A stretch of 64,000 nt of DNA from Halorubrum xinjiangense (GTDB lineage: Archaea; Halobacteriota; Halobacteria; Halobacteriales; Haloferacaceae): NCBI RefSeq assembly GCF_900102375.1, contig NZ_FNBO01000006.1, forward strand, positions 124,001 through 188,000, given 5' to 3'. The notes beneath the pieces are model-generated. The model saw nothing but the letters and a program-made list of their open reading frames with translations, was not told the origin of the DNA and did not search any database. The first letter of the stretch is position 1. Each line of letters begins with the position of its first letter. This document shows, in pieces, positions 1 through 64,000 of the stretch. The translations under genes were made by a program, and so were the position numbers.

Positions 1-153
1 GCCGTCAGTCACTCGCCCTTCGACCACCCGTACTGCGTCGTCGCCAAACGTGTCCACGAGCATGTTCAAAACGGGGTCCGGGTCGGTCCGGTTGATGACG
101 ACCACGGAGCGCTCGGGTCCGCCGAAGCGGTTGAGAAACTGTTCGAGAGTCAC
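1..153 (-). CDS. N-terminal fragment of an unidentified haloarchaeal protein (possibly DICT-type)
   Basis: A reading frame enters from the left edge. On the minus strand it starts with GTG at 153 and stays open to base 1, giving about 51 residues that begin VTLEQFLNRFGGPERSVV and continue with a hydrophobic strand and an alpha/beta pattern (VVVINRTDPDPVLNML). A CTTATG box about 28 bases upstream (near 181-186) fits leaderless initiation at this GTG. The pattern reminds me of the start of haloarchaeal DICT sensory-domain proteins, but this rests on memory of a short segment. Bases 154-352, between this start and the end of glpC, hold only this promoter as far as I can see. Confidence 0.4.
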   Translation of the reverse strand, partial: MTLEQFLNRFGGPERSVVVINRTDPDPVLNMLVDTFGDDAVRVVEGRVTDG

Positions 154-352
154 GTGTTCCGTCTTGAGCGGGTTCGACTCATAAGGATTCTCACGCGGTT
201 ATCGGCGTTGAGAAGAGCGAACACCGGCCACCGGGCAGATCACTGCCGGGGGTTCGCACCCGCGATCCCGGCGGTCGATTCGCGGTCGGACGCTGGGTCG
301 TCGGCGGCGGCCCGGAGCTGCCTCCGTCCAGAGCGCCTCCGTCCGGAGCCGC

Positions 353-1954
353 CTACGCGTCCAGCGCCTCTTCGAGCAGCTGGAGGGGATGTTCGATCTC
401 GTAGCCGGTGCCGTGTTCCATCTGCATCGCGCAGGTCGGACACTCCGTCATCCCGACCTCTCCCTCGGCGTCCTCCATGTGTTCGAACATCTCCGCGCCG
501 ATCTCCATCGACTTCTCGTACTTCTCCTCCTTCCAGCCGTACGTGCCGGAGATGCCGGAACAGGAGTCGCCGACGTCCTCCATCCGAACGCCGTCGACGT
601 CGCGGAACGTCTCGACCGCCTGCCGCGAGAGCCCCTGGTTGCGGGCGTGACACGGCGCGTGGTACGCGAACGCGCGCTCGTCGTCGAGCCCGCCGGCCGC
701 GTCGAGCTCGCCCTCTAGGTTCTCGTGGATCCGGAGGTACTCCAGCGCCTCGAACGTGTGCTCTGCGAGGTCCTCGATCCCGTGGAGGTCGAACAGCTCG
801 GGGTACTCCTGGCGCAGCGACAACGAACAGGAGGTACAGGAGGCGATCACGTCGGCGCCCTCGCCGATGGCCTCCACGAGGTTCTCGACGTTCGTCTCGG
901 CGTGCCGGCGGGCGTCCTTCAGCATCCCGTTCGCGAACATCGGCGTGCCCGAGCACTTCTGGGGCGGCACCATCACCTCGTAGCCGAAGTGCTCGTAGAC
1001 TGAGACCAATGCCTTGCCGACCTCGGGAGTATTGTAGTTGGAGTAGCAGCCGTGGAAGTACGCCACGCGCTTGTCGGAGTTTTCCACGTTCGCGCCGCCG
1101 CGTGCCTTCCACCACTCGCGGAACGTCTCCGTGGCGAACTCGGGGAAGTCGCGCTCCTTGGGGATCCCCATCACCTTCTCCATCGCCCACCGCGCGGGGC
1201 CGAAGTTCATCGCGAACGACGCCGTCCGCGGGAACATGCTCGCGAGGCTCGCCGACGTGCGGTAGTTGGCTAAGATTCGGTTCCGAATGTACTCGACGGA
1301 GAGCTTCTCCATCTGCCGTTCGACGTACTGCCCGCGCGCCTCGTTGTGCATCTGCGAGAGCGGCACCGAGGAGGGACAGGCGTCGTCACAGCGCATGCAG
1401 TTCGAACAGGAGGTGATCGACTCGTCGATGTCGTGGTCCTCCTTCCGCTTGAGTCGCCACTGCTCGGGGCCCTGGAACTTCGGGCCGGGGAACTCGTCGT
1501 CGACCTCCGCCACCGGACACGAGGTGTCACAGCTCGTGCACTTGTAACAGGAGTCGGCCCCCTCGCGGAGGTCGAGGTCGCCGCCGGGGAACACGTCGAC
1601 GGGGTCGTACGCCTCGGGGTCGAGCTCCGCCGAGTCGGTCCCGCCGGTCGCGCTCTCGGTCCCGCCCGACGCGCTCTCGACGCCGCCGTCGGTCGCGGCA
1701 CGGTCGGCTGTCGACTCCCCGCCGGTCCGCGCCGCGTCGCGGTCGTCGGTCACGTCCGCCTCCGGAACGTCCCCCCCGTCGGTGACGAAGACGGACGGCT
1801 GCTCGTCGCGGCCGGCCTGCGGGACGCCGGGGGCGGGCTCTCCGCAGCCGCACCCCCCGCGGCCGGGGTTCTCGCGACCTCCCTCGCGGTCGCCGCTCCG
1901 GTCGTTCGCCCCGTTCGCGTCCCCCGCGTCGTCGTCCTCGGTGTGTCGTGTCAT
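353..1954 (-). CDS. glpC: Anaerobic-type glycerol-3-phosphate dehydrogenase subunit C (iron-sulfur subunit)
   Basis: This is the electron-transfer subunit of the membrane-associated GlpABC complex, which oxidises glycerol 3-phosphate to dihydroxyacetone phosphate and passes electrons to the quinone pool. Two ferredoxin-type clusters are visible at about residues 136-146 (CYKCTSCDTSCP) and 183-193 (CSNCMRCDDACP). Two Cys-rich CCG-type domains follow, one around YFHGCYSNYNTPE with PQKCSGTPMF and one around YHAPCHARNQGL with GDSCSGISGTYG. The first 130 or so residues are a low-complexity Asp/Gly/Glu-rich extension that bacterial GlpC lacks and that also contains CGCG. At 533 residues it is longer than the usual 400 or so because of this extension. 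The ATG overlaps the glpB stop as ATGA, so the start is supported by translational coupling. Confidence 0.93.
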   Translation of the reverse strand: MTRHTEDDDAGDANGANDRSGDREGGRENPGRGGCGCGEPAPGVPQAGRDEQPSVFVTDGGDVPEADVTDDRDAARTGGESTADRAATDGGVESASGGTESATGGTDSAELDPEAYDPVDVFPGGDLDLREGADSCYKCTSCDTSCPVAEVDDEFPGPKFQGPEQWRLKRKEDHDIDESITSCSNCMRCDDACPSSVPLSQMHNEARGQYVERQMEKLSVEYIRNRILANYRTSASLASMFPRTASFAMNFGPARWAMEKVMGIPKERDFPEFATETFREWWKARGGANVENSDKRVAYFHGCYSNYNTPEVGKALVSVYEHFGYEVMVPPQKCSGTPMFANGMLKDARRHAETNVENLVEAIGEGADVIASCTSCSLSLRQEYPELFDLHGIEDLAEHTFEALEYLRIHENLEGELDAAGGLDDERAFAYHAPCHARNQGLSRQAVETFRDVDGVRMEDVGDSCSGISGTYGWKEEKYEKSMEIGAEMFEHMEDAEGEVGMTECPTCAMQMEHGTGYEIEHPLQLLEEALDA

Positions 1955-3330
1955 TGGTTCGCCTCCGTCGCCGCCTGCCGCCCGGCCTCGAGGCCGGTCG
2001 CGAGCGACACCCCGCTCGCGGACTTCTCTCTCGCCGCGTCCGCGCCGCCGACGACCCCGCCGGCCGCGAACACGTTCTCGTACTGCGCCTCACCGTCGGC
2101 GTCCGTGGGCCGACACCGCTCGTCGGGCCGAACCCCGAACCGCGCGTACGGCTGGTCACCGAACGCGTCGTCGACGAACCACTCGTACCGGTCGTCCGGC
2201 TGGTCGACGTACAGGTCGAACACCGGTTCCCGGACGCCCTCCCGGTCGGAGTCGAGCCCCTTCCCGACGAGGCCGCCGGTCGCCAGTACGAACGCGTCGG
2301 CGCCGTACGGCGCCGTCCGCCCCTTCCGGTCGACCGCGACCGCCTCCACTCGCCCGTCGGCCGCGGACTCGACGCCGACGACGGGGTTGCCGGTCTCGAA
2401 CCGGACCCCCTCGGCGTCGAGCGCGTCGAACAGCCGGTCCTCTAAGCGGAGTCCCGGGAGGCTCGGCGGCCCCATCGGGATCTCGAAGACGTCGGCCCCG
2501 AGCCGGTCGGCGAGTTCCTCGCGGACCTCCTCGCCCTCGTCGTCGCCGAGGAACGCGGGGAAGCCGACCCGCTCGACGCGGTCGACGCCGCCGTCTCCGT
2601 CGACCACGTCGTGGAGGTGCGGCGAGACCGCCTTCGCGAGCGCCTCCCGGGCGGGGGTCCCGTCGATCGCCTCGTCGTGGTCGAGCGCCTTCGCGAGCCG
2701 GGTTATCTTCGCGTCGGCGCGGAACGCCTCCGCGAACTCGACCTCCGCGCCCGCGACGTCGAACGGGACGCCCGCTGCCTCCAGCCGCCCCGCGAAGGCG
2801 CGCGCGTCGTACTCCGTGAGCGACCGGAACCCGACGACGAGCATCGGTCGGTCGTCGCTCGCGAGCCCCGCCTCCGCGGCTGCGGGGTACCGCGCCGTCG
2901 GCTTCACCGCGCCGCCGAAGGTGGGAACGAGCGCGTTGCGGTCGGTGTGGCCGCCGCGGTACGCGTCGCCGGCGAGGTCGTCGAACAGGTCGAGCCCATC
3001 GCGGAGCGCCTCGCCACCCACGACTCGATACGGGTGCGACTCCGGAAGCCGGTCGATCCCGTCGAACGGGTCCGCGAGCGGCCCCTCGGGGTCTGGCCAC
3101 TCGTCGGGGTCGAGGTTCCGGCCCGCGGTCGGCGGCCCGTCGCGCAGCGGCTTCGCCGGCTCCGTCGCCGGGACGTAGCCGAGCGCGTCGATCAGCCCGG
3201 ATGCCTGCCGCAGCGTGCTCGCCTTGTGCGAGACGAGCCGCACGTCGGCGCCCTCTCGGGCGGCCGACACCGCGGCCGTGACCGCGGCGAGGCCGCCGCC
3301 GATCACGAGGACGTCGCTGGTTATCGCCAT
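1951..3330 (-). CDS. glpB: Anaerobic-type glycerol-3-phosphate dehydrogenase subunit B
   Basis: Flavoprotein subunit of GlpABC, 459 residues. The N-terminus [20 protein letters not shown] carries the GxGxxA dinucleotide-binding loop at about residues 9-15. A second FAD-contact segment near the C-terminus reads YENVFAAGGVVGGADA, typical of the GlpB/succinate dehydrogenase-like flavoprotein fold. The frame is open further upstream, but the ATG at 3330 is chosen because it starts just before the Rossmann motif and overlaps the glpA stop as ATGA. The downstream glpC start overlaps its own stop in the same way. The three subunits are therefore one transcriptional and translational unit in the order A-B-C. 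Confidence 0.93.
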   Translation of the reverse strand: MAITSDVLVIGGGLAAVTAAVSAAREGADVRLVSHKASTLRQASGLIDALGYVPATEPAKPLRDGPPTAGRNLDPDEWPDPEGPLADPFDGIDRLPESHPYRVVGGEALRDGLDLFDDLAGDAYRGGHTDRNALVPTFGGAVKPTARYPAAAEAGLASDDRPMLVVGFRSLTEYDARAFAGRLEAAGVPFDVAGAEVEFAEAFRADAKITRLAKALDHDEAIDGTPAREALAKAVSPHLHDVVDGDGGVDRVERVGFPAFLGDDEGEEVREELADRLGADVFEIPMGPPSLPGLRLEDRLFDALDAEGVRFETGNPVVGVESAADGRVEAVAVDRKGRTAPYGADAFVLATGGLVGKGLDSDREGVREPVFDLYVDQPDDRYEWFVDDAFGDQPYARFGVRPDERCRPTDADGEAQYENVFAAGGVVGGADAAREKSASGVSLATGLEAGRQAATEANQ

Positions 3331-5102
3331 CAGCGACCCCCGTCGGTAGCCGCGTCGTCGTCTGCGCGGCCACCGTCGGCGGCCGCAGTTCCGGCCGATC
3401 CGGACTCGTCGGTATCGGCGGCGTCCGGCGACTCCGGTCCGGCGTCGAACGCGCCGAAGTCGACCTCGCCGTCGAGGCTCGCGGGGTCGCCGTCGCGGTT
3501 CATCGTCGTCGCGTGGAGCAGGTGGTTCAACATCGCCTGCGAGAGCTGTTCGCCCCACAGGGCGTGGCGCTGGCCCTTCCAGCGCTCCTGGTACAGCTCG
3601 TCCTCGGCGTCGCGGACGACCGGCTCGGGGTACTCCTCGGCGAGCTCCGCGGCGATGCGGTGCGTACAGAAGCCGCCCTGACAGTTGCCCATCGAGGCGC
3701 GGGTCCGGAGGCGGACCGCGTTGAGGTCGGAGCCCGCCTCGCCTATCGCGTCCTGGACCTCCGCGCGGGTCACGCTCTCGCAGTTACAGACGATCGGGTT
3801 CGGGTCGTACTCGTCGAGCACGTCGTCGGCCCGGGAGCCGAGCCGCTGGCCCGAGCGCCGCGCGACCGGCGACCGCAGCCCGAACTCGTCCATCAGCTCC
3901 GCCATGCGCGCCTCGCTCTCCGAGCCCGGCAGCGGCGCATCGGCGGTGTCGCAGGTCGCCTCATAGCCGAGCGCCTCGCAGACGTGGTCGGAGATGGACT
4001 CCGCCATCATCCGGTAGGTCGTGAGCTTCCCGCCGACGATGGTCGTCATCCCCGGGAGGTCGTCGCGGTCGCCGTGGTCGAGGAGGAAGTAGTCGCGGGT
4101 GATGTCCGTCGGGTCCTCGGTGCCCGTTCCCGGCGGCTCGTAGAGCGGCCTGACGCCCCAAAAGGAGCGGAGCGTCCGGGCGTCTTCGAGCGCCGGCACG
4201 AGCTCCGAGAGCGTCTCGATCATCAGGTCGACCTCCCAGTCCTCCTCGGGATAGTCCTCGGGGTCGTCGACCTCCTCGTCGGTCGTGCCGAGGATACAGG
4301 CGGTCTCGTGGGGGACGATGATGTCGGCGTCGCCCTTCGGCCGGCAGCGGTTGATCACGGTGTCGACCTGCCGGGTGTTCATCACCGTCATCACGCCCTT
4401 CGAGGGGCGCACCTCCACGTCGACGCCGGCCATTCCACCGACGTTGCCCGCCCACGCGCCGGTCGCGTTGACCACGTGGCGGGCGCGGATCTCCTCGGTC
4501 GTCCCGGGCTCGTGATGGACGCGTTTCCCGGGGCCGGTCTCGTGTTCGATCTCGACGCCGACGACCTCGCCGTCCTCGACGAGCACGTCGGTCACCGGGG
4601 CGTGCGTCTCGATCCGGGCGCCGTGCTCGCGGGCGTCGGCGGCGTTCGACACGCACAGGCGGAACGGGTCGACCGCGCCGTCGGGCAAGGCGATCGCCTT
4701 CTCGACGTCGCGCGCGAGGTACGGCTCGCGGCGGCGCGCCTCCTCGCCGTCGATCACCTCGACCGGGATGTCGCACGCCTTACACCCCTCTAACTTCTCC
4801 TGGAAGTACTCCTCGGAGTCCTCCGGTCGCTTGACGAACAGCCCGCCGGTCTCCTCGACGCAGTGGGCCGCGATGTCGCGGAGGACCATGTTCTCCTCGA
4901 TACACTCCTTCGCGCTCTTCTGGTCCGAGACCGCGTAGCGGCCGCCGCTGTGGAGGAGGCCGTGCATCCGTCCGGTCGTGCCGTGCGTCAGGTTCCCCTT
5001 CTCGACGAGGACCGTGTCGAGCCCGCGTCGCGCCAGGTCCCTGACGACGCCGCACCCCGTCGACCCCCCACCGACGACGACGACGTCCACTTGTCTGTCC
5101 AT
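3330..5102 (-). CDS. glpA: Anaerobic-type glycerol-3-phosphate dehydrogenase subunit A (catalytic flavoprotein)
   Basis: Catalytic FAD subunit, 590 residues from the chosen start [18 protein letters not shown]. It has the N-terminal FAD loop, the GlpD/GlpA signature [20 protein letters not shown], and a C-terminal BFD-like iron-sulfur domain at roughly residues 435-500 ([13 protein letters not shown] and [12 protein letters not shown]), which separates GlpA from aerobic GlpD. The last 50 or so residues are acidic and low complexity. An upstream in-frame GTG at 5126 is possible, but a TATA-like GTAAAGTAAAG lies at 5126-5136. That placement fits leaderless transcription from the ATG at 5102 and would be overlapped by the longer start. 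The gene is divergent from glpK across a 380-base gap. Confidence 0.94.
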
Positions 5103-5125
5103 GCGAGGCCCTTGGACCACGACCA

Positions 5126-5136
5126 CTTTACTTTAC
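5126..5136 (-). promoter_or_regulatory. Putative TATA box for glpABC
   Basis: On the minus strand the sequence reads GTAAAGTAAAG, centred about 28 bases upstream of the glpA ATG at 5102. This is the usual haloarchaeal spacing for a leaderless transcript. It is the only A/T-rich island directly upstream of glpA. Confidence 0.5.
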
Positions 5137-5205
5137 CTCCCGAGGTGTCCTACCCATAACTATCAGGGTCATTCAAGTACTGTAATCCCTGTCGCTGCCG
5201 ATGGG

Positions 5206-5217
5206 TTTTTATATTAC
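5206..5217 (+). promoter_or_regulatory. Putative TATA box for glpK-glpX, with a long leader
   Basis: TTTTTATATTAC is the best TATA-like box on the plus strand in the glpA-glpK gap (5103-5482). It predicts a start of transcription near 5237 and a leader of about 245 bases before glpK. A second A/T-rich patch, GATTATTATGG, lies at about 5257-5267. The rest of the gap (about 5290-5460) is GC-rich and contains the low-confidence upstream reading frame listed separately. Confidence 0.45.
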
Positions 5218-5276
5218 ACTTTTTCACTCACGGCGAAGTTCGGATTTCAACAGGAAGATTATTATGGTAGTACATT

Positions 5277-5486
5277 ATGTTCACGACCGGCGTGGTAGCT
5301 TCCGTGAAGATATGTCGCGGCGGCGTCGATACGCCTCGCGGCCGCCTCGGGTCGGCTCCGGACGGGTCTGACCGATCGGTCGCGCGACGCGACAGCGAAC
5401 GCGGCTCCGGGATCGCCCCCGACGGCGGGGGCGACCCGGTCACCGCCGCACACGGACCAGCGCCACAGGAGGGATCCACAACATGA
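5277..5486 (+). CDS. Possible leader reading frame overlapping the glpK start
   Basis: A 69-codon frame runs through the glpK leader from ATG 5277 and ends at a TGA that overlaps the glpK ATG as ATGA, the same junction used by real genes in this region. Against it, about a quarter of its codons end in A or T, more than in neighbouring genes. The predicted peptide (starting MFTTGVVASVKIC) has no recognisable domain, and glpK has its own ribosome binding site. It may be coincidence or a translationally coupled leader peptide. Confidence 0.2.
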   Translation: MFTTGVVASVKICRGGVDTPRGRLGSAPDGSDRSVARRDSERGSGIAPDGGGDPVTAAHGPAPQEGSTT

Positions 5487-7024
5487 CACAGTACGTCGGT
5501 GCGATAGACCAGGGGACGACCGGCACCCGATTCATGGTCTTTGACCATGAGGGCCAGGTCGTCGCGAACGCCTACGAACAGCACGAACAGATCTACCCGA
5601 ACCCGGGATGGGTCGAACACGACCCGATAGAGATCTGGGAGAACACCCAACAGGTCGTCCTCGACGGCCTCGCGGACGCGGGGCTCGACGCCGACCAGCT
5701 CGATGCCATCGGGATCACCAACCAGCGCGAGACGACGATCGTCTGGGACAAAGACTCCGGCCGACCGGTCCACAACGCCCTCGTGTGGCAGGACCGGCGG
5801 ACGACCGACCGCGTCGAGGAGCTTCAAGACGACGGGAAAGTCGAGGAGATCCGCGAGAAGACCGGCCTCGAGGCCGACGCGTACTTCTCTGCGACCAAGA
5901 CCGAGTGGATCCTCGACAACGCGGAGCCGCTCAAGATGCAGAGCTCCCGCGGCGGCGACCTGCGCGACCGGGCCCGCGCCGGCGAGCTCGTGATGGGTAC
6001 CATCGACTCGTGGCTCATCTACAACCTGACGGGGAACCACATCACGGACGTCACCAACGCATCCCGGACGATGCTGTACAACATCCGGGACCTGGAGTGG
6101 GACGACGAGCTCTTAGACGAGTTCGACGTGCCGAAGGAGATGGTGCCCGAGGTACGCCCCTCGTCCGACGAGGACTACTACGGACACACGGACCCCGACG
6201 GCTTCCTCGGCGAGGAGGTCCCCGTCGCGGGCGCGCTGGGTGACCAGCAGGCCGCGTTGTTCGGGCAGACCTGCTTCGACGAGGGCGACGCGAAGAACAC
6301 CTACGGCACCGGCTCGTTCTACCTGATGAACACGGGCACCGACGCCGTCGAGTCCGATCACGGACTGCTGACGACGATCGGGTTCCAGATGTCCGGCGAG
6401 CCCGTCCAGTACGCGCTGGAGGGGTCCATCTTCATCACCGGCGCCGCCATCGAGTGGCTCGAAGACGTCGACCTGATCAACAACGCGGCCCAGACCGCGG
6501 AGCTGGCTCGGTCGGTCGACTCGACCGACGGCGTCTACATGGTCCCGGCGTTCACGGGGCTCGGCGCCCCGCACTGGGACGGCCGCGCCCGCGGGACCAT
6601 CGTCGGGATGACCCGCGGCACCGGCAAGGAGCACATCGTGCGGGCGACGCTCGAGTCGATCGCCTACCAGACCCGCGACATCGCCGAGGCCATGGAGGCC
6701 GACTCCGGCGTGGAGACCACGACGCTCCGCGTCGACGGCGGCGCGGTCAAGAACAACTTCCTCTGCCAGCTCCAGTCCGACATCATCCAGACGGACATCG
6801 CGCGACCGGAGGTCGACGAGACGACCGCGCTCGGCTCGGCGTATGCCGCCGGGCTTGCGGTGGGGTACTGGGACAACGTGGACGAACTGCGCGACAACTG
6901 GCAGGTCGACCGCGAGTCCACCCCCGAGAAGTCACAGGGCGAGGTCGACAAGCTGTACAGCCGCTGGGACGACGCGGTCGAGCGCTCGAAGAACTGGGCG
7001 ATCGACGACGAGGAGGAGGAGTAA
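5483..7024 (+). CDS. glpK: Glycerol kinase
   Basis: Phosphorylates glycerol with ATP to give glycerol 3-phosphate, the substrate of the divergently encoded GlpABC. The 513-residue length is normal for the FGGY family. The N-terminal nucleotide motif DQGTTGTRFMVFD is at about residues 8-20, the substrate segment WVEHDPIEIW near 43-52, and the phosphate-2 region GALGDQQAALFGQ in the middle. The C-terminal lobe includes LRVDGGAVKNNFL. A strong Shine-Dalgarno sequence AGGAGGG sits at 5467-5473, ten bases before the ATG, which is unusual in a region where many genes look leaderless and which suits a long-leader transcript. The stop is immediately followed by the ATG of the GlpX-like gene, so the two are co-expressed. 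Confidence 0.97.
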   Translation: MTQYVGAIDQGTTGTRFMVFDHEGQVVANAYEQHEQIYPNPGWVEHDPIEIWENTQQVVLDGLADAGLDADQLDAIGITNQRETTIVWDKDSGRPVHNALVWQDRRTTDRVEELQDDGKVEEIREKTGLEADAYFSATKTEWILDNAEPLKMQSSRGGDLRDRARAGELVMGTIDSWLIYNLTGNHITDVTNASRTMLYNIRDLEWDDELLDEFDVPKEMVPEVRPSSDEDYYGHTDPDGFLGEEVPVAGALGDQQAALFGQTCFDEGDAKNTYGTGSFYLMNTGTDAVESDHGLLTTIGFQMSGEPVQYALEGSIFITGAAIEWLEDVDLINNAAQTAELARSVDSTDGVYMVPAFTGLGAPHWDGRARGTIVGMTRGTGKEHIVRATLESIAYQTRDIAEAMEADSGVETTTLRVDGGAVKNNFLCQLQSDIIQTDIARPEVDETTALGSAYAAGLAVGYWDNVDELRDNWQVDRESTPEKSQGEVDKLYSRWDDAVERSKNWAIDDEEEE

Positions 7025-8191
7025 ATGAGCGTCGAACTGCTACCGGAGTTGGCCATCGCGGCCGACACCGTGCTACAGGTCGGGTACGAGCCCGGCGCCC
7101 CGACCGACGTCATCGACAGCCTCACCAACCCCGGGATCCTCCTCGGGGCGCTCGCGGGCGGCGCGTTCGGAGCGGCGCTCGGCGCGCTGCCGGCGTTCAT
7201 CTTCACCGGGTTCCTCGTCATCGGCGGGTCGCTCGGCGGCGGGGGCTTCGGGGTTGACGTCGGTTTCGGGCCGGTGTTCGGGCCGCACATCTCCTTCGCG
7301 GGGGGCGTGGCGGCGGCCGGCTACGCGGCCAATAAGGGGTATATGGAATCCGGATTCGACTACCACAACGCGAAGGACATCGGCTTCGCGCTGGGGAGTA
7401 AACCGGACATCCTCGCCGTCGGCGCCGTCTTCGGCGTCTTCGGCGTCCTCATCGAACAGCTCTCTCGGCAGCTCGCGCTGCCGGTCGACCCGATCCCGGT
7501 GAGCATCGTCATCAGCGCGATCGTCGTCCGGGCCGTCTTCGGGTACAGCATCGTCGGCACGGTCAGCGACAAGGCGAACGGCTACTTCGACATGGGACCG
7601 TTCGAGCGCGAGGAGATGCGCGACCCCGGCGAGGTCAAGGGCGACGGCGGGAAGGCCAGCGAGGACCGGCTCGCCGTCGAGCCGTGGCTGCCGAACATGT
7701 ACAAGTGGTCGCACGTCGCCGCGATCGGGTTCTTCACCGGTCTCGGTGCGGCAGTCATCACGTACAACATGATAAGCGGCGGGCACGGCCTCATCGCCGT
7801 CTTCGCCGGCTTCGGGATCAGCGCAGCGTCGCTGCTGTTCCTGAACCTCGGCGTCGACCGCATCCCCGTCACCCACCACATGACGCTGGCGGGCGCGACC
7901 GCCTTCCTCGCGACGTGGCAGGACGGGATCCTCATGCTCACCGACCTGTCGGCCGCGGACCTGACCGCGCCGCTGGCGTTCGGCGCCGCGCCGGCGCTGC
8001 TGTTCGGCGCGGTGTTCGGCATGTTCTCCGCGGTCGTCGGGGAAGCGAGCCAGCGCGTGTTCTACGCCCACTCCGACACGCACTTCGACCCGCCGGCGGC
8101 CGCCATCGTGGTGTGGACGCTGACGATCGGGTTGCTGGTCATCGCCGGCCTGCTCAACTGGGGCGTCTGGATTCCCGGCACGGGGATCTAA
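7025..8191 (+). CDS. GlpX-like polytopic membrane protein, possible glycerol facilitator
   Basis: A 388-residue very hydrophobic protein with many Gly/Ala-rich membrane segments (for example LLGALAGGAFGAALGALPAFIF, in pieces over residues 38-60) and one polar loop around residues 190-225. It begins at the base after the glpK stop, so the two genes are in one operon. In Haloferax, a membrane protein gene placed next to glpK has been called glpX and suggested to move glycerol across the membrane. It is unrelated to the bacterial fructose bisphosphatase of the same name. The transport role is inferred from this association and from the hydrophobicity. No aquaporin NPA motifs are visible, so it would not be a classical GlpF. 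Confidence 0.75.
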   Translation: MSVELLPELAIAADTVLQVGYEPGAPTDVIDSLTNPGILLGALAGGAFGAALGALPAFIFTGFLVIGGSLGGGGFGVDVGFGPVFGPHISFAGGVAAAGYAANKGYMESGFDYHNAKDIGFALGSKPDILAVGAVFGVFGVLIEQLSRQLALPVDPIPVSIVISAIVVRAVFGYSIVGTVSDKANGYFDMGPFEREEMRDPGEVKGDGGKASEDRLAVEPWLPNMYKWSHVAAIGFFTGLGAAVITYNMISGGHGLIAVFAGFGISAASLLFLNLGVDRIPVTHHMTLAGATAFLATWQDGILMLTDLSAADLTAPLAFGAAPALLFGAVFGMFSAVVGEASQRVFYAHSDTHFDPPAAAIVVWTLTIGLLVIAGLLNWGVWIPGTGI

Positions 8192-8210
8192 CGCGACGCC
8201 GCTCTCGGCA

Positions 8211-8220
8211 GTATTTTTAT
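8211..8220 (+). terminator. Possible T-tract terminator after glpK-glpX
   Basis: GTATTTTTAT lies about 20 bases after the stop of the GlpX-like gene. Archaeal transcription often ends at such T-rich tracts. There is no supporting hairpin, so this is tentative. Confidence 0.3.
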
Positions 8221-8302
8221 TATGGCACTTCGCTCACCCGTGGTCGGTCGGAACCACCCGGACAGCGACCGGTGTCCTAGCGAGTGCGCTCGCGCGCGAA
8301 CG

Positions 8303-8704
8303 TCACTCCTCGGGGAGCAGCGCCGAGAGAACGAGGAACGCGACGACGGCAACCGCGGCGGCGGCGACGGCGACAGTCGACACCGCCCCGCCGAGGTAGC
8401 GGGCGACCAGCGCCAGGCTGCCGGCCGTCGCGAGCGCGACGCCGAGCGCTCCGTGGTGGAAACTCCCGGCGGTCGGCTGCTCGGCCACCGTCGCCGCCTC
8501 GCGCTCGACGAAGGCGCGGGCACCCCACCACACCGAACCGAACCGGACGCCGACGCCGACCGCGGCCGCGGCGATCGAGACGAACTCGATGTCGCCGATC
8601 GTGAACATCCCGGCCCCGAACGCGGCCGCCGTCGACAGGACGGCGACGACTTTGCTTCGGTCGTCGACCGTGTGCAGCGTCTCCACGGCCGGATCGTTCG
8701 ACAT
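8303..8704 (-). CDS. Small membrane protein of unknown function
   Basis: 133 residues from the ATG at 8704 (MSNDPAVETLHTVDD). The N-terminus is short and polar and is followed by three or four hydrophobic helices (VVAVLSTAAAFGAGMF, ALGVALATAGSLALVARYLG, VAVAAAAVAVVAFLVLSALL). It is probably an integral membrane protein. A CCTATACGA box about 27 bases upstream (about 8727-8736) supports this start over an in-frame one at 8743. It is convergent with the GlpX-like gene. No family is recognised. Confidence 0.7.
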   Translation of the reverse strand: MSNDPAVETLHTVDDRSKVVAVLSTAAAFGAGMFTIGDIEFVSIAAAAVGVGVRFGSVWWGARAFVEREAATVAEQPTAGSFHHGALGVALATAGSLALVARYLGGAVSTVAVAAAAVAVVAFLVLSALLPEE

Positions 8705-8858
8705 ACCCGTCGTAGTTCGCCCGACGGTCGTATAGGTTTCCATCGGGGCGACCCCGCTCGTCGACCCGAGTCGACCGCGCCGCCGTCCGCCCGCCGGGCG
8801 GGCGGCGGTCGCGGGGCGAACGCGGGGCGTTTAACTTCCCCGGCCAGGATGACGTGGT

Positions 8859-9062
8859 ATGTTGGATCGGATCGGGCTGGACCGACGGGACCGACGGAAC
8901 CTCCTCATCGTGATTGGGGTCGTGGCGGCCGTGATGGCGGTCGTCTCGGAGGGGACGCCCGCGGTCCGGCTCGCGGTCGGAGTGATAGCCGGCCTCATCA
9001 GCGGTGTCGTCTTCGTCGTCTCGACGGTAGTCATCAATCGGTACAAGCCGGCTCACTGGTAG
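8859..9062 (+). CDS. Small two-helix membrane protein
   Basis: 67 residues with a charged N-terminus (MLDRIGLDRRDRR), two hydrophobic stretches (NLLIVIGVVAAVMAVV and LAVGVIAGLISGVVFVVSTVV) and a short NRYKPAHW tail. Positive charge before helix 1 predicts that both ends face the cytoplasm. A GTTTAAC box at about 8829-8835 lies roughly 27 bases before the ATG. It resembles short membrane proteins common in haloarchaea. The function is unknown. Confidence 0.68.
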   Translation: MLDRIGLDRRDRRNLLIVIGVVAAVMAVVSEGTPAVRLAVGVIAGLISGVVFVVSTVVINRYKPAHW

Positions 9063-9156
9063 GCGGCGGCTCGGGAGCGCGATTCGGTCCGCCCCGGGAG
9101 CCGTCGGCCCGTCCCGAGTCGGGGCGGTTTTGTGCGGCTGTCCCGGAGGGCCGACC

Positions 9157-10329
9157 GTGAATATCGACGACCGGATCGAACGACGGCTCGGCTACGACGC
9201 TGGCATGAGCGTCCTCGCCGACTTCGAGGCCATCTCGCCGGTCAGGCACGTCGACTCGCCGGTCGGGCGCGGGCCGGCGATAGAGCGGCTCCTCGACGTG
9301 TTCGAGCCCGCCTTCACCGGGTCGCTCCCGCCGAGCGTCTACGTGTACGGCCCGAAGGGGAGCGGGAAGTCGGCGGTCGTCTCGGCGCTGTTCGGCCGGC
9401 TCGCGAGCCACAGCGGTCCGCGCCGCGCGATCCAGACGAGCACGCGGGCGGTGGAGCCGACGATCCCGGGGTTCGTCTACGTCGACGCCCGGAAGGCGTC
9501 GACCAAATTCCGGCTGTACCACGCGATGCTGGCCGCGATGAGCGACGACCCCGTTCCGGACCACGGGATCGGGACCGAGGAGCTGGCCGACTCGCTGCGC
9601 GACGCGATGCGCACGGGCCCCGACCTCGTCGTCGCGGTCGACCACACGAACGAGACCGAGACGCCGACGGCGGCGACGCTCATCGACTGGCTCACCGACG
9701 TGGGCCAGCGGATCACCCCGGCCTGTCTCGGCCGCGACCCGCCGGACGCGATCGACTGGGAGCCGGAGACCACCGTCGAGTTCGCGAAGTACCGCCGACA
9801 CGTGCTCGTCGAGCTGCTGACGAGCCGGTGTTCGACCGGGCTCGGCCGCGACGCGCTCTCCCACGACCAGATCCGCGAGATAGTCGAGTGGGCCGCGGGC
9901 GACGCCCACGACGCGCTCGCCGCCGTGATGGGCGCGGCGGTCAACGCGGAGCGGGCTGGCGCGTCGACGATCCGCTCGGGCGACGTCGACGCCGGCATCG
10001 ACGGCGTCCCCCGCCCCTGCGTGTCGTTGGGGCGGGTGCTCGCGCTCCCCGAGAGCCGCCAGCGGCTCCTCTACGAGCTCGCCGGCCTCTCGGAGGAGGA
10101 GCGGTCGACGGTCGGCGTGGCGACCGAGGCCATCGCGGCGCGCCCGGGCGTCGACCTCTCCGCGTCGACGGTGCGGCGCGTGCTCTACGAGCTGGCCGAC
10201 GGCGGCCTGCTCGAACGCGTCACCGTCCACCAGAGCGACGGTAAGGGCCGCCCGCCGAGTCGGCTCGTGCCGATCTTCCCGACGGTCGTCTTCCGGGAGC
10301 TGTTCGACCGACGCGTCCGGACCGGATAG
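9157..10329 (+). CDS. Orc1/Cdc6-like AAA+ ATPase
   Basis: 390 residues from the GTG at 9157 (VNIDDRIERRLGYD), chosen because GGAGG at 9144-9148 is well placed. An ATG at 9205 (MSVLADFE) is the alternative. The protein has a Walker A loop YGPKGSGKSAV near residue 70, a Walker B-like strand DLVVAVDHTN, and a C-terminal winged-helix segment (STVRRVLYELADGGLLERV). The order matches the Orc1/Cdc6 family, which loads the replicative helicase at origins. Haloarchaea carry many divergent paralogues that do not act at an origin. I see no repeated origin recognition boxes or large A/T-rich unwinding region beside it, so origin function is not supported here. The flank downstream holds repeat element copy A. 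Confidence 0.75.
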   Translation: MNIDDRIERRLGYDAGMSVLADFEAISPVRHVDSPVGRGPAIERLLDVFEPAFTGSLPPSVYVYGPKGSGKSAVVSALFGRLASHSGPRRAIQTSTRAVEPTIPGFVYVDARKASTKFRLYHAMLAAMSDDPVPDHGIGTEELADSLRDAMRTGPDLVVAVDHTNETETPTAATLIDWLTDVGQRITPACLGRDPPDAIDWEPETTVEFAKYRRHVLVELLTSRCSTGLGRDALSHDQIREIVEWAAGDAHDALAAVMGAAVNAERAGASTIRSGDVDAGIDGVPRPCVSLGRVLALPESRQRLLYELAGLSEEERSTVGVATEAIAARPGVDLSASTVRRVLYELADGGLLERVTVHQSDGKGRPPSRLVPIFPTVVFRELFDRRVRTG

Positions 10330-10420
10330 CGGCCGCGGGGCCGACCCAACTGGATCAACAGCAGCGATACGGTTCTTTTAAAGGCGTAGGCGACGGCGGC
10401 AATCGCTTATAAATATATAG

Positions 10421-10690
10421 GCGGTGGCGCGTGCCTGCGAGCGCCCGACAGGGCGCGAGTCGCACGCGCGAGGGACGCGGTGAGTGAGGGGCGACCGCAG
10501 AGAGCCCCGAGCGAACCGCGAGGCTGGGGAGGCGTGAGGTGCTGTGCGGTCGCGGTCGGGCGGGACTCAAAGGGGCAGTCGCGAGGACGAAGCACGGCGC
10601 AGTAAGCACCGCAGCGAAGGAGCGAAGCGACTGAGCGAGGAGCACAGCAAGCCGCGCGAGTCGTCGCGGCTGGGGCTTTGGAGGTGTTCG
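10421..10690 (+). ncRNA. Repeated structured RNA candidate, copy A
   Basis: Copy A of a four-copy intergenic element. Shared blocks in order are GCGGTGGCGCGTGCC, GCGCGAGGGACGC, GAGGCTGGGGAGGCGTGAG, GGTGCTGTGCGG, GGGACTCAAAGGGGCAG, AGTAAGCACCGCAG and CTGGGGCTTTGGAGGTGTT. Between them are helices: P1 (GCGCGTGC with GCACGCGC), P2 (CGCCC with GGGCG), P3 (CGCGGT with ACCGCG, plus an inner GGGGC with GCCCC), and P4 (CAGTCGCGA at 10576-10584 with TCGCGGCTG at 10664-10672, one U-G wobble). A TATA-like CTTATAAATATATAG lies at 10406-10420. The rest of the 10330-10889 gap holds repeat units and two further TTATAAA boxes near 10767 and 10800, before the HAD phosphatase gene. This copy alone is flanked by genes on its own strand. 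Confidence 0.6.
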
Positions 10691-10780
10691 TTCCCGATTC
10701 TCCACCAACCATTTATAAGCGAGCGGCTGGGGCTTTGGAGTTCATCACCGCCAACTCGCGAACTACTTATAAAGGCCGAC
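10667..10780 (+). repeat. 57-base tandem units following element copy A
   Basis: Two units start with CGGCTGGGGCTTTGG at 10667 and 10724, exactly 57 bases apart. The first overlaps the 3' end of the element and ends in ATTTATAAGCGAG. The second is decayed but still ends in a TTATAAA box. In this copy CGCTTATAAAT at 10404-10414 and ATTTATAAGCG at 10711-10721 form a perfect 11-base inverted repeat around the element. Confidence 0.7.
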
Positions 10781-10889
10781 AGCAACACCTCGGCTCGGCT
10801 TATAAATAACCTCCCAGTCGCTCTGACTCCGCTACGTAACAGAACCGATCGAACGGAAGACAGTTGTCGCCGAGTCGCCGACTCGGGGT

Positions 10890-11570
10890 ATGGTTCCGCC
10901 CCTCGCGCTCGACATCGACGGCACGCTGACGACGCCGACCGGTCGGATCGACCCGCGAGCCTTCGAGCTGTTGCCCGCGTGGGACGCGCCGATCGTGTTC
11001 GCCACCGGGAAGGCGTTCCCGTACCCGGTCGCGCTCGCGCACTTCCTCGGCCGCGAGGAGACGGTGATCGCGGAGAACGGCGGCGTCGCGTACGTCAACG
11101 GCGAGACGACGGTCGTCGGCGACCCGGACGCGGCGCGGGCGGTCGTCGAGGCGTTCCGCGAGCGCGGCGGGGAGATCGGGTGGGGCGACGGCGACACGGT
11201 GAACCGCTGGCGCGAGACGGAGGTCGCGCTCTCGACAGACGCGGACGAGGCGCTCCTGCGCGAGGTCGCCGCGGCCGTCGACGACGTGGAGGTCGTCGAC
11301 ACCGGCTACGCCTACCACGTCAAGTCGACGGGCGTGAGCAAGGGACGGGCGCTCCGCGTCGTCGCCGACGCGCTTGGACTCGACCCCGCCGCGTTCGTCG
11401 CGGTCGGCGACAGCGAGAACGACGTCTCGACGTTCGGCGTCGCCGGCGAGTCGTACGCGGTCGCCAATGCGGACGCCGCCGCCCGGGAGGCCGCCGACGA
11501 GGTGGCCGGGAAGGGGTTCATGGACGGCACCGCCGCGGTGCTGGCTTCGCTGCGCGAGCGCGCTCGGTAA
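10890..11570 (+). CDS. Phosphoglycolate phosphatase-type HAD hydrolase
   Basis: 226 residues of the archaeal phosphoglycolate phosphatase family (HAD subfamily IIB). The nucleophile motif is LALDIDGTLTTPTG at about residues 5-18. The cap domain follows, with FATGKAFPYPVALA as motif II, a Lys in GVSKGRAL, and the acidic motif GDSENDVSTF near residue 173. The family dephosphorylates 2-phosphoglycolate, a by-product of oxidative damage or carboxylase side reactions. The exact substrate here is inferred from the family. The gene follows element copy A by about 100 bases. TTATAAATAACC near 10800 is a TATA candidate, but it lies about 85 bases upstream and would imply a leader. Confidence 0.86.
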   Translation: MVPPLALDIDGTLTTPTGRIDPRAFELLPAWDAPIVFATGKAFPYPVALAHFLGREETVIAENGGVAYVNGETTVVGDPDAARAVVEAFRERGGEIGWGDGDTVNRWRETEVALSTDADEALLREVAAAVDDVEVVDTGYAYHVKSTGVSKGRALRVVADALGLDPAAFVAVGDSENDVSTFGVAGESYAVANADAAAREAADEVAGKGFMDGTAAVLASLRERAR

Positions 11571-11684
11571 TCCGTCCTCGAGGGTGGAGTTCGTCCATTT
11601 TACTCGACTCGTTCCGGCGACTCTGGATGGACACGGATCGTCAGTTCGATTCGGGGGCACGCGCCGCCGGGGTCACCCTCTCAC

Positions 11685-12347
11685 TCACGCGTCCGTTATG
11701 GCCACGAGATTGCGGAGCGACTCAATTTCGTGGGTGGGCGTGACGGAGGGGTTCGTCTCCCGGCAGTGTGGCCGCCGGACGAACGCCGAATCCAACCCGG
11801 CCCGGTGCGCTGCTCTCACGTCGCTCTCGCTGTCGCCGACGTAGAGCACCGATTCGGCGCCGAGCTCCGCGACCGCCCGGTCGAGATAGTGCGTGTTCGG
11901 TTTCTTCAGGTCCAGACTCTCGACGGTCTTCTCTCGGCCGTGATAGGTGTCGAACGCTTGCCGCAGGTCGAAGAAGTCCAACACGAACTCGACCGTGCTG
12001 TGGTGGTTGTTGCTCACGACGCCCCGGGGTTGCTCGAGGTTCGTGATGCTCCGAACGTCGTCGTAGAGCGTACGTGACCCCGACTCGAACTTCTCGAACT
12101 GAGACTGCTCGTCCAGCCGCTCGCGGGCTCGCCAGAATGTCTCCACGTCCACGCCGTAGGCGGTACACATCTCACGCAGTCTCTCGACGGTCGTCCCGTG
12201 TACGATGTCGTCGACGTGTGCTTGGCTCGGGTCTCGAACGCCCACCTCGTCGAACGCTTCCCGCGTCGCTTCGACCGCCGTTTCGTGGGTCGGCGGCTCG
12301 ACTAAGACGCCGTCGTTGTCGAAGAGAACCGCGTCGTATCCGGTCAC
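11685..12347 (-). CDS. HAD family hydrolase (phosphatase or beta-phosphoglucomutase-like)
   Basis: 220 residues from a GTG at 12347 (TGYDAVLFDNDGVL follows). Motif I is FDNDGVLVEPP, with Asn between the two aspartates. Motif II lies in RGVVSNNHHSTV, the motif III Lys in LDLKKPNTHY, and motif IV is YVGDSESDVRAAHRAG. The inserted helical cap is after motif I, as in the phosphoglycolate phosphatase / phosphoglucomutase group. The substrate is unknown. A CTAATT box about 26 bases upstream supports the GTG start. The frame continues much further upstream without a better start. Confidence 0.8.
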   Translation of the reverse strand: MTGYDAVLFDNDGVLVEPPTHETAVEATREAFDEVGVRDPSQAHVDDIVHGTTVERLREMCTAYGVDVETFWRARERLDEQSQFEKFESGSRTLYDDVRSITNLEQPRGVVSNNHHSTVEFVLDFFDLRQAFDTYHGREKTVESLDLKKPNTHYLDRAVAELGAESVLYVGDSESDVRAAHRAGLDSAFVRRPHCRETNPSVTPTHEIESLRNLVAITDA

Positions 12348-12456
12348 AGTCCCCGTGTTCCCCGAAACACGAATTAGTCGTTTCGGTGTCCCGGTTCGAC
12401 CGGCGACACGATGGCCACGTCGAGAGGGTAGCGTCGTAGACCAGCGACCGCTGCGA

Positions 12457-12741
12457 TCACTCCCCCCCGTAGGGGTACCGCGCCGTCGCCCCGCACTCCC
12501 GACAGCGGACGACCACGCGACGGGGTCGCGTCCGGACGCGGCTCGTCTTTCCCGGTCGGAGGTAGACGGCGCAGTCGTCGCAGGCGCGCCTGGAGAGCTC
12601 CGATGGGATCCCACAGCGGTTCCGCTCGGCGATCCGGCGGGCGCGGGCGACGTACTCGCGGGCGCGGTCGTACTCGTTGTCGACGACCGCCTCGCGGGCA
12701 AGGGCGAACAGCCGCTCGATCCGCTCCGCCGGAATTCCCAT
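12457..12741 (-). CDS. rnp4: RNase P protein component 4 (Rpp21/Rpr2 family)
   Basis: 94 residues, the normal size for the archaeal Rpp21 subunit of RNase P, which matures tRNA 5' ends together with the RNase P RNA. Two helices (IERLFALAREAV and YDRAREYVARARRIAERN) precede a zinc ribbon made of CDDC and CREC pairs, and GKTSRVRTRPRRVVVRC between them is the basic RNA-contact strand seen in the family. The ATG at 12741 is preceded by an ATAATAA box about 29 bases upstream, on the opposite strand to the Trm112 gene promoter. Confidence 0.87.
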   Translation of the reverse strand: MGIPAERIERLFALAREAVVDNEYDRAREYVARARRIAERNRCGIPSELSRRACDDCAVYLRPGKTSRVRTRPRRVVVRCRECGATARYPYGGE

Positions 12742-12909
12742 ATCACGGAGGGGGGCACGCGACGGCAAAGAGGTTATTATCCCGCTCGGACGCGGCGGCC
12801 GCTTCGGACCCCTCGGGCGCCGCCCCGCCCGAATCGCTCGGACGCGCCGGCCGCGTCGCACCGGCCGCGACCCGCACGCTTTTTTATCGGTCCAACCCAA
12901 CCGAGCGGT

Positions 12910-13104
12910 ATGAAGGAATCCCTGATGGACGTGATCTGCTGCCCGCTCGACAAGGCGCCCCTCGAACTCGACGTCGACGACGCGGACGACGAGGAGGTCC
13001 TCGCCGGGACGCTCACCTGTACGGAGTGCGGCGAGACGTACCCGATTGAGGACGGGATCCCGAACCTCCTGCCGCCGGACATGCGCGAAGAGGCCGCGGC
13101 GTAG
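12910..13104 (+). CDS. Trm112 family methyltransferase partner protein
   Basis: 64 residues with the zinc-binding layout of Trm112 (ICCPLDKAPLEL, then LTCTECGETYPIEDGIPNLL). Trm112 is a small stabilising partner of several methyltransferases that act on tRNA, rRNA and translation factors. In Haloferax it is known to bind many methyltransferases. A TTTTTTATC box at about 12881-12889 lies 25 bases upstream of the ATG, so it is probably leaderless. It is divergent from rnp4, so two RNA-processing proteins share this promoter region. Confidence 0.87.
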   Translation: MKESLMDVICCPLDKAPLELDVDDADDEEVLAGTLTCTECGETYPIEDGIPNLLPPDMREEAAA

Positions 13105-13207
13105 CGCTTCCCCCGGAACGGAGTCGGCGACTCTGACGCCGGTTCCGGCCCCCGAAAACCCCTCGATCGTGTGAATCTTTTTTTAGTACGGGGCCGTGGT
13201 CTCAGCC

Positions 13208-13789
13208 GTGCCGACACTCGACGTCGAACTGAACGGGGAGACGGTCCACGACATCGACGCGCCGGACTCGTTCGTCACCGACGGACCGTTTCCGGTCGTG
13301 CTCGAGAACACCGGGCGCTCGACGCACGTACACCTCCACTTCGACGACGACCTCGACCGGGTGGCCGCGCTCGACGAGGGCAACCACTTCGTCGGCGATG
13401 AGGCCACCCGCCACGTCCACGTCAGGACGGCCGACGTCGACGAACGGGTCCGCGGGAAGCTGAAGATCGTCACCGGCTACGGGTCGAACACGACGTACGT
13501 CGACGTGCGGGTCGACCCCTCGCCCGACACTCCCGAGGAGTCGGTCGCCGTCGACGAACGGTTCTCGGCGCCTCCGGAGCGCACGCCGGACGTGCCGCCC
13601 CGACAGCAGGCGGTGAACGCGCTCGACCGGCTGGTCCGACGCGGCGGGGTCGCGGGCGCGGCCTTCGGGCTGCTCGCGGTCGCCGCCGCGGTCGCGGTCG
13701 CGCTCGCCGTCGACAGCGCCGTCGTCTGGCTCGCGGTGGGGCTCGCGCTGATGATCGCGTTCGGCGCGGCGCTGGTCGCGATTCTGTGA
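13208..13789 (+). CDS. Unknown protein with N-terminal beta domain and C-terminal two-helix anchor
   Basis: 193 residues from the GTG at 13208 (VPTLDVELNGETV), chosen because TTTAGTA at 13180-13186 lies 25 bases upstream. A GTG at 13196 is also in frame. Residues 1-105 form a strand-rich domain with VVLENTGRSTHVHLHF and KIVTGYGSNTTYVDV, like an Ig-type or cupredoxin-like fold. A linker follows, then two hydrophobic helices (AAFGLLAVAAAVAVALAV and VVWLAVGLALMIAFGAALVAIL). It resembles haloarchaeal DUF7524 proteins from memory. The function is unknown. Confidence 0.72.
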   Translation: MPTLDVELNGETVHDIDAPDSFVTDGPFPVVLENTGRSTHVHLHFDDDLDRVAALDEGNHFVGDEATRHVHVRTADVDERVRGKLKIVTGYGSNTTYVDVRVDPSPDTPEESVAVDERFSAPPERTPDVPPRQQAVNALDRLVRRGGVAGAAFGLLAVAAAVAVALAVDSAVVWLAVGLALMIAFGAALVAIL

Positions 13790-13887
13790 GGCGATCCGGG
13801 GCGACGCCCCGTCGCTTCCGCGGGTCCGAACCCGTCGCCGCGGTCGGGATCCGCGCGCTTTTAACCGTCCCGGCGGAACGAGACGCC

Positions 13888-14076
13888 ATGAGCTTTGAGA
13901 AGGAAGACGAGGTCGTGCTCCACGACAAACACAGCGAGTACGACGGCGAGACGGGGACGATTACGCAGGTGATGGAGACGATGTTCGGCGACGCGACGTA
14001 CACGGTCAGCTTCGAGGACGGCCAGGAGACGGGCGTCCCCGAGGACGCGCTCGACGCCGTCGAGAGCGAGGAGTAA
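13888..14076 (+). CDS. Small DUF1918-like protein
   Basis: 62 acidic residues (MSFEKEDEVVLHDKHSEYDG) with a compact SH3-like strand pattern ending in VSFEDGQETGVPEDAL. It matches my memory of a highly conserved haloarchaeal protein annotated DUF1918. TTTTAACC at about 13859-13866 is a well-placed TATA box. Its function is unknown. The COG1325-type gene starts 19 bases after its stop on the same strand, so they may be co-transcribed. Confidence 0.75.
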   Translation: MSFEKEDEVVLHDKHSEYDGETGTITQVMETMFGDATYTVSFEDGQETGVPEDALDAVESEE

Positions 14077-14095
14077 CGCCGCCCCACCGTACCGC

Positions 14096-14539
14096 ATGGC
14101 AAAAGTCCCCTTCCACTACGTCGACCTCCGCGCGTTCTCGTACGCCACTGAGGACGTCAAACGCGTCGAGCAGGCGCTCCGCTCCCTGCTGCCCGAGGAC
14201 GTCGAACTCGACCGCGTCGAGAACGCGGGCCACCACGGGGACCGGATCGTTGTGCTCTCGGCGCGCGTCGAACGGGCGGACGAGATGCGACACGTGCTCG
14301 ACCGGCTCGCCGAGCTGGAGGACCTCGACCGGGTCCTTGACGAACTCGACGAGCGCGTCGACGACAACTGTGCGCTGTTCCTCCGCCTCGACAAGCAGGC
14401 GGCGTTCCGCCATGAGGTTCGGCTCGGTCCGGGGCTCACCGTCCGCACGAAAGTCGAGGCGTACCCGGCGAAAAAGGAGAAGGCCGTCGCGAACGCCCGC
14501 GAGACGCTCTCGCGACTGGCGGACGACAAGGACAACTGA
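14096..14539 (+). CDS. COG1325-type RNA-binding domain protein
   Basis: 147 residues starting MAKVPFHYVDLRAFSYATED. The family is archaeal and has been predicted to bind RNA and to associate with exosome or RNA-processing functions. Visible features are the N-terminal strand, the pattern DRIVVLSARVERADEMRHVL, and the segment NCALFLRLDKQAAFRHEV with conserved Leu, Asp and Lys. It follows the small DUF1918-like gene closely. The biochemical role is unproven. Confidence 0.8.
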   Translation: MAKVPFHYVDLRAFSYATEDVKRVEQALRSLLPEDVELDRVENAGHHGDRIVVLSARVERADEMRHVLDRLAELEDLDRVLDELDERVDDNCALFLRLDKQAAFRHEVRLGPGLTVRTKVEAYPAKKEKAVANARETLSRLADDKDN

Positions 14540-14553
14540 ACGGCGCCGACTGC

Positions 14554-14643
14554 GGGAGACCGCACTTATCCGGCCGCGGGAGGCCGCACTTATCCGGCCG
14601 CGCGTTCGGGCCGCACTCACCCGGCCGCGCGTTCGGGCCGCAC
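14554..14643. repeat. Short GC-rich tandem repeat, about three units
   Basis: Between the COG1325-type gene and the flavoprotein gene, a unit of about 27 bases built on GCCGCACTTATCCGGCCGCG repeats about 3.3 times with small changes (ACTTATCC becomes ACTCACCC). The whole 145-base gap is otherwise empty except for GTGACTTTTTCAC at about 14651-14663, which could serve as the promoter of the next gene. Confidence 0.7.
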
Positions 14644-14684
14644 CGGCGGCGTGACTTTTTCACGCGTCCCGTCGATGTCCGGCT

Positions 14685-16133
14685 ATGAGCGATCCGTTCG
14701 TGGTCGTCGGGGCCGACGCGGCCGGGTTGAGCGCGGCGAGCAAGTTCCGGCGCGAGGCGCCCGACGGCGAGGTCGTCGTCTTCGAGAAGGGCCGGTGGAT
14801 CTCGTACGCCTACTGCGGGATGCCCTACTTCATCGCCGGCTACGTCGACCGCATGTCGAACCTCCTCTCGCTGTCCCCGAGCGACGTCGACGAGCGCGGG
14901 ATCGACCTCCGGCGCGGCAGCGAGGTCGTCGCCGTCGACCCCGACGCGAAGCGCGTCACCGTCGAGACGACCGACGGCGATCGGTTCGAGCAGGCGTACG
15001 ACGACCTGCTCGTCGCCACCGGCGCGCGCGCGACCACCGGATTCTTCGACGTGCGCGGCGTCGACGGCGCGTTCACGCTGCATAACATGGACGCGGCGGC
15101 CGCAATCGACGCGTACGTCGCCGAGCCGGACGCCTACGACCCGGAGCGCGCCGACGTGAGCGCGGTCGACCGCGAGCGCGTCGACCGCAACGCGGCGATG
15201 CCGGCGCCCGAGACCGCCGCGGTCGTCGGCGGGGGGTACGTCGGCGTCGAGGTCGCGGAGGCGCTCTCGGAGCGCGGGCTCTCAGTCCACGTGTTCCACC
15301 GCTCCGGCCACCTCCTCTCGCCGTTCGGCGAGGCGGTCGGAAATCGCGTCGAGGAGGCGCTCGAAGCCGAGGGGGTCACGGTCCACACCGACGCGCCGGT
15401 CGAGGCGCTCGTCGGCGACGACCGGATCGAGGCGGTCGAGATCGGGGGCGACGCCGACGGAGCGACCACCGACCGCGTCCCCGTCGACATGGCCGTCGTC
15501 GGCGTCGGGATCCGACCGAACACCGACCTCCTCGAGGGCACCGGCGTGGACTTCGGCGCGGGCGGGGCGATCCGCGTCGACGACCACGGGCGCACCAGCC
15601 TGCCGGACGTGTACGCCGCGGGCGACTGCGCGACCGCGCGCCACGCGGTGACGGGCGAACCCGACTGGGTCCCGCTCGGCCTCACCGCGAATCGCGCCGG
15701 GCGCGCCATCGGTGCGACGGTCGCGGGCGACCCGACGCTCGTCGGCGACATCGCGGGCACCGCGGCGGTGAAAGCGTTCGACACCGAGGCCGCCCGCGTC
15801 GGGATACTGGACCCAGAAGAGGCCGAGGCGGCCGGCTTCGACCCGGTCAGCGAGACGGTGACCGCGGGGTCGCGCTCCGGCTACTACCCGGGCGCGGCCG
15901 AGACCGACGTGACGCTCGTCGCCGACGGCGACACGGGGCGGCTCCTCGGCGGGAGCATCGTCGGTACTGACCGCGCGGCGATCCGGATCGATACGCTCGG
16001 GACCGCGATCGAGGCGGACATGACCGTCGCTGAGGTCGAGCGGCTGGACCTCGCGTACGCGCCGCCGTTCAGTCCGGTGTGGGACCCGATACTCGTCGCC
16101 GCGAAGGTTCTGAACGGGAAAATCGACGGCTGA
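14685..16133 (+). CDS. CoA-disulfide reductase / NADH oxidase-like flavoprotein
   Basis: 482 residues of the pyridine nucleotide-disulfide oxidoreductase class with a single redox cysteine. The FAD loop is VVGADAAGLSAAS at about residues 6-18. The active-site segment SYAYCGMPYFIAGY holds Cys45 in the position of the cysteine of CoA-disulfide reductases and NADH oxidases. The NAD loop is VVGGGYVGVEVAE near 185, and the second FAD motif VYAAGDCATARH is near 310. It could reduce CoA disulfide or related thiols, or oxygen. coaD lies about 500 bases downstream and gshA 2 kb away, both thiol-related, which mildly favours a thiol substrate. Confidence 0.85.
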   Translation: MSDPFVVVGADAAGLSAASKFRREAPDGEVVVFEKGRWISYAYCGMPYFIAGYVDRMSNLLSLSPSDVDERGIDLRRGSEVVAVDPDAKRVTVETTDGDRFEQAYDDLLVATGARATTGFFDVRGVDGAFTLHNMDAAAAIDAYVAEPDAYDPERADVSAVDRERVDRNAAMPAPETAAVVGGGYVGVEVAEALSERGLSVHVFHRSGHLLSPFGEAVGNRVEEALEAEGVTVHTDAPVEALVGDDRIEAVEIGGDADGATTDRVPVDMAVVGVGIRPNTDLLEGTGVDFGAGGAIRVDDHGRTSLPDVYAAGDCATARHAVTGEPDWVPLGLTANRAGRAIGATVAGDPTLVGDIAGTAAVKAFDTEAARVGILDPEEAEAAGFDPVSETVTAGSRSGYYPGAAETDVTLVADGDTGRLLGGSIVGTDRAAIRIDTLGTAIEADMTVAEVERLDLAYAPPFSPVWDPILVAAKVLNGKIDG

Positions 16134-16155
16134 GACAACGGTTCGCGTAGTGACG

Positions 16156-16614
16156 CTACCGCGACGCCGTAATTCGGGAGAGGAGGTAGCCGACGACCGC
16201 CGACGCGGCGCCCACCGCGACCGCGACCGCGCCGGCGAGGGCGAGCGGGGCGGTGAACGCGGCCGCGGCCGGGCTGCCGGACGCGAGCGGGAGGACGTAC
16301 GGCTCCGGGCCCAGTTCCCGAAGCAGCGTCCCCGCGAACGGTCCGTACGCGAGCAGTATCGCCGGGAGCGCGCCGCCGCCGGTCGCGGCGAACGCGACCG
16401 CGCCGATCGCCGTCACGGCCGCCAAGAGGCCGGCGGTCTCCGCGCCGCCGAGGCCGACCGCCGCCGTCGCGTCGAAGGCGACGTACGACAGCGCGAAGCC
16501 GACCGCGCTCCACACCGTCGCCCGCTCGAAGCCGGTCTCGCCGACCGCGATCCGGCGGAGCGCCGCGCGGCGCGACGCGGCCGCGTCTCCCTCAGTCGCA
16601 TCGTCGCCCGTCAT
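16156..16614 (-). CDS. Membrane protein of unknown function downstream of coaD
   Basis: 152 residues. An N-terminal cytosolic segment with basic residues (SRRAALRRIAVGETG) is followed by four or five Ala/Gly/Val-rich membrane helices. The start overlaps the coaD stop as ATGA, so it is translated together with coaD. No family is recognised. Its gene is convergent with the flavoprotein gene, with a gap of 22 bases. Confidence 0.68.
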   Translation of the reverse strand: MTGDDATEGDAAASRRAALRRIAVGETGFERATVWSAVGFALSYVAFDATAAVGLGGAETAGLLAAVTAIGAVAFAATGGGALPAILLAYGPFAGTLLRELGPEPYVLPLASGSPAAAAFTAPLALAGAVAVAVGAASAVVGYLLSRITASR

Positions 16615-17105
16615 TCCGGACGCGTCGCGCCCCGCCCCTCGCGGTCGGGGGTGAGGTTGCCGTGTTCGTCGATCTCGCCCGCGACGATCCGCGTCGAGGA
16701 GATGCGCTCGCCGTCCTCGGCCGCGACGTGGTCGACGACGACCAGATCGAGGGGGTCGTGCCCGTGATCGCGGCGGATCTCGTTGATACGCTCACCGCCG
16801 GCCTTCGTCTCGGGAGAGACGATCAGCGCGTCGAACTCCGGCTCGACCGCGATGCCGGTCGGCTCGGTCAGCTCGCGGATCTCGTACTCGCGGTCGTGCG
16901 TCTCGGCCCGCGGGGCCAACTCCGCTTCGAGGTCGCGCTCGCGCCGGTCGTACGGGCGGACGTATCGCTCGACGTGCCGGGTCTCCGGCGCCAGTTCGTC
17001 GGAGGTGAGCCCGACGGTGACGTCACCCAGCTCGAACGCCCGTTCGAACAGCTTACGGTGGCCGTCGTGAACGGGGTCGAACGTACCCCCCAGCGCGACG
17101 TTCAT
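16611..17105 (-). CDS. coaD: Phosphopantetheine adenylyltransferase (archaeal type)
   Basis: 164 residues of the cytidylyltransferase superfamily: GGTFDPVHDGHRKLF contains the T/HxGH nucleotidyl-transfer motif, and ISSTRI near residue 140 is the second motif. The archaeal enzyme transfers AMP from ATP to 4'-phosphopantetheine to make dephospho-CoA, the penultimate step of CoA synthesis. A C-terminal 20-residue tail (ATRPE at the end) is not part of the fold. The ATG at 17105 lies 105 bases from the regulator gene upstream. Confidence 0.93.
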   Translation of the reverse strand: MNVALGGTFDPVHDGHRKLFERAFELGDVTVGLTSDELAPETRHVERYVRPYDRRERDLEAELAPRAETHDREYEIRELTEPTGIAVEPEFDALIVSPETKAGGERINEIRRDHGHDPLDLVVVDHVAAEDGERISSTRIVAGEIDEHGNLTPDREGRGATRPE

Positions 17106-17210
17106 GCGTCTCCGTTGCGCGGGTCGAACTTAAAAGGTCCCGAACCGCGGGCGGGTGGGTCGGGTCGGGACAGACGAGATCGGGCCTGCGGGGTCGAGTC
17201 GTCGGCCGAT

Positions 17211-17861
17211 TCAGTTCGCCGGCTCGTCGGCGTCAGCGTCGTCGCCATCGGCTTCGTCGTCGCTCTCGGCTTCGTCGTCGCCGGCGCCCTCGTCCGCCTC
17301 CCGCACGTCTTCGTCGTCGGCCTCGTCGTCACCGCTCTCGCCCTCGGTGCCTTCCTCGCCGTCGACGGAGATCTGGACGGGTTCGGTGTCGCCGTCGGGC
17401 GATTCGCCGCCGAGCCGGCGGTCGAGGTTGAACACCGCGTTCAGCTCCGCTTGGACGTCGCCGACGACGCCGCGGACCAGCTCGCTCGGCGCGATGGCCT
17501 CGTACTCGTAGGGGTTGTTGCCGGCGCCCTCCGCCTTCCGCTTGCCGCGCTCGACGGTGCCCTCGTCGTGGAGCTCGGCGAGCGCCTCGCGGACGGTGCT
17601 GGGGTACAGCCCCGTGCCGTCGGCGACCTCGTCGCTCGTGCTGTTGGGGTTGTCGCGGAGGTAGACGTAGATCCGCGCGCGCGTCTCCGTGTCGAGCAGC
17701 CACGCGAGCAGGTCGACGACGTTGTCGTCGAACCCCTTTACCGCCCTGTCGGCGCCCTCGCCGAGCCGCTCTTTCGTCTTCCGAAGCTCCTCGCGGGTCC
17801 GCTCCGTCGGCGACTCCTCCGGGTCGTCGACCGGGTCAATCGGTGAATCGTCCGTGGTCAT
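17211..17861 (-). CDS. Winged-helix transcriptional regulator with long acidic tail
   Basis: 216 residues. A polar N-terminus (about 1-45) is followed by a winged helix-turn-helix at about 50-115 (LLDTETRARIYVYLRDNP, then DEVADGTGLYPSTVREALAELHDEGTVERGKRK). The last 75 or so residues are almost pure Asp/Glu/Ala/Gly, a halophilic tail that would be disordered. Its N-terminal half fits a DNA-binding regulator of the ArsR/MarR-like class common in haloarchaea. The target is unknown. It lies upstream of coaD on the same strand, but the 105-base gap leaves co-transcription open. Confidence 0.8.
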   Translation of the reverse strand: MTTDDSPIDPVDDPEESPTERTREELRKTKERLGEGADRAVKGFDDNVVDLLAWLLDTETRARIYVYLRDNPNSTSDEVADGTGLYPSTVREALAELHDEGTVERGKRKAEGAGNNPYEYEAIAPSELVRGVVGDVQAELNAVFNLDRRLGGESPDGDTEPVQISVDGEEGTEGESGDDEADDEDVREADEGAGDDEAESDDEADGDDADADEPAN

Positions 17862-18013
17862 GCTGGAAGCTGGGGGCTACGCGGTCAAAAGGGTTTCTCG
17901 TCGCTTTTATTCCGACGAAACGCGCTCCCGGCGCAGTGCCCGCTGCCGCGGCCGACGCGGCCGAGACGGCCGATGCGGCGGCCTCCCGAGGCGGTCCACG
18001 TCTCCGTGAGGGC

Positions 18014-19093
18014 TCAGGGCTCCACGAGGAGGTCCGCGCGCAGCGCGTCGGCGCCCGATTCCTCGCGGATCCGGCGTTGGCGCGCGGCGCCGCTCTCCGC
18101 CTCGTACACCTCGCGGATGCCGTCGATCCCGAGCCGGTCGCACTCGGCGTCGACGACTTCGCCGAGCGAGGTGGTTCCCTCGCTGTCGCGGTCGACGAAC
18201 GCGGCGTCGTGGCCGTTCCGGATCGCGCGCCACTTGTTTTCGTCGAGGAGTTCGCGGCGTAGCGCCGGCGGCGACTCGCCGTCCTCGTACCGCTCGGCGT
18301 AGTCGACGACCAGCTCGCGGGCGTACTCGGCGAGCGCCAGGGTCACTTCGGGATTGCGCTGGGCGTCAGGGGCGCGCACCTCCACGGTGCCGTGGCCAGT
18401 GTGGGGGCGCACGTCGAACCACAGCTCGCCGCGGTCCGCGATGGAGTCCGTCTCGACCATCCGGCGCTCGTACCGCTGGAAGGCGTCGAAATCGTCGAAC
18501 GCGGAGGGGATACCGGTGTTCGGGAGATTCTCGAACACCTTCGCGCGGGCCGAGGCGAGCCCGGTGTCGAACCCGTTCCAGAACGGGGAGTTCGCGGACA
18601 GCGCGAGCAGGACCGGGCAGTGCCACCGCAGGCGGTTCGCCACCCAGACGGCCTTGTCCGCGTCGTCGACGCCGACGTGGACGTGGAGCCCCGCGGTCGT
18701 GTTCCGGTGTTGCGGGTACTGAATGCGGTCCAACTGCGCCTGGTACCGCGGTTTCTGGACGTGGTCGAGCTCGCGCCACTTCGCTTCCGGGTGGAGGCCC
18801 GCGGCCGCAATCTGATACCCGTCCGCGGCGGCGTGGTCGACGAGCGCCTCGCGGACCGTCGCGAGCGCGTCCGCGGCCTCCGCGGTGTCCTCGGTCGTCT
18901 CGGTCTGGGCCTCGATCGTACACTCGAACAGCTCGTGGTCGAACCCCTCCGGCACCGCCGCCGGCGGGTCGCGGCCGTACACGAGGTCGTCCGTCCCGGA
19001 CGTGGGGTAGCCGTCGGCATCGACGATGTAGAACTCCTCCTCGATGCCGAGCGTCCCCATCCGGGAGAACGCGTCCCGCGAACCGAGTTGCAT
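18014..19093 (-). CDS. gshA: Glutamate-cysteine ligase (GCS2 type)
   Basis: 359 residues. It makes gamma-glutamylcysteine from Glu and Cys with ATP. Haloarchaea use gamma-glutamylcysteine itself as their main low-molecular thiol and lack glutathione synthetase. The start [25 protein letters not shown] carries the GIEEEF motif of GCS2 enzymes. [20 protein letters not shown] near residue 135 and [25 protein letters not shown] (cut here) near 225-245 are the other conserved ATP/substrate segments. A TTATATGG-like stretch lies about 20-30 bases upstream. The 19094-19609 gap beyond it contains repeat element copy B on the other strand. Confidence 0.88.
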
Positions 19094-19217
19094 TACGCCT
19101 CCGTTCCGCCCGCGCGGTCTTATATGGATTGGAACCCGAAGCGGAGCGTCGGTGTCGCGAATACATATTTAAATAGTCCGCGCAGTCGACTCGTTCACTT
19201 ATAAACAACTGGCGGTC

Positions 19218-19440
19218 GCGGTGGCGCGTGCCTGCGAGGCCGCTTTGCGGCCGAGCAGCACCGCGCGAGGGACGCCGCGAGCGACCGGAGGAAGCGAGCG
19301 GCGAGGCTGGGGAGGCGTGAGGCTGCGGTGCTGTGCGGTGCGGGTGGGACTCAAAGGGGCAGCCGTGAGGACGAAGCACGCCGCAGTAAGCACCGCAGGG
19401 AGCGCATCGAGTCCTCACGGCTGGGGCTTTGGAGGTGTTC
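19218..19440 (+). ncRNA. Repeated structured RNA candidate, copy B (shortest)
   Basis: Shortest copy of the four. The P4 stem is perfect: CAGCCGTGAGGAC at 19360-19372 pairs with GTCCTCACGGCTG at 19411-19423, and only 38 bases lie between the arms. P1 pairs GCGCGTGCCTGC with GCAGCACCGCGC, enclosing a P2 hairpin GGCCGCTTTGCGGCC. P3 pairs GCCGC with GCGGC. CTGCGGTGC at about 19323-19331 is perfectly complementary to GCACCGCAG in the P4 loop, a possible pseudoknot. A CTTATAAAC box lies at 19198-19206. The upstream gene gshA is divergent and the downstream gene DoxX is convergent, so the copy is an isolated unit. One 57-base unit follows and ends in a palindromic CATTTATAAATG near 19461. Nothing else is visible up to 19609. 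Confidence 0.6.
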
Positions 19441-19609
19441 TCCACCGATCGACAGTCATTCATTTATAAATGAGCGGTAGCAACGCGGCCCCTCTCCGTT
19501 ACAAAATCGAGTACGAAAATCGAACCGACCGAACTGTACTCCGCGTCTCGAAAACGAGTCGGCGGTGAGCCGTCACCGCCCGATTCCCCTCGCCCGGTCT
19601 CGCCCCCGT

Positions 19610-20164
19610 TCAGCCGAGGACGTACCGGAGCGCCGGGAACTTCTCGACGAGCGCCTGTCCGCCCACCTCGAACTCCTCGATGTAGGCGTCGAGGCCGAGG
19701 ACGCGGCCCGCGCCGAACGCCGCGACCGTGAGGAACACCATCGCGTACACCAGCGTCGAGTCGAACAGGGCGAGCGCCTCGCCGCTCCACCCGCCGAGGT
19801 AGAACAGCATCATCTGCATCGCCCCGCCGAGCGCGGCCAGGCGGACGAAGGCACCGGTGATGAGCGCCGCGCCGATGAGCAGCTGCGTGACCGGGACGAC
19901 GACGTTGACGATCTCCATCAGCGCGGCGTTCGACGCCATCGCGGCGTATATCCCGCTGACCGGGCTCGCCGAGCCGACGTTCGCGAGGTAGCCCGCGGCG
20001 TCGAACGGCCACTCGGAGACCTTGCCGAGGCCCGCGAACAGGATCATCCCGCCGATGGTCGCCCGGAGCAGGACGATGAACAGCGCCGACAGCGAGTGCG
20101 CCTTCCCCAGTAACGTGACGCCGCCTATCTCCCCGCCGAACTCGTTTGTGGTTTTCGTGGACAT
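19610..20164 (-). CDS. DoxX family membrane protein
   Basis: 184 residues from the ATG at 20164 (MSTKTTNEFGGEIGG). Four membrane helices are visible, with the family pattern RATIGGMILFAGLGKVSEWPF at the first helix (cut here) and a C-terminal EKFPALRYVLG. DoxX relatives include subunits of thiosulfate:quinone oxidoreductase and proteins of unknown role in membrane redox stress. Which applies here cannot be told from sequence. A GATTTATACG TATA box sits about 35 bases upstream. Confidence 0.85.
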   Translation of the reverse strand: MSTKTTNEFGGEIGGVTLLGKAHSLSALFIVLLRATIGGMILFAGLGKVSEWPFDAAGYLANVGSASPVSGIYAAMASNAALMEIVNVVVPVTQLLIGAALITGAFVRLAALGGAMQMMLFYLGGWSGEALALFDSTLVYAMVFLTVAAFGAGRVLGLDAYIEEFEVGGQALVEKFPALRYVLG

Positions 20165-20330
20165 TGTGTCTCTCCTCACTTCTGGATACGCCGGAGACAC
20201 GTATAAATCGGAAAGCGGGTTCCCCCTCGCCGAGACGGATTCCGCCGGTTCCCCCCATCGGTGGGGGCTTTAAATACTACCTCCCGAACGCTATCGGTTC
20301 GTATCTCACGCTTTGCCTCCCACGCCTCGC

Positions 20331-21014
20331 CTACCAGGCCTCGCCGCTCGCGAGGTCGACGTCGCCGTCCCCCTTCTCGGAGGGGCAGACGTCGGCGAGC
20401 GCGCAGTCGGCGCAGTCGGGGTTGATCGCCGTGCACGTCGCGCGGCCGTGGTCGATCATGAGGTGGGTGAACTGCTGCCAGTCGCTCTCGGGGACGATAT
20501 CGAGCAGGTCCTGCTCTATCGCTTCGGGGCGCTCCTCCTCGGTGATCCCCAACCGGCGCGTGAGCCGCTGGACGTGGGTGTCGACGACGATCCCCTCGAC
20601 GACGTCGTGGCCGTGCTGGAGGACGACGTTCGCGGTCTTGCGGCCCACGCCGGCCAGCTCCGTCAGCTCCGACATCGTGTCCGGGACCTCGCCGTCGTGT
20701 TCCTCGGCGATGTCCGCGCACGCCGAGCGGATGTACTTCGCCTTGTTGTTGTAGTAGGTGATCGAGTTGATCGCCTCCGCCAGCTCCTCTTGGGGCGCGT
20801 TCGCGTAGTCTTCGGGCGTCTCGTACGCCTCGAACAACTCGCCGCAGACCTTGTTCACGCGCTCGTCGGTGCACTGCGCCGAGAGGATGACCGCGATGAG
20901 CAGCTCGAGGCGGTTCGAGTAGTTGAGCGAGATGGTCGAGTCGGGGTACTCCTCGTAGAGCCGGTCGAGGACCTCGGCGACCTGCTCCTCCCGCGAGTCG
21001 AGTGGCGTTCCCAT
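20331..21014 (-). CDS. nth: Endonuclease III (DNA glycosylase/AP lyase)
   Basis: 227 residues of the HhH-GPD superfamily. It removes oxidised pyrimidines and nicks abasic sites in base excision repair. The helix-hairpin-helix LAGVGRKTANVVL contains the catalytic Lys, and GIVVDTHVQRL contains the catalytic Asp (VDTHV). The iron-sulfur cluster loop near the C-terminus has the spacing C-x6-C-x2-C-x5-C (CTAINPDCADCALADVC). An acidic tail after the cluster is about 17 residues long. Confidence 0.95.
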   Translation of the reverse strand: MGTPLDSREEQVAEVLDRLYEEYPDSTISLNYSNRLELLIAVILSAQCTDERVNKVCGELFEAYETPEDYANAPQEELAEAINSITYYNNKAKYIRSACADIAEEHDGEVPDTMSELTELAGVGRKTANVVLQHGHDVVEGIVVDTHVQRLTRRLGITEEERPEAIEQDLLDIVPESDWQQFTHLMIDHGRATCTAINPDCADCALADVCPSEKGDGDVDLASGEAW

Positions 21015-21136
21015 ACGAGTTCCTCCGCCCGGGCGACATTGAACGATCCGACTGCGGCGTTCTCTCCCGACCGAAGTGAACGACGGTACCCCGACCGAGT
21101 AGTAAGACAGTTACCACGCGGCGCGTTGGAGGGCGT

Positions 21137-22420
21137 ATGGACGTACTCGACGTCGCGGCGCGCGCGACCGAGACCGGGCCGGTGTGCGACGCCTGTCTCG
21201 GCCGGCTCGTCGCCGGCCGGAGCTTCGGGCTGTCGAACGCCGACCGCGGCTCGGCGCTCCGGGTGTCGCTCTCGCTGCGCGACGACGAGGACCACGAGCC
21301 GGTCGCGGTCGCGGACTGCTGGGTCTGTGAGGGGCGCTGCGCAGAGTTCGACGAATGGGCCGAGCGCGCCGCCGAGGCGGTCGAGGGGATCGAGTTCGCG
21401 ACGTACAACGTCGGCACGCGCCCGCCGCCGCTCATCGAGGAGAACGAGGCGCTGCTCCGCGCGGACGCCGGCCTCGACGAGGACGCGGGCGAACCGTTCA
21501 AGTCGGAGTTCAACCGCGAGGTCGGCAAGCGGTTCGGCCGGCTCACCGACACCGAGGTCTCCTTCGACCGCCCGGACGTCCAGTTCACGATCGACTTGGC
21601 CGACGACGCGGTCGACGCGAAGATCAACTCCACGTTCGTCTACGGCCGCTACAGGAAACTGGAGCGCGACATTCCCCAGACGGAGTGGCCCTGCCGCGAG
21701 TGTAAGGGCTCCGGGCGGCAGGGCGCGGACCCCTGCGACCACTGCGGCGGCTCCGGCTACCTCTACGACGACAGCGTCGAGGAGTACACCGCGCCGATCG
21801 TCGAGGACGTGATGGACGGCACCGAGGCGACGTTCCACGGCGCGGGCCGCGAGGACGTCGACGCGCTGATGTTAGGCACCGGGCGCCCGTTCGTGATCGA
21901 GGTCGAGGAGCCGCGCCGACGCCGGGTCGACACCGACCGCCTCCAGTCGGACATCAACGCGTTCGCCGACGGCGCGGTCGAGGTCGAGGGGCTCCGCCTC
22001 GCGACCTACGACATGGTCGAGCGCGTGAAGGAGCACGACGCCGGCAAGCGTTACCGGGCACAGGTGACCTTCGACGCGGACGTCGACGCCGACGCCCTCG
22101 CCGACGCGGTCGCCGAGCTGGAGGGAGCCACCGTCGAGCAGTACACGCCGAACCGGGTCGACCACCGCCGCGCGAGCATCACCCGCGAGCGCGACGTGTA
22201 CGAGGCGACCGCCGAACGCGACGACCCGCGCCACGCGACCGTCGAGATCCGCGGCGAGGGCGGCCTCTACATCAAGGAGCTGATCTCCGGCGACGAGGGC
22301 CGGACCGAGCCGAGCCTCGCCGGCCTGCTCGGCGTCGGCGCCGAGGTGACCGCGCTCGACGTCCTCGCGGTCGAGGGCCAGGCGGAGCCGTTCGAGCGCG
22401 ACGAGTTCTTCCGCGAGTAG
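21137..22420 (+). CDS. pus10: tRNA pseudouridine(54/55) synthase Pus10
   Basis: 427 residues. Archaeal Pus10 converts U54 and U55 of the tRNA T-loop to pseudouridine, replacing bacterial TruB at position 55. The N-terminal THUMP-like part holds zinc cysteines (CDACLGRL, CWVCEGRC). A middle DnaJ-like zinc knuckle reads CRECKGSGRQGADPC and CDHCGGSG. The catalytic domain has the family's Asp in GREDVDALMLGTGRPF near residue 245 and a late RYRAQVTF segment. The gene is divergent from nth. Confidence 0.95.
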   Translation: MDVLDVAARATETGPVCDACLGRLVAGRSFGLSNADRGSALRVSLSLRDDEDHEPVAVADCWVCEGRCAEFDEWAERAAEAVEGIEFATYNVGTRPPPLIEENEALLRADAGLDEDAGEPFKSEFNREVGKRFGRLTDTEVSFDRPDVQFTIDLADDAVDAKINSTFVYGRYRKLERDIPQTEWPCRECKGSGRQGADPCDHCGGSGYLYDDSVEEYTAPIVEDVMDGTEATFHGAGREDVDALMLGTGRPFVIEVEEPRRRRVDTDRLQSDINAFADGAVEVEGLRLATYDMVERVKEHDAGKRYRAQVTFDADVDADALADAVAELEGATVEQYTPNRVDHRRASITRERDVYEATAERDDPRHATVEIRGEGGLYIKELISGDEGRTEPSLAGLLGVGAEVTALDVLAVEGQAEPFERDEFFRE

Positions 22421-22535
22421 CGCGCGCCGGACCTCCCGACCCGGCGCCCCGGTTCGGCCCGACGGCAGCCCGTCTCGAACCGGTCACCAACGGGGAACCA
22501 ACGGGATTTATCTGACGAGCGTCAGACGTTCGGGT

Positions 22536-23237
22536 ATGAACGGGAGCGACGCCGGCGGCGGAAACGCCCGAGAGGGTGGGGCCCGAAACGGCGGCGCCCG
22601 CGGCGAGTCGGGCGGTTCCGCCGGGACTGGGGGAGCCGGCCACGCAGGCTCGCCCGCGGTCGGCGACTCCGTGATCCGACCGGCGGTCGACGACGCGAGC
22701 GACGTCCCGACGGCTGCCGACGTGTCGCTGAACGGCGCCGACCGCGCGGCGCGCCCCGACCGCGTCTCCTCGGTCCTCGTCGCGGTCGGCCCCGGCCCCC
22801 ACTCGGGGGCGACCGTCGACGTGGCCCGAGAAATCGCGGCGGCCACCGACGCGTGGCTCGAACTGTTCCACGTCGTCCCCTCGGACGCGGCGCTCGCCGA
22901 CGCCGGACCCGACGGGGAAGCGAGCGGGACCGCCGTCGCCGACGGCGACTCGGACGCCAGCGACTACGCCGTGGCCGGGGAGCGGCTCCTCGACGCGGCC
23001 GAGGACAGGCTCGGCGGCTTCGAACGGGCGGACCGGTGGCTCGTCGAGGATCGGACCGCGGCGGGCGCGGTCGTCGAGCAGTCGGCGTACTACGACTTGG
23101 TCGTCGTGGGCGCGCCGACGACCGGAACCGTCGGCCGCTTCGTTTTCGGCTCCACCACCGACACGGTCGTCGGCGACGCCGAGGTCCCGGTCGTCGTCGT
23201 CGAGGCCGACGGGTCGACCGCGCTCGACGCGGCGTAA
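22536..23237 (+). CDS. Universal stress protein with long disordered N-terminus
   Basis: 233 residues. Residues 1-75 are a Gly/Ala/Ser-rich low-complexity arm. Residues 76-230 form a UspA domain (VSSVLVAVGPGPHSGATVDV at the start; DLVVVGAPTTGTVGRFVFGS near the end, close to the ATP-binding G-2x-G-9x-G signature). Usp domains bind ATP or act as dimers under stress, and the specific role is unknown. A long N-terminal arm is unusual for single-domain Usp proteins. An in-frame later Met is not available before the domain, so the arm appears genuine. Confidence 0.8.
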   Translation: MNGSDAGGGNAREGGARNGGARGESGGSAGTGGAGHAGSPAVGDSVIRPAVDDASDVPTAADVSLNGADRAARPDRVSSVLVAVGPGPHSGATVDVAREIAAATDAWLELFHVVPSDAALADAGPDGEASGTAVADGDSDASDYAVAGERLLDAAEDRLGGFERADRWLVEDRTAAGAVVEQSAYYDLVVVGAPTTGTVGRFVFGSTTDTVVGDAEVPVVVVEADGSTALDAA

Positions 23238-23368
23238 CGACTCCGTCGCCGCTGCCGGCCGCGGCGCTGCTGATCTCCGCGTTGCTTCCCTCCGCGTCAG
23301 CCTCCTCTCTCCTCCGCGTCAGCCCCGTTCTCCTCCGCGTGCTATCGTTTCACGTCGCGGCGACAGCG

Positions 23369-23393
23369 TTAAATCAGTGTACACACTTGTACA
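23369..23393 (+). promoter_or_regulatory. trp operon promoter with paired palindromic operator candidate
   Basis: A TTAAAT box at 23369-23374 is followed by GTGTACAC (23377-23384) and TTGTACAT (around 23387-23394). The two TGTACA cores start exactly 10 bases apart, one helical turn. They lie between the TATA box and the expected start of transcription near 23397, where a repressor would block initiation. A GGTGG at about 23416-23420 could be the ribosome binding site of trpD. Confidence 0.5.
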
Positions 23394-23425
23394 TCACAAC
23401 GCGGAATACTACATCGGTGGACACA

Positions 23426-24499
23426 ATGAATCTCAACGACACGGTCGAGCGCGTGACGGACGGGGAGGATCTCACTGTCGAGGAGGCGCGCGAGGCCGCG
23501 CGGCTCGTCTTCGAGGAGGCGACCGAGGCCCAGATCGGGGCGCTGCTCGCCGCGCTCCGGACGAAGGGCGAGACCGAGGCCGAGATCGCCGGGTTCGCGC
23601 AGGGGATGCGCGACGCGGCGCGGACGATCGAGCCCGACCGGGCGCCGCTCGTCGACACCTGCGGGACCGGCGGCGACGACTACGACACGATCAACGTGTC
23701 GACGACCGCCGCCATCGTCGCTGCGGGCGCCGGGGTGCCGATCGCCAAGCACGGCAACTACTCCGTCTCCTCCTCCTCGGGGAGCGCGGACGTGCTGGAG
23801 GTCGCGGGCGCCGACGTCGAGGCCGAGCCGCCGGCCGTCGAGGACGCGATCGAGGAAGACGGGATCGGCTTCATGCTCGCGCCCGTCTTCCACCCGGCGA
23901 TGAAGGCCGTCATCGGCCCCCGCAAGGAGCTCGGGATGCGGACCATCTTCAACGTCCTCGGCCCGCTCACGAACCCCGCCGGCGCCGACGCGCAGGTGCT
24001 CGGCGTCTACGACCCCGACCTCGTGCCCGTCATCGCACGGTCGCTCGCGCACATGCCCGTCGAGCGCGCCCTCGTCGTCCACGGCGCCGGCATGGACGAG
24101 ATCGGGATCCACGCGGAGACGGTCGCCGCCGAGGTCGACGGCGAGGACGTGACGGAGTTCACGATCGAGCCAGCCGACCTCGGGCTCGATCGCGCCCCGA
24201 TCGAAGCCGTCGCGGGCGGGACGCCCGAGGAGAACGCCGCGGACCTGCGGGGGATCGTCGACGGCTCCGTGACGGGCCCCAAGCGAGACCTCATCCTCGC
24301 GAACGCCGGCGCCGCCATCTACGTCGCCGGCGAGGCCGACACGCTCGCGGCGGGCGTCGAGCGCGCCGCCGAGGCGATCGACTCCGGCGCGGCCGCGGAG
24401 AAGTTCGCGGCGCTCTGCGGCGACGGCGAGTCCCTCGCGGCCGACGCGGAATCGACGCCGACTGATGGCCCGGAGACGACCGCGGAGGACGACGACTGA
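23426..24499 (+). CDS. trpD: Anthranilate phosphoribosyltransferase
   Basis: 357 residues. It joins anthranilate and PRPP in the second step of tryptophan synthesis. The PRPP loop is DTCGTGGDDYDTINVST at about residues 77-93, and KHGNYSVSSSSGSADVLE near 110 is the anthranilate/Mg region (family KHGNR/KHGN). The C-terminal 20 residues are an acidic/Thr tail. It is the first gene of trpDFEG. Its stop overlaps the trpF start (TGATG). The remaining trp genes (trpCBA) are not in this window. Confidence 0.96.
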   Translation: MNLNDTVERVTDGEDLTVEEAREAARLVFEEATEAQIGALLAALRTKGETEAEIAGFAQGMRDAARTIEPDRAPLVDTCGTGGDDYDTINVSTTAAIVAAGAGVPIAKHGNYSVSSSSGSADVLEVAGADVEAEPPAVEDAIEEDGIGFMLAPVFHPAMKAVIGPRKELGMRTIFNVLGPLTNPAGADAQVLGVYDPDLVPVIARSLAHMPVERALVVHGAGMDEIGIHAETVAAEVDGEDVTEFTIEPADLGLDRAPIEAVAGGTPEENAADLRGIVDGSVTGPKRDLILANAGAAIYVAGEADTLAAGVERAAEAIDSGAAAEKFAALCGDGESLAADAESTPTDGPETTAEDDD

Positions 24500-25143
24500 T
24501 GGCGCGGGTGAAGATCTGCGGGATCACTCGGGAGGCCGACCTCCGCGCCGCGGTCGAGGCGGGCGCGGACGCGGTCGGCGTCATCACCGAGGTCCCCGTC
24601 GACTCGCCGCGCGAGGTCGACCCGGCGACGGCCGCCGAGCTGCTCGCGGCCGTGCCCCCCTTCGTCACCGGCACGCTCGTGACGATGCCCGACTCCGCCG
24701 AGCGCGCGGTCGAACTCGCGCGCACGGTGGCGCCCGACGCGATCCAGCTCCACGGCGAGTGGACCGTCGACGAGCTGCGGTACATCCGCGCGGAGACCGA
24801 GCGCAGGGTGCTGCTCACGGTCGACGCCGACGACCCGGCCCGCGCAAGGGAGCTCGACGGCGCGGTCGACGCCCTAGTCGTCGACTCAACCGACGACTCG
24901 GGGGCGGGCGGCACCGGCGAGACGCACGACTGGCGCGCGACGGGCGAGCTCGCCGCCCGGCTCACCACGCCCGTCGTGCTGGCGGGCGGGCTCACGGCCG
25001 ACACGGTCGCCGAGGCCGTCCGCGTCGCCGACCCATTCGCCGTCGACGTCGCCTCGGGCGTCGAGATCGAGGGCGGGCGGAAGGACCACAACGCGGTGGC
25101 CCGCTTCGTCGCGAACGCGGGCCGGGAGATGGAGCTGGCATGA
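24499..25143 (+). CDS. trpF: Phosphoribosylanthranilate isomerase
   Basis: 214 residues of the TIM-barrel family. It performs the Amadori rearrangement of phosphoribosylanthranilate. The start MARVKICGITREADLRAAVEAGADAVG (in pieces) has the catalytic Cys in KICGITR and a strand with DAVGVI. DAIQLHGEW is the second conserved block, and VDVASGVEIEGGRKD near the C-terminus is the phosphate-binding block (family VDVSSGVE). It overlaps trpD at one end and trpE at the other, consistent with translational coupling. Confidence 0.96.
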   Translation: MARVKICGITREADLRAAVEAGADAVGVITEVPVDSPREVDPATAAELLAAVPPFVTGTLVTMPDSAERAVELARTVAPDAIQLHGEWTVDELRYIRAETERRVLLTVDADDPARARELDGAVDALVVDSTDDSGAGGTGETHDWRATGELAARLTTPVVLAGGLTADTVAEAVRVADPFAVDVASGVEIEGGRKDHNAVARFVANAGREMELA

Positions 25144-26831
25144 GCGACCCGGACCCCCCACTCGACCGCTCGAAGGCCGAGTTCGTCGAGCTCGCCGCCG
25201 ACGCCGAGAAGCCGGTCGTCGTCCGCGCGTCGGCAGCGCTCGACGCCGACGTCACCCCGCTGGGCGCGTACGCGACGCTCGTCGGCGAGGGGCCGTACGG
25301 CTTCCTCCTCGAGTCCGGCGAGAAGGTCGCCTCTAGCGACCCCGACGGGGCGTTCACCTCGGGCGGGAAGGCGGACAAGCACGCCCGGTACTCGTTCGTC
25401 GGATACGACCCCGAAGCGATCGTCTCCGTCCACCCGGACCGCACCGAGGTGACCGAACTCGGGCCCGCGGCGGAGTTCGTCGGCACCGGCGGCTCCGGCA
25501 GTTCGACCGCTGCCGGCAGTTCGACCGCTGCCGGCAGTTCGAGCCCCGGCGACCTCGGCCCCGCCGCCGGCGACGCGGTCGACCGCGTTCGCGCCGCGTT
25601 CCCCGACGTGAGCCTGCGGGGATTCCCCGACACTGACCGGCAGATCCTCTCAGGCGGGTTCGTCGGCTTCCTCGCGTACGAGGCTGTCTACGACCTCTGG
25701 TTAGAGGAGGTCGGCGTCGAGCGCCCGCAGACCGAGTTTCCCGACGCGGAGTTCGCGCTCACGACCCGGACCGTCGTCTTCGACGAGAAGGAGGGCGGCG
25801 CCGAACTCGTGTTCACGCCCGTGATCGGCGTCGACGACGACCCGGGCGCGGTCTACGACGACCTGGTCGCGGAGGCCGAACGCGTCGCGGCCGAACTGGA
25901 GGCCGCGTCGCCGCCCGACCCGGACGGGGTCCGCGTGCGCGAGGAGTCCGCCGACCCGCGCGAGGAGTACGAGGAGGCGGTGCGCAAGGCGAAACGGCAC
26001 GTCCTCGACGGCGACATCTACCAGGGCGTGATCTCGCGGAGCCGGGAGCTCCGCGGCGAGGTCGACTCGCTGGGGCTGTACGCGGCGCTGCGCGACGTGA
26101 ACCCCTCGCCGTACATGTACGTGCTTCGCCACGACGACCGGAGCGTCGTCGGCGCCAGCCCGGAGACGCTCGTGTCGGTGAAGAGCGACCGGGTCGTCTC
26201 GAACCCGATCGCGGGCACCTGCCCGCGCGGCACGAGCCCGGTCGAGGACCGGCGGCTCGCGGGCGAGATGCTCGCCGACGGGAAAGAGCGCGCCGAACAC
26301 ACGATGCTCGTCGACCTCGCGCGCAACGACGTGCGGCGCGTCTCGGAGCCGGGCTCCGTCCGCGTCGAGGAGTTCATGAACGTGTTGAAGTACAGCCACG
26401 TCCAGCACATCGAGTCGACCGTGACGGGGACGCTCGCGGCCGACGCGGACGCGTTCGACGCGACGCGCGCGACGTTCCCGGCGGGGACGCTCACCGGCGC
26501 GCCGAAGGTCCGCGCGATGGAGATCATCGACGACCTCGAGACGACGCCGCGGGAGGCGTACGGCGGCGGCGTCGGCTACTACTCGTGGACCGGCGACGCC
26601 GACTTCGCGATCGTCATCCGGACCGCGACGCTCGACGAGTCGGGCGAGGAGTCGGTCGTCGGCGTGCGGGCGGGCGCGGGCCTCGTTGCCGACTCCGACC
26701 CGGCCGCGGAGTACGAGGAGACCGAACAGAAGATGGACGGCGTGTTGACCGCGATCGACCGGATTCGCGAGGCGGGCGAGGGGTCTGCCGACGGCGACCC
26801 GGTCACCACGGGCGCGGAGGCGGAGCGATGA
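25140..26831 (+). CDS. trpE: Anthranilate synthase component I
   Basis: 563 residues from the ATG at 25140, which overlaps the trpF stop as ATGA (an earlier in-frame open stretch is not coding). It makes anthranilate from chorismate with ammonia from TrpG. GFLLESGEKVAS near residue 55 contains the LLES motif that binds tryptophan in feedback-inhibited enzymes. The catalytic part has ISRSRELRGEVDS, GASPETLVSV, NPIAGTCPRGTSPVED and HTMLVDLARNDVRRVSEPGSV. A loop near residues 115-140 contains a Ser/Ala/Gly repeat (GSSTAAGSSTAAG) encoded by an 18-base tandem repeat at about 25496-25550, probably a flexible insertion. Confidence 0.96.
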   Translation: MSDPDPPLDRSKAEFVELAADAEKPVVVRASAALDADVTPLGAYATLVGEGPYGFLLESGEKVASSDPDGAFTSGGKADKHARYSFVGYDPEAIVSVHPDRTEVTELGPAAEFVGTGGSGSSTAAGSSTAAGSSSPGDLGPAAGDAVDRVRAAFPDVSLRGFPDTDRQILSGGFVGFLAYEAVYDLWLEEVGVERPQTEFPDAEFALTTRTVVFDEKEGGAELVFTPVIGVDDDPGAVYDDLVAEAERVAAELEAASPPDPDGVRVREESADPREEYEEAVRKAKRHVLDGDIYQGVISRSRELRGEVDSLGLYAALRDVNPSPYMYVLRHDDRSVVGASPETLVSVKSDRVVSNPIAGTCPRGTSPVEDRRLAGEMLADGKERAEHTMLVDLARNDVRRVSEPGSVRVEEFMNVLKYSHVQHIESTVTGTLAADADAFDATRATFPAGTLTGAPKVRAMEIIDDLETTPREAYGGGVGYYSWTGDADFAIVIRTATLDESGEESVVGVRAGAGLVADSDPAAEYEETEQKMDGVLTAIDRIREAGEGSADGDPVTTGAEAER

Positions 26832-27421
26832 ACGTCGTCGTCGTCGACAACTTCGATTCGTTCACGTACAACCTCGTCGAGTACGTCTCAGACCAGACGA
26901 TCGACGGCGAGCCGGTCGCCGTCGACGTGTTCAAGAACACCGCGTCGCTCGCGGAGATCGAAGCGGCGGATCCGGACGCGGTGATCGTTAGCCCGGGGCC
27001 GGGTCACCCGAAGAACGACCGCGACGTGGGCGTGACCATGTCGGTGCTGCGCGAACTCTCCCGGACCGTTCCCACGCTCGGCGTCTGTCTCGGCTTGGAG
27101 GCCGCCGTCTACGAGTACGGCGGGACCGTCGGGCACGCCCCCGAACCGGTCCACGGCAAGGCGTTCCCCGTCGACCACGACGGGAAGGGCGTGTTCCGCG
27201 GGCTCGACCAGGGGTTCCGGGCCGGCCGCTACCACTCGCTCGCGGCCACCGAGGTGCCGGACGCGTTCGCGGTGACGGCCACCACCGACCACGACGGTGA
27301 GTCCATCGTGATGGGGATCCGCCACCGCGAGTACCCGATCGAGGCGGTCCAGTTCCACCCGGAGAGCGTGTTGACCGGATCCGGCCACGACCTCATCAGG
27401 AACTTCCTCACCGGGGTCTGA
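26828..27421 (+). CDS. trpG: Anthranilate synthase component II (glutamine amidotransferase)
   Basis: 197 residues of class I glutamine amidotransferase. It supplies ammonia to TrpE. The start MNVVVVDNFDSFTYNLVEYV is typical. The oxyanion strand is VIVSPGPGHP, the nucleophile Cys is in GVCLGLEAAVYEYGG, and the His-Glu pair is in AVQFHPESVLTGSG. The usual GVCLGHQ has Leu-Glu in place of His-Gln, which I believe is common in haloarchaeal TrpG. It overlaps trpE as ATGA and is the last gene of trpDFEG, 12 bases from the convergent MoaB-like gene. Confidence 0.96.
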   Translation: MNVVVVDNFDSFTYNLVEYVSDQTIDGEPVAVDVFKNTASLAEIEAADPDAVIVSPGPGHPKNDRDVGVTMSVLRELSRTVPTLGVCLGLEAAVYEYGGTVGHAPEPVHGKAFPVDHDGKGVFRGLDQGFRAGRYHSLAATEVPDAFAVTATTDHDGESIVMGIRHREYPIEAVQFHPESVLTGSGHDLIRNFLTGV

Positions 27422-27433
27422 AGCGTCGGCGCG

Positions 27434-28177
27434 TCAGGCGCTCTCGTCCGACGGTTCGCCGTCGCCTTCCTCGTCCTCGCTTTCCTTCTCGTCGTCGAGC
27501 CCGCGTCCGGCGAGTCCGACGAGGTGGCCGACCTCGGGGAGGATGATCTCGTCGACGCCGAGTCGGACCGCGTTCTCGGAGCCCGGCAGACAGAACACCG
27601 CGGTGGCGGAGACGACCCCGGCCGTCGCGCGCGACCCGATGGTCCGCGTGCCGACCTCCTCGTAAGAGAGCCGGCGGAACAGCTCGCCGAACCCTGGGAG
27701 CGGCTTCGCGAGCAGCGTCCGAACCGCTTCCGGTGTGACGTCGTCCGGCGTGACTCCCGTCCCGCCGGTGGTCACCACGACGTCCGTGTCCTTCCGACGG
27801 GCGAGGCGGTCGACGGCCCCCTGAACGCTGTCGTAGTCGTCACCGATTAGCTCGCGGACCACGACATCGTGGCCCGCCGCCTCGAACGCGTCCGCGATGT
27901 AGTTCCCGGCCGGGTCCTCCTCCGCGGTGCGCGACGAGGACACCGTGACGACCGCGGCCGCGACCGAGTCGACGTCGTGGTGATGGTGGTCGGAGTCCGC
28001 GTCGTGGCCGTGCTGGTGTCCGTGGTCGTGAGAGTCGTGGTCGTGAGAGTCGTGGTCGTGAGAGTCGTGGTCGTGAGAGTCGTGGTCGTCAGAACCCTCC
28101 TCGTGTTCGCGGTGGTCGGAGCCTTCGTCGTGGCCGTGGTGATCGGAGCCTTCGTCGTGGCCGTGGTCGTCGCTCAT
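27434..28177 (-). CDS. MoaB/MogA-like molybdenum cofactor protein with His/Asp repeat arm
   Basis: 247 residues. The C-terminal 165 or so form a MoaB/MogA domain ([40 protein letters not shown] with the GGTG motif, and [20 protein letters not shown]). In molybdenum cofactor synthesis this family adenylylates molybdopterin. Residues 1-70 consist of His/Asp/Ser repeats ([10 protein letters not shown]) with about 25 His, likely to bind divalent metal. The start at 28177 ([12 protein letters not shown]) is the first Met before the repeats. It is convergent with trpG. Confidence 0.88.
28021..28090. repeat. 15-base tandem repeat encoding the His/Asp arm
   Basis: AGAGTCGTGGTCGTG repeats about four times with no change, and on the coding strand it encodes HDSHD. 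A second, looser repeat of about 27 bases (TTCGTCGTGGCCGTGGTGATCG-like, in pieces) lies at about 28120-28175. Perfect units suggest recent slippage expansion. Confidence 0.85.
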
Positions 28178-28220
28178 GGCACCGCATTCGTCGCCCGCGT
28201 CAAAACACCTCCCGGTCTCC

Positions 28221-28637
28221 TCAGGGCCAGTCGTCGCGCGTCTGCTCTTCGGGCGCCTCGTCCGTCGCCTCGCCGGTCGCGAGCGTCCAGCCCGCGGCCT
28301 CGGCGGCGTCCTCGACGCCGAGGAACTCCCAGCCGGTCGCCTCGGCGACCGCCTCGTCCTCGTCGTCGACCCCCACAAAGACGTGACGGTCCGTGTCGAA
28401 CTGCCCGCTGATGTTCTCTAAGCTCTCCTCGACGCCGCGCGGGCCGGAGAAGAAGTCCTGTCGCACGCGGTGTTTCCGCGTGAAGTTCGTGACGACGTAG
28501 GTGGGCTTCTCGCTGACGACCCCGACGTACTCGGTCCACTGTCGGGCGTTGTTGAACACCGCGTTGGGGTCCGCGAGCGCTTTCAGCGCCTCCAACTCGA
28601 ACGCGAGCGTCATGTCTGTGGATCCGCCGCTGTCCAT
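28221..28637 (-). CDS. DUF7124-like haloarchaeal protein, paralogue 1
   Basis: 138 residues from the ATG at 28637 (MDSGGSTDMTLAFELEAL). Conserved blocks are LADPNAVFNNARQWTEYVG, RHVFVGVDDEDEAVAEATGWEFLG and AAEAAGWTL. A second copy of the same family lies in this window at 45442-45933 with the same block order. I recall haloarchaeal proteins of this kind as DUF7124. The function is unknown. It is a soluble acidic alpha/beta protein without obvious catalytic motifs, and its gene lies upstream of the MoaB-like gene on the same strand with a gap of 43 bases. Confidence 0.75.
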   Translation of the reverse strand: MDSGGSTDMTLAFELEALKALADPNAVFNNARQWTEYVGVVSEKPTYVVTNFTRKHRVRQDFFSGPRGVEESLENISGQFDTDRHVFVGVDDEDEAVAEATGWEFLGVEDAAEAAGWTLATGEATDEAPEEQTRDDWP

Positions 28638-28760
28638 GGCTCCGCTAGCTCCCCGCCGGCGAAAACAACTTCGCTTCCGGGCGGCCGCGCCCGCGACCGA
28701 TACACTGCGCGCCCCCGACCCATCACCGCCGTGCGACCGCACCCCGCGACGCGGCCGCCC

Positions 28761-28976
28761 TCACCGCGACCGTACTCGGTAGTAGTCGGTGAACTTCACC
28801 ACGTCGCCGTCGTCGAGGTCCCCCGTCTCCGGCGCCGTCCACGGCTTGCCCGCTAACTCCCGGACGACGCCCTGTTCCTCGTCGTCCAGTTCGTCGTAGT
28901 GGCGCACCCGCGCGTCGGCCGGAACGCGACCGGTGCGGCGGAGCCGTACTCGTCGCCCGGTGTCCCTTAGTGACAT
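28761..28976 (-). CDS. Small conserved hypothetical protein
   Basis: 71 residues from the ATG at 28976 (MSLRDTGRRVRLRRTGRV), with the block YDELDDEEQGVVRELAGKPW and end GDVVKFTDYYRVRSR. It looks like a small beta-rich domain. TTATGATTAAT at about 28994-29005 lies 25 bases upstream, favouring this start over the ATG at 29003. No function is assigned. Confidence 0.65.
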   Translation of the reverse strand: MSLRDTGRRVRLRRTGRVPADARVRHYDELDDEEQGVVRELAGKPWTAPETGDLDDGDVVKFTDYYRVRSR

Positions 28977-29055
28977 GTGGTACCATATAACACGATTAAT
29001 CATAAGCGTTTCGCGCCGACGAGCGTCGCCCCGCCGCGAACGCGACGGTGACGCC

Positions 29056-31329
29056 TCAGTTGTCTGGGACTCGGTCGCGTGCCCGGGAGAGCGTGACCGT
29101 GACCGCCGTGCCGCGGGGCTCCGCGTCCGCGACCGCGGCCGAGCCGCCCGACTGCTGAACGACCCAGTAGACGAGCCAGAGGCCGAGCCCGCTGCCGTGG
29201 TACAACGCGTCGACCGCGGTGCCGTCGACGAGCACGTCCCGGTTCATCTCGGTCAGCCCCGGTCCGTCGTCCTCGACCCGTACCTCGACCGCGTCGGGAC
29301 GAACCTCGACCGACACGCCGACCGTCGGTCGGTCCCGGTCGTGGTGAACGACCGCGTTCCGGATCAGCTCGTCGACCGCCCGCGAGAGCCACGTCGTCGC
29401 GGACGCCGTCGCGACCCCGTCGTCCGGCACCGAGACGTCGACCGTCGCGCTCGGGAACTCGTCGGCCGCCGCGGCGGCCACCTGTCTGACGACGCGACCG
29501 ACGTCGACGGGCTCCGTCTCCGCCGCGTCGCTCAGTATCTCGGTGATGTGGTGGGCCTTCTCGCTCGTCTCGAGGAGGTCGTCGGCCCGCGCGACGATGT
29601 ACTCCGCGGCGGCGCCCGGCTCGGTCTCGCCCGCCGCGATCTGTTCCGCCCGGCCGCGGACGACGGTCAGCGCGTTCCGGAGGTTGTGCTGGAGGACGCG
29701 GTCGACGACCCTGAGCTGCCGCGCGCGATTCTCGCTGTCGGTCACGTCCCGAAGCACGCCGACGACCCCGGCGAGCGCCTCCTCGTCGGGGCTGTCGAGC
29801 GGGTAGTACCGGACGTCGAACGTCCGCTTCCCCCGGGTCGGGTGGGTCCGCGTCGTCCGGTACTCCACCCACTCCCCGCGGAGCGCCCGCTCCACCTGTC
29901 GCTCGACGTCGTCGTACCCCTCCTCCGGGACGACGTCGGCGAGCGTCAGGTCGGTCACGTCACCGTCGCCCAGCCCGTGGTACTCGCGGTACTGCGGGTT
30001 CGCGAACAGCAGCCGCCCGTCGCGGTCGACCGCGGCGATGAGGTCCGTCGCGCCGTTTATGGCGCGCTCGTACCGCTCCAACTCCCGTTCGCGAACCTTC
30101 CGGTCGGTGACGTTGCGGCAGATGGCGAAGGTCCCGGCCAGCTCGCCGTCGGCGTCGTAGTAGGGGTACCGCTGCGTGCTGAACGTCGCCTCGCGCTCGC
30201 TCTCGGGAAACGTCGGCGATATCTCGTACTCGCTCATCTCTTCGTTTTCGAGCACCTTTCGCCGCCGCCCGTCGATCTCGGCCGCCGTCTCCGGGTCCAT
30301 GAACGCGAACTCGTCGGTGCCGTACAGCGCTTCGCGGTCGATCCCGGCGAACTCGCTTACGGCCTCGTTCAGCAGCTCGAACTCCCCGTCGCGGTTCTGG
30401 AGGAGAACCGGGTCGTCGAGCCGCTCGACGATGTCCCGGTACTGTTTCAGCTGTCCCATCGCCGCCTTCCGCTCCGTGATGTCCGTCTGGATCGCGACGA
30501 ACCGGGACACCTCGCCGTCGTCGTCGGTGACGGGCGCGATGGTCTGATGGGCGTGGTACGGCTCGCCGTCCCGTCGGCGGTCGATTATCTCCTCTTCCCA
30601 CACCCCGCCGTCCAGCAGCGTCGACCACAGCCCGTCGTAGTACTCGTCGGGCATCTCGCCGGATTTGAGGATCGCCGGCGTCTCGCCGAGGGCCTCCTCC
30701 GGCTCGTAGCCGGTGTGGTCCGTGAACGCCGGGTTGACGTACTCGATCGTCCCGTCGGTGTCGGTGACGTAGATGGCGTGGCCGGCGTGTTCGACGAGGT
30801 TCCGGAACGTCTCGGTCACCGTTCCGCCGACCTCCTCGACGCCGTCCCGAAAGATCCCCGTGTAGACGGTGTCGGAGTCGTCCGTTTCCGCGTCGATGTC
30901 GACAGTCGCCGCGTCGGAGTCGCCCGCCGCCGCGTCGGAGTCGCCCGCCGCCGCGTCCGGGACGGTATCGCTTCCGTCGCCGCCGGGCTCGTCTCCGGCG
31001 GCGTGTTCGTGGAACCGGACGGAGAAGGTCACGGTGTGGCCGTCCGCGTGTCGGACCGGGACGGAGAAGCTCCCGCAGTCGCCGAGCCCCTCGACCCGTG
31101 CGAGCCGCTCGCGGACCGACCGGGCGCGTTCGTCGGCCGCCTCGGAGGCGACGAGGGACGAGAGCTCGCGGCCGCGAAGGTCGGACGGATCGTACCCGAG
31201 GACCGCCTCGGTGGCGGCGTTCGCGTAGACGATCGCCCCCGTCCCGTCGACGGAGACGACCGGATCGGAACACCCCTCGACGAAGGAGGCGAAAAAGCCG
31301 GCGGGGGGCCGTGACGATCCGGATGACAT
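29056..31329 (-). CDS. Multi-PAS sensor histidine kinase
   Basis: 757 residues, soluble, no membrane segment seen. Four PAS-type domains are recognisable at about residues 12-120 (DPVVSVDGTGAIVYANAA), 165-285 (HAIYVTDTDGTIEYVNPAF), 290-410 (DPVLLQNRDGEFELLNEAV) and 415-535 (DLIAAVDRDGRLLFANPQY). The phospho-acceptor block QHNLRNAL is near residue 545. The HATPase domain covers about 640-745 with the N-box NAVVHH, DDGPGL, and GSGLGLWLVYWVV. The second PAS has features of the haem/flavin PAS group, and what is sensed is unknown. No response regulator gene is adjacent, which is common in haloarchaea. Confidence 0.93.
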   Translation of the reverse strand: MSSGSSRPPAGFFASFVEGCSDPVVSVDGTGAIVYANAATEAVLGYDPSDLRGRELSSLVASEAADERARSVRERLARVEGLGDCGSFSVPVRHADGHTVTFSVRFHEHAAGDEPGGDGSDTVPDAAAGDSDAAAGDSDAATVDIDAETDDSDTVYTGIFRDGVEEVGGTVTETFRNLVEHAGHAIYVTDTDGTIEYVNPAFTDHTGYEPEEALGETPAILKSGEMPDEYYDGLWSTLLDGGVWEEEIIDRRRDGEPYHAHQTIAPVTDDDGEVSRFVAIQTDITERKAAMGQLKQYRDIVERLDDPVLLQNRDGEFELLNEAVSEFAGIDREALYGTDEFAFMDPETAAEIDGRRRKVLENEEMSEYEISPTFPESEREATFSTQRYPYYDADGELAGTFAICRNVTDRKVRERELERYERAINGATDLIAAVDRDGRLLFANPQYREYHGLGDGDVTDLTLADVVPEEGYDDVERQVERALRGEWVEYRTTRTHPTRGKRTFDVRYYPLDSPDEEALAGVVGVLRDVTDSENRARQLRVVDRVLQHNLRNALTVVRGRAEQIAAGETEPGAAAEYIVARADDLLETSEKAHHITEILSDAAETEPVDVGRVVRQVAAAAADEFPSATVDVSVPDDGVATASATTWLSRAVDELIRNAVVHHDRDRPTVGVSVEVRPDAVEVRVEDDGPGLTEMNRDVLVDGTAVDALYHGSGLGLWLVYWVVQQSGGSAAVADAEPRGTAVTVTLSRARDRVPDN

Positions 31330-31434
31330 ATAAAAAGGGAAGGCGCGTCCACGGTAAAAAGCACCGGGAGCGTTCGCTCGCCGCGAAGCCGTCGCCGCGA
31401 TCGGCGGCCGCCGATACGGGGCGGCGCCGGCGGG

Positions 31435-32673
31435 CTACTGCTCGGTCGGGGCCGCCAGGTCGTCGACCGAGAAGCCGGGCTCCATGAGGCGGTCCGTCTG
31501 CTCGCTCACGTCGCGCCCCTCGCGCATCAGCTGTTTGAACGCGGACTGCGGCGAGAGGTCACCGATGAGCACGCCGCCGACGACCTTGCCGTCTTTCAGC
31601 GCGACGCGGCGCCACTCGCCCTCGGCGGTGGTCGCCTCCACCGAGTCGTCGCCGAGCGTCGGGTGGCCAAAGGAGAGGAACGGGAAGTCGAAGTGGGTGA
31701 TCGAGTACGAGGAGACCCACTCGAACGCCTCGCTGCCGTAGTCGACCATGTTGCGGGCCGCTATCGTCCCCTGCTCCTTGGCGGAGCCCCACGAGCCGTT
31801 CTTCGCCCGATCGCCGAGGATGAGGTCGTTGAACGTGGTGATATCGCCCGCGGCGAACACGTTGTCGACGTTCGTGCGCATGAACTCGTCGACGACGATG
31901 CCGTCGTCGAGCTCCAGCGGCGTCTCCTCGACGAGCTCGGTGTTGAAGTTCAGCCCGATGGCGACGCCCGCGAAGTCGCACTCGTAGCGCTCGCCGTTCG
32001 GGTCGACCGCGGCCTCGACGTGGCCGTCGTCGTCGACCTCGAAATGGTCGACCCCGGAGCCGAAGACGGGCTCGACGCCGCGCTCGCGCATCGCCTCGTG
32101 CATGATCTCGGCGCCCTCCTCCGAGAGCGCGTAGCGCCACCAGTTGTCGCCCCGCATCAGGTATTTCGCCTCGACGCCCTGCGCGCCGCAGATGGCCGCG
32201 AAGTCGATGCCGAGCAGGCCGGCGCCGACGATGACGCCCTTCTCGGCGCCCTCGACGCTCTCTTTTATCCGGCGGGCGTCCTGGAACGTCCAGAAGTGGT
32301 GGATCCCGTCGGCGTCCGCGTTCCCGACGGGGAGCTGCTGGGGCGTGCCGCCGATCGCGAGCAGGAGGGAGTCGTACTCGAACGTCTCGCCCGCGTGGGT
32401 GTGGACCGCGTCGTTCTCGACGTCGATGTCGACGACGACGGTGTTGAGTCGGAGGTCGACGTCGTGCTCGTCGTACCAGTCCTCCTGGTGGATCGAGATC
32501 GGCGCCTCGGGGAGCTTCCCTTTCGCGTACTCCTTGATCAGAATCCGGTTGTAGAGGGACTCACCCTCGTCCGTGAGAACCGTGATCTCGGCGTCGGGCG
32601 CTTCCTCGCGGAGCGTCTCGGCCGCCGAGGCGCCCGCGATACCGTCACCGACGATCACGTACGAATCGCTCAT
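31435..32673 (-). CDS. NAD(P)/FAD-dependent oxidoreductase
   Basis: 412 residues from the ATG at 32673 (MSDSYVIVGDGIAGASAAE). It has the FAD loop GDGIAGASAA, an NAD loop VIVGAGLLGIDFAA near 155, and FAADGDIT-like VFAAGDITTFND near 283. It resembles rubredoxin- or nitrite-reductase-type reductases with a C-terminal domain of about 100 residues (FLSFGHPTLGDD). The partner is unknown. A TTAACC box at about 32690-32697 is placed about 24 bases upstream. A Met 39 bases further up is an alternative start. Confidence 0.85.
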   Translation of the reverse strand: MSDSYVIVGDGIAGASAAETLREEAPDAEITVLTDEGESLYNRILIKEYAKGKLPEAPISIHQEDWYDEHDVDLRLNTVVVDIDVENDAVHTHAGETFEYDSLLLAIGGTPQQLPVGNADADGIHHFWTFQDARRIKESVEGAEKGVIVGAGLLGIDFAAICGAQGVEAKYLMRGDNWWRYALSEEGAEIMHEAMRERGVEPVFGSGVDHFEVDDDGHVEAAVDPNGERYECDFAGVAIGLNFNTELVEETPLELDDGIVVDEFMRTNVDNVFAAGDITTFNDLILGDRAKNGSWGSAKEQGTIAARNMVDYGSEAFEWVSSYSITHFDFPFLSFGHPTLGDDSVEATTAEGEWRRVALKDGKVVGGVLIGDLSPQSAFKQLMREGRDVSEQTDRLMEPGFSVDDLAAPTEQ

Positions 32674-32796
32674 GGGCGGGCGTTCGGATTCATGGTTAAT
32701 GTGGGTTGTCATCCGCGTCTCGCAGCGTGAGAATCTCCCGCAATCGCCGCAAAAAGCGCTTCTGCGCCGGCTCCGGGGTCGGTCGCGCCCGACCGA

Positions 32797-33369
32797 TCAG
32801 TGGTCCGCGCCGGCCGGCTCCGCGGGGAAGTCCTTCTCGCCAGCCTCGATCGCGACGTCGAGCCAGTTCTCCGTCGGGACGAGCGGGCACTCGTACGCGT
32901 GGTTGTACGCGCAGGTCGGGTTGTACGCCAGGTTGAAGTCCACGATCCACTCGCCGTCGACGCGGTCGCGGTCGGGCTCCAAGTCGAGGTACCGCCCCGC
33001 GCCGTACGTCGCCTCGCCGCTGGTCGCGTCGCGAAACGGCACCCAGAAGCGGTCCGCGCCGTCGGCCGGTCGGTACGCCTGAAGCATCGCTGCCTCGCCG
33101 TCGACCTCGAAGCGGAACTCCCCCCAGCGGCGATACGTCTGCTCGCCGTCGGCGGTCGTCTCGACGGTGACCGTCTCCTTCTCGTCGTGTTCGTGAACCG
33201 GCAGCTCGAACCGGAACGCCGGGTCCGGGTCGAAGTACGCCAGTCCGGGGAACGCGTCGCCGCGCATCGAGACCGGCAGCGGCGACCGCGCCGAGTCGCG
33301 GAACTGCTGGACCTTCGCCCGTCGCTGTGCCTCCACCTGCGCCGCCCAGTCGTCGTCGCTCTCACTCAT
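32797..33369 (-). CDS. DUF1684 domain protein
   Basis: 190 residues from MSESDDDWAAQVEAQ. The family signature is clear near the end (DFNLAYNPTCAYNHAYECPL, cut here, then PTENWLDVAIEAGEK). The middle is beta-rich (FRFELPVHEHDEKETVTV and YGAGRYLDLEP). DUF1684 proteins are widespread in bacteria and haloarchaea and have no known activity. A second in-frame Met lies six bases upstream. Confidence 0.85.
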   Translation of the reverse strand: MSESDDDWAAQVEAQRRAKVQQFRDSARSPLPVSMRGDAFPGLAYFDPDPAFRFELPVHEHDEKETVTVETTADGEQTYRRWGEFRFEVDGEAAMLQAYRPADGADRFWVPFRDATSGEATYGAGRYLDLEPDRDRVDGEWIVDFNLAYNPTCAYNHAYECPLVPTENWLDVAIEAGEKDFPAEPAGADH

Positions 33370-33528
33370 TGCCATGTCTACCGCAATATTGTTCTCTGAG
33401 CGCAATAACAGTTCCGCGGCGGGGTCGGCGTCGCACACGACCACGCGCCGCCCGCTCGCGGCTGGAGCGAGTCGGGGGACTCGGCTCCGACGCCACAGAT
33501 TCAAGAGCGTCCCGTCCCAACGAAGCGT

Positions 33529-34125
33529 ATGAAAATCCGGCAGAACATCCGCCACTGGGCCGCCAAGAAGGCGTTGACCACGCCGGTCGTCGGCGACGTC
33601 GCCAACGACAAGCTCGTCGACCTCCACACGAGCATCTTCCTCAACAAGGCCGACGAGGAGCGCCGCGAGGAGCGCCGAGACCACCTCGACAGCTTCTTCG
33701 ACGCGACGATGGACACGTACGTCGCCGCGCTGGAGGCGGGGTTCCCGGAGGCCGAGGCCCGCGAGATCACCCACATTCAGGCGAACTTCGACTTCTTCAA
33801 CCACGGCTGGACGGAGATGATGGAGATCCCGAGCGAAGAGCTGGAGCCCCACTACCGTCGGTACGAGTCCTTCTTCTCCCGATACTCGATTACGATCGAC
33901 GACCCGCTCGGTGAGTTCCGCCCGCCCGAGGGCGTCGTCGAGGCGCCAGAGACCCCGGAGAAGCTCGACGAGCCCGAGTACGAGAACGCGCTGGCCGGCT
34001 TCGCCGACGACGTGTACGTCGAGACCGACGACGGGGAGACGGTCGTCGGCGGCGACACGGAGGAGCCGGACGAGGTCGACCCCGCGACCGCGCCCGGACT
34101 CGACGAGGACGAGGCGAGCGCCTGA
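33529..34125 (+). CDS. DUF6149-like haloarchaeal protein
   Basis: 198 residues starting MKIRQNIRHWAAKKALTTP. Helical throughout (ERREERRDHLDSFFDATMDTYVAALEAG, in pieces) with HIQANFDFFNHGWTEMMEIP in the middle and a 50-residue acidic tail. I recall a haloarchaeal family DUF6149 with this start. The function is unknown. The rather amphipathic N-terminal helix could associate with membranes. Confidence 0.72.
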   Translation: MKIRQNIRHWAAKKALTTPVVGDVANDKLVDLHTSIFLNKADEERREERRDHLDSFFDATMDTYVAALEAGFPEAEAREITHIQANFDFFNHGWTEMMEIPSEELEPHYRRYESFFSRYSITIDDPLGEFRPPEGVVEAPETPEKLDEPEYENALAGFADDVYVETDDGETVVGGDTEEPDEVDPATAPGLDEDEASA

Positions 34126-34239
34126 GCGGGCTCGAAGTTTCGGCTCTCTTTCGTTCCGTTCTGCCGCCGGTTCCGCGTAACGCGGGGGTCGCGTCCGGTC
34201 GCCGGCCACGTTTATACTCTGCCGGAAACACGGTGGCCT

Positions 34240-35256
34240 ATGAACCGCGGGCAATCGTTCCTCCTCCTCCTCATGGGGTCGGTCGCGCTCTTGACCCTCT
34301 TCGTCATCCTCCCGTTCGTCGAGTACGTGGTCGCCTCGGCGATCCTCGCGTTCGTCCTCTACCCGTTCCACCGCCGGCTCACCCGCTGGCTCCGCCGGCG
34401 CATCTCGAAGCGCTTCGGGCAGATGCTGTCGGCGCTGACTCTCATCTTCTCCGCCATCGTCGCCGTAATCCTCCCGCTCGCGTACATCACGTGGGTGTTC
34501 GTCCGCGACCTCACCGCCATCGCGGCGGGCGAGTCCTCCGTCGACGTCGCGGCGATCGAAGCGGAGATCGCCGCGATCACGGGTCAGGACCCGGAGGTCG
34601 GCGACGCGCTCCAGACGATCGGCGAACTCCTCATCCAGACGCTGTTCGGCGGCTTAAGCGGCGTGCTCACCACGACGATCCGGGCGTCCGTCGGCCTCTC
34701 GCTCGCGCTGTTTCTGGTGTACTACACCCTCATCGACGGCCCGGCGTTCGTCAAGTGGATCCGGGACACGAGCCCGCTTCCCCCGGACGTCACCGCCGAC
34801 CTCGTCGACCGCGTCGACGTGATGACCCGCGGCGTCGTCATCGGTCACATCTCGGTCGCGCTGCTCCAGGCGCTGGTCGCCGGGGTCGGCCTGTGGGCGG
34901 CCGGGATCCCGAACGTGGTGTTCTGGACGTTCGTGATGGCGGTGCTGGCGCTGTTGCCGCTCATCGGCGCCTTCTTCGTGTGGGGGCCGGCGGCCGCCTA
35001 CCTCGTTATCGTTGATCAGGTGACCGCCGGGATATTCCTCGCCGTCTACGGCGTCGCGGTGATCGCGATGGTGGACAACTACGCTCGGCCGCTCGTCATC
35101 GACCAGCAGGCGCATCTGAACCCGGCGGTCATCCTCCTCGGCGTGTTCGGCGGTATCTACTCCGTCGGGTTCACCGGGCTGTTCGTCGGCCCCATCGTGA
35201 TCGGCGTGCTCGCGGCCACGCTGGAGACGTTCCGCGAGGACTACGACGCGATCTGA
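34240..35256 (+). CDS. AI-2E family (TqsA/PerM-like) transporter
   Basis: 338 residues with 7-8 membrane helices. The order is two helices at the N-terminus, a large loop at about 95-135, then a hydrophobic core with SVALLQALVAGVGLWAAGIP, LLPLIGAFFVWGPAAAYL and DNYARPLVIDQQAHLNPAVI, the last being the best family marker. PerM/TqsA-type proteins export small molecules or act as Na+/H+ antiporters in haloarchaea-like settings, and the substrate here is unknown. Confidence 0.92.
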   Translation: MNRGQSFLLLLMGSVALLTLFVILPFVEYVVASAILAFVLYPFHRRLTRWLRRRISKRFGQMLSALTLIFSAIVAVILPLAYITWVFVRDLTAIAAGESSVDVAAIEAEIAAITGQDPEVGDALQTIGELLIQTLFGGLSGVLTTTIRASVGLSLALFLVYYTLIDGPAFVKWIRDTSPLPPDVTADLVDRVDVMTRGVVIGHISVALLQALVAGVGLWAAGIPNVVFWTFVMAVLALLPLIGAFFVWGPAAAYLVIVDQVTAGIFLAVYGVAVIAMVDNYARPLVIDQQAHLNPAVILLGVFGGIYSVGFTGLFVGPIVIGVLAATLETFREDYDAI

Positions 35257-35292
35257 GCCGGATTTAAGCCCGCTCCCCGCGAACGTCACCCC

Positions 35293-35805
35293 ATGGCGAC
35301 GACCGCGACCTCCCGACTCCCGGACCGACGCGACGCGCTCCGCATCGCCGGTGCGGCGGTCGCCGTCAACCTGATCGGCGCGCTCGGCGTCCCGTTCACC
35401 GCGACCGAGAGCGCGTGGTTCGCGTCGCTGGAACTGCCGGCGTTCTACCCGCCGGGCTGGGCGTTCGGCGTCGTCTGGCCGATACTGTACGCGCTGTGCG
35501 GCGCCGCGGCCGCGCTCGTCTCCCTCGCCGGGCGCGACGGCGGAGCGCCGACGGGACGCGTTCGGACCGCGCTCGCGCTGTTCAGTGTCCAACTCGTCGT
35601 CAACGTCGCGTGGTCGCCAGTCTTCTGGGGACTCGAACGCCCGGACCTCGGGCTCGTCGTCCTCGTCGTCCTCCTCCCCTTGGTCGTCGCGACGATACGG
35701 GCCTTCGACCGCGTCGACCGCCGCGCGGCGGCGCTGCTCCTCCCCTATCTCGCGTGGGTCTCCTTCGCGACCGCGCTCAACTACGCGATCTGGGCGCTCA
35801 ACTAG
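35293..35805 (+). CDS. TspO/MBR family membrane protein
   Basis: 170 residues with five predicted helices and the family pattern: SLELPAFYPPGWAFGVVWPILYAL (in pieces), NVAWSPVFWGLERPDLGL and LLLPYLAWVSFATALNYAIW. TspO binds porphyrins and modulates tetrapyrrole transport or breakdown. In haloarchaea the role is untested. It is the only gene of this group near the haem genes at the other end of the window, but 25 kb away. Its stop overlaps the convergent GNAT gene by 4 bases. Confidence 0.9.
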   Translation: MATTATSRLPDRRDALRIAGAAVAVNLIGALGVPFTATESAWFASLELPAFYPPGWAFGVVWPILYALCGAAAALVSLAGRDGGAPTGRVRTALALFSVQLVVNVAWSPVFWGLERPDLGLVVLVVLLPLVVATIRAFDRVDRRAAALLLPYLAWVSFATALNYAIWALN

Positions 35806-36437
35806 CGCTCCCTCGCGGAGTCCGTCCCGCCTTCCACCTGCGGCGGGCCGCGCTCCAGTCGCTCGGCGACGAACCGGCGCTCGGCCCGGCTCAGTTCCCC
35901 GTCCGTCTCGCGGAACGCCGCCAGCCCCTCGCGGTAGCGCTCGGGGTCGACGTCCGCGGGCGACCCGGCCGGGCGCTCCAGTTCCAGTTCGGCGATCCCC
36001 GTGCGCTCGCCGGTGTACGCGAAGCCGCACTTGTGGCACGCCTCGTACGCGAACGGGTTGTTGACGGCGATCCGCACCCGGTCGAAGCCGGCGACCGCGA
36101 GGTCGGCGACGGTCTCGTCGATCAGCCGCGGGCCGATACCCTCGCCGCGCCGCGCGGCGTGGACGGTGACGTACCGCAGCCGACAGCAGGCCGGGTCGGT
36201 CCGGTCGGACGAGAACGAGACGGCCGCGATCACGTCTTCGTCGAACGCCGCGGGGTCGACCGTGTCGGGCAGCGGTTCGTCGGGCTCCCAGTCGGGGGCG
36301 GCCGGGCGCCCGTCCGGCGTCCGGATCACCGACTTGCCCGGCGCGCCGACGACGAACTTTCCGGCGTACGCGAACGCCCGGTAGTCGAGCCGGAGGGTCT
36401 CCCCCTCGCCGGGCGGGCACACGAGCGCGTACTCCAT
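35802..36437 (-). CDS. GNAT family N-acetyltransferase
   Basis: 211 residues from ATG 36437 (MEYALVCPPGEGETLR). The GNAT core is at about 95-150: LRYVTVHAARRGEGIGPRLIDETVADLAVAGF (in pieces) with the acetyl-CoA loop RRGEGIG, then VNNPFAYEACHKCGFAYTGERTG. The N-terminal 90 residues are a divergent start and the last 50 an acidic/charged tail. The substrate is unknown. TATTTAC at about 36463-36469 is its TATA candidate and is shared by the divergent methyltransferase gene. Confidence 0.85.
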   Translation of the reverse strand: MEYALVCPPGEGETLRLDYRAFAYAGKFVVGAPGKSVIRTPDGRPAAPDWEPDEPLPDTVDPAAFDEDVIAAVSFSSDRTDPACCRLRYVTVHAARRGEGIGPRLIDETVADLAVAGFDRVRIAVNNPFAYEACHKCGFAYTGERTGIAELELERPAGSPADVDPERYREGLAAFRETDGELSRAERRFVAERLERGPPQVEGGTDSARER

Positions 36438-36507
36438 GGGCGCCGTACGGCGGCGAGAGCGTAAATAGGCCGGTGGCTCTTTGACCCTCGCCGCGCTCGT
36501 CTCTGCC

Positions 36508-37083
36508 ATGTACGGACTCGGCGACGTGGACTTCTTCGACCGGGTGGCGCCGCTGTACGACCTCGCGATGCCGCCGGCGGACGGCGAGGCGCTCGCCGCG
36601 GGGCTCGACCACGCCGCGCGGCCGATCGAGCGCCTCCTCGACGTCGGCGGCGGGTCGGGCCGCGCGGCGGCCGCGCTGACCGGTCCCGATATCACGGTCG
36701 TCGACGCCTCCGTCGAGATGCTCTCGCGGGCGCGTCGCGGCCGCGGGCTCTCCGGCGTCGCCGGCGACGCGGGGGGACTTCCGTTCCGCGACGCGAGCGT
36801 CGACGCGATCACGGTCGTCGACGCGTTTCATCACCTGCCGGATCAGGACGCAGCGCTCGCGGAGGCGGCGCGGGTGCTCGCGCCCGGCGGCGCCCTGGTC
36901 GTCCGCGAGTTCGACCCGGCGCACCCGCTCGGCCGGCTGCTCGTCGCCGGCGAGCACGCGATCGGAATGGACTCGCGGTTCCGAACGCCGAGCGACCTCG
37001 CGGCCGCGATGGACGACGCCGGCCTCGATCCGCGGATCGTCGACCGCGGGTTCGGCTACACGGTCGTCGGCGTCCGCCGCTGA
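36508..37083 (+). CDS. Class I SAM-dependent methyltransferase
   Basis: 191 residues from the ATG at 36508 (MYGLGDVDFFDRVAPLYD). SAM-binding motif I is LLDVGGGSGRAAA at about 44-56. Motif II is ITVVDASVEML, and DAFHHLPDQDAALAEAARVL is the UbiE/COQ5-type post-motif. It probably methylates a small molecule, and the substrate is not deducible. It is divergent from the GNAT gene and convergent with the AAA gene. Confidence 0.87.
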   Translation: MYGLGDVDFFDRVAPLYDLAMPPADGEALAAGLDHAARPIERLLDVGGGSGRAAAALTGPDITVVDASVEMLSRARRGRGLSGVAGDAGGLPFRDASVDAITVVDAFHHLPDQDAALAEAARVLAPGGALVVREFDPAHPLGRLLVAGEHAIGMDSRFRTPSDLAAAMDDAGLDPRIVDRGFGYTVVGVRR

Positions 37084-37135
37084 ATCGCCGGGTTCGCGGG
37101 TGGTCCGATTCCGGCCGCGGAAAAGGAGACGCGCG

Positions 37136-38593
37136 TCAGTCCTGCGTCCGTCCCTGCGGCTCGGCGCCGCGGGTCGGGTCCGGGGAGCCCTCGTCGCGGC
37201 CGCCCTCCCCGCCGTGGTCGTGGTCGCCGTGATCGTGGTCGTGATCGCCGTGGTCGTGTGCGTCGTTCGAGCCCGTCTCGCCGAGGACCTCGGCGCCCTC
37301 CCCGTCGATCATGTCCATATTCTTGAGGTTGTCGCGCTCCTCGAAGTCCGCGACCGCCGCCATCACGTCCGCCTGCGTGATCGTCATCCGGTCCTCGGTG
37401 AGCGCGCCGAGGACGGCCTCCCGGAGCACCATCCGGAGGTCGGAGCCGGTGAGGCCGGTGGTCCGGTCGGCGACCTCCTCGGGGTCGAAGTCGGCGATCT
37501 TCATCTCCTTTGTCACCACGCGGAGGATGTCCGCGCGCATGTCTCGATCCGGCTTGGGGAAGTTGACGATCTCGTCGAACCGGCGCCACGCGGCGGCGTC
37601 GAGCTGGTCCGGGTGGTTCGTCGCGCCGATGAGGAGGACCTCGTCGCGGACCAGCGACACCTCGTCGATCGACTTCAGGAGGGTGTTGACCGCGCGCTTC
37701 AAGGCGGCGTGCTCGTCCGAGCGACGGGTCTTCGCCACCGAGTCGAACTCGTCGATGAAGAGGATGCACGGCGAGAGCCGCTTGGCGACCTCGAAGCTCT
37801 TCTCGACGTTCTTCGACGTTTCGCCGAGGTACTGGCTCGTGATCATCGAGAGCTTCACCTCGACGAACGGGAGCCCGAGCTCGTGGGCGAGCGCACGCGA
37901 GACGGTGGTTTTCCCGGTGCCCGGCGGGCCGACGAACAGCAGCTTTCCGATCTCGCGCAGGCCGATCTCCGCGAGGTACTCGCGGTGTTCGATCGCCTTG
38001 ACGATCTTCTGGATCTCGCCCTCCTGGTCGCCGGTCAACACGAGATCGGCCAGCGTCGTCTCGATCTCTTCGGGCGCGCGGACGTTGACGAGGTCGAGCA
38101 TCTCCCCGTCCTCGTCCTCGTCGAAGTACTCCGCGAGCAGCGCGTCGATCCAGACGCGGTCCGCCTGGACCGGTCGCACGTCGTCTCGGGCCTCCTCGCG
38201 GGTCACCGGCGCCGTCAGGTCCTCGGCGGCCTCCATGGCGGCGACGATCGTCGGGTTCCCGGCGATCCGGTCGTCGCCCGCGCGGTCGCGGTACCACTCC
38301 AGCCCCATCGACGGCTGGGTCAGCGATATCTCGCCGGAGAACTCCGTCCGCTGGGTGAAGAGGAGGTCGGAGACCGCCTCCCACGGCCGCTCGACGCCGG
38401 TCGCGGTGCGGGTGGTCTCGTCGGTCGCCTTCAGCGGTCGCTCCACGCCGCCGGGGGCATCTTCGGCGGCGTCGGCCGACCAGAACACCTGCCGGAAGCG
38501 CGGCGGCAGGTCGTTCTCGTCGAGGTCGCGGTCCTGCGTGTAGAAGTGCGTCGTCAACACGAACTCGACAACGTCGAGCGCCGGGTCACTCAT
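37136..38593 (-). CDS. AAA+ ATPase with His-rich C-terminus
   Basis: 485 residues with one AAA module in its middle: Walker A VGPPGTGKTTVSRALA near 220, Walker B ILFIDEFDSV near 280, sensor 1 LLIGATNHPDQLD, arginine finger region AAWRRFDEIV, and a C-terminal four-helix lid. It is closest to PAN/Cdc48-like single-module ATPases. The N-terminal 200 residues are specific to haloarchaea. The tail has HDHGDHDHDHGDHDHGG, another His-rich repeat in this window. Its partner or substrate is unknown. Confidence 0.9.
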   Translation of the reverse strand: MSDPALDVVEFVLTTHFYTQDRDLDENDLPPRFRQVFWSADAAEDAPGGVERPLKATDETTRTATGVERPWEAVSDLLFTQRTEFSGEISLTQPSMGLEWYRDRAGDDRIAGNPTIVAAMEAAEDLTAPVTREEARDDVRPVQADRVWIDALLAEYFDEDEDGEMLDLVNVRAPEEIETTLADLVLTGDQEGEIQKIVKAIEHREYLAEIGLREIGKLLFVGPPGTGKTTVSRALAHELGLPFVEVKLSMITSQYLGETSKNVEKSFEVAKRLSPCILFIDEFDSVAKTRRSDEHAALKRAVNTLLKSIDEVSLVRDEVLLIGATNHPDQLDAAAWRRFDEIVNFPKPDRDMRADILRVVTKEMKIADFDPEEVADRTTGLTGSDLRMVLREAVLGALTEDRMTITQADVMAAVADFEERDNLKNMDMIDGEGAEVLGETGSNDAHDHGDHDHDHGDHDHGGEGGRDEGSPDPTRGAEPQGRTQD

Positions 38594-38651
38594 CCGCGGC
38601 TAGTAGCGCCGGGACGCGGTTAAGAGCGTCGAAGCGCCGGCGGGAAGCAGC

Positions 38652-38756
38652 GGGTTCGCCGGCGGAAGGCAGGTGGAACGTCGGAAGGAATCGGAGGGTT
38701 CGCCGGCGGGAGGCGGGCGGAACGTCGGGAGAAATTGGGGGTTCGCCGGCGGCGGG
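38652..38756. repeat. 44-base direct repeat upstream of idi
   Basis: GGGTTCGCCGGCGG starts at 38652, 38696 and 38739, so units of 44 and 43 bases repeat about 2.4 times, with GGAACGTCGG in each. Only one short unrelated A/T patch (AATCCTTATTAG near 38781-38792) lies between them and idi, and this would be its promoter. Confidence 0.75.
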
Positions 38757-38815
38757 TGGGGACGCTCGGCCGCCGTATCGAATCCTTATTAGCGCTGGTC
38801 CGCGACGTACCGCGC

Positions 38816-39430
38816 ATGAGTTCCGAAGACGCGGGCGAGCCGGGCGACCCCGCCGGCACCGGCGCGAGCGACACCGGCGGCGAGAGCGAGACGGACCACG
38901 AGAACGCGCTTCAGGACGTCATCGCCGTCGACCCTGAGGACGTCGCGCAGGGGACGGTGAACCGACTCGACGCGCACACCGGCGACGGGATCCGCCACCG
39001 CGCGTTCACCTGCCTCGTCTTCGACAGGGACGGTCGGATCCTGTTGGCCCAGCGCGCGCCGAACAAGCGACTGTGGGACGGCCACTGGGACGGCACGGTC
39101 GCCTCCCACCCGGTCGAGGGGCAGTCCCAGGAGGACGCCACAGAGCAGCGCCTCGAAGAGGAGCTGGGCATCTCGCCCGACCAGTACGACGACCTCCGCG
39201 TGACTGACAAGTTCGAGTACAAGCGCTATTACCCCAACGAGGGCGTCGAGTGGGAGGTGTGCGCGGTGCTGAAGGTCACCCTCGACGACACCGCCTTGGA
39301 CCCGGACGACGAGGAGATCGGCGGCATGCTGTGGGCCGACTACGACCACCTCCACGAGAACCCCGGACTGTACCGGCAGCTCCGACTCTGCCCGTGGTTC
39401 GAGATCGCGATGCGGCGCGACTTCTCCTGA
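38816..39430 (+). CDS. idi: Isopentenyl-diphosphate delta-isomerase, type I
   Basis: 204 residues. It interconverts IPP and DMAPP for archaeal lipid, carotenoid and quinone synthesis. It has a Nudix fold with RHRAFTCLVFDRDGRILLAQR (in pieces), a Cys in the active site region (FTCLVF), and EEELGI as the Nudix-like E-rich motif. YYPNEGVEWEVCAVL holds the second active-site residues. The first 30 residues are an acidic low-complexity arm. Some haloarchaea have a type II enzyme as well, and it is not in this window. Confidence 0.94.
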   Translation: MSSEDAGEPGDPAGTGASDTGGESETDHENALQDVIAVDPEDVAQGTVNRLDAHTGDGIRHRAFTCLVFDRDGRILLAQRAPNKRLWDGHWDGTVASHPVEGQSQEDATEQRLEEELGISPDQYDDLRVTDKFEYKRYYPNEGVEWEVCAVLKVTLDDTALDPDDEEIGGMLWADYDHLHENPGLYRQLRLCPWFEIAMRRDFS

Positions 39431-39532
39431 TCGGTCCCGGTCGCCCGGCCGCCTCCGGGCGGGTCACTTCTGCGCCGGCCTCCGTCCGAATCGAAGCGGC
39501 GAGTTGAAGGCGCTCCCGCGCCGCGATCCGGT

Positions 39533-40288
39533 ATGACCGTCGTCGCCCTGCTGGCGAACCCGCCCCGCGAGGGGCTTGTCGGAGCCGCGATCGCCGAGTC
39601 GACGCCGCTGTCGCCCGCCGAGGCGGCCGACCTCTACGAGGCGCAGTTCCGCGACGCCGTCCTCGCGGTCGACCGCTCCGGCGGCGAGCTCCTCGTCAAC
39701 TTCCCCGACGAGGACGACCTTCCCGCCGAGTACCGGACCGAGACGAGCCCGGAGGCGGAGCTGCGGACGCTCGTCGCGGACACCCTCGGCGGGACCGACG
39801 AGGTGCGCTTCGAGCGGCAGGTCGGCTCCTCATTCGGCGCGCGCGCCGGCAACACCGTCACGCACCTGCTGCGCGAGGAGGGCGCCGACTCCGTCGCGGT
39901 CGTCACCCCGACCGCGCCGCTGCTCTCGCGGACGAACGTCGACTCGGCGGCGATGAAGCTGCGGACGACCGAGATCGTCCTCGGCCCCTCGTCGAACGGG
40001 CGGGCGTACTACGCGGGCTTCACCGAGCCGATCGACTTCGACGGCGCGTTCGAGGCGCCGGCGCTGCCGACGCTCGCGGAGCGCGGCCGCGACGCGGACC
40101 GCTCGGTGGACTTCGTGGAACCGTCGCCCTCGCTGGAGACCGGCGAGGACCTGCTCGACGTGGTTCCCATGTTGCGGGCGCGGTTCGCGGCCGAGCGCGT
40201 GGTGCCGAACTACACGGCGGCGTTCGTCCACGAGAAGGGGCTAGACGTGATCGTCGAGGACGGCGAGCAGCGGCTGGTTCGGGACTGA
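39533..40288 (+). CDS. Unknown protein with possible nucleotidyltransferase-like fold
   Basis: 251 residues starting MTVVALLANPPREGLVGAAI. Repeated haloarchaeal features are PLSPAEAADLYEAQFRDAVLAV, GARAGNTVTHLL, LRTTEIVLGPSSNGRAYYAGF and the C-terminal AAERVVPNYTAAFV. The layout (N-terminal Rossmann-like strand, then a diverged GT-A type core with the GPSSNGRAYY loop) resembles DUF2064/rSAM-associated transferases. This is a weak fold-level guess. Confidence 0.6.
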   Translation: MTVVALLANPPREGLVGAAIAESTPLSPAEAADLYEAQFRDAVLAVDRSGGELLVNFPDEDDLPAEYRTETSPEAELRTLVADTLGGTDEVRFERQVGSSFGARAGNTVTHLLREEGADSVAVVTPTAPLLSRTNVDSAAMKLRTTEIVLGPSSNGRAYYAGFTEPIDFDGAFEAPALPTLAERGRDADRSVDFVEPSPSLETGEDLLDVVPMLRARFAAERVVPNYTAAFVHEKGLDVIVEDGEQRLVRD

Positions 40289-40353
40289 GACCGGCGAACG
40301 CGGCCGAGCGGCCCGGAGTTTTATTTTCGATCACTCGTAATACAGTTGTCACG

Positions 40354-41322
40354 ATGGCGCTGTCAGCGACGGACGTGGTCCGACGGGTAGTGTGGGGCCG
40401 CGATCGGCGTCGGATACGCGCGACGTGGCGGATCCTGCTCGGGTTCGGCGTGGTCCTCGGCGTCCTGCTCGGCGGCGGGCGCCTGCTTGAACGCGTCGAC
40501 CTGCCGAGCGTGCTGGTCAACGGACCGGTGGCGCTACTCGTGGTCGCCGCCCTCGGAGCGTACGCGCTGGTGGCTTCGCTCGTCCCCGGCGAGCGGCCAC
40601 TCCGCGGGTACGGGCTCGAAGTGGACCGTCGCTGGGCGCGTGACTTCCTTGCGGCGGTCGCGGCCGGGTGCGTCTTTCAGGGGCTGCTCACCGGCCTGCT
40701 GCTCGCGACCGGGTCCGGACGCGTCGTCGAGACCCTCTCTCCCGGCGTCGCGAGCGGCAACGGTGCCCCGGCGGTCGTCGTCGCGGTCGCGGCGACGGCG
40801 CTGGCGTTCGCCGCCATCGGACTCTGGGAGGAGCTGCTCTTCCGGGGAGTGTTCATCCTCAACGCGAGCGAGGGGCTCGCCGCGCGCGGGCTGTCCCCGC
40901 GGCGGGCGGTCTGGGCCGCAGGCGGCGCGAACGTTCTCGTCTTCGGTCCGGCGCATGCGCTCGTCGCCGCGCAGGGCGCGACCCCGCTTTTCGCCGCCGG
41001 GCAGGCGATGGCAGCGGCCGTCTACTTCGCGGCCGCCTACGTTCTCACCGGGAGCCTCGCGTTCCCGGTCGGGCTCCACTTCGCGACGAATTTCTGGGTC
41101 GCGTCGGTCTTCGGGCAGGCCGGCAGCGGGTTCCCGGCGCTCGTCCGGCTCGAACGGAGTCTCGGATCGGGGCCGGTGGAGTTGCTCTTGCTCGGCCTCC
41201 CGTCGCTTGCGCTGCTCGCTCTGATCGCCGCTTGGGTCCGCGTGACCCGGGGCAGCGTGACGATCGACGAGTCGCTGATGGAGGTGGTCCGGAGCCGACG
41301 CGGGTCGGCCGCCGCCGAGTAG
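40354..41322 (+). CDS. CPBP family intramembrane metalloprotease
   Basis: 322 residues, about eight membrane helices. The three CPBP/Abi motifs are present: GLWEELLFRGVF (EExxxR) near residue 155, FGPAHALV near 193, and HFATNFW (HxxxN) near 235. The family contains CAAX prenyl proteases (Rce1-like) and proteins used against bacteriocins. Archaeal members are suspected to cut membrane-associated C-termini. The target is unknown. TTTATTTTC at 40320-40328 is the TATA candidate about 28 bases upstream of the ATG. Confidence 0.9.
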   Translation: MALSATDVVRRVVWGRDRRRIRATWRILLGFGVVLGVLLGGGRLLERVDLPSVLVNGPVALLVVAALGAYALVASLVPGERPLRGYGLEVDRRWARDFLAAVAAGCVFQGLLTGLLLATGSGRVVETLSPGVASGNGAPAVVVAVAATALAFAAIGLWEELLFRGVFILNASEGLAARGLSPRRAVWAAGGANVLVFGPAHALVAAQGATPLFAAGQAMAAAVYFAAAYVLTGSLAFPVGLHFATNFWVASVFGQAGSGFPALVRLERSLGSGPVELLLLGLPSLALLALIAAWVRVTRGSVTIDESLMEVVRSRRGSAAAE

Positions 41323-41530
41323 GTTGCTCCTTCTCTCGGTGCGCTCGACAAGCGGCTCCCGCCGGATCGCCCGGCGAGAAGCCGAGAGAACGATAGCTTC
41401 AAACTCCTCGGGAGTGATCATCCGACAACGTCTCGTCGCGGTGATTTCCGTCGGTTCCAGTTCTGCTCGCCCGGTCGTACCACCGACGGTCGGGCGCTGG
41501 ACCGGACGACTCCGTCGAGACGACCGAACT

Positions 41531-41614
41531 GGTGGGATGGCAGAGTGGCCCATTGCGCCTGCCTTGAAAGCAGGTAGCCTCACGGCTTCCTGGGTTCGAA
41601 TCCCAGTCCCACCG
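41531..41614 (+). tRNA. tRNA-Ser (anticodon UGA)
   Basis: 84-base class II tRNA. The acceptor stem GGTGGGA pairs with TCCCACC in seven Watson-Crick pairs, and the discriminator base is G as in archaeal tRNA-Ser. The anticodon stem is CCTGC/GCAGG with loop CTTGAAA, anticodon TGA. A long variable arm (GCCTCACGGC) and a T-stem CTGGG/CCCAG with loop TTCGAAT follow. No intron is seen, and CCA is not encoded. The 208 bases before it (41323-41530) hold nothing else that I can recognise. Confidence 0.97.
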
Positions 41615-41692
41615 TGTCGAGCGCGGCGCACTCTCGCGCCGCGCGAGAACCGTGCGGGATTCGAATCAGAGAGCGACCGCAGGGAGCGACCG

Positions 41693-41714
41693 TGGTTCGA
41701 AATCCCAGTCCCAC
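41693..41714 (+). other. Duplicated 3' end of tRNA-Ser, attachment-site scar
   Basis: GGTTCGAAATCCCAGTCCCAC at 41694-41714 repeats the T-arm and 3' acceptor strand of the tRNA at 41593-41612, with a single inserted A. Another T-loop-like GGATTCGAATCAGA lies at about 41656-41669. The interval of about 100 bases is too short for an element, so this would be the remnant of an integration or repeated use of the tRNA as attachment site. The remainder of the 41615-41962 gap holds the sod promoter (ATTATCTTTAAC near 41912). Confidence 0.7.
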
Positions 41715-41962
41715 AGTAGCGCGTCCGGCACATTTTCGCCTCGGACGCGGCCCGTCTAGGAGTAACTTAAATCGGTTACACCTTCGTCCCGTCCGTCGGT
41801 CAGGACTGGCTTCCGGGCTCGCGCTCCTGTCTCCCGGAACCGCTACCACACCGCTGATCGCCTGAAGCGACCGGTAACACTCACGTCCGGTGACGCGTGG
41901 TACCGCGTGCCGCATTATCTTTAACAGGTTTCCGGCACATGTTCGTGATAGGTGATACAGAC

Positions 41963-42562
41963 ATGAGCTACGAACTCGATCCGCTTCCGTACGACTACGA
42001 CGCGCTGGAACCGCACATCTCCGAGCAGGTGCTCGAATGGCATCACGACACCCACCATCAGGGGTACGTAAACGGCTGGAATTCCGCCGAAGAGACGCTC
42101 GAAGAGAACCGTGAGTCCCACGACTTCTCTTCGTCCGGCGGGGCCATCCGCAACGTGACCCACAACTCCTCGGGCCACATCCTCCACGACCTGTTCTGGC
42201 AGAACATGTCGCCGGAGGGCGGCGACGAGCCCGAGGGTTCGCTGGCCGACCGCATCGAGGAGGACTTCGGCTCGTACGAGGCCTGGAAGGGCGAGTTCGA
42301 GGCGGCGGCCTCCGCGGCCAGCGGCTGGGCGCTTCTGGTGTACGACACGTTCTCGAACCAGCTTCGCAACGTCGTGGTCGACAAGCACGACCAGGGCGCG
42401 GTCTGGGGCGGTCACCCGATTCTCGCGCTGGACGTCTGGGAGCACTCCTACTACCACGACTACGGCCCGGCTCGCGGCGAGTTCGTCGACAACTTCTTCG
42501 AGGTCGTCGACTGGGAGGAGCCGTCGGATCGCTACGAGCAGGCCGTCGAGCTGTTCGAGTAA
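41963..42562 (+). CDS. sod: Superoxide dismutase (Mn/Fe)
   Basis: 199 residues from MSYELDPLPYDYDALEPH. It dismutates superoxide. Metal ligands are the His in WHHDTHHQGYV (His near 26), the His of HILHDLFW, and Asp and His of LDVWEHSYYHDYG. Haloarchaeal enzymes are usually Mn-bound. ATTATCTTTAAC near 41912 predicts a start of transcription at about 41940. A Met 24 bases upstream (MFVIGDTDM) is another possible start. A T-tract at 42603-42607 after the stop may end the transcript. Confidence 0.97.
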   Translation: MSYELDPLPYDYDALEPHISEQVLEWHHDTHHQGYVNGWNSAEETLEENRESHDFSSSGGAIRNVTHNSSGHILHDLFWQNMSPEGGDEPEGSLADRIEEDFGSYEAWKGEFEAAASAASGWALLVYDTFSNQLRNVVVDKHDQGAVWGGHPILALDVWEHSYYHDYGPARGEFVDNFFEVVDWEEPSDRYEQAVELFE

Positions 42563-42649
42563 GCGCGTTCGAGAGGACGCGTTACGCGCGTCGAGATCCG
42601 CATTTTTCGCAGTACGTCGCCCGAGGAGTGACGGATTCGTTGAGACCGG

Positions 42650-42820
42650 CTGGTTTGTCAGTAATCGGCGGTCGATCAGCGGATAACATCTCCGAATACC
42701 CAGTCGCTCGCTTATAAATAGCTAACCGCGGATCGGCGGAGAACACTTCCAAATCCCCAGCCGCCCGGTTATAAATGGCTGACTACGGATCGGCGGCAAA
42801 CACCCCCAAAGCCCCAGTCG
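42650..42820 (-). repeat. Three 57-base units following element copy C
   Basis: Units start (minus strand) at 42820, 42763 and 42706, exactly 57 bases apart. Unit 1 begins CGACTGGGGCTTTGG, unit 2 CGGCTGGGGATTTGG and unit 3 CGACTGGGTATTCGG, so divergence grows with distance from the element. Units 1 and 2 end in ATTTATAA. Unit 3 has lost this box. Fixed length with drifting sequence argues against a simple slippage origin alone. Confidence 0.8.
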
Positions 42821-43155
42821 GCTCCGGTCGAGGGCCTCGTTGTCGCCCGAAAATCTCTGATTTTCGGGATGACGAGAGAGCTTTGCTCTCTCGAACCACG
42901 CTCCTCGCTCACTCCGTTCGCTGCGGTGTCGCCGGCGGCTCTGCCGCCGGCTACCCGTGGCGCGTAGCGCCACGCTGCTTACTTCGGCCGTCTTCCCGGA
43001 GCCGACTGCCCCTTTGAGCCCCACCCCGCCCCGCACAGCACCGCAGCCTCACGCCTCCCCAGCCTCGTCGCGGCCGCTTTTAAGCGGCCGCGACTCCCTC
43101 GCGCGTGCTGCCTCACGGCCGCCGAGGGCGGCCGCTCGCAGGCACGCGCCACCGC
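42798..43155 (-). ncRNA. Repeated structured RNA candidate, copy C (longest)
   Basis: Read on the minus strand, this copy has the same block order as A and B. P4 has a different sequence but pairs perfectly: CAGTCGGCTCCGG (43008-42996) with CCGGAGCCGACTG (42827-42815). P2 is CGGCCGCC with GGCGGCCG plus one G-U, and P3 is a long GTCGCGGCCGCTTAAAAGCGGCCGCGAC hairpin (in two arms). Between AGTAAGCA and CACCGCAG, where copy B has nothing extra, are hairpins such as GCGTGGCGC-TA-GCGCCACG and GCCGGCGGC-AGA-GCCGCCGGC. Two more hairpins (GAGAGAGC-AAA-GCTCTCTC and GCCCGAAAATC-AGA-GATTTTCGGGC) lie just before the closing arm. The upstream gene (43230) is divergent and sod is convergent. The 42563-43229 gap holds only this and its 57-base units. 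Confidence 0.6.
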
Positions 43156-43229
43156 ATTGTACTGCGTGTCATCGCCTCGATTCGAACCGTATCGGCAGCG
43201 TTTACGGACGCGGTCGCGTATCCTCGCGC

Positions 43230-43538
43230 ATGCCAGAACCGAAATCGGCGTTCGACGCCACCTACCCGTGCGACTTCTACGAGCCCGCCGAGCTGTTCGA
43301 GCCGGACCAGATGTACACGATCCCCGAGATCGGTCGCCTCCTTCAGGGGGTAGAGCCGGACGCCGAGGTCGACCCCGACACCGAGGCCGTGCTGGTCGAC
43401 TGGGCGGTCCCGTGGGTGATGGTCCACGCCGAGGAGATGGTGATTGCCGAGCCGCTGTCTGAGGACGGGCCGGGGTACTACGGGCTCGCGACGGATGAGG
43501 AACCAGACGGGGAAACCGCCACCGACGAGTCCGCGTGA
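43230..43538 (+). CDS. DUF5827-like haloarchaeal protein
   Basis: 102 residues starting MPEPKSAFDATYPCDFYEPA. The central block LFEPDQMYTIPEIGRLLQG and AVLVDWAVPWVMVHAEEMV are conserved in a haloarchaeal family I recall as DUF5827. The function is unknown. GTTTACGG at about 43199-43206 is 27 bases upstream, so it is leaderless. The stop overlaps the next start as GTGA. Confidence 0.78.
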   Translation: MPEPKSAFDATYPCDFYEPAELFEPDQMYTIPEIGRLLQGVEPDAEVDPDTEAVLVDWAVPWVMVHAEEMVIAEPLSEDGPGYYGLATDEEPDGETATDESA

Positions 43539-44449
43539 CCGGGGACCCGTCCGGTCCGCCGACCTACCTCGTCGCCGGCGGGGCGCGCGTCGACGCCGGG
43601 AAGACCACCTTCTCGGCGGGGTTAGTCGCGCACCTCGCCGAACGCGCGGGCGACGCGGTCGGCGTCAAGCCACGCGCGGGCAATGACTTCTGGTTCGACC
43701 ACGACGACTACCGGGTCGCGACCGACGCGGGGCGCCTCTACGGGAAGGACGCCCGCACCCTCGCGACCGCGAACACTCGCGCGCTGGCGCCGGTCGACGA
43801 CGCCGCGCCGTCGCCCTCGGCGGTCACGCCCGAGTCGATCAACCCCGTCCACCGGCTCTGGAAGCCGACGCCGGGCCGGACCGGCATGCTCGGCGACGCC
43901 GACCGCACGTTCCTCTGTGACCGCGTCACGACCGACTCCGGCACGCGGTTCGTCGTCAACGGCGCGGCCGAGGACGCGGGGCTGCTCCCCGACGCGCTCG
44001 CCGAGCGTCTCCCGCTCGCGGACGCGACTCGCGTGCGAGACGTGCCCGCCTTCAACGAGGTGATGGCGGAGTCGCACCTCCCCGCGATCGAACGGCTCGC
44101 GGAGCGCGTCGCGCGCACGCCGGTCCCGGTCGTCGTCGAGTCGTACGCCGACGTCGCCGGGACGCTCCCCCGCGACGGGCCGGTCACGGCCGACGCGGTC
44201 GCCGTCGTCGACCCCGGCCGCGCCCGGATCTACGCGGGCGACCGCTACGCGAAGGCCCGCGCGGTCGCCGCCGGCAGCCCGCGCGAGGGGTCCCGCGAGG
44301 AGCACGTCGACGCGGTGACGGAGATGATCGAACCGCTCGCGACCGTCGCGCTGCCGGCGCTGGCCGGCGAGGTTCGAGGTGACCCCGACCGCGTGGCGGC
44401 GGCGTACGAGCCGGCGTACGCGGCGCTCACCGACGTGATCGACGGTTGA
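43535..44449 (+). CDS. P-loop ATPase/GTPase of unknown role
   Basis: 304 residues from a GTG at 43535 that overlaps the DUF5827-like stop. A P-loop YLVAGGARVDAGKTTFSAGL is at residues 11-30, of the deviant type found in SIMIBI proteins such as dethiobiotin synthetase. VGVKPRAGNDFWFDHDDY and PVVVESYADVAGTL are further conserved segments. The family is mainly haloarchaeal, and the reaction is unknown. The coupling to the DUF5827-like gene suggests the two proteins act together. Confidence 0.78.
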   Translation: MTGDPSGPPTYLVAGGARVDAGKTTFSAGLVAHLAERAGDAVGVKPRAGNDFWFDHDDYRVATDAGRLYGKDARTLATANTRALAPVDDAAPSPSAVTPESINPVHRLWKPTPGRTGMLGDADRTFLCDRVTTDSGTRFVVNGAAEDAGLLPDALAERLPLADATRVRDVPAFNEVMAESHLPAIERLAERVARTPVPVVVESYADVAGTLPRDGPVTADAVAVVDPGRARIYAGDRYAKARAVAAGSPREGSREEHVDAVTEMIEPLATVALPALAGEVRGDPDRVAAAYEPAYAALTDVIDG

Positions 44450-44471
44450 GAAGTGGTCCGGCGGCCCTCGC

Positions 44472-44954
44472 TCAGGCGTTGCGCTTGGTGTAGTGTTCCA
44501 GCGCGGACTCGATCGACGAGAGGTCCGCGTTCACCCGGCTGTCGGCGACGCGCATGAAGCCGGGCGTGTACGACGACGAGTAGTCAAAGATGCGATTGAC
44601 GGCGCGCTTGGACGCGGAGACCGCGTTGAAGTCGGTGACCGTGTACACCCGGGTGGTCGGGAACGCGGTCCAGAACGTGCCGCTCGCCCAGCGGTCGTCG
44701 TCCGCGAACGCCTCGCCGACGCGGCCGGTCGCGACGTACTCGTCGTCGGCGTAGAACAGGAGGAGGTCGCCCGCCCCCATCTTCTCGAACGTCGACCCGT
44801 TACCGCTGTCGTCGTCGACGGCCCACAGGCGGGTCTCGTCGAGGTCCGCGAGTGGCTCGGGGCGATCCGGGTAGTCGGTGAGATCGACGGGTGACCGGAC
44901 CGTTCGGTCGAAGTTCTCCGGGTCTATCGGGACCAGGAAGACGTTCTCGCTCAT
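44472..44954 (-). CDS. EVE/PUA-like domain protein
   Basis: 160 residues (MSENVFLVPIDPENFDRTV). The pattern is that of the EVE branch of the PUA fold: a strand start, ETRLWAVDDDSGN, FEKMGAGDLLLFYADDEYVATGRVGEAF, then WTAFPTTRVYTVTDF. EVE/YTH-like domains bind modified bases in DNA or RNA and are often part of modification-dependent restriction. Here the protein has no nuclease domain and no restriction genes are adjacent, so the ligand and role are open. It is convergent with the P-loop gene. Confidence 0.65.
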   Translation of the reverse strand: MSENVFLVPIDPENFDRTVRSPVDLTDYPDRPEPLADLDETRLWAVDDDSGNGSTFEKMGAGDLLLFYADDEYVATGRVGEAFADDDRWASGTFWTAFPTTRVYTVTDFNAVSASKRAVNRIFDYSSSYTPGFMRVADSRVNADLSSIESALEHYTKRNA

Positions 44955-45017
44955 TACCTGTCGTTTCGCCGGCAGGGGTTTAAACCCGTTCGTTGATGTG
45001 CCGGGTCAGGCCCCCGG

Positions 45018-45365
45018 TCACTCGTCGTAGTCGGCGTACAGACGGTCCATCCGCGCCGCCATCACGAAGTCGGCGCGGGTGAGGCCGCCGACCTCGTGGC
45101 TCCACATCTCGATCCCGACCTCGCCCCACGACAGCGCGATGTCCGGGTGGTGCCACTCCGCCTCGGCGAGCTCGCCCACGTCGTTCGTGAACGCCAGCGC
45201 CGTCTCGAAGTCGGGGAACTCGTAGCTCGCCTCCAGGTGGTGGTCGTCGACGACCTCCCAGGCGTCGCCCAGTTCGGCGACGTAGTCGGCGCACTCGTCT
45301 GCGTTGAGCGGTTCCGCGTCGTCGTCGGCCGGCTCGACCGGCTCGTCCGCGAGCGGTGAGGACAT
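45018..45365 (-). CDS. Pterin-4a-carbinolamine dehydratase
   Basis: 115 residues from [16 protein letters not shown]. The family signature is [36 protein letters not shown] (in pieces) with the active-site His pair in EWHHPD and later [16 protein letters not shown]. It dehydrates the pterin formed by aromatic amino acid hydroxylases, or takes part in pterin recycling in molybdenum cofactor chemistry. A Met nine bases upstream is an alternative start. Confidence 0.93.
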
Positions 45366-45441
45366 ACCCCACATTGGGCGACCAGCGGTTTGTACCTTCC
45401 GCGGGCGAGGCCCGCCGGTCCCGACGAACAGGGACCGGAGC

Positions 45442-45933
45442 TCACCGGAAACGAGAGAGCGCGTCCCGGACCGCTCGGCGCAGTCGGCCGAGGCGCCCGA
45501 GGTCGCGCCCGTCGCCCCCCGCGTCGCCGCCGCCTGCGCCCCCGGCTCCCGTCGCACCCGGCTCCGAGAGTTCCCAGCCGGCCTTCTCGGCGGCCTCGTC
45601 GACTCGCAGGAACTCGTAGCCGGTCTCGGTCGCGACGCGCTCGTCGGCGCGGGTGATGCCGACGAAGACGTACCGCGGGGCGGCGCTCTCCTCGCGGACG
45701 TCTGCGAGCGTCCCCCACTTGTCCCACTGCGTGAGCTCGTAATCGTTGTCGACTCCGTGGTCGCGGGCGAACGCCGCGACCCGGTCCGCCTCGTTCGCGA
45801 CGATTCCGACGTGCCGGCTCCACCGGCGCGCGTCGGCGAACGCCGCGGCCGGGTCGGCGAGCGAGCGCGCGGCGCCGAGCGAGAAGACGAGCGTCACGTC
45901 CCCGTCGTTCGGCGTCGTCGCGTCGATTCCCAT
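45442..45933 (-). CDS. DUF7124-like haloarchaeal protein, paralogue 2
   Basis: 163 residues from ATG 45933 ([19 protein letters not shown]). It has the same blocks as the protein at 28221-28637: [42 protein letters not shown] and AAEKAGWEL. The C-terminal tail is different: Gly/Ala-rich and then basic ([13 protein letters not shown]). GTTTAGG at about 45960-45966 lies about 28 bases upstream. The function is unknown. Confidence 0.75.
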
Positions 45934-46009
45934 CTCGATCGGCCCCACGCGGCCGGCGGCCTAAACGCTGTGGGGAGGCTTTTGTCCGGGCGTCTCCTCG
46001 GCCCCGACG

Positions 46010-46837
46010 ATGGAGTTCGAATCCACCTTCGGTACGGGCGCGCCGCTGCTCGGCATGGTCCACCTCCCGCCGCTGCCCGGCGCCCCCCGAGCGCCAGATG
46101 ACGGGCGCGAGGCGATGCGCGCGGCGGTCGACCGGGCCGCGAGCGACGCGCGGGCGCTCGACCGCGGCGGCGTCGACGGGATCGTGATCGAGAACTTCGG
46201 CGACGCGCCCTTTTACCCCGACGAGGTCCCGCCCCACGTCGTCGCCGGCGTGACGCGCGCCGCGACCGCGGTCGCCGACGAAACCGACCTCCCGCTCGGG
46301 ATCAATGTCCTCCGGAACGACGCCGAGGCCGCGCTCTCGGTCGCCGCCGCAGTCGGCGCCGACTTCGTTCGCGTGAACGTCCACACCGGCGCCCGCGTCA
46401 CAGATCAGGGGATCGTCGAAGGGCGCGCCCACGAGACGCTCCGCCTGCGCGACCGCCTCGGCGTCGACGTCGGCGTCTTCGCCGACACCGACGTGAAGCA
46501 CTCGGCGCCGCTGACGCCCGAGGGGTACACCGCCGAGTCGTTCGCCGACACCGCCGAGCGCGGCCTCGCCGACGCCGTCATCGCCTCCGGCGCCGGGACC
46601 GGCGAGGCGGTCGACGCAGGGGCCCTTGAGGCGGTCGTCGCAGAGCGCGAGCGCCACGGCCTCGACACGCCGGTCCTCGTCGGCAGCGGCGTCACGCCGG
46701 AGACGGTCGCCGACCTGCTCGGCGTCGCGGACGGCGCCATCGTCGGCACCGCGCTTAAGGAGGGCGGCGAGACGACCGGCCCCGTCGACGCCGACCGCGT
46801 CGCGGACCTCGTTGCGGCCGCCGACGCGGTGCGGTGA
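46010..46837 (+). CDS. BtpA/SgcQ family TIM-barrel protein
   Basis: 275 residues. The family start is clear: LLGMVHLPPLPGAPRAP, followed by GVDGIVIENFGDAPF and RVNVHTGARVTDQGIVEG. BtpA is known from cyanobacteria, where it affects photosystem I. SgcQ homologues sit in sugar operons, and the fold suggests a phosphate-containing substrate. Downstream and convergent is a PfkB kinase. In haloarchaea the role is unknown. Confidence 0.88.
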   Translation: MEFESTFGTGAPLLGMVHLPPLPGAPRAPDDGREAMRAAVDRAASDARALDRGGVDGIVIENFGDAPFYPDEVPPHVVAGVTRAATAVADETDLPLGINVLRNDAEAALSVAAAVGADFVRVNVHTGARVTDQGIVEGRAHETLRLRDRLGVDVGVFADTDVKHSAPLTPEGYTAESFADTAERGLADAVIASGAGTGEAVDAGALEAVVAERERHGLDTPVLVGSGVTPETVADLLGVADGAIVGTALKEGGETTGPVDADRVADLVAAADAVR

Positions 46838-46858
46838 TTCGTCCGAGTCCAGCCTTTG

Positions 46859-48025
46859 CTATCGGCTCCCGTCGGGATCGATCCCCCCCTCCGCGAGGAA
46901 CGACTCGACTTCGCTCCGCGTCGGGAGCCCCGGTTGGGTGAACCGGCTCGTACAGTTGATCGCGGCGACCGCGGCCGCGAACCTGACGCCGGGAGCGACG
47001 GCGTCGCGGTCGGCAGACGATTCCTCGGCTCCCTCCGCGATCCACCGGTCGATCAGCCCCGCGGTGAACGCGTCGCCGGCGCCGGTCGTGTCGACCGTCT
47101 CGACGTCGAACGCGTCGAACTCGGCCGCCTCACCGCCCGTAATCGCCGTCATCCCGTCCGCGCCGTGCGTGAGGACGGCGCGGGGCCACGTCGGGCCGCG
47201 TCGCGAGCGCGGTCCGAGTCCCGAATCGATGCCGACCGCCCGGGTCTGCGCGTCCGCGATGCGCTCGACCGCGGCCGCTGCCGAGCCGAAGAACGCGGGC
47301 GCGGCAACCCCGTCGGCGACGAACAGGTCGGCTCGGTGGAGGAACCGGTGGATCGTCTCGGGTTCCGTCCCCCGCCCGACCAGCTCCTCGACCGGGCCGG
47401 AGAGATCGAAGACGAGCGCGGGCGGGGCGTCACCCGACTCGGCCGCGCTCTCCCGGAGCGACTCGACCCGGTCGAGCACCCGCCGCGCCGCGCGGTCGGG
47501 GGCGTAGGCGGTGAGGAAGACGGCGTCGGCGTCGGCCATCGCCGCGAGCGCGTCGTCGCCGAGCCGGAGGCCGCGGAAGCTCTCGCCCGCGGTGACGATG
47601 GCGCGCTCCCCGTCGGGGTCGCAGAGGATGAGCGACCGCGTGTGGGGGTCGTCGCCGACCGCGACGTGGCTCGCGTCGACGCCGGTTTCGGCGAGGTACG
47701 CCAGCGCGCGCCGCCCGTACTCGTCGTTGCCGACGCGGCTGACGAGCCCCGCGTCGCGGCCGAGGCGGTCGAGCGCGACCGCGACGTTGGCGCCGACGCC
47801 GCCGAACGCGGACGTGACCTCGTGCGCGAACGCGCCGCCGTCCGGCGCCGGGAGGTTGCTGACCGCATACCACTCGTCTATCGCCGCGGCGCCGACGGAG
47901 AGGATTGCCGAGGAGCCGGCGGCGGCCGCGTGGCTGGCGGCGGTCTCTCTCGCGTTGTCGGCGTCGGTCTCCGTCGCGCCGTCGTCGGATTCTCTCGCAT
48001 CGTCGGAGCCCGATCCCGCGTTCAC
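46859..48025 (-). CDS. PfkB family carbohydrate/nucleoside kinase
   Basis: 388 residues from a GTG at 48025 that overlaps the deaminase stop as GTGA. The first 40 residues are acidic and low complexity. The ribokinase-like start is SVGAAAIDEWYAVSNLP, then GGVGANVAVALDRLG (PfkB signature 1), and DTTGAGDAFTAGLI near residue 310 (signature 2, catalytic Asp). The substrate could be a sugar, a sugar phosphate or a nucleoside. Coupling to a nucleoside-type deaminase favours nucleoside or pentose metabolism. This is inference. Confidence 0.88.
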   Translation of the reverse strand: MNAGSGSDDARESDDGATETDADNARETAASHAAAAGSSAILSVGAAAIDEWYAVSNLPAPDGGAFAHEVTSAFGGVGANVAVALDRLGRDAGLVSRVGNDEYGRRALAYLAETGVDASHVAVGDDPHTRSLILCDPDGERAIVTAGESFRGLRLGDDALAAMADADAVFLTAYAPDRAARRVLDRVESLRESAAESGDAPPALVFDLSGPVEELVGRGTEPETIHRFLHRADLFVADGVAAPAFFGSAAAAVERIADAQTRAVGIDSGLGPRSRRGPTWPRAVLTHGADGMTAITGGEAAEFDAFDVETVDTTGAGDAFTAGLIDRWIAEGAEESSADRDAVAPGVRFAAAVAAINCTSRFTQPGLPTRSEVESFLAEGGIDPDGSR

Positions 48026-48543
48026 GACTTGCGGAAGAAGTCGTCGTGGACCGCCATCGCGGCGTCGACGGCGATCGGTCCCTCGACGGTCGTGTCGCCG
48101 TCCGCGCGCCGGATCACCTCTTCGAGGGGAATCGGCACCACGTCGGCGGAGAGCTCGCCGAGCGTCTCGCCGTCGACGCCGAAGACGACCCGACCGATCC
48201 CCGCGTAGTGGATCGCGGTCGCGCACATCGGGCACGGCTCCGTGCTGGCGTACATCGTACACTCCGCGAGCTCGTCGGCTTCGAGCTCGCGCGCGGCCCA
48301 CCGCGCGAGCGTCAGCTCGGGGTGCGCGGCCACGTCGCCCTCGGTCCGCGTCTCGTTGTGCGCCTCGCCGACGACCTCGCCGTCGAGGACGAGCAGCGCG
48401 CCGAACGGCGTGTTGCCGGCCTCCACAGCCTCTTCCGAGAGCCTGATCGTCCGCTCCACGTACTCCCGGTCGGTCGGGTCGTCGGGGAGGTCGTCGAGGT
48501 GTTGAAACTCGCCGGCGTCGCCGGGCGCGTCCGCGTCTGTCAT
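48022..48543 (-). CDS. Nucleoside/base deaminase of the CDA superfamily
   Basis: 173 residues. The zinc site has HPELTLARWAA with His and catalytic Glu in HxE spacing and EPCPMCATAIHYAGIGRVVFG with the two Cys. FGALLVLDGEVVGEAHNE is the substrate edge strand. The PCPMC form fits guanine deaminase or related base/nucleoside deaminases rather than tRNA adenosine deaminase, given the position of the motif and the absence of a tRNA-binding tail. It is in an operon with the PfkB kinase. Confidence 0.87.
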   Translation of the reverse strand: MTDADAPGDAGEFQHLDDLPDDPTDREYVERTIRLSEEAVEAGNTPFGALLVLDGEVVGEAHNETRTEGDVAAHPELTLARWAARELEADELAECTMYASTEPCPMCATAIHYAGIGRVVFGVDGETLGELSADVVPIPLEEVIRRADGDTTVEGPIAVDAAMAVHDDFFRKS

Positions 48544-48567
48544 ACTCCCCTGTACGCCTCCGGGTAC

Positions 48568-48921
48568 CTAACCGTTGGTACCGCCGTCGTCCGCCGGCTT
48601 CGTACGGCCGTCGTCCGGCGGCCGCTGGTCCCCCTCGTTCGAGGACCCTGTCTGGACCCCGCCTCCCGGTTCCGACGACTCCGCCGCCTCCTGCGACCGC
48701 CGGACGTCGCGAAGGGCGTCGACCGCGTCGTCGGTGGCGCTCGCGGTTCGGGTCTCGGTGGCGGCCGCGGGGTCGAGCCCGTCGGGTTCGGCGGCGTCGG
48801 TCGCGTTCGGGCCGTCCTCGTCGCCGCCGCTCGGCGTCGTTTCGTCGCCCGATTCGCCGGCGTCCTCCGCGTCGTCGTCCGCGCCGAAGAGCCACGCGCG
48901 GACCGCGTCGATGAATCCCAT
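48568..48921 (-). CDS. Short acidic, mostly disordered protein
   Basis: 117 residues. MGFIDAVRAWLFG is an amphipathic N-terminal helix that could touch a membrane. The remainder is Asp/Gly/Thr-rich and probably disordered, except for DDAVDALRDVRRSQEAAE. An ending of the same type (DRIKGLFG) occurs in the membrane protein at 50083-51027. It lies in a strand-consistent row with the deaminase. No function is known. Confidence 0.6.
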   Translation of the reverse strand: MGFIDAVRAWLFGADDDAEDAGESGDETTPSGGDEDGPNATDAAEPDGLDPAAATETRTASATDDAVDALRDVRRSQEAAESSEPGGGVQTGSSNEGDQRPPDDGRTKPADDGGTNG

Positions 48922-48936
48922 GGGTCGGTGTGGTGG

Positions 48937-49692
48937 TCAGTAGTTCCTGAACAGCAGCGCGCGCACGTCGTCTTTCGTCCGCGCCGTCTCGACGCTCCCG
49001 TCCGGGAGGTCGACCTCGTACCGCGCGTCGCCGTCCGCCTCCCGCCACTTGTCGTCGTGGGTGTCGAGGAGGCTCATCATCGCGTTTAGCTGTCCGGCGC
49101 CGCCGTCGTCGGCCGCGGAGTCGTCGCCGTCGCTCCCCTCGTCGGCCGCGGAGTCGTCGCTGTCATCGCCAGACGCGTCGTCCCCGTCGTCGCCAGACGC
49201 GTCGTCGCCGGCCGCTTCCGAATCCCCGTCGAGGTCGATATCGACGCCCGCGAAGGGGTCGGCGGCCAGCTCCTCGGCCGCGTCGAGGATCGCGTCGATG
49301 AGTTCGTCCTTCGTCATCTCGCTGCGCCCGGTGATATCGAACGCGGCGGCGATGTCGGACAGGTCCATCGGGTCGTCCGGGTCGGGGTCGCTGTCCCGTC
49401 GGTTCCGCGCCGTCAGCAGTTCGCGGGCTCGGTCGCGGTCGTACGGGACCGCGGACGCCACCGAGTCGGCCGCGGCGTCGGTGGTTTCGACTGGCTCGTC
49501 GTCGCTCCCGTCACCGCTCTGGGGCGCCGCGACGCGGTCGGGGTCCTCGACGGCGTCCGCGAGGTCGAGCAGGTACGCGAGCGTGTCCTCGCGGTCGACG
49601 GAGGCGTACGGGCCGGCGTGGGACGCCTCCAACTCCTCGCGGAGCGCCTCGATCCGGTCGGCGTGGTCGTCGGTGATGTCGAGCGTTGGCAT
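48937..49692 (-). CDS. Acidic haloarchaeal protein with low-complexity middle
   Basis: 251 residues from MPTLDITDDHADRIEALREE. The N-terminal 45 residues predict a small DNA- or protein-binding helix pair. A block MDLSDIAAAFDITGRSEMTKDELIDAILD near 120-150 looks SAP- or Rho-N-like. Residues 160-210 are Asp/Ser/Ala repeats (DDASGDDGDDASGDD). The end GDARYEVDLPDGSVETARTKDDVRALLFRNY (in pieces) is a small conserved domain. The role is unknown. Confidence 0.68.
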   Translation of the reverse strand: MPTLDITDDHADRIEALREELEASHAGPYASVDREDTLAYLLDLADAVEDPDRVAAPQSGDGSDDEPVETTDAAADSVASAVPYDRDRARELLTARNRRDSDPDPDDPMDLSDIAAAFDITGRSEMTKDELIDAILDAAEELAADPFAGVDIDLDGDSEAAGDDASGDDGDDASGDDSDDSAADEGSDGDDSAADDGGAGQLNAMMSLLDTHDDKWREADGDARYEVDLPDGSVETARTKDDVRALLFRNY

Positions 49693-49751
49693 GGTGTGGG
49701 TCAGGGGCGACTGGTTCGTGGATCGGCGGCGACTGGTTCGTAGGTCGGGGG

Positions 49752-49928
49752 CTACTGATTCTCCTCGAAGCGCGCGAGCGCGTCCGCCCAGCTCTCGGCG
49801 AACTCCGGCTCGCCGGAGTGGTCGGCCTCGACGTCGGCGTAGCCGCAGTCGTCGCAGGCGACCGCGGTGGCGGCGCCGAGCGAGAGCGACGACAGGCTGG
49901 CGCCGCAGCGGGGGCACTCAAGCGTCAC
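49752..49928 (-). CDS. Small zinc-ribbon protein
   Basis: 58 residues from a GTG at 49928. The sequence starts VTLECPRCGASLSSLSLG and continues VACDDCGYADVEADHSG. Two CxxC pairs 18 residues apart make a zinc ribbon. The tail FAESWADALARFEENQ forms one helix. A GATAAGG box at about 49947-49953 is placed 25 bases upstream. It lies in the usual haloarchaeal frame with strong G/C at third positions, while the longer overlapping open frames in other phases show no such pattern. Confidence 0.75.
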   Translation of the reverse strand: MTLECPRCGASLSSLSLGAATAVACDDCGYADVEADHSGEPEFAESWADALARFEENQ

Positions 49929-50038
49929 GGATTCTCGCGTGTAGCCTTATCGCCCGCGGTGAAAAACGCACGGATCGGGCGGGGGAGGGCCGCGACGCGG
50001 CCGGTGGGTCGACCGCGCGGCCGTGGCAACAGTCGGGA

Positions 50039-50078
50039 CACTCGGCGGAAACGTTCATTACACTCGGCGGAAACGTTC
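50039..50078 (+). promoter_or_regulatory. Paired 18-base direct repeats around a TATA box, operator candidate
   Basis: CACTCGGCGGAAACGTTC occurs at 50039-50056 and, without change, at 50061-50078, a 22-base period. Between them, TTCATTA is centred about 26 bases from the ATG at 50083, so a TATA box is framed by two identical sites. A dimeric or tandem-binding regulator covering both would block the promoter. Confidence 0.5.
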
Positions 50079-50082
50079 GGAT

Positions 50083-51027
50083 ATGAGCGAAGCGGACGAC
50101 GAGAACGTCCTCATCGAGTACTACCGTCGCTACGTCGGCGACCCGGACCGGACGATCGACGTGTACGCCGGGTTCGGGCTGTTCTCCGCCGGCATCGCGC
50201 TCGGGGTGATCGGGGTCGTCGTGTTCCTCTACAGCGCGACGCTTGACCCGACCGCGCTCTCGACGTACGCGGTCCGCGAAGTCGCCGCGGTCGCGGGCGC
50301 GGTCGGCCTCCCCGCGCTGCTTTTCGGCATCGTCGTCCTCCTGCCGGTGGACCGCCGGATGCTGTACCTCGCGGGCGCCGGCGTCGCGGTGACGCTCGTC
50401 GGCACCGGCGCGTTCGTCTGGGCGTATCCGTACAACTGGAACGTCGTCCCCAACCCCGACTACAGCGCGCAGGTCGTCGCGGTCTACACCGTCGGGCTGG
50501 TGGCGGTCATCGGCGCCACGGGCGGCGCCTTAGTCGCCCACCGCGTCGAGCGCGCGACGGGCGGCGCGGCCGCTGGGAGCGCGGCGGCCGGTGCGGGCAC
50601 CGGAGCCGACGCCGCGGACGCCGGCGGGTCGGGAGCCACGGGCGCTGACGGCGAGGCGGTCACCGAAGAGTCGGTCCGCGCCGACATCGAGCGCGAGCTG
50701 GAGGACGCGGAGCTGACGTGGGGCGGCGTCGAGCGCTCCGAGACGCGCCGGCTGGAGCTGAACACGGGCGCGGTCGACGAGGCGGACGTCGACACCGAGA
50801 AGCTCGCGGGGTCCGCCACCGAGACGCGGACGACCTCCGGCACGGTCAACGACGCGGTCTCCGAGCTGAAGGGTCTCCAGGGCGGCGACGTGAAGACCGA
50901 CAGCGGTCAGGGGACCGACGATCAGGCCGCGAAGCTCCGCGAGCTGCGCGAACAGCAGCGGAAGGAGGCCGAGGAAGACGACGAGGGCGGCTCGGTCGTC
51001 GACCGGATTAAGGGTCTGTTCGGCTGA
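50083..51027 (+). CDS. Four-helix membrane protein with long acidic cytosolic tail
   Basis: 314 residues from MSEADDENVLIEYYRRYVGD. Four membrane helices are visible (YAGFGLFSAGIALGVIGVVV, VAGAVGLPALLFGIVVLL, YLAGAGVAVTLVGTGAFVW, and VAVYTVGLVAVIGATGGALV). A disordered Ala/Gly linker is followed by a helical, charged C-terminal region (ADIERELEDAELTWGG and KLRELREQQRKEAEED) that ends DRIKGLFG. The function is unknown. The promoter carries a perfect direct repeat. Confidence 0.75.
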   Translation: MSEADDENVLIEYYRRYVGDPDRTIDVYAGFGLFSAGIALGVIGVVVFLYSATLDPTALSTYAVREVAAVAGAVGLPALLFGIVVLLPVDRRMLYLAGAGVAVTLVGTGAFVWAYPYNWNVVPNPDYSAQVVAVYTVGLVAVIGATGGALVAHRVERATGGAAAGSAAAGAGTGADAADAGGSGATGADGEAVTEESVRADIERELEDAELTWGGVERSETRRLELNTGAVDEADVDTEKLAGSATETRTTSGTVNDAVSELKGLQGGDVKTDSGQGTDDQAAKLRELREQQRKEAEEDDEGGSVVDRIKGLFG

Positions 51028-51044
51028 ATCGAGCGAATTGCGTT

Positions 51045-51154
51045 CGGTGTTGTTTATAAAAACGGTTCGGTGGTGAACATTGCCGAAGCCCCAGCCGCTT
51101 GCTTATAAATAGCCGACAACGGATCGACGACGAACACCGCCAAAGCCCCAGCCG
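51045..51154 (-). repeat. 57-base units following element copy D
   Basis: Units start (minus strand) at 51154 and 51097, again 57 bases apart. The first is CGGCTGGGGCTTTGG ending in ATTTATAAGC, and the second CGGCTGGGGCTTCGG ending in TTTTTATAAAC just short of the stop region of the membrane protein gene. Confidence 0.75.
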
Positions 51155-51433
51155 TGAGGACGGCGCACACTCGTTGCGCTCCTCGTCACTCGCTGCGCTC
51201 GTTCCTGCGGTGTCGCTGGCGGCTTTGCCGCCGGCTTTCCGTGGCGCGTAGCGCCACGCTACTTACGTCGTCTGCGCCGTCCTCACGGCTGCCCCTTTGA
51301 GTCCCGCCCGGCACCGCACAGCACCTCACGCCTCCCCAGCCTCGCGGTTCGCGCTCTCCGAGCGCTCACCGCGTCCCTCGCGCGTGCTCCTCGCGGCCGC
51401 CGAGGGCGGCCGCTCGAAGGCACGCGCCACCGC
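51131..51433 (-). ncRNA. Repeated structured RNA candidate, copy D
   Basis: On the minus strand P4 is 19 perfect pairs: CAGCCGTGAGGACGGCGCA (complement of 51291-51273) with TGCGCCGTCCTCACGGCTG (complement of 51167-51149). P1 pairs GCGCGTGCCTTC with GAGGAGCACGCGC, where copies B and C have CTGC with GCAG, so a G-C pair became U-A and a U-A became U-G. P2 is GCGGCCGCC with GGCGGCCGC and P3 is CGCGGT with ACCGCG. Internal hairpins GCGTGGCGC/GCGCCACG and GGCGGC/GCCGCC match those of copy C. A CATAAATT box lies just upstream at about 51440-51448. The upstream PHP gene is divergent and the membrane protein gene is convergent. The gap 51028-51517 holds only this, its repeat units and the PHP promoter. 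Confidence 0.6.
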
Positions 51434-51487
51434 GAATCAATTTATGAATGCCTGGGAGTCAGTCGTCGGACGGCCGTCGTTCGCCCA

Positions 51488-51495
51488 TTTATATA
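51488..51495 (+). promoter_or_regulatory. TATA box of the PHP-domain gene
   Basis: TTTATATA, centred 27 bases before the GTG at 51518. It implies a leaderless message and fixes the start codon. Confidence 0.65.
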
Positions 51496-51517
51496 CCTCC
51501 CGCCGCGTAGTCCGAGC

Positions 51518-52444
51518 GTGTCTCGCGTCACCGTCAGCATCGACCCACACGTCCACTCCGAGGGGAGCTACGACGGCCACGAGCCGGTCGAGCTGATACT
51601 CGAACACGCGGCCGAGATCGGACTCGACGCGGTCGTTATCACCGACCACGACGTGATCCGAGAGTCGAAGCGCGCCGCCGAGATCGCCTCCGAGTACGGG
51701 CTGATCGGCATCCCCGGCGTGGAGGTGTCGACCGCGCACGGCCACCTGCTGGCGATCGGCGTCGAGCGGATGCCGCCCCGCGGGCGCCCCTACGCCGAGA
51801 CGGTCCGCTGGATCGGCGACCGCGGCGGTGTCGCCATCGTCCCCCACCCGTTCCAGCGGTCGCGCCACGGCGTCCGCCAGCGCAACATTCCGACGCCAGG
51901 ATCGGCCGAGGACGCGGACGAACCCGTCGCGGCTGACGGCGCCCCCGACGCCGGAGTGGTCGGAACGGAGCCGGACCCGGAGTCGGAGCCCGCCGCGCCG
52001 GTCGCCGAGGTCGACGCCATCGAGGTGTTCAACGCGTGGCTGTTCACGGGATACCGCAACCGCCGCGCGCGTCGGTTCGCGGCGAAACACGGCTACCCGG
52101 GAATTGCGGCGAGCGACGCGCACCACCTCCAGTACGTCGGCCGGGCGTTCACCGAACTGACGGTCGAGGGCGCCGAGTCCGTCCGCGAGGTCACGGCCGA
52201 CGACGTGCTGGCGGCGATCCGCCGCGGCACGACGACGGTCGAGGGCCGTCGCGCGCCGATCCGGATGGCCGTGAAACACTACGTCGGCGCGGCCGGGCGC
52301 CGGTCTGCGTACTACGCGCGGACCGGCGCGGCCCGCGGCGCGCGGGCCACCAAGCGGACCGCGGTGGACGGGGCGGTGGCCGCGAAGGTCGCCGCGCTCC
52401 AGTCGGTCCACCGCACCCGGCGGTTCCTCTCCTGGTTCGCCTGA
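51518..52444 (+). CDS. PHP domain phosphoesterase
   Basis: 308 residues from a GTG (VSRVTVSIDPHVHSEGSYDG). PHP metal motifs are DPHVHSEGSYDG, VVITDHDVIRESKRA, PGVEVSTAHGHLLAIG, VPHPF and AASDAHH, so all ligand groups are present. Relatives include nucleases and phosphatases (such as RNase AM/YciV-like enzymes that digest 3'-phosphoadenosine 5'-phosphate or RNA 5' ends). An inserted acidic loop lies at about 125-155. The C-terminal 60 residues are basic/Ala-rich. The exact substrate is unknown. Confidence 0.88.
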   Translation: MSRVTVSIDPHVHSEGSYDGHEPVELILEHAAEIGLDAVVITDHDVIRESKRAAEIASEYGLIGIPGVEVSTAHGHLLAIGVERMPPRGRPYAETVRWIGDRGGVAIVPHPFQRSRHGVRQRNIPTPGSAEDADEPVAADGAPDAGVVGTEPDPESEPAAPVAEVDAIEVFNAWLFTGYRNRRARRFAAKHGYPGIAASDAHHLQYVGRAFTELTVEGAESVREVTADDVLAAIRRGTTTVEGRRAPIRMAVKHYVGAAGRRSAYYARTGAARGARATKRTAVDGAVAAKVAALQSVHRTRRFLSWFA

Positions 52445-52513
52445 GACACCGAGACCGGGGCGACGGCGACCGGGGAGAACGGGGTTTTTGCCCGCGGCCG
52501 CGTATGGAATCGT

Positions 52514-53761
52514 ATGAGCCACGACAGACGCGAGTCCGGGTTCAAGCGGCGGACCCGAGTCGCGGACGCGAGGGCGACGCTGCTCGACGCCGTCACCCCG
52601 CACGAACGGACGGAGTCGGTCCCGGTCGAGGCGGCCGACGGCCGCGTCGTCGCCGAACCGATCGACGCGCCCGCGCCGGTGCCGGGGTACGACCGGGCCG
52701 CGATGGACGGGTACGCGGTCCGCGCGAGCGACACCTTCGGCGCCGGCGACCGCTCGCCCGCTGTCCTCGCGGCCAAGTCCGCCGAGGCCGACGCGGTCGC
52801 GCCCGGCGAGGCCGTGCGCGTCCACACCGGCAGCGCGGTGCCCGGGGGGGCGGACGCGGTCGTGATGATCGAACAGGTCGAGGCGGTCGGCGACGAGGTG
52901 GAGGTGTTCGACGCGGTCGCGACCGGCGAGAACGTCGGCGAGGCCGGCGAGGACGTCGCGGACGGCCAGCGGCTCTACGAGCCCGGCCACGTCCTCCGGC
53001 CCTCGGATCTGGGGCTCTTGCGTTCGGTCGGCCTCGACAGCGTCCCCGTCCGGGAGCCGCCCGAGGTCGCCGTGATCCCGACCGGCGAGGAGTTAGTCGA
53101 GTCCGACCCCGACCCGGGCGAGGTGATCGAGACCAACGGGCTCACCGTCTCCCGGCTCGTCGAGCGCTGGGGCGGCGAGGCGCGGTACCGAGACGTCGTC
53201 ACCGACGACGCGGACGCGCTCCGCGAGGCAGTCGAAGCCGACCTCGACGCCGACGTGGTCGTCACCACCGGCGGCTCCTCCGTCGGCGAGCGGGACCTGA
53301 TCCCAGAGGTCGTCGACGGCCTCGGCGAGGTGCTCGTCCACGGCGTCGCCCTGAAGCCCGGCCACCCGGTGTGTCTCGGAGCGGCGGAGGGGACGCCGGT
53401 CGTCTCGCTCCCGGGGTATCCGGTCGCGTGCATCGTCAACGCGGCCCAGTTCCTCCGGCCCGCGATGAAGCGCGCGGGCGGGACCGACGCCGACGCGTTC
53501 CCGACGCGGCGCGCGACGCTCGAACGGAAGGTGGCGAGCGAGCCCGGCGTGCGGACGTTCGCGCGGGTGACGCTCGGGTCCCCCGACGAAGACGAAGAGA
53601 GCGACGGCGCGCTCCCGACCGCGACGCCGACCCGTGCCAGCGGCTCCGGCATCCTCTCTAGCGTCGCGCTCGCGGACGGCTGGGTCGTCGTCCCGGAGCC
53701 GCGGGAGGGGCTCGACGCCGGCGATCCGGTCGATGTCGAGCTCTGGGAGGTGACGCCGTGA
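52514..53761 (+). CDS. moeA: Molybdopterin molybdenumtransferase MoeA, copy 1
   Basis: 415 residues. It inserts molybdate or tungstate into molybdopterin. The order is domain 1/2 (PGYDRAAMDGYAVRASDTFG with the family DGYA motif, HTGSAVPGGADAVVMIE), the MogA-like domain 3 (VVVTTGGSSVGERDLIPEV, GVALKPGHPVCLG, VVSLPGYPVACIVN), and the C-terminal beta domain. TTTTTGCC at about 52484-52491 precedes the start. It is coupled to the second moeA by a GTGA overlap. The pair makes sense with the MoaB/MogA-like protein at 27 kb and the pterin dehydratase at 45 kb. Confidence 0.95.
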   Translation: MSHDRRESGFKRRTRVADARATLLDAVTPHERTESVPVEAADGRVVAEPIDAPAPVPGYDRAAMDGYAVRASDTFGAGDRSPAVLAAKSAEADAVAPGEAVRVHTGSAVPGGADAVVMIEQVEAVGDEVEVFDAVATGENVGEAGEDVADGQRLYEPGHVLRPSDLGLLRSVGLDSVPVREPPEVAVIPTGEELVESDPDPGEVIETNGLTVSRLVERWGGEARYRDVVTDDADALREAVEADLDADVVVTTGGSSVGERDLIPEVVDGLGEVLVHGVALKPGHPVCLGAAEGTPVVSLPGYPVACIVNAAQFLRPAMKRAGGTDADAFPTRRATLERKVASEPGVRTFARVTLGSPDEDEESDGALPTATPTRASGSGILSSVALADGWVVVPEPREGLDAGDPVDVELWEVTP

Positions 53762-55833
53762 GCGACCGCAAGGAGTTCCGCGACCTCGCGACCCCCGAGG
53801 CCGCCCGGGAGGCCGTCGACTCCCTCGACCTCTCTCCCACGCCGGAGACGGTCCCGCTGCGCGAGGCCCGCGGGCGCGTCCTCGCCGAGCGGGTCGATGC
53901 CGCCATCGACGTCCCGGGCTTCGACCGCGCCTCGATGGACGGGTACGCGGTACACGCGCGCGACACCTTCGGCGCCGACGAGGCGGATCCCGCCAAGCTC
54001 GACCTGATCGGCGCGGTCCACGCCGGCGCGGCGCCCGACGTCGCGGTCGAACCCGGCACCTGCGCGGAGATCTCCACGGGCGCCGTGATGCCCGACGGCG
54101 CGGACGCGGTCGTGATGGTTGAGCGGACGGACGAGGTCGGCACGGGCGACGATGCCGACGATGACGGCGCCTCGCAGATCGCCGTCCGGACCTCGGTCGC
54201 GCCCGGCGACCACGTGATGACCGCGGGGACCGACATCGCCGCCGGCGCCCGCGCGCTCGGTCCGGGCACGCGACTGACGCCCCGCGAGATCGGGCTGCTG
54301 TCCGCGCTCGGCGTCGACGAGGTCCCGGTCAAGGGTCGCCCGCGCGTCGGCATCGTCTCGACGGGCGACGAGCTCGTCCGGCCGGGCGACGAGCTCGACC
54401 CCGAGCGCGGCGAGATATACGACGTGAACTCGACGACGATCGCCGCCGGCGTCGAGGAGGCGGGCGGCGATCCGGTGCTCTACCCGCACGCCGGCGACGA
54501 CTACGACGAAATGGAGCGGCTGCTCCGCCGGGCGGCCGACGAGTGCGACCTCGTCCTCTCTTCGGGGTCGACCTCGGCAAGCGCGGTCGACGTGATCTAC
54601 CGCGTGATCGAGGCGCGGGGCGAGCTGCTCCTCCACGGCGTCGCCGTCAAGCCCGGCAAGCCGATGCTTGTCGGGCGGCTCGACCGCGGCGGGAGCGAGG
54701 CGGCGGGGGGGAGCGACCGTACCGGCGAGTCGGCGTACATCGGCCTCCCCGGCTACCCGGTGTCCGCGCTCACCATCTTCCGGACGTTCGTCGCGCCCGC
54801 GATCCGCGAGGCCGCGGGCCAGCCCGAACCGGCGACGGCGACCGTCGAGGGCCGGATGGGCGTCGGCGAGCGCTACGGCGAGGGGCGCCTCCGGCTGATG
54901 CCGGTCGGACTGCTCGACCTCGACGAGGCCGCGACGGAGGGGGGCGACGACCGCCCGCTCGTCTACCCGGTCGACAAGGGGTCGGGCGCGACGACAAGCC
55001 TCGTTGAGGCGGACGGCGTCGTCGCGGTCGACCCGGACACGGAGTACCTCGACGTCGGCGAGACGGTCTCGGTCGACCTGTTCTCGCCCGACGTGCGTCC
55101 GCCCACCCTCCTCGGCGTCGGCGAGGACGACCCCGCGCTCAACCGCCTGCTCGACCGGCTCGAAAATCCGAGATACCTCGCCGTGGGCTCGCGCGAGGGA
55201 CTCCGCCGCCTCCGCGACGGCGTCCCCGACGTGGCGGTGACCGCCGGCCCGACCGACCGCGACGTCGACGCCGAGGCGCTCGGCGGCTGGAGCCGCGAGT
55301 GGGGCCTCGCCGTCCCCGACGGGAACCCCGAGGGCGTGACGGGGCTCGCGGACCTCGTCGACCGCGACCTCCGCTTCCGAAACCGGCCGACCGTCTCGGG
55401 GCTCCGGCGCAGCCTCGACGCGGCGCTCGACGACCTCGCGGACGAGCGCGACGCCGGCCGCCGAGCGCTCGCCGAGCGGATCGACGGCTACGAGCGCGCC
55501 GCGAAGGCGTTCGAGAGCCCGGTCCGCGCGGTCGCCGCCGGCGACGCGGACGCCGGCCTCGGACTCCGCGAGACCGCGGAACGGCTCGGCTGCGACTTCG
55601 TTCCGCTCGGCGAGCAGTCGGTCGTCGTCCGCGCCGCTCCGGAGCGCGTCGACCGCGAGCCGGTCGCGGCGCTGGCGGCGGAGCTCGGCGGTCCGGGCGC
55701 CGACGGCGACGCTGACGCCGCCGCCGGGGCTGCGGGCGCCGACGGCGCGGTCGCTGCCGAGGGTCACCCCGGTCTCGACGCGATCCTCGCCGACCTCCCG
55801 GGCTACTCGCGGAACAGCCGGAACGAGCCCTGA
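53758..55833 (+). CDS. MoeA copy 2 fused to a PBP-like (LysR/ModA-type) domain
   Basis: 691 residues from a GTG overlapping the moeA stop. Residues 1-405 are a full MoeA (DVPGFDRASMDGYAVHARDTFG, EISTGAVMPDGADAVVMVE, IVSTGDELVRPGDELD, SSGSTSASAVDVIYRV, GLPGYPVSALTIF). Residues from about 430 on form a type-2 periplasmic-binding-like domain (RYLAVGSREGLRRLRDGV, GNPEGVTGLADLVDRDLRFRNRP, LRETAERLGCDFVPLGEQSV) found fused to MoeA in some archaea and bacteria, likely to bind molybdate, tungstate or a pterin. An Ala/Gly linker lies near 660. Having both copies in an operon suggests metal selection. Confidence 0.93.
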   Translation: MSDRKEFRDLATPEAAREAVDSLDLSPTPETVPLREARGRVLAERVDAAIDVPGFDRASMDGYAVHARDTFGADEADPAKLDLIGAVHAGAAPDVAVEPGTCAEISTGAVMPDGADAVVMVERTDEVGTGDDADDDGASQIAVRTSVAPGDHVMTAGTDIAAGARALGPGTRLTPREIGLLSALGVDEVPVKGRPRVGIVSTGDELVRPGDELDPERGEIYDVNSTTIAAGVEEAGGDPVLYPHAGDDYDEMERLLRRAADECDLVLSSGSTSASAVDVIYRVIEARGELLLHGVAVKPGKPMLVGRLDRGGSEAAGGSDRTGESAYIGLPGYPVSALTIFRTFVAPAIREAAGQPEPATATVEGRMGVGERYGEGRLRLMPVGLLDLDEAATEGGDDRPLVYPVDKGSGATTSLVEADGVVAVDPDTEYLDVGETVSVDLFSPDVRPPTLLGVGEDDPALNRLLDRLENPRYLAVGSREGLRRLRDGVPDVAVTAGPTDRDVDAEALGGWSREWGLAVPDGNPEGVTGLADLVDRDLRFRNRPTVSGLRRSLDAALDDLADERDAGRRALAERIDGYERAAKAFESPVRAVAAGDADAGLGLRETAERLGCDFVPLGEQSVVVRAAPERVDREPVAALAAELGGPGADGDADAAAGAAGADGAVAAEGHPGLDAILADLPGYSRNSRNEP

Positions 55834-56297
55834 CCGACGACGACCTCGGTGCGGTCACCGTCGCTCTCGCCGGCTCCCTCGGCTTCCCGCCTCGCGTCAC
55901 CGGCGGTGACGGTCATCTCGCTGACACCGATCGAGCCGCCGGCCCGGACGACTTCGGCCTCCGCCCGGAGGTCGCCGTCCGCGGGCCGGAGGTAGTTCGC
56001 GTTGAGGTTCACCGTCGCGACGTCGCCGTCGAGCGGGTCCTCGAACGTCGTGCGCTGCGCGACGCCGCCCGCGGTGTCGATCAGCGTCGCCGCGACACCG
56101 CCGTGGATCGTCCGCCCGCCGGCGTTCGTGAGCTTCTCGTCGAAGGGAATCGAGAGCACGACGCGGCCGCGCTCGATGACCTCGACCGACGTGTTCAGCC
56201 ACGAGAGGTAGCCGTGGTCGTCTTCGAGCTTCCGCCTGACGAAGTCGGTCGCCGCGTCTGGGAGCGGCTCCATCGCCGCGATGTCCGTACGGTCCAT
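55803..56297 (-). CDS. PaaI-type hotdog thioesterase
   Basis: 164 residues from MDRTDIAAMEPLPDAATD. The hotdog core is SIPFDEKLTNAGGRTIHGGVAATLIDTAGGVA (in pieces), with the family HGG block and the Asp in LIDTAGG, then VATVNLNANYLRPADGDLRAEAEVV. These enzymes hydrolyse acyl-CoA thioesters. It overlaps the 3' end of the second moeA gene by 31 bases on the opposite strand. Confidence 0.9.
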   Translation of the reverse strand: MDRTDIAAMEPLPDAATDFVRRKLEDDHGYLSWLNTSVEVIERGRVVLSIPFDEKLTNAGGRTIHGGVAATLIDTAGGVAQRTTFEDPLDGDVATVNLNANYLRPADGDLRAEAEVVRAGGSIGVSEMTVTAGDARREAEGAGESDGDRTEVVVGQGSFRLFRE

Positions 56298-56371
56298 GTC
56301 CGAGACTCTTTCCGGGACGGCTTGTAGCCCCCGGAAACGCGCGACAACCGGCGATCGATTGACGACCGCAC

Positions 56372-57394
56372 TCAGCCGACGCCGAGCCGGATCGGGTCCT
56401 CGCTCGGGGCGACCTCGACCGTCACCGACTCGCCGAGCGCGAACTCGCGGTCCGGGCAGACCACCTTGACGCCGAAGCGGTCGCCGCGCGCCGCGAACAG
56501 CGACAGTCCGGTCACGCGCTCGCCGTTCGCGAGGAGGTCGACGGGCGCCCACTCGACGCGGGGCGCCCCGGCGTCGGTGCCGTCCGCTCGGACCGTTCCG
56601 ACCTCGGTCCCGAAGAGCGACAGCGTCGTTCCGTTCGCTGCGGTCACCGGCTCGGTCGGCACGGGCGGCGCCTCTCCCGCTCCCTCGAACGTCCCGCCGC
56701 CCGCGTAGTGCGTCAGTCCGCCGTCGAGCGGGACGCCCTCGTCGCTCGCGAGCGCCGCGAACGGCGGGGCGGAGTCGGCCCCGCGCCGCGGCCCGTCGAG
56801 GACGACATGGGTCGGCCCGCGCTCGACGACCCTTCCCGTCCCGTCCCACGCGACCGGCTCGACGGGGTGATCCGCCGCGACCGGGAGCGATCCGCTGGCT
56901 CGGAGGGGGTCCGCGTCCGGCGGACGGAAGCCGAGGTGGACGTGGTCGTCGACCCACTGCCCGAAGAAGCCGGAGCGGGTCGTCGGGCCGAGCGCGTCGC
57001 CGACGGCGACTCGGTCGCCGGGAGCCACCTCGGGGATCACGTGGAGGATCCGCGCGACGGTTCCGGGCTGGGCGTCGGCGCGGGCGCACCACTCGTCGGC
57101 GAGGTCGACGACGATCAGGTGGTCCTCGTCGGCCGCGTAGGGGCGGTCCGGACAGCCGACGGTCCGGACCTCGCGGACGACCCCGGCGACCGGGGAGCGC
57201 CCGACGCCGTCGCCGGGATAGAGGTCCACCGCGTGCCCGCGGTCGTGGGCGGGATACGGGGAGTTGAACCGCGAGAACTTCTCGTACCGCTCGACGACGG
57301 CGGCCGGGAGCGCGACGGTCGCCGCGTGCGGGTCGGCTTCGGCGTCGTCGTCGGCGGCGTCCCCGTCGTCCCCGTCCGCCGGCGCTCCCGTCAC
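56372..57394 (-). CDS. M23-like (LytM fold) protein
   Basis: 340 residues from a GTG at 57394. Residues 60-185 resemble the LytM/M23 zinc domain: YPAHDRGHAVDLYPGDG (family HxxxD) and VDDHVHLGFRPPDADPL (HxH). The usual substrate is bacterial murein, which haloarchaea lack, so it may cleave a different wall or S-layer bond or be inactive. The second half is beta-rich. Its start overlaps the stop of the sensor kinase gene as GTGA. No signal peptide is seen. Confidence 0.75.
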   Translation of the reverse strand: MTGAPADGDDGDAADDDAEADPHAATVALPAAVVERYEKFSRFNSPYPAHDRGHAVDLYPGDGVGRSPVAGVVREVRTVGCPDRPYAADEDHLIVVDLADEWCARADAQPGTVARILHVIPEVAPGDRVAVGDALGPTTRSGFFGQWVDDHVHLGFRPPDADPLRASGSLPVAADHPVEPVAWDGTGRVVERGPTHVVLDGPRRGADSAPPFAALASDEGVPLDGGLTHYAGGGTFEGAGEAPPVPTEPVTAANGTTLSLFGTEVGTVRADGTDAGAPRVEWAPVDLLANGERVTGLSLFAARGDRFGVKVVCPDREFALGESVTVEVAPSEDPIRLGVG

Positions 57395-59067
57395 GAGTCC
57401 GCCGCCTCCATCCCCTCGATCACGAAGCGCGCGCCGCCGGTGTCGGACTCGGCGACCGAGAGCGTCCAGCCGTGGGCCTCGACGATGTCGCCGACGATGG
57501 CCAGCCCGAGCCCGGTACCGCCGCCGAGCGACACTCCGCGCTCGGTGACGCGCTCGCGCTCCTCGGGCGGGATCCCGGGGCCGTCGTCGCCCACCGCGAG
57601 CGCGACCGCGTCGCCGTCCGTCGCGACGGTGACGGTGACGGCGACGTCCTCGCCCGCGTGGTCGATCGCGTTGCGGAACAGGTTCGATGTCAGCTGTTCG
57701 AGGCGGTCGCGGTCGGCCAGGACGGTCGCGTCGCCCTCGACGGTCAGCGTCGCGTCCGCGGTCTCGAGCCGCGACCAGACGCGCCTTACCGTTCCGTCCA
57801 GCGAGACGCGGTCGAGGTCGTCGACCGTCTCTCCCGCCGTCGCCAGCGCGAGCAGCCCCTCGATCATGTCGTCCATCCGGTCGTGGGCGTTCGCGGCCCG
57901 CTCTAAGGCGCCGTCCGAGTCGTCGCCGCGCTGGCGGGCCAGTTCGACGGCCGCCGACGCGGCGGCGAGGGGGTTCCGAAGGTCGTGCGAGACGACTCCG
58001 GCGAACTCCGCCAATCGGTCGTTCTGCCGTTCGAGCTCGGCCTCTCGCCGTTCGAGCTCGCGCTGTCGCTGCTCGCGCGCGGTCACGTCCCGGAGCAGGA
58101 ACACGTGTCCGCGGTCCGTCCCGCGCGGGTCGGTGATCGGGTTCTCCTGGATGTCGAACTGGCGGTCGCCGATAGTTGTCGGGTGTTCGACGCCGACCTC
58201 CAGGCGCGGGAACGCCTCCGACAGCGTCGAGCCGACCGCGTCCGGCGGGAGGATCGCCTCTGCGGCCGGGTTGAGGTCGCGGATGCGGCCGTCGGAGCCG
58301 GAGACGATGACGGGGTCTTGCATCACCTCGACGGCGGTGTCGCGGGCGACGACCGCGGCGTCGAGGGTGCCGAGCCAGAAGACGGTGCCGTAGAGGAACA
58401 CGCCGTGGATCACGAACGCGGTCGGCAGCCACGAGAGGTGCGCGTAGCTCCCGAGGTCGACGAACGTCGCCACGCCCGCCAGGAACGGGAACAGCGTGCC
58501 GAGCAGCACGACGAACGTTTGGAGCCGATAGCGGTTCCCGGTCCGCTCGTAGAGGTCGACGACCAGGAGCGCGCCGGCGACGCACAGCCCGTACGCGAGG
58601 AGGACGAACGCGCCCCCGGCGGGACCCAGTTCGTACCCGAGCAGCGTGAACGGGCCGTCGGCGACGGGGACCACCGAGCGCCGGGCCAGCCCGTGGGTGC
58701 CGCTCGACCACGCGAGGAGGACCCAGACGAAGGCGGGCGTCGCGAGCGCGACGATCCGGTTCTCCGTCCGCCAGCGGTCGTTCCCGGTGAACGCGAAGGC
58801 GAAGAGGATCCAGAGGACGGGCAGCGCGCCCAAAAGCGGCGTCGCGAGGTTGAGCGCGACCGTCATCGCGACCTCGCCGGGCGCAGCGACTCGGAGCGCG
58901 TACAGGAGGGAGACGCCGCCGCCGCAGAACAGGTAGAGCGCGACCTCGAGCCCGCCCGGCTCGTCGCGCTCCCGCCACGCGACCCGGCCGAGCCAGAGCC
59001 CGATGACCCCCGCCAGCAGGCAGGCGGTCAGGTACGCTTGGACCGGCAGCGCGCCGAGGTCGCTCAT
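57391..59067 (-). CDS. Sensor histidine kinase with N-terminal 7TM domain
   Basis: 558 residues from MSDLGALPVQAYLTACLLAG. Seven hydrophobic helices occupy about residues 5-225 in the arrangement of the archaeal and bacterial HisKA_7TM domain. A PAS domain is at 235-335 (DAAVVARDTAVEVMQDPVIV near its start). A short coiled coil (RQRELERREAELERQNDRL) leads to the H-box VVSHDLRNPLAAA near 360. The HATPase domain is at about 450-550 (NLFRNAIDHAG, GDDGPGIPPEERERV, GTGLGLAIVGDIVEAHG). The translational overlap with an M23-like gene suggests that the kinase reports on the cell envelope. Confidence 0.93.
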   Translation of the reverse strand: MSDLGALPVQAYLTACLLAGVIGLWLGRVAWRERDEPGGLEVALYLFCGGGVSLLYALRVAAPGEVAMTVALNLATPLLGALPVLWILFAFAFTGNDRWRTENRIVALATPAFVWVLLAWSSGTHGLARRSVVPVADGPFTLLGYELGPAGGAFVLLAYGLCVAGALLVVDLYERTGNRYRLQTFVVLLGTLFPFLAGVATFVDLGSYAHLSWLPTAFVIHGVFLYGTVFWLGTLDAAVVARDTAVEVMQDPVIVSGSDGRIRDLNPAAEAILPPDAVGSTLSEAFPRLEVGVEHPTTIGDRQFDIQENPITDPRGTDRGHVFLLRDVTAREQRQRELERREAELERQNDRLAEFAGVVSHDLRNPLAAASAAVELARQRGDDSDGALERAANAHDRMDDMIEGLLALATAGETVDDLDRVSLDGTVRRVWSRLETADATLTVEGDATVLADRDRLEQLTSNLFRNAIDHAGEDVAVTVTVATDGDAVALAVGDDGPGIPPEERERVTERGVSLGGGTGLGLAIVGDIVEAHGWTLSVAESDTGGARFVIEGMEAADS

Positions 59068-59214
59068 CGATACGTGTACCACTTTCAGGGCCGACAAAAC
59101 TGTTGTGTCACGCCCCGGCCGTCGGGCATCCTCGTCTCCGCGCGCTGCGAGCGTGGGCGGCACACCGCCGCGCTCGGCGCAAAGCGCTTGTGCGCCGCGG
59201 GCTTCGGGCTCGAT

Positions 59215-59943
59215 ATGCGCGTGTACAGGGGCGAGTTCGCGACGCCGGCCGCGGACCGTGAGCCGACCGCCGACCTGCTCGCGTCCGCCGCGGAAGGCGT
59301 CCCCGCGGTGCGCGTCACCGCGCCGCCGCGACAGGTCGCGTTCGGCCGGCGCGACGCTCGGGAGCCCGGCTTCGAGGCGGCAAAGCGCGCGGCGCGCGAC
59401 GCCGGCTTCCCGGTAGTCGAGCGCGACGTCGGCGGGCGCGCGGTCGCGTACACCGGGTCGACGCTCTCGTTCGGTGTCGCGGTGCCGACCGGCGACGGGC
59501 GCGGGTCGATCGACTCCCGGTACGAGACCGCGACCGCGACGCTCCGCGACGCGCTCGGCGGCCTCGGCGCCGACGTGGTCCGGGGAGAGCCGTCCGCCGC
59601 GTTCTGTCCCGGGGATCACTCGCTCCGGGTTGCGGGCGGAGAGAACGCGACCGCCGGCGGAAAGGTCGCCGGCCTCGCTCAGCGCGTCCGCGCCGACGCG
59701 GCCCTCGTCGCGGGCGTCCTCGTCGTCTCGGCGGCGGACTCCGGTCCGATAGCGCGAGTCACCGACCCCGTCTACGACGCGCTCGACGTGCCGTTCGACC
59801 CCGAATCGGTCGGGAGCGTCGCCGGCGCCGGCGGCCCCGACGACCCGGAGGCCGTCGCCCGCGCGGTCGAGGCCGCGTTCGTCGAGGGTCCGTGGGGCGA
59901 CGGCGAGCGGCGGAACGTACGCGTCGACGGGGCAGACGGCTGA
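59215..59943 (+). CDS. Lipoate-protein ligase A / BPL-LplA-LipB family protein
   Basis: 242 residues from MRVYRGEFATPAADREPTAD. The LplA-like core reads RVTAPPRQVAFGRRDAREPGFEAAKRAARD (in pieces), VERDVGGRAVAYTGSTLSFGVAV (with the family GGRAV) and GENATAGGKVAGLAQRVRADAALVAGVLVV (Lys in GGKVAG). It can transfer lipoate or octanoate to the lipoyl domains of 2-oxoacid dehydrogenases. The specificity is unproven. Confidence 0.88.
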   Translation: MRVYRGEFATPAADREPTADLLASAAEGVPAVRVTAPPRQVAFGRRDAREPGFEAAKRAARDAGFPVVERDVGGRAVAYTGSTLSFGVAVPTGDGRGSIDSRYETATATLRDALGGLGADVVRGEPSAAFCPGDHSLRVAGGENATAGGKVAGLAQRVRADAALVAGVLVVSAADSGPIARVTDPVYDALDVPFDPESVGSVAGAGGPDDPEAVARAVEAAFVEGPWGDGERRNVRVDGADG

Positions 59944-60009
59944 GCGCGGCGCGGCGCGCGGTTCCGACGTTTCGACGTGCTTTTTATGCGCGGGGGACTG
60001 GGTTCGCGC

Positions 60010-60411
60010 ATGGCAGAATTCAAAGTCGTCGTCGCCGACCCCGAGACCGGCGAGACGTTCCAGCGAGAGGTCGACGGACAGGACGCCAACCGATTCCTCG
60101 GTCGCGAACTCGGCGACGAGATCGGCGGCGACGCCGTCGGGCTCCCCGAGCACACCATCGAACTCACCGGCGGCTCCGACGAGACCGGGCGCCCGATGCG
60201 CGAGGACGTCTCCGGCACGCGCCTGAAGGAGCTCCTCTTAGAGGGCGGCGTGGGCTTCGAGCCGTCCCGCGAGGGCGAGCGCAAGCGCATCACCGTCCGC
60301 GGTCGCGAGATCGACGACGACGTCGCACAGATCAACGCCAGCGTCGTCGACGGCGAGGGCGACGTGGCGGCCGCGTTCGGCGAGGGCGACGCGGACGACG
60401 CCGACGAGTAA
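60010..60411 (+). CDS. rps6e: 30S ribosomal protein S6e
   Basis: 133 residues starting MAEFKVVVADPETGETFQRE. The family pattern GQDANRFLGRELGDEIGG, LTGGSDETGRPMREDVSG and KRITVRGREIDDDVAQIN is complete. Archaeal/eukaryotic only. The last 25 residues are an acidic tail typical of halophiles. TTTTTATG at about 59981-59988 lies about 25 bases upstream. It stands 10 bases before the next gene, so they form an operon. Confidence 0.97.
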   Translation: MAEFKVVVADPETGETFQREVDGQDANRFLGRELGDEIGGDAVGLPEHTIELTGGSDETGRPMREDVSGTRLKELLLEGGVGFEPSREGERKRITVRGREIDDDVAQINASVVDGEGDVAAAFGEGDADDADE

Positions 60412-60421
60412 CGGCGCCCCG

Positions 60422-60889
60422 ATGCCTCGCGTTCCCTCCGACGGCGAGGACGTTTCCTCCGTTCGCGTCTCGCTCGCCCGGAGCGGCGGCACTCGCCGGC
60501 CCTGCGTCAGGCTCCCCGAGGACGACGCGCTCGACGGGCGCGTCGAGTCCGGGACCTGCGACGCGCTCGGCGTGAGCGCGGGTGATCGTATTCGCGTCGC
60601 GTTCGACCGCGAGGAGTACCACGCGCGGGTCGCGGCCGACTCGAAGGGGAGGCTCCTCCGCGGCGCGTTCGACAACCGGCGGCTCGCCCGCGAGGGCGGC
60701 GAGGGGACGAACCGGCTGGTCGCGTGGCTGGACGCGAACGGCCGGGAGCCGGGCGACAGCGTCGTCCTCGACGTCGTGGTGCCCGGCGAGCTGTACGGCC
60801 TCCGGATCCCGGGCGAGCGGGCCGTGTACGACGCGACCCGCGGCCCGCGGTCGTCGCTCGCGGACATCGCGCGCGACGCCGAGGAGTAG
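60422..60889 (+). CDS. Conserved haloarchaeal hypothetical protein (DUF7112-like)
   Basis: 155 residues (MPRVPSDGEDVSSVRVSLARS). It is beta-rich with GDRIRVAFDREEYHARVAADSKG, FDNRRLAREGGEGTNRL and PGDSVVLDVVVPGELYGLRIPG. It looks like an AbrB/OB-type barrel. The name DUF7112 is from memory. It follows rps6e closely and may be co-transcribed. The function is unknown. Confidence 0.75.
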   Translation: MPRVPSDGEDVSSVRVSLARSGGTRRPCVRLPEDDALDGRVESGTCDALGVSAGDRIRVAFDREEYHARVAADSKGRLLRGAFDNRRLAREGGEGTNRLVAWLDANGREPGDSVVLDVVVPGELYGLRIPGERAVYDATRGPRSSLADIARDAEE

Positions 60890-60942
60890 CTCCGCGGAGG
60901 CAGGCCGGATCGCTTATTCTCGCTCGGTTCCGAACTCGTCTC

Positions 60943-62028
60943 ATGCAAGAGGTCGACGCGGACCTGACGGCGCTCGACCGCGCGATCATCAACGCGTTCC
61001 AGGGCGGCTTCCCCGTGACGGAGCGCCCCTTCGACGCGGCGGCGACCGCGCTCCGCGAGCGCGGCGTCGACGTGACCGGGCCGGCGCTCTGCGAGCGCGT
61101 CCGCGAGCTCGACGAGGAGGGAATCCTCTCGCGGTTCGGCGCGCTCGTCAACGCCGAGGAGATCGGCGGGGCGGCCTCGCTCGTGGCGATGCACGCTCCG
61201 GAGAACCGCTACGAGGCGATCGCGGACACCGTTAACGAGTTCACGGCTGTCGCGCACAACTACGAGCGGGAACACCCCCACCTCAACATGTGGTTCGTGG
61301 TGAGCGTCGCGGACCACCCGGACCCCGACAAGGACGGGAGCGACCGCGTCGAGGAGGTGCTCGCCGAGATAGAGGCCGCGACGGGTCAGGAGACGTACAA
61401 CCTCCCGAAGCTCCGGGAGTTCCACGTCGGCGCGAAGTTCCTCGTCGACGGGCCGGTCCCCGAGGGCGACGTCGACCTGTCGGATTTGGGGCCCGCCGTG
61501 GAGCCGAGCGACCGCGGGACGCTCACGCCCGACGAGCGCGACCTCGTCGTCGAGATCCAGGGCGGGCTGCCGGTGACCGAGACGCCGTACGCCGACGTGG
61601 CGGCCGCACTCGACGCCGACCTCGGTTGGGTGATCGAGACGATCAAGCGGTTCGAGCGCGAGGGGAAGGTGCGCCGCGTCGGCGTCATCCCCAACCACTA
61701 CGCGCTCGGCTACACGGAGAACGGGATGACGGTCTGGAACGTTCCGGAGGACGCGCTCGACGAGGTCGGTCCCGCCGTTGCGGCGCTGGATTTCGTCACG
61801 CACTGCTACGAGCGGCCGCGACACGCGGGCGTCTGGGAGTACAACTTCTTCGCGATGACGCACGGCCGCACCGAGGCGGAGAGCGAGCGTCGGATCGCGG
61901 AGGTGAGAGAACTGATGGACGAGCACTGGGACGTCGGCGCCGACGACTGGGACACCCTGTTCTCGACGCGCATCCTGAAGAAGACCGGCATCCGCATCGC
62001 GGACCGGGCGGACAGCAACACGGCGTGA
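60943..62028 (+). CDS. ahbAB: Siroheme decarboxylase, fused AhbA-AhbB halves
   Basis: 361 residues with two homologous halves, each an Lrp/AsnC-like helix-turn-helix followed by an alpha/beta domain. Half 1 starts LDRAIINAFQGGFPVTERPFD. Half 2 starts ERDLVVEIQGGLPVTETPYADV. His-containing NYEREHPHLNMWFVV and CYERPRHAGVWEYNFFAMTHGRT are the catalytic/haem-binding segments of AhbA/B type. The enzyme removes two acetate side chains of siroheme to give didecarbosiroheme in the alternative haem route of archaea. In many species AhbA and AhbB are separate genes. The fusion and the neighbouring precorrin-2 dehydrogenase and hemA support the assignment over a generic AsnC regulator. Confidence 0.9.
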   Translation: MQEVDADLTALDRAIINAFQGGFPVTERPFDAAATALRERGVDVTGPALCERVRELDEEGILSRFGALVNAEEIGGAASLVAMHAPENRYEAIADTVNEFTAVAHNYEREHPHLNMWFVVSVADHPDPDKDGSDRVEEVLAEIEAATGQETYNLPKLREFHVGAKFLVDGPVPEGDVDLSDLGPAVEPSDRGTLTPDERDLVVEIQGGLPVTETPYADVAAALDADLGWVIETIKRFEREGKVRRVGVIPNHYALGYTENGMTVWNVPEDALDEVGPAVAALDFVTHCYERPRHAGVWEYNFFAMTHGRTEAESERRIAEVRELMDEHWDVGADDWDTLFSTRILKKTGIRIADRADSNTA

Positions 62029-62059
62029 CCCGCCGATCTCCGACGCACGGAGGTGCGCC

Positions 62060-62743
62060 GTGACGCCGCTGTACCACGACCTCTCGGGCGAGACGGTGGT
62101 CGTCTTCGGCGGCGGCGCCGTCGGCTCGCGGAAGGCGAGGGGGTTCGACGAGGCCGCGCGCGTCGTCGTCGTCAGTCCCGAGTTCGACGAGCGGCTGGTG
62201 TCGCTCGCGGAAGAGGCCGGCGACGGCGAGTCCGGGTCCGATGAACCGATCGAACTGGTCCGCGCCGCGCCGGACGCGGACGCCGTCGCCGACTGGATCG
62301 AGCGGCTCGACCCGGCGCTCGCGGTCGCCGCGACCGACGACGCCGCGGTCAACGCCGCGGTGGAGGCGGCCGCGCTCGACCGGGGAAAACTCGTCAACCG
62401 CACGGACGTCTCGGGCGGCCGCGACCCCGGGAGCGTCGTGGTGCCGGCGACGATCGAGGACGACCCGGTGACCGTGGCGCTCTCGACGGGGGGGACGAGC
62501 CCCGCGCTCGCGAAGGCGTTACGCGAGCGGATCGAGGCCGAGATCGAGGGCGCCGGCGAGATGGCGGCGCTCTCGGGAGAGATCCGCGAGGAGCTGAAAT
62601 CCGCCGGCGTGGCGCCCGAGAAACGTCGGGAAGCGGTCCGGCGCGTTGTCAGATCCCGGGGGGTTTGGAAGGGTTTACAAAAGGGGAGATCCAACGGACG
62701 GCAAGAGGCCGACACCGTGATCGAGGAGGTACTCGACCGATGA
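62060..62743 (+). CDS. Precorrin-2 dehydrogenase / sirohydrochlorin ferrochelatase (Met8p-like)
   Basis: 227 residues from a GTG (VTPLYHDLSGETVVVFGGGA). The NAD loop VVVFGGGAVGSRKARGF is at about 12-28. AVAATDDAAVNAAVEAAALDRGKLVNRTDVSG (in pieces) and PVTVALSTGGTSPALAKALRERIEAEI are the conserved blocks of the Met8/CysG-N family. It oxidises precorrin-2 to sirohydrochlorin and may insert iron. The product feeds AhbAB, encoded just upstream. It overlaps the hemA start as ATGA. Confidence 0.94.
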   Translation: MTPLYHDLSGETVVVFGGGAVGSRKARGFDEAARVVVVSPEFDERLVSLAEEAGDGESGSDEPIELVRAAPDADAVADWIERLDPALAVAATDDAAVNAAVEAAALDRGKLVNRTDVSGGRDPGSVVVPATIEDDPVTVALSTGGTSPALAKALRERIEAEIEGAGEMAALSGEIREELKSAGVAPEKRREAVRRVVRSRGVWKGLQKGRSNGRQEADTVIEEVLDR

Positions 62744-64000
62744 GAGAGACGGGTGCGATCGCCGGCGTGAGCGTCGCCCACGCCGACGCCACCGTCGACG
62801 AGATCGAGGCCGCCGGCGGCGACGGCGTCCGCGCGACCGTCTCGGACCTACTCGCACGCGAAGGGGTCGAGGAGGCGTTCGCGGTACAGACCTGTAACCG
62901 CTCGGAGGCGTACGTCGTCACCGACCGGACCGTCGACGGCACGACGGCGCTATCGACGTTCGCGCCGGACGTGCGCGGCGGGGCGGTCCGCCGGCTCGAC
63001 CACGAAGAGAGCTTGGAACACCTGATGCGCGTCGCCTCCGGGCTTGAGTCGCTCGTGCTCGGCGAAGACCAGATCATCGGCCAGCTACGCGAGGCCTACG
63101 AGGAGTCGAAGTCCGCCGGCGGGATCGGCCCCGTTCTCAAGGACGCCGTGACGAAGGCGCTCCACGTCGGCGAGCGCGCGCGGACGGAGACCGAGATCAA
63201 CGAGGGGGTCGTCTCGCTCGGCTCCGCGGCGGTCCGGCTGGCGGCGAGTGAGATCGACCTGACCGACGGGTCGGCCGTCGTCGTCGGTGCCGGCGAGATG
63301 GGGACGCTCGCGGCCCGCACGCTCGACGACACCGCCGTCTCGGAGATCGTCGTCGCGAACCGCACGGTGCCGCACGCGGAGTTCGTCGTCGAGGAGGTCG
63401 ATACCCCCGCGGAGGCGGTGTCGCTCGCGGACCTGCCCGCGATCATCCCCGAGGCCGACCTCGTCGTCACCGCGACCGGGAGCCCCGACCTCGTCGTCCA
63501 CCCATCGTACGTCGACGGCGCCGGCCGGCTCGTCTGTATCGACATCGCGCAGCCCCGCGACGTCGACCCCGCGGCCGGCGCCCGCGAGGGCGTCACCGTC
63601 TACGACATCGACGACCTCGAAGACGTCACCCGTCGGACCAGAGAGAGCCGCGCCGAAGAGGCTCGGAAGGTCGAGTCGATCATCGACGACGAGCTCGACC
63701 GCATCCTGGAGGCGTACAAGCGTAAGCGCGCGGACGACGCCATCTCGGCGATGTACGCCGGCGCCGATCGGGTGAAGGCGCGCGAACTCGACCGCGCGAT
63801 GTCGAAGCTGGAGGCGCAGGGCGATCTGACCGACGAGCAGCGCGAGACGGTCGCGGACCTAGCGGACGCCTTGGTCGGCCAGCTGCTCGCGGCGCCGACG
63901 CGTTCGCTCCGGGACGCCGCCGGCGAGGACGACTGGGAGACGATCCGGACCGCGCTCCGGCTGTTCGACCCCGAGTTCACGTCGCAGACCGAGGGGCCGG
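62740..64000 (+). CDS. hemA: Glutamyl-tRNA reductase (C-terminus beyond the window)
   Basis: About 420 residues are present, starting MRETGAIAGVSVAHADATVD, and the frame is open at the right edge. It reduces glutamyl-tRNA to glutamate-1-semialdehyde, the first committed step of tetrapyrrole synthesis in archaea. The catalytic Cys is in AVQTCNRSEAYVV near residue 51. GLESLVLGEDQIIGQLREAY is the substrate block, VVGAGEMGTLAARTL the NADPH loop near 187, and the helical dimerisation part starts near 300. The start overlaps the precorrin-2 dehydrogenase stop. The three genes ahbAB, dehydrogenase and hemA run in one direction as a haem operon. Confidence 0.97.
   Translation, partial: MRETGAIAGVSVAHADATVDEIEAAGGDGVRATVSDLLAREGVEEAFAVQTCNRSEAYVVTDRTVDGTTALSTFAPDVRGGAVRRLDHEESLEHLMRVASGLESLVLGEDQIIGQLREAYEESKSAGGIGPVLKDAVTKALHVGERARTETEINEGVVSLGSAAVRLAASEIDLTDGSAVVVGAGEMGTLAARTLDDTAVSEIVVANRTVPHAEFVVEEVDTPAEAVSLADLPAIIPEADLVVTATGSPDLVVHPSYVDGAGRLVCIDIAQPRDVDPAAGAREGVTVYDIDDLEDVTRRTRESRAEEARKVESIIDDELDRILEAYKRKRADDAISAMYAGADRVKARELDRAMSKLEAQGDLTDEQRETVADLADALVGQLLAAPTRSLRDAAGEDDWETIRTALRLFDPEFTSQTEGP

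Follow-up and report, generated by a model that had tools for sequence, protein, structure and literature searches.

A tandem array in Halorubrum as the probable 3' tail of a dispersed, structured repeat element of the Halobacteria

The tandem units described here are probably the 3' tail of a dispersed, non-coding and structured element of the Halobacteria, a tail that has grown by local tandem duplication on an element that we infer to be mobile. This reading draws on the structure of the element, its dispersal and variable copy number, the locus-specific homogeneity of its arrays, the change in unit number between orthologous loci and the existence of remnants composed of units only. The accumulation of partial 3' copies is in itself a common process, local tandem duplication, acting on an undescribed element. 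The novelty resides in the family itself and in the spacing of its tail units by multiples of three nucleotides, and the latter rule is the most interesting part of these results.

Results

Four copies of the element in the window

The host is a Halorubrum with a genome of 3.26 Mb, close to H. sodomense and H. coriense. The window (the whole stretch of DNA analyzed, 64,000 nt in length) contains four elements, A to D, each of which is one copy of a dispersed, structured element present in about 125 copies in the genome. A preliminary description of this DNA had reported a sequence repeated at exact 57-base steps beside three of these elements, and the positions proved correct. The repeated motif, here termed U (GGCTGGGGCTTTGG), starts at about 10667 and 10724 in A (+ strand), at 42820, 42763 and 42706 in C (- strand) and at 51154 and 51097 in D (- strand), with CGGCTGGGGCTTTGG and close variants as the sequence at the U positions of these elements, and it recurs genome-wide. 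Element B presents one unit only, with U at 19419 (+ strand). Allowing two mismatches, the window holds eight matches to U against 0.23 expected, which excludes chance, and at one mismatch the genome holds 288 matches against nine for a reversed control pattern. The stem motif CTCAAAGGGGCAG occurs 125 times in the genome, a figure that approximates the number of elements. The features of the four copies are the following.

10407..10414, + strand: TATA-like TTATAAAT, about 17 nt 5' of core A
10423..10681, + strand: element A, structured core
10668..10724, + strand: element A, tail unit 1
10725..10781, + strand: element A, tail unit 2
19220..19475, + strand: element B, core and single tail unit
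42649..42705, - strand: element C, tail unit 3, strongly drifted, U motif with 4 mismatches
42706..42762, - strand: element C, tail unit 2
42763..42819, - strand: element C, tail unit 1, comprising U motif (3' strand of main stem), spacer and TTTATAA
42806..43153, - strand: element C, structured core, GGTGGCGCGTGCCT through U motif, two double-hairpin modules inserted
51040..51096, - strand: element D, tail unit 2
51097..51153, - strand: element D, tail unit 1
51140..51431, - strand: element D, structured core, one double-hairpin module inserted

Two other local repeats were observed in the window. The 3' end of a tRNA gene at 41531-41614 (AATCCCAGTCCCAC...) recurs 102 bases downstream (41599-41653 and 41701-41755), and the arrangement at 41531-41755 looks as if it had been left by a small integrated element. 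At 38635-38752 lies a 44-base tandem repeat, apparently non-coding, a local array that falls outside the multiple-of-3 rule reported below.

Fold and covariation of the core

The element was characterized on a sample of 66 copies from contigs 1-5 and the window, while counts extending beyond the element stretches, one contig and the comparison regions derive from pattern searches. All but a few of the 66 copies follow a common plan, consisting of GGTGGCGCGTGCCT, a variable hairpin, CGAGGCTGGGGAGGCGTGAGG, GACTCAAAGGGGCAG, a long arm, U and the tail units. The core comprises about 240-370 nt (175-372 nt among the 66 copies, where measured), which is too short for a transposase gene. Ahead of the core, the 5' flanks of the copies agree only in GC and in a TATA-like box; the box is enriched 13-26 nt upstream of the core, where most copies carry it, and it could drive transcription of the element itself, although its distance from the first helix is short.

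On one strand, the core is predicted to fold (z = -6.4) into two hairpins, P1 and P2, a third hairpin that is short and conserved, and a long arm, P3; the arm of the present hairpin measures about 115 nt. The U motif constitutes the 3' strand of the P3 main stem, with CTCAAAGGGGCAG as its partner strand, and is therefore no free repeat. In an alignment of 39 copies, standard pairs fill 98.9% of helix cells, both sides have changed in 25 of 55 pairs and covariation amounts to 0.282, as compared with 0.109 for shuffled and at most 0.052 for slid partners. Across 14 other genera, in an alignment that was fitted to the model and thus leans towards structure, 31 of 37 pairs show double changes and covariation is 0.618 versus 0.167. 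G-U cells outnumber A-C cells in Halorubrum (12:3 in P1, 16:1 in the stem and 22:3 in the inner arm), and hence the strand shown is the folded strand. A DNA palindrome of pure symmetry was rejected, since in most helices wobble pairs greatly outnumber A-C mismatches. The long stem across genera, on the other hand, has four G-U and five A-C among 552 cells, i.e. almost no wobble, so that its perfection there may have a DNA-level origin.

Within this fold, perfect hairpin pairs with 3-nt loops were observed in C (42845-42985), in D (51210-51265, - strand) and in L010, L052, L069 and other copies, at fixed insertion places in the loops of the element and in either orientation, like nested small mobile repeats; the SMR-A elements (PMC3119063) offer a comparison. 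In the P2 hairpin and P1 loop region of the G000 elements, P2 is represented by a limited number of discrete alleles, which are exchanged from locus to locus. Orthologous copies at site C carry differing P2 alleles, an indication of gene conversion between copies or of the swapping of modules among them.

Number, drift and local copying of the tail units

Behind the core stand between one and five U units, for which 57 nt is the usual spacing. In the 57-nt register, loci with 1, 2, 3, 4 and 5 units number 16, 28, 14, 5 and 3, respectively, and the units detectable by position fall from 66 of 66 to 50, 22, 8, 3 and 0 of 66. These units do belong to the element, as partial 3' copies beside its core, and the drift with distance from the core that had been noticed in the window was confirmed, unit 1 having a mean identity of 0.81 with the unit consensus and units 2-4 one of about 0.72-0.75. 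The notion of a fixed 57-base spacing needs qualification: 57 is the usual distance, but others occur, constrained by a 3-nt step.

Units of the same locus are more alike (0.65) than units of different loci (0.58), a difference reached in none of 2000 permutations. In L015, L048, L056 and L057 there is little or no difference among the core-side units, whose spacer is unique to the locus, while the last unit has diverged. The same pattern is found in the 63-nt array of G037, with core-side units that are alike and locus-specific and a diverged last unit, and in the L025 array, where the near-identical units are again array-specific and the last one diverged. Unit 3 of L025 is a hybrid, its left part coming from unit 4 and its right part from units 1-2, as unequal exchange at U would be expected to produce.

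It seems reasonable to postulate that two U copies in a row would misalign in recombination or slippage, and that everything between them would then be duplicated. Misalignment at U would generate identical core-side units and leave the last spacer old and drifted, the polarity of the units arising because exchange between U copies duplicates only the stretch between them and so leaves out the last spacer, which is located beyond the last U. The core-side U, for its part, would be kept conserved as part of the fold or be refreshed by gene conversion between copies. The preliminary description had instead considered a repeated end-directed insertion, by which a mobilizing machinery would add partial 3' copies one by one, as spacers are added in a CRISPR array, and the polarity of the units, fresh near the core and drifted outward, agrees with it. 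Yet unequal exchange alone gives polarity, added units copy the first unit of their own locus and not other copies of the element, and L025 displays a crossover hybrid, all of which renders end-directed insertion highly unlikely; the locus-specific, near-identical copies and the hybrid point to local duplication. Moreover, a CRISPR array combines identical repeats with unique spacers, whereas here the spacers are repeated along with the motif.

The TTTATAA box

TTTATAA had been assigned to every unit. It is located at U+44 to U+50 in most of them, but not in all, and whole arrays lack it. In a genus-wide sample, into which the 57-nt loci of G017 and some others were entered only in part, TATAA appears in 42% of 57-nt units, 8% of 54-nt units, 12% of 51-nt units and none of two 48-nt units. 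In the same sample the TAYNNNCGAGC junction before U is more general than TATAA, and TTTATAA would be one version of this junction and not a required promoter.

A role of the units as tandem promoters, with each TTTATAA feeding the next gene or a leaderless transcript from a GTG about 30 nt downstream, was nevertheless considered, as it had been proposed from the window. TTTATAA is well conserved in the units of this genome and is placed as an archaeal TATA box would be for a start near GAGGTG, and promoter-bearing intergenic repeats are known from Halorubrum virus HF2 (PMC8707807). Against this, among the 60 elements with both neighbors called (gene calls being mechanical), the tail faces the 3' end of a gene in 40 and a gene start in only 20, and no more than 5 of the 60 are flanked by divergent genes. 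Furthermore, in other species 51-, 54- and 57-nt units have TATAA in only about 8-42% of cases and 48-nt units have none, but their arrays are equally long, the TATA-less arrays of 48-, 51- and 54-nt units having expanded just as well. The repeated units of L048, which are 51 nt long, are without TATA and the array is expanded, and TATA is thus not needed for expansion. Tandem promoters are consequently a very improbable explanation of the array. As for the spacing-dependent binding array that had also been suggested, a constraint on spacing does exist in the form of the 3-nt step, but a helically phased array finds no support, because spacings of 48, 51, 54, 57, 60, 63 and 66 nt span all helical phases.

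Spacing by multiples of three nucleotides

Of the 105 U-to-U intervals in all sequences compared, 104 have lengths divisible by 3, in the range from 48 to 72 nt. A genus-wide gapped-pattern search recovered 48, 51, 54, 57, 60, 63 and 66 nt and one exception, 56, among 81 loci. When independent combinations of spacer family and non-57 length are counted, 14 of 15 fit a multiple of 3 (p about 2e-6), and clear cases of 51, 54, 57 and 66 nt with unrelated spacers were found in other genera. Distances inside the core are not quantized by 3.

One candidate explanation for such a step is the conservation of a reading frame, in a tail that is or was translated into a repeated peptide such as AGALEVF(n)YxRA. 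Besides the multiples of 3, most units of 48 to 57 nt are open in the frame GCT GGG GCT TTG GAG and Tyr appears as either TAT or TAC. However, variation in the tail shows no codon periodicity (entropy 1.17/1.17/1.20), a stop interrupts the candidate frame in 35% of the arrays with at least three units, a share equal to that of the neighboring frame, the candidate frame is closed in 6 of 7 63-nt units, and its position relative to the core varies. On these grounds ordinary coding of the tail was rejected, and we deem a translated tail, present or past, extremely unlikely. Triplet spacing without signs of coding is left unexplained by ordinary unequal exchange, and we know of no repeat family that shows triplet-quantized tail units. 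A more far-reaching hypothesis, which we offer as a doubtful one, is that the elements belong to an undescribed, class-wide group of RNA-structured mobile repeats, SINE-like in that a folded transcript is mobile, the tail units of which would come to lie at 3-nt-quantized distances through a triplet-step process, such as a recombinase filament or a translating ribosome.

Distribution of the element

Among 52 Halorubrum species, the genomes contain between 0 and about 156 copies of the motif. Some of the low counts correspond to species variants of the motif, as in G016, where many copies are still recovered with the RNA model. Exact U or stem motifs are scarce in G016, G021, G022 and G179, of which G016 at least has many model matches, and CTGGGGCTTCGG appears in place of the usual motif among these four; all copies of one genome thus seem to change their motif in concert. 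The RNA model, for which copy counts per genome are to be read as at least the number given, has matches in 108 of 145 sampled genomes of the class, corresponding to 45 of 58 genera, and none outside the Halobacteria in a phylum sample of 148 genomes. In other haloarchaeal genera (G041, G047, G057, G162, G105, G110, G142 and G108), the arm GACTGAAAGGGGC...GGGGCTTTC is often found in REPIN-like pairs, in which two inverted copies stand head to head at a distance of about 100-350 nt.

In the window only a tRNA reached the gathering threshold of an Rfam family, the element having no match there, and the best weak match over element A was a chance lncRNA match (E 1.2). Likewise, no described haloarchaeal repeat of this kind was found in the literature searched. 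Element A matched none of 50,697 phage records, and a viral origin of the element was rejected on that basis.

Orthologous loci

Relatives were compared on one genome per species, with intergenic flanks that are unalignable at about 90% gene identity. The number of units at the same locus varies between species, being 5/4, 2/4 and 3/1 in G000 versus G037 and 1-3 at site C among the relatives with the element, and hence a constant count, the outcome that would speak against an accumulation of units, is not what was found. Sites carrying only units, which the preliminary description had suggested looking for, were found as well: site D in G037 has lost the core, with the junction inside CTCGCGG, and in this genome L008 retains its tail next to a truncated core. 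At site D some relatives carry the element and others have an empty site, and at the positions of two G037 elements this genome has an empty site, a plain and short intergenic stretch. At site C, the element is recognizable in 16 of 20 relatives, degraded in G025 and absent in G004, G176 and G008 (outgroup-like species), and it has the same orientation in most of them. No transposition event, target duplication or exact ends could be demonstrated among these one-genome-per-species comparisons, and no mobilizing enzyme for the element was found in this genome; the element would probably spread as a transposase-free repeat served in trans.

The conservation of site C, with its element kept in the same orientation in most relatives, could also be accounted for if the elements were immobile, i.e. 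ancestral multi-copy genes for regulatory or structural RNAs under selection, with tails that are drifting 3' flanks. Strong covariation and wobble asymmetry, which imply selection on the structure of the strand, are in line with this possibility. We consider it rather improbable, since copy number differs so widely among congeners, several sites are empty in relatives and the nested hairpin modules act like repeats inside a repeat. The preferred reading thus remains that of a dispersed element, putatively mobile, with a locally duplicated tail.

Discussion

With about 125 copies in this genome and relatives in 45 of 58 sampled genera, the family is new to Rfam and to the literature searched. 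If strand-specific covariation reflects RNA, archaea hold a large family of folded repeats. The triplet rule imposes on any model of tail origin the need to explain non-coding copies that lie 48, 51, 54, 57, 60, 63 or 66 nt apart and hardly ever at intermediate distances, and the loci constitute ready-made polymorphic strain markers for Halorubrum.

The BOX elements of Streptococcus pneumoniae are intergenic repeats built from modules, one of which, central in position, is present in tandem in varying number. The present element resembles them in organization, being likewise modular and intergenic with a tandem module of varying number, but here the repeated module forms a 3' tail overlapping one strand of the main stem. 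The class I repeats of HF2 are similar in length (58 bp), in their TATA boxes and in belonging to Halorubrum systems, yet they are viral and dispersed, not tandem (PMC8707807), and no sequence relation to these promoter repeats was found, there being no phage match. With REP and REPIN sequences the element shares an extragenic location, hairpin formation and hundreds of copies (PMC3116915), as well as the head-to-head inverted pairs of the hairpin seen in other haloarchaeal genera. The arm is, however, about 115 nt long and not 20-40 bp (PMC3116915), and none of the six Y1 transposase loci of this genome is flanked by the element, in place of the RAYT/Y1 association that defines REP and REPIN.

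The closest parallel is provided by the PATEs, palindrome-associated transposable elements of Haloquadratum walsbyi that are devoid of transposase and are defined by the lack of terminal inverted repeats, by near-terminal palindromes related to IS605-type transposons and by the lack of target duplication (PMC3119063). Compared by description, both are dispersed, transposase-free haloarchaeal repeats of high copy number with strong palindromes, and both host smaller nested hairpin repeats (PMC3119063). Core deletions have been described in Haloquadratum (PMC3119063), and derivatives of this kind, which retain end sequence only, are represented here by site D of G037 and by L008. The element differs in that its core is a multi-helix fold with covariation followed by a homogeneous tandem tail, and in that its palindromes are not common to the genome's 22 TnpA/TnpB loci. 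Beside the 16 TnpB and 6 TnpA genes neither U nor the c and b motifs were found, save for one ordinary element copy near L120, and an IS200/IS605 origin in this genome was rejected, as the motifs are not shared with those loci. Because the relation to IS605 was tested and does not hold in this genome, filing the element among the PATEs is not justified; they are nonetheless the nearest known kind, and the behavior of the two is much alike.
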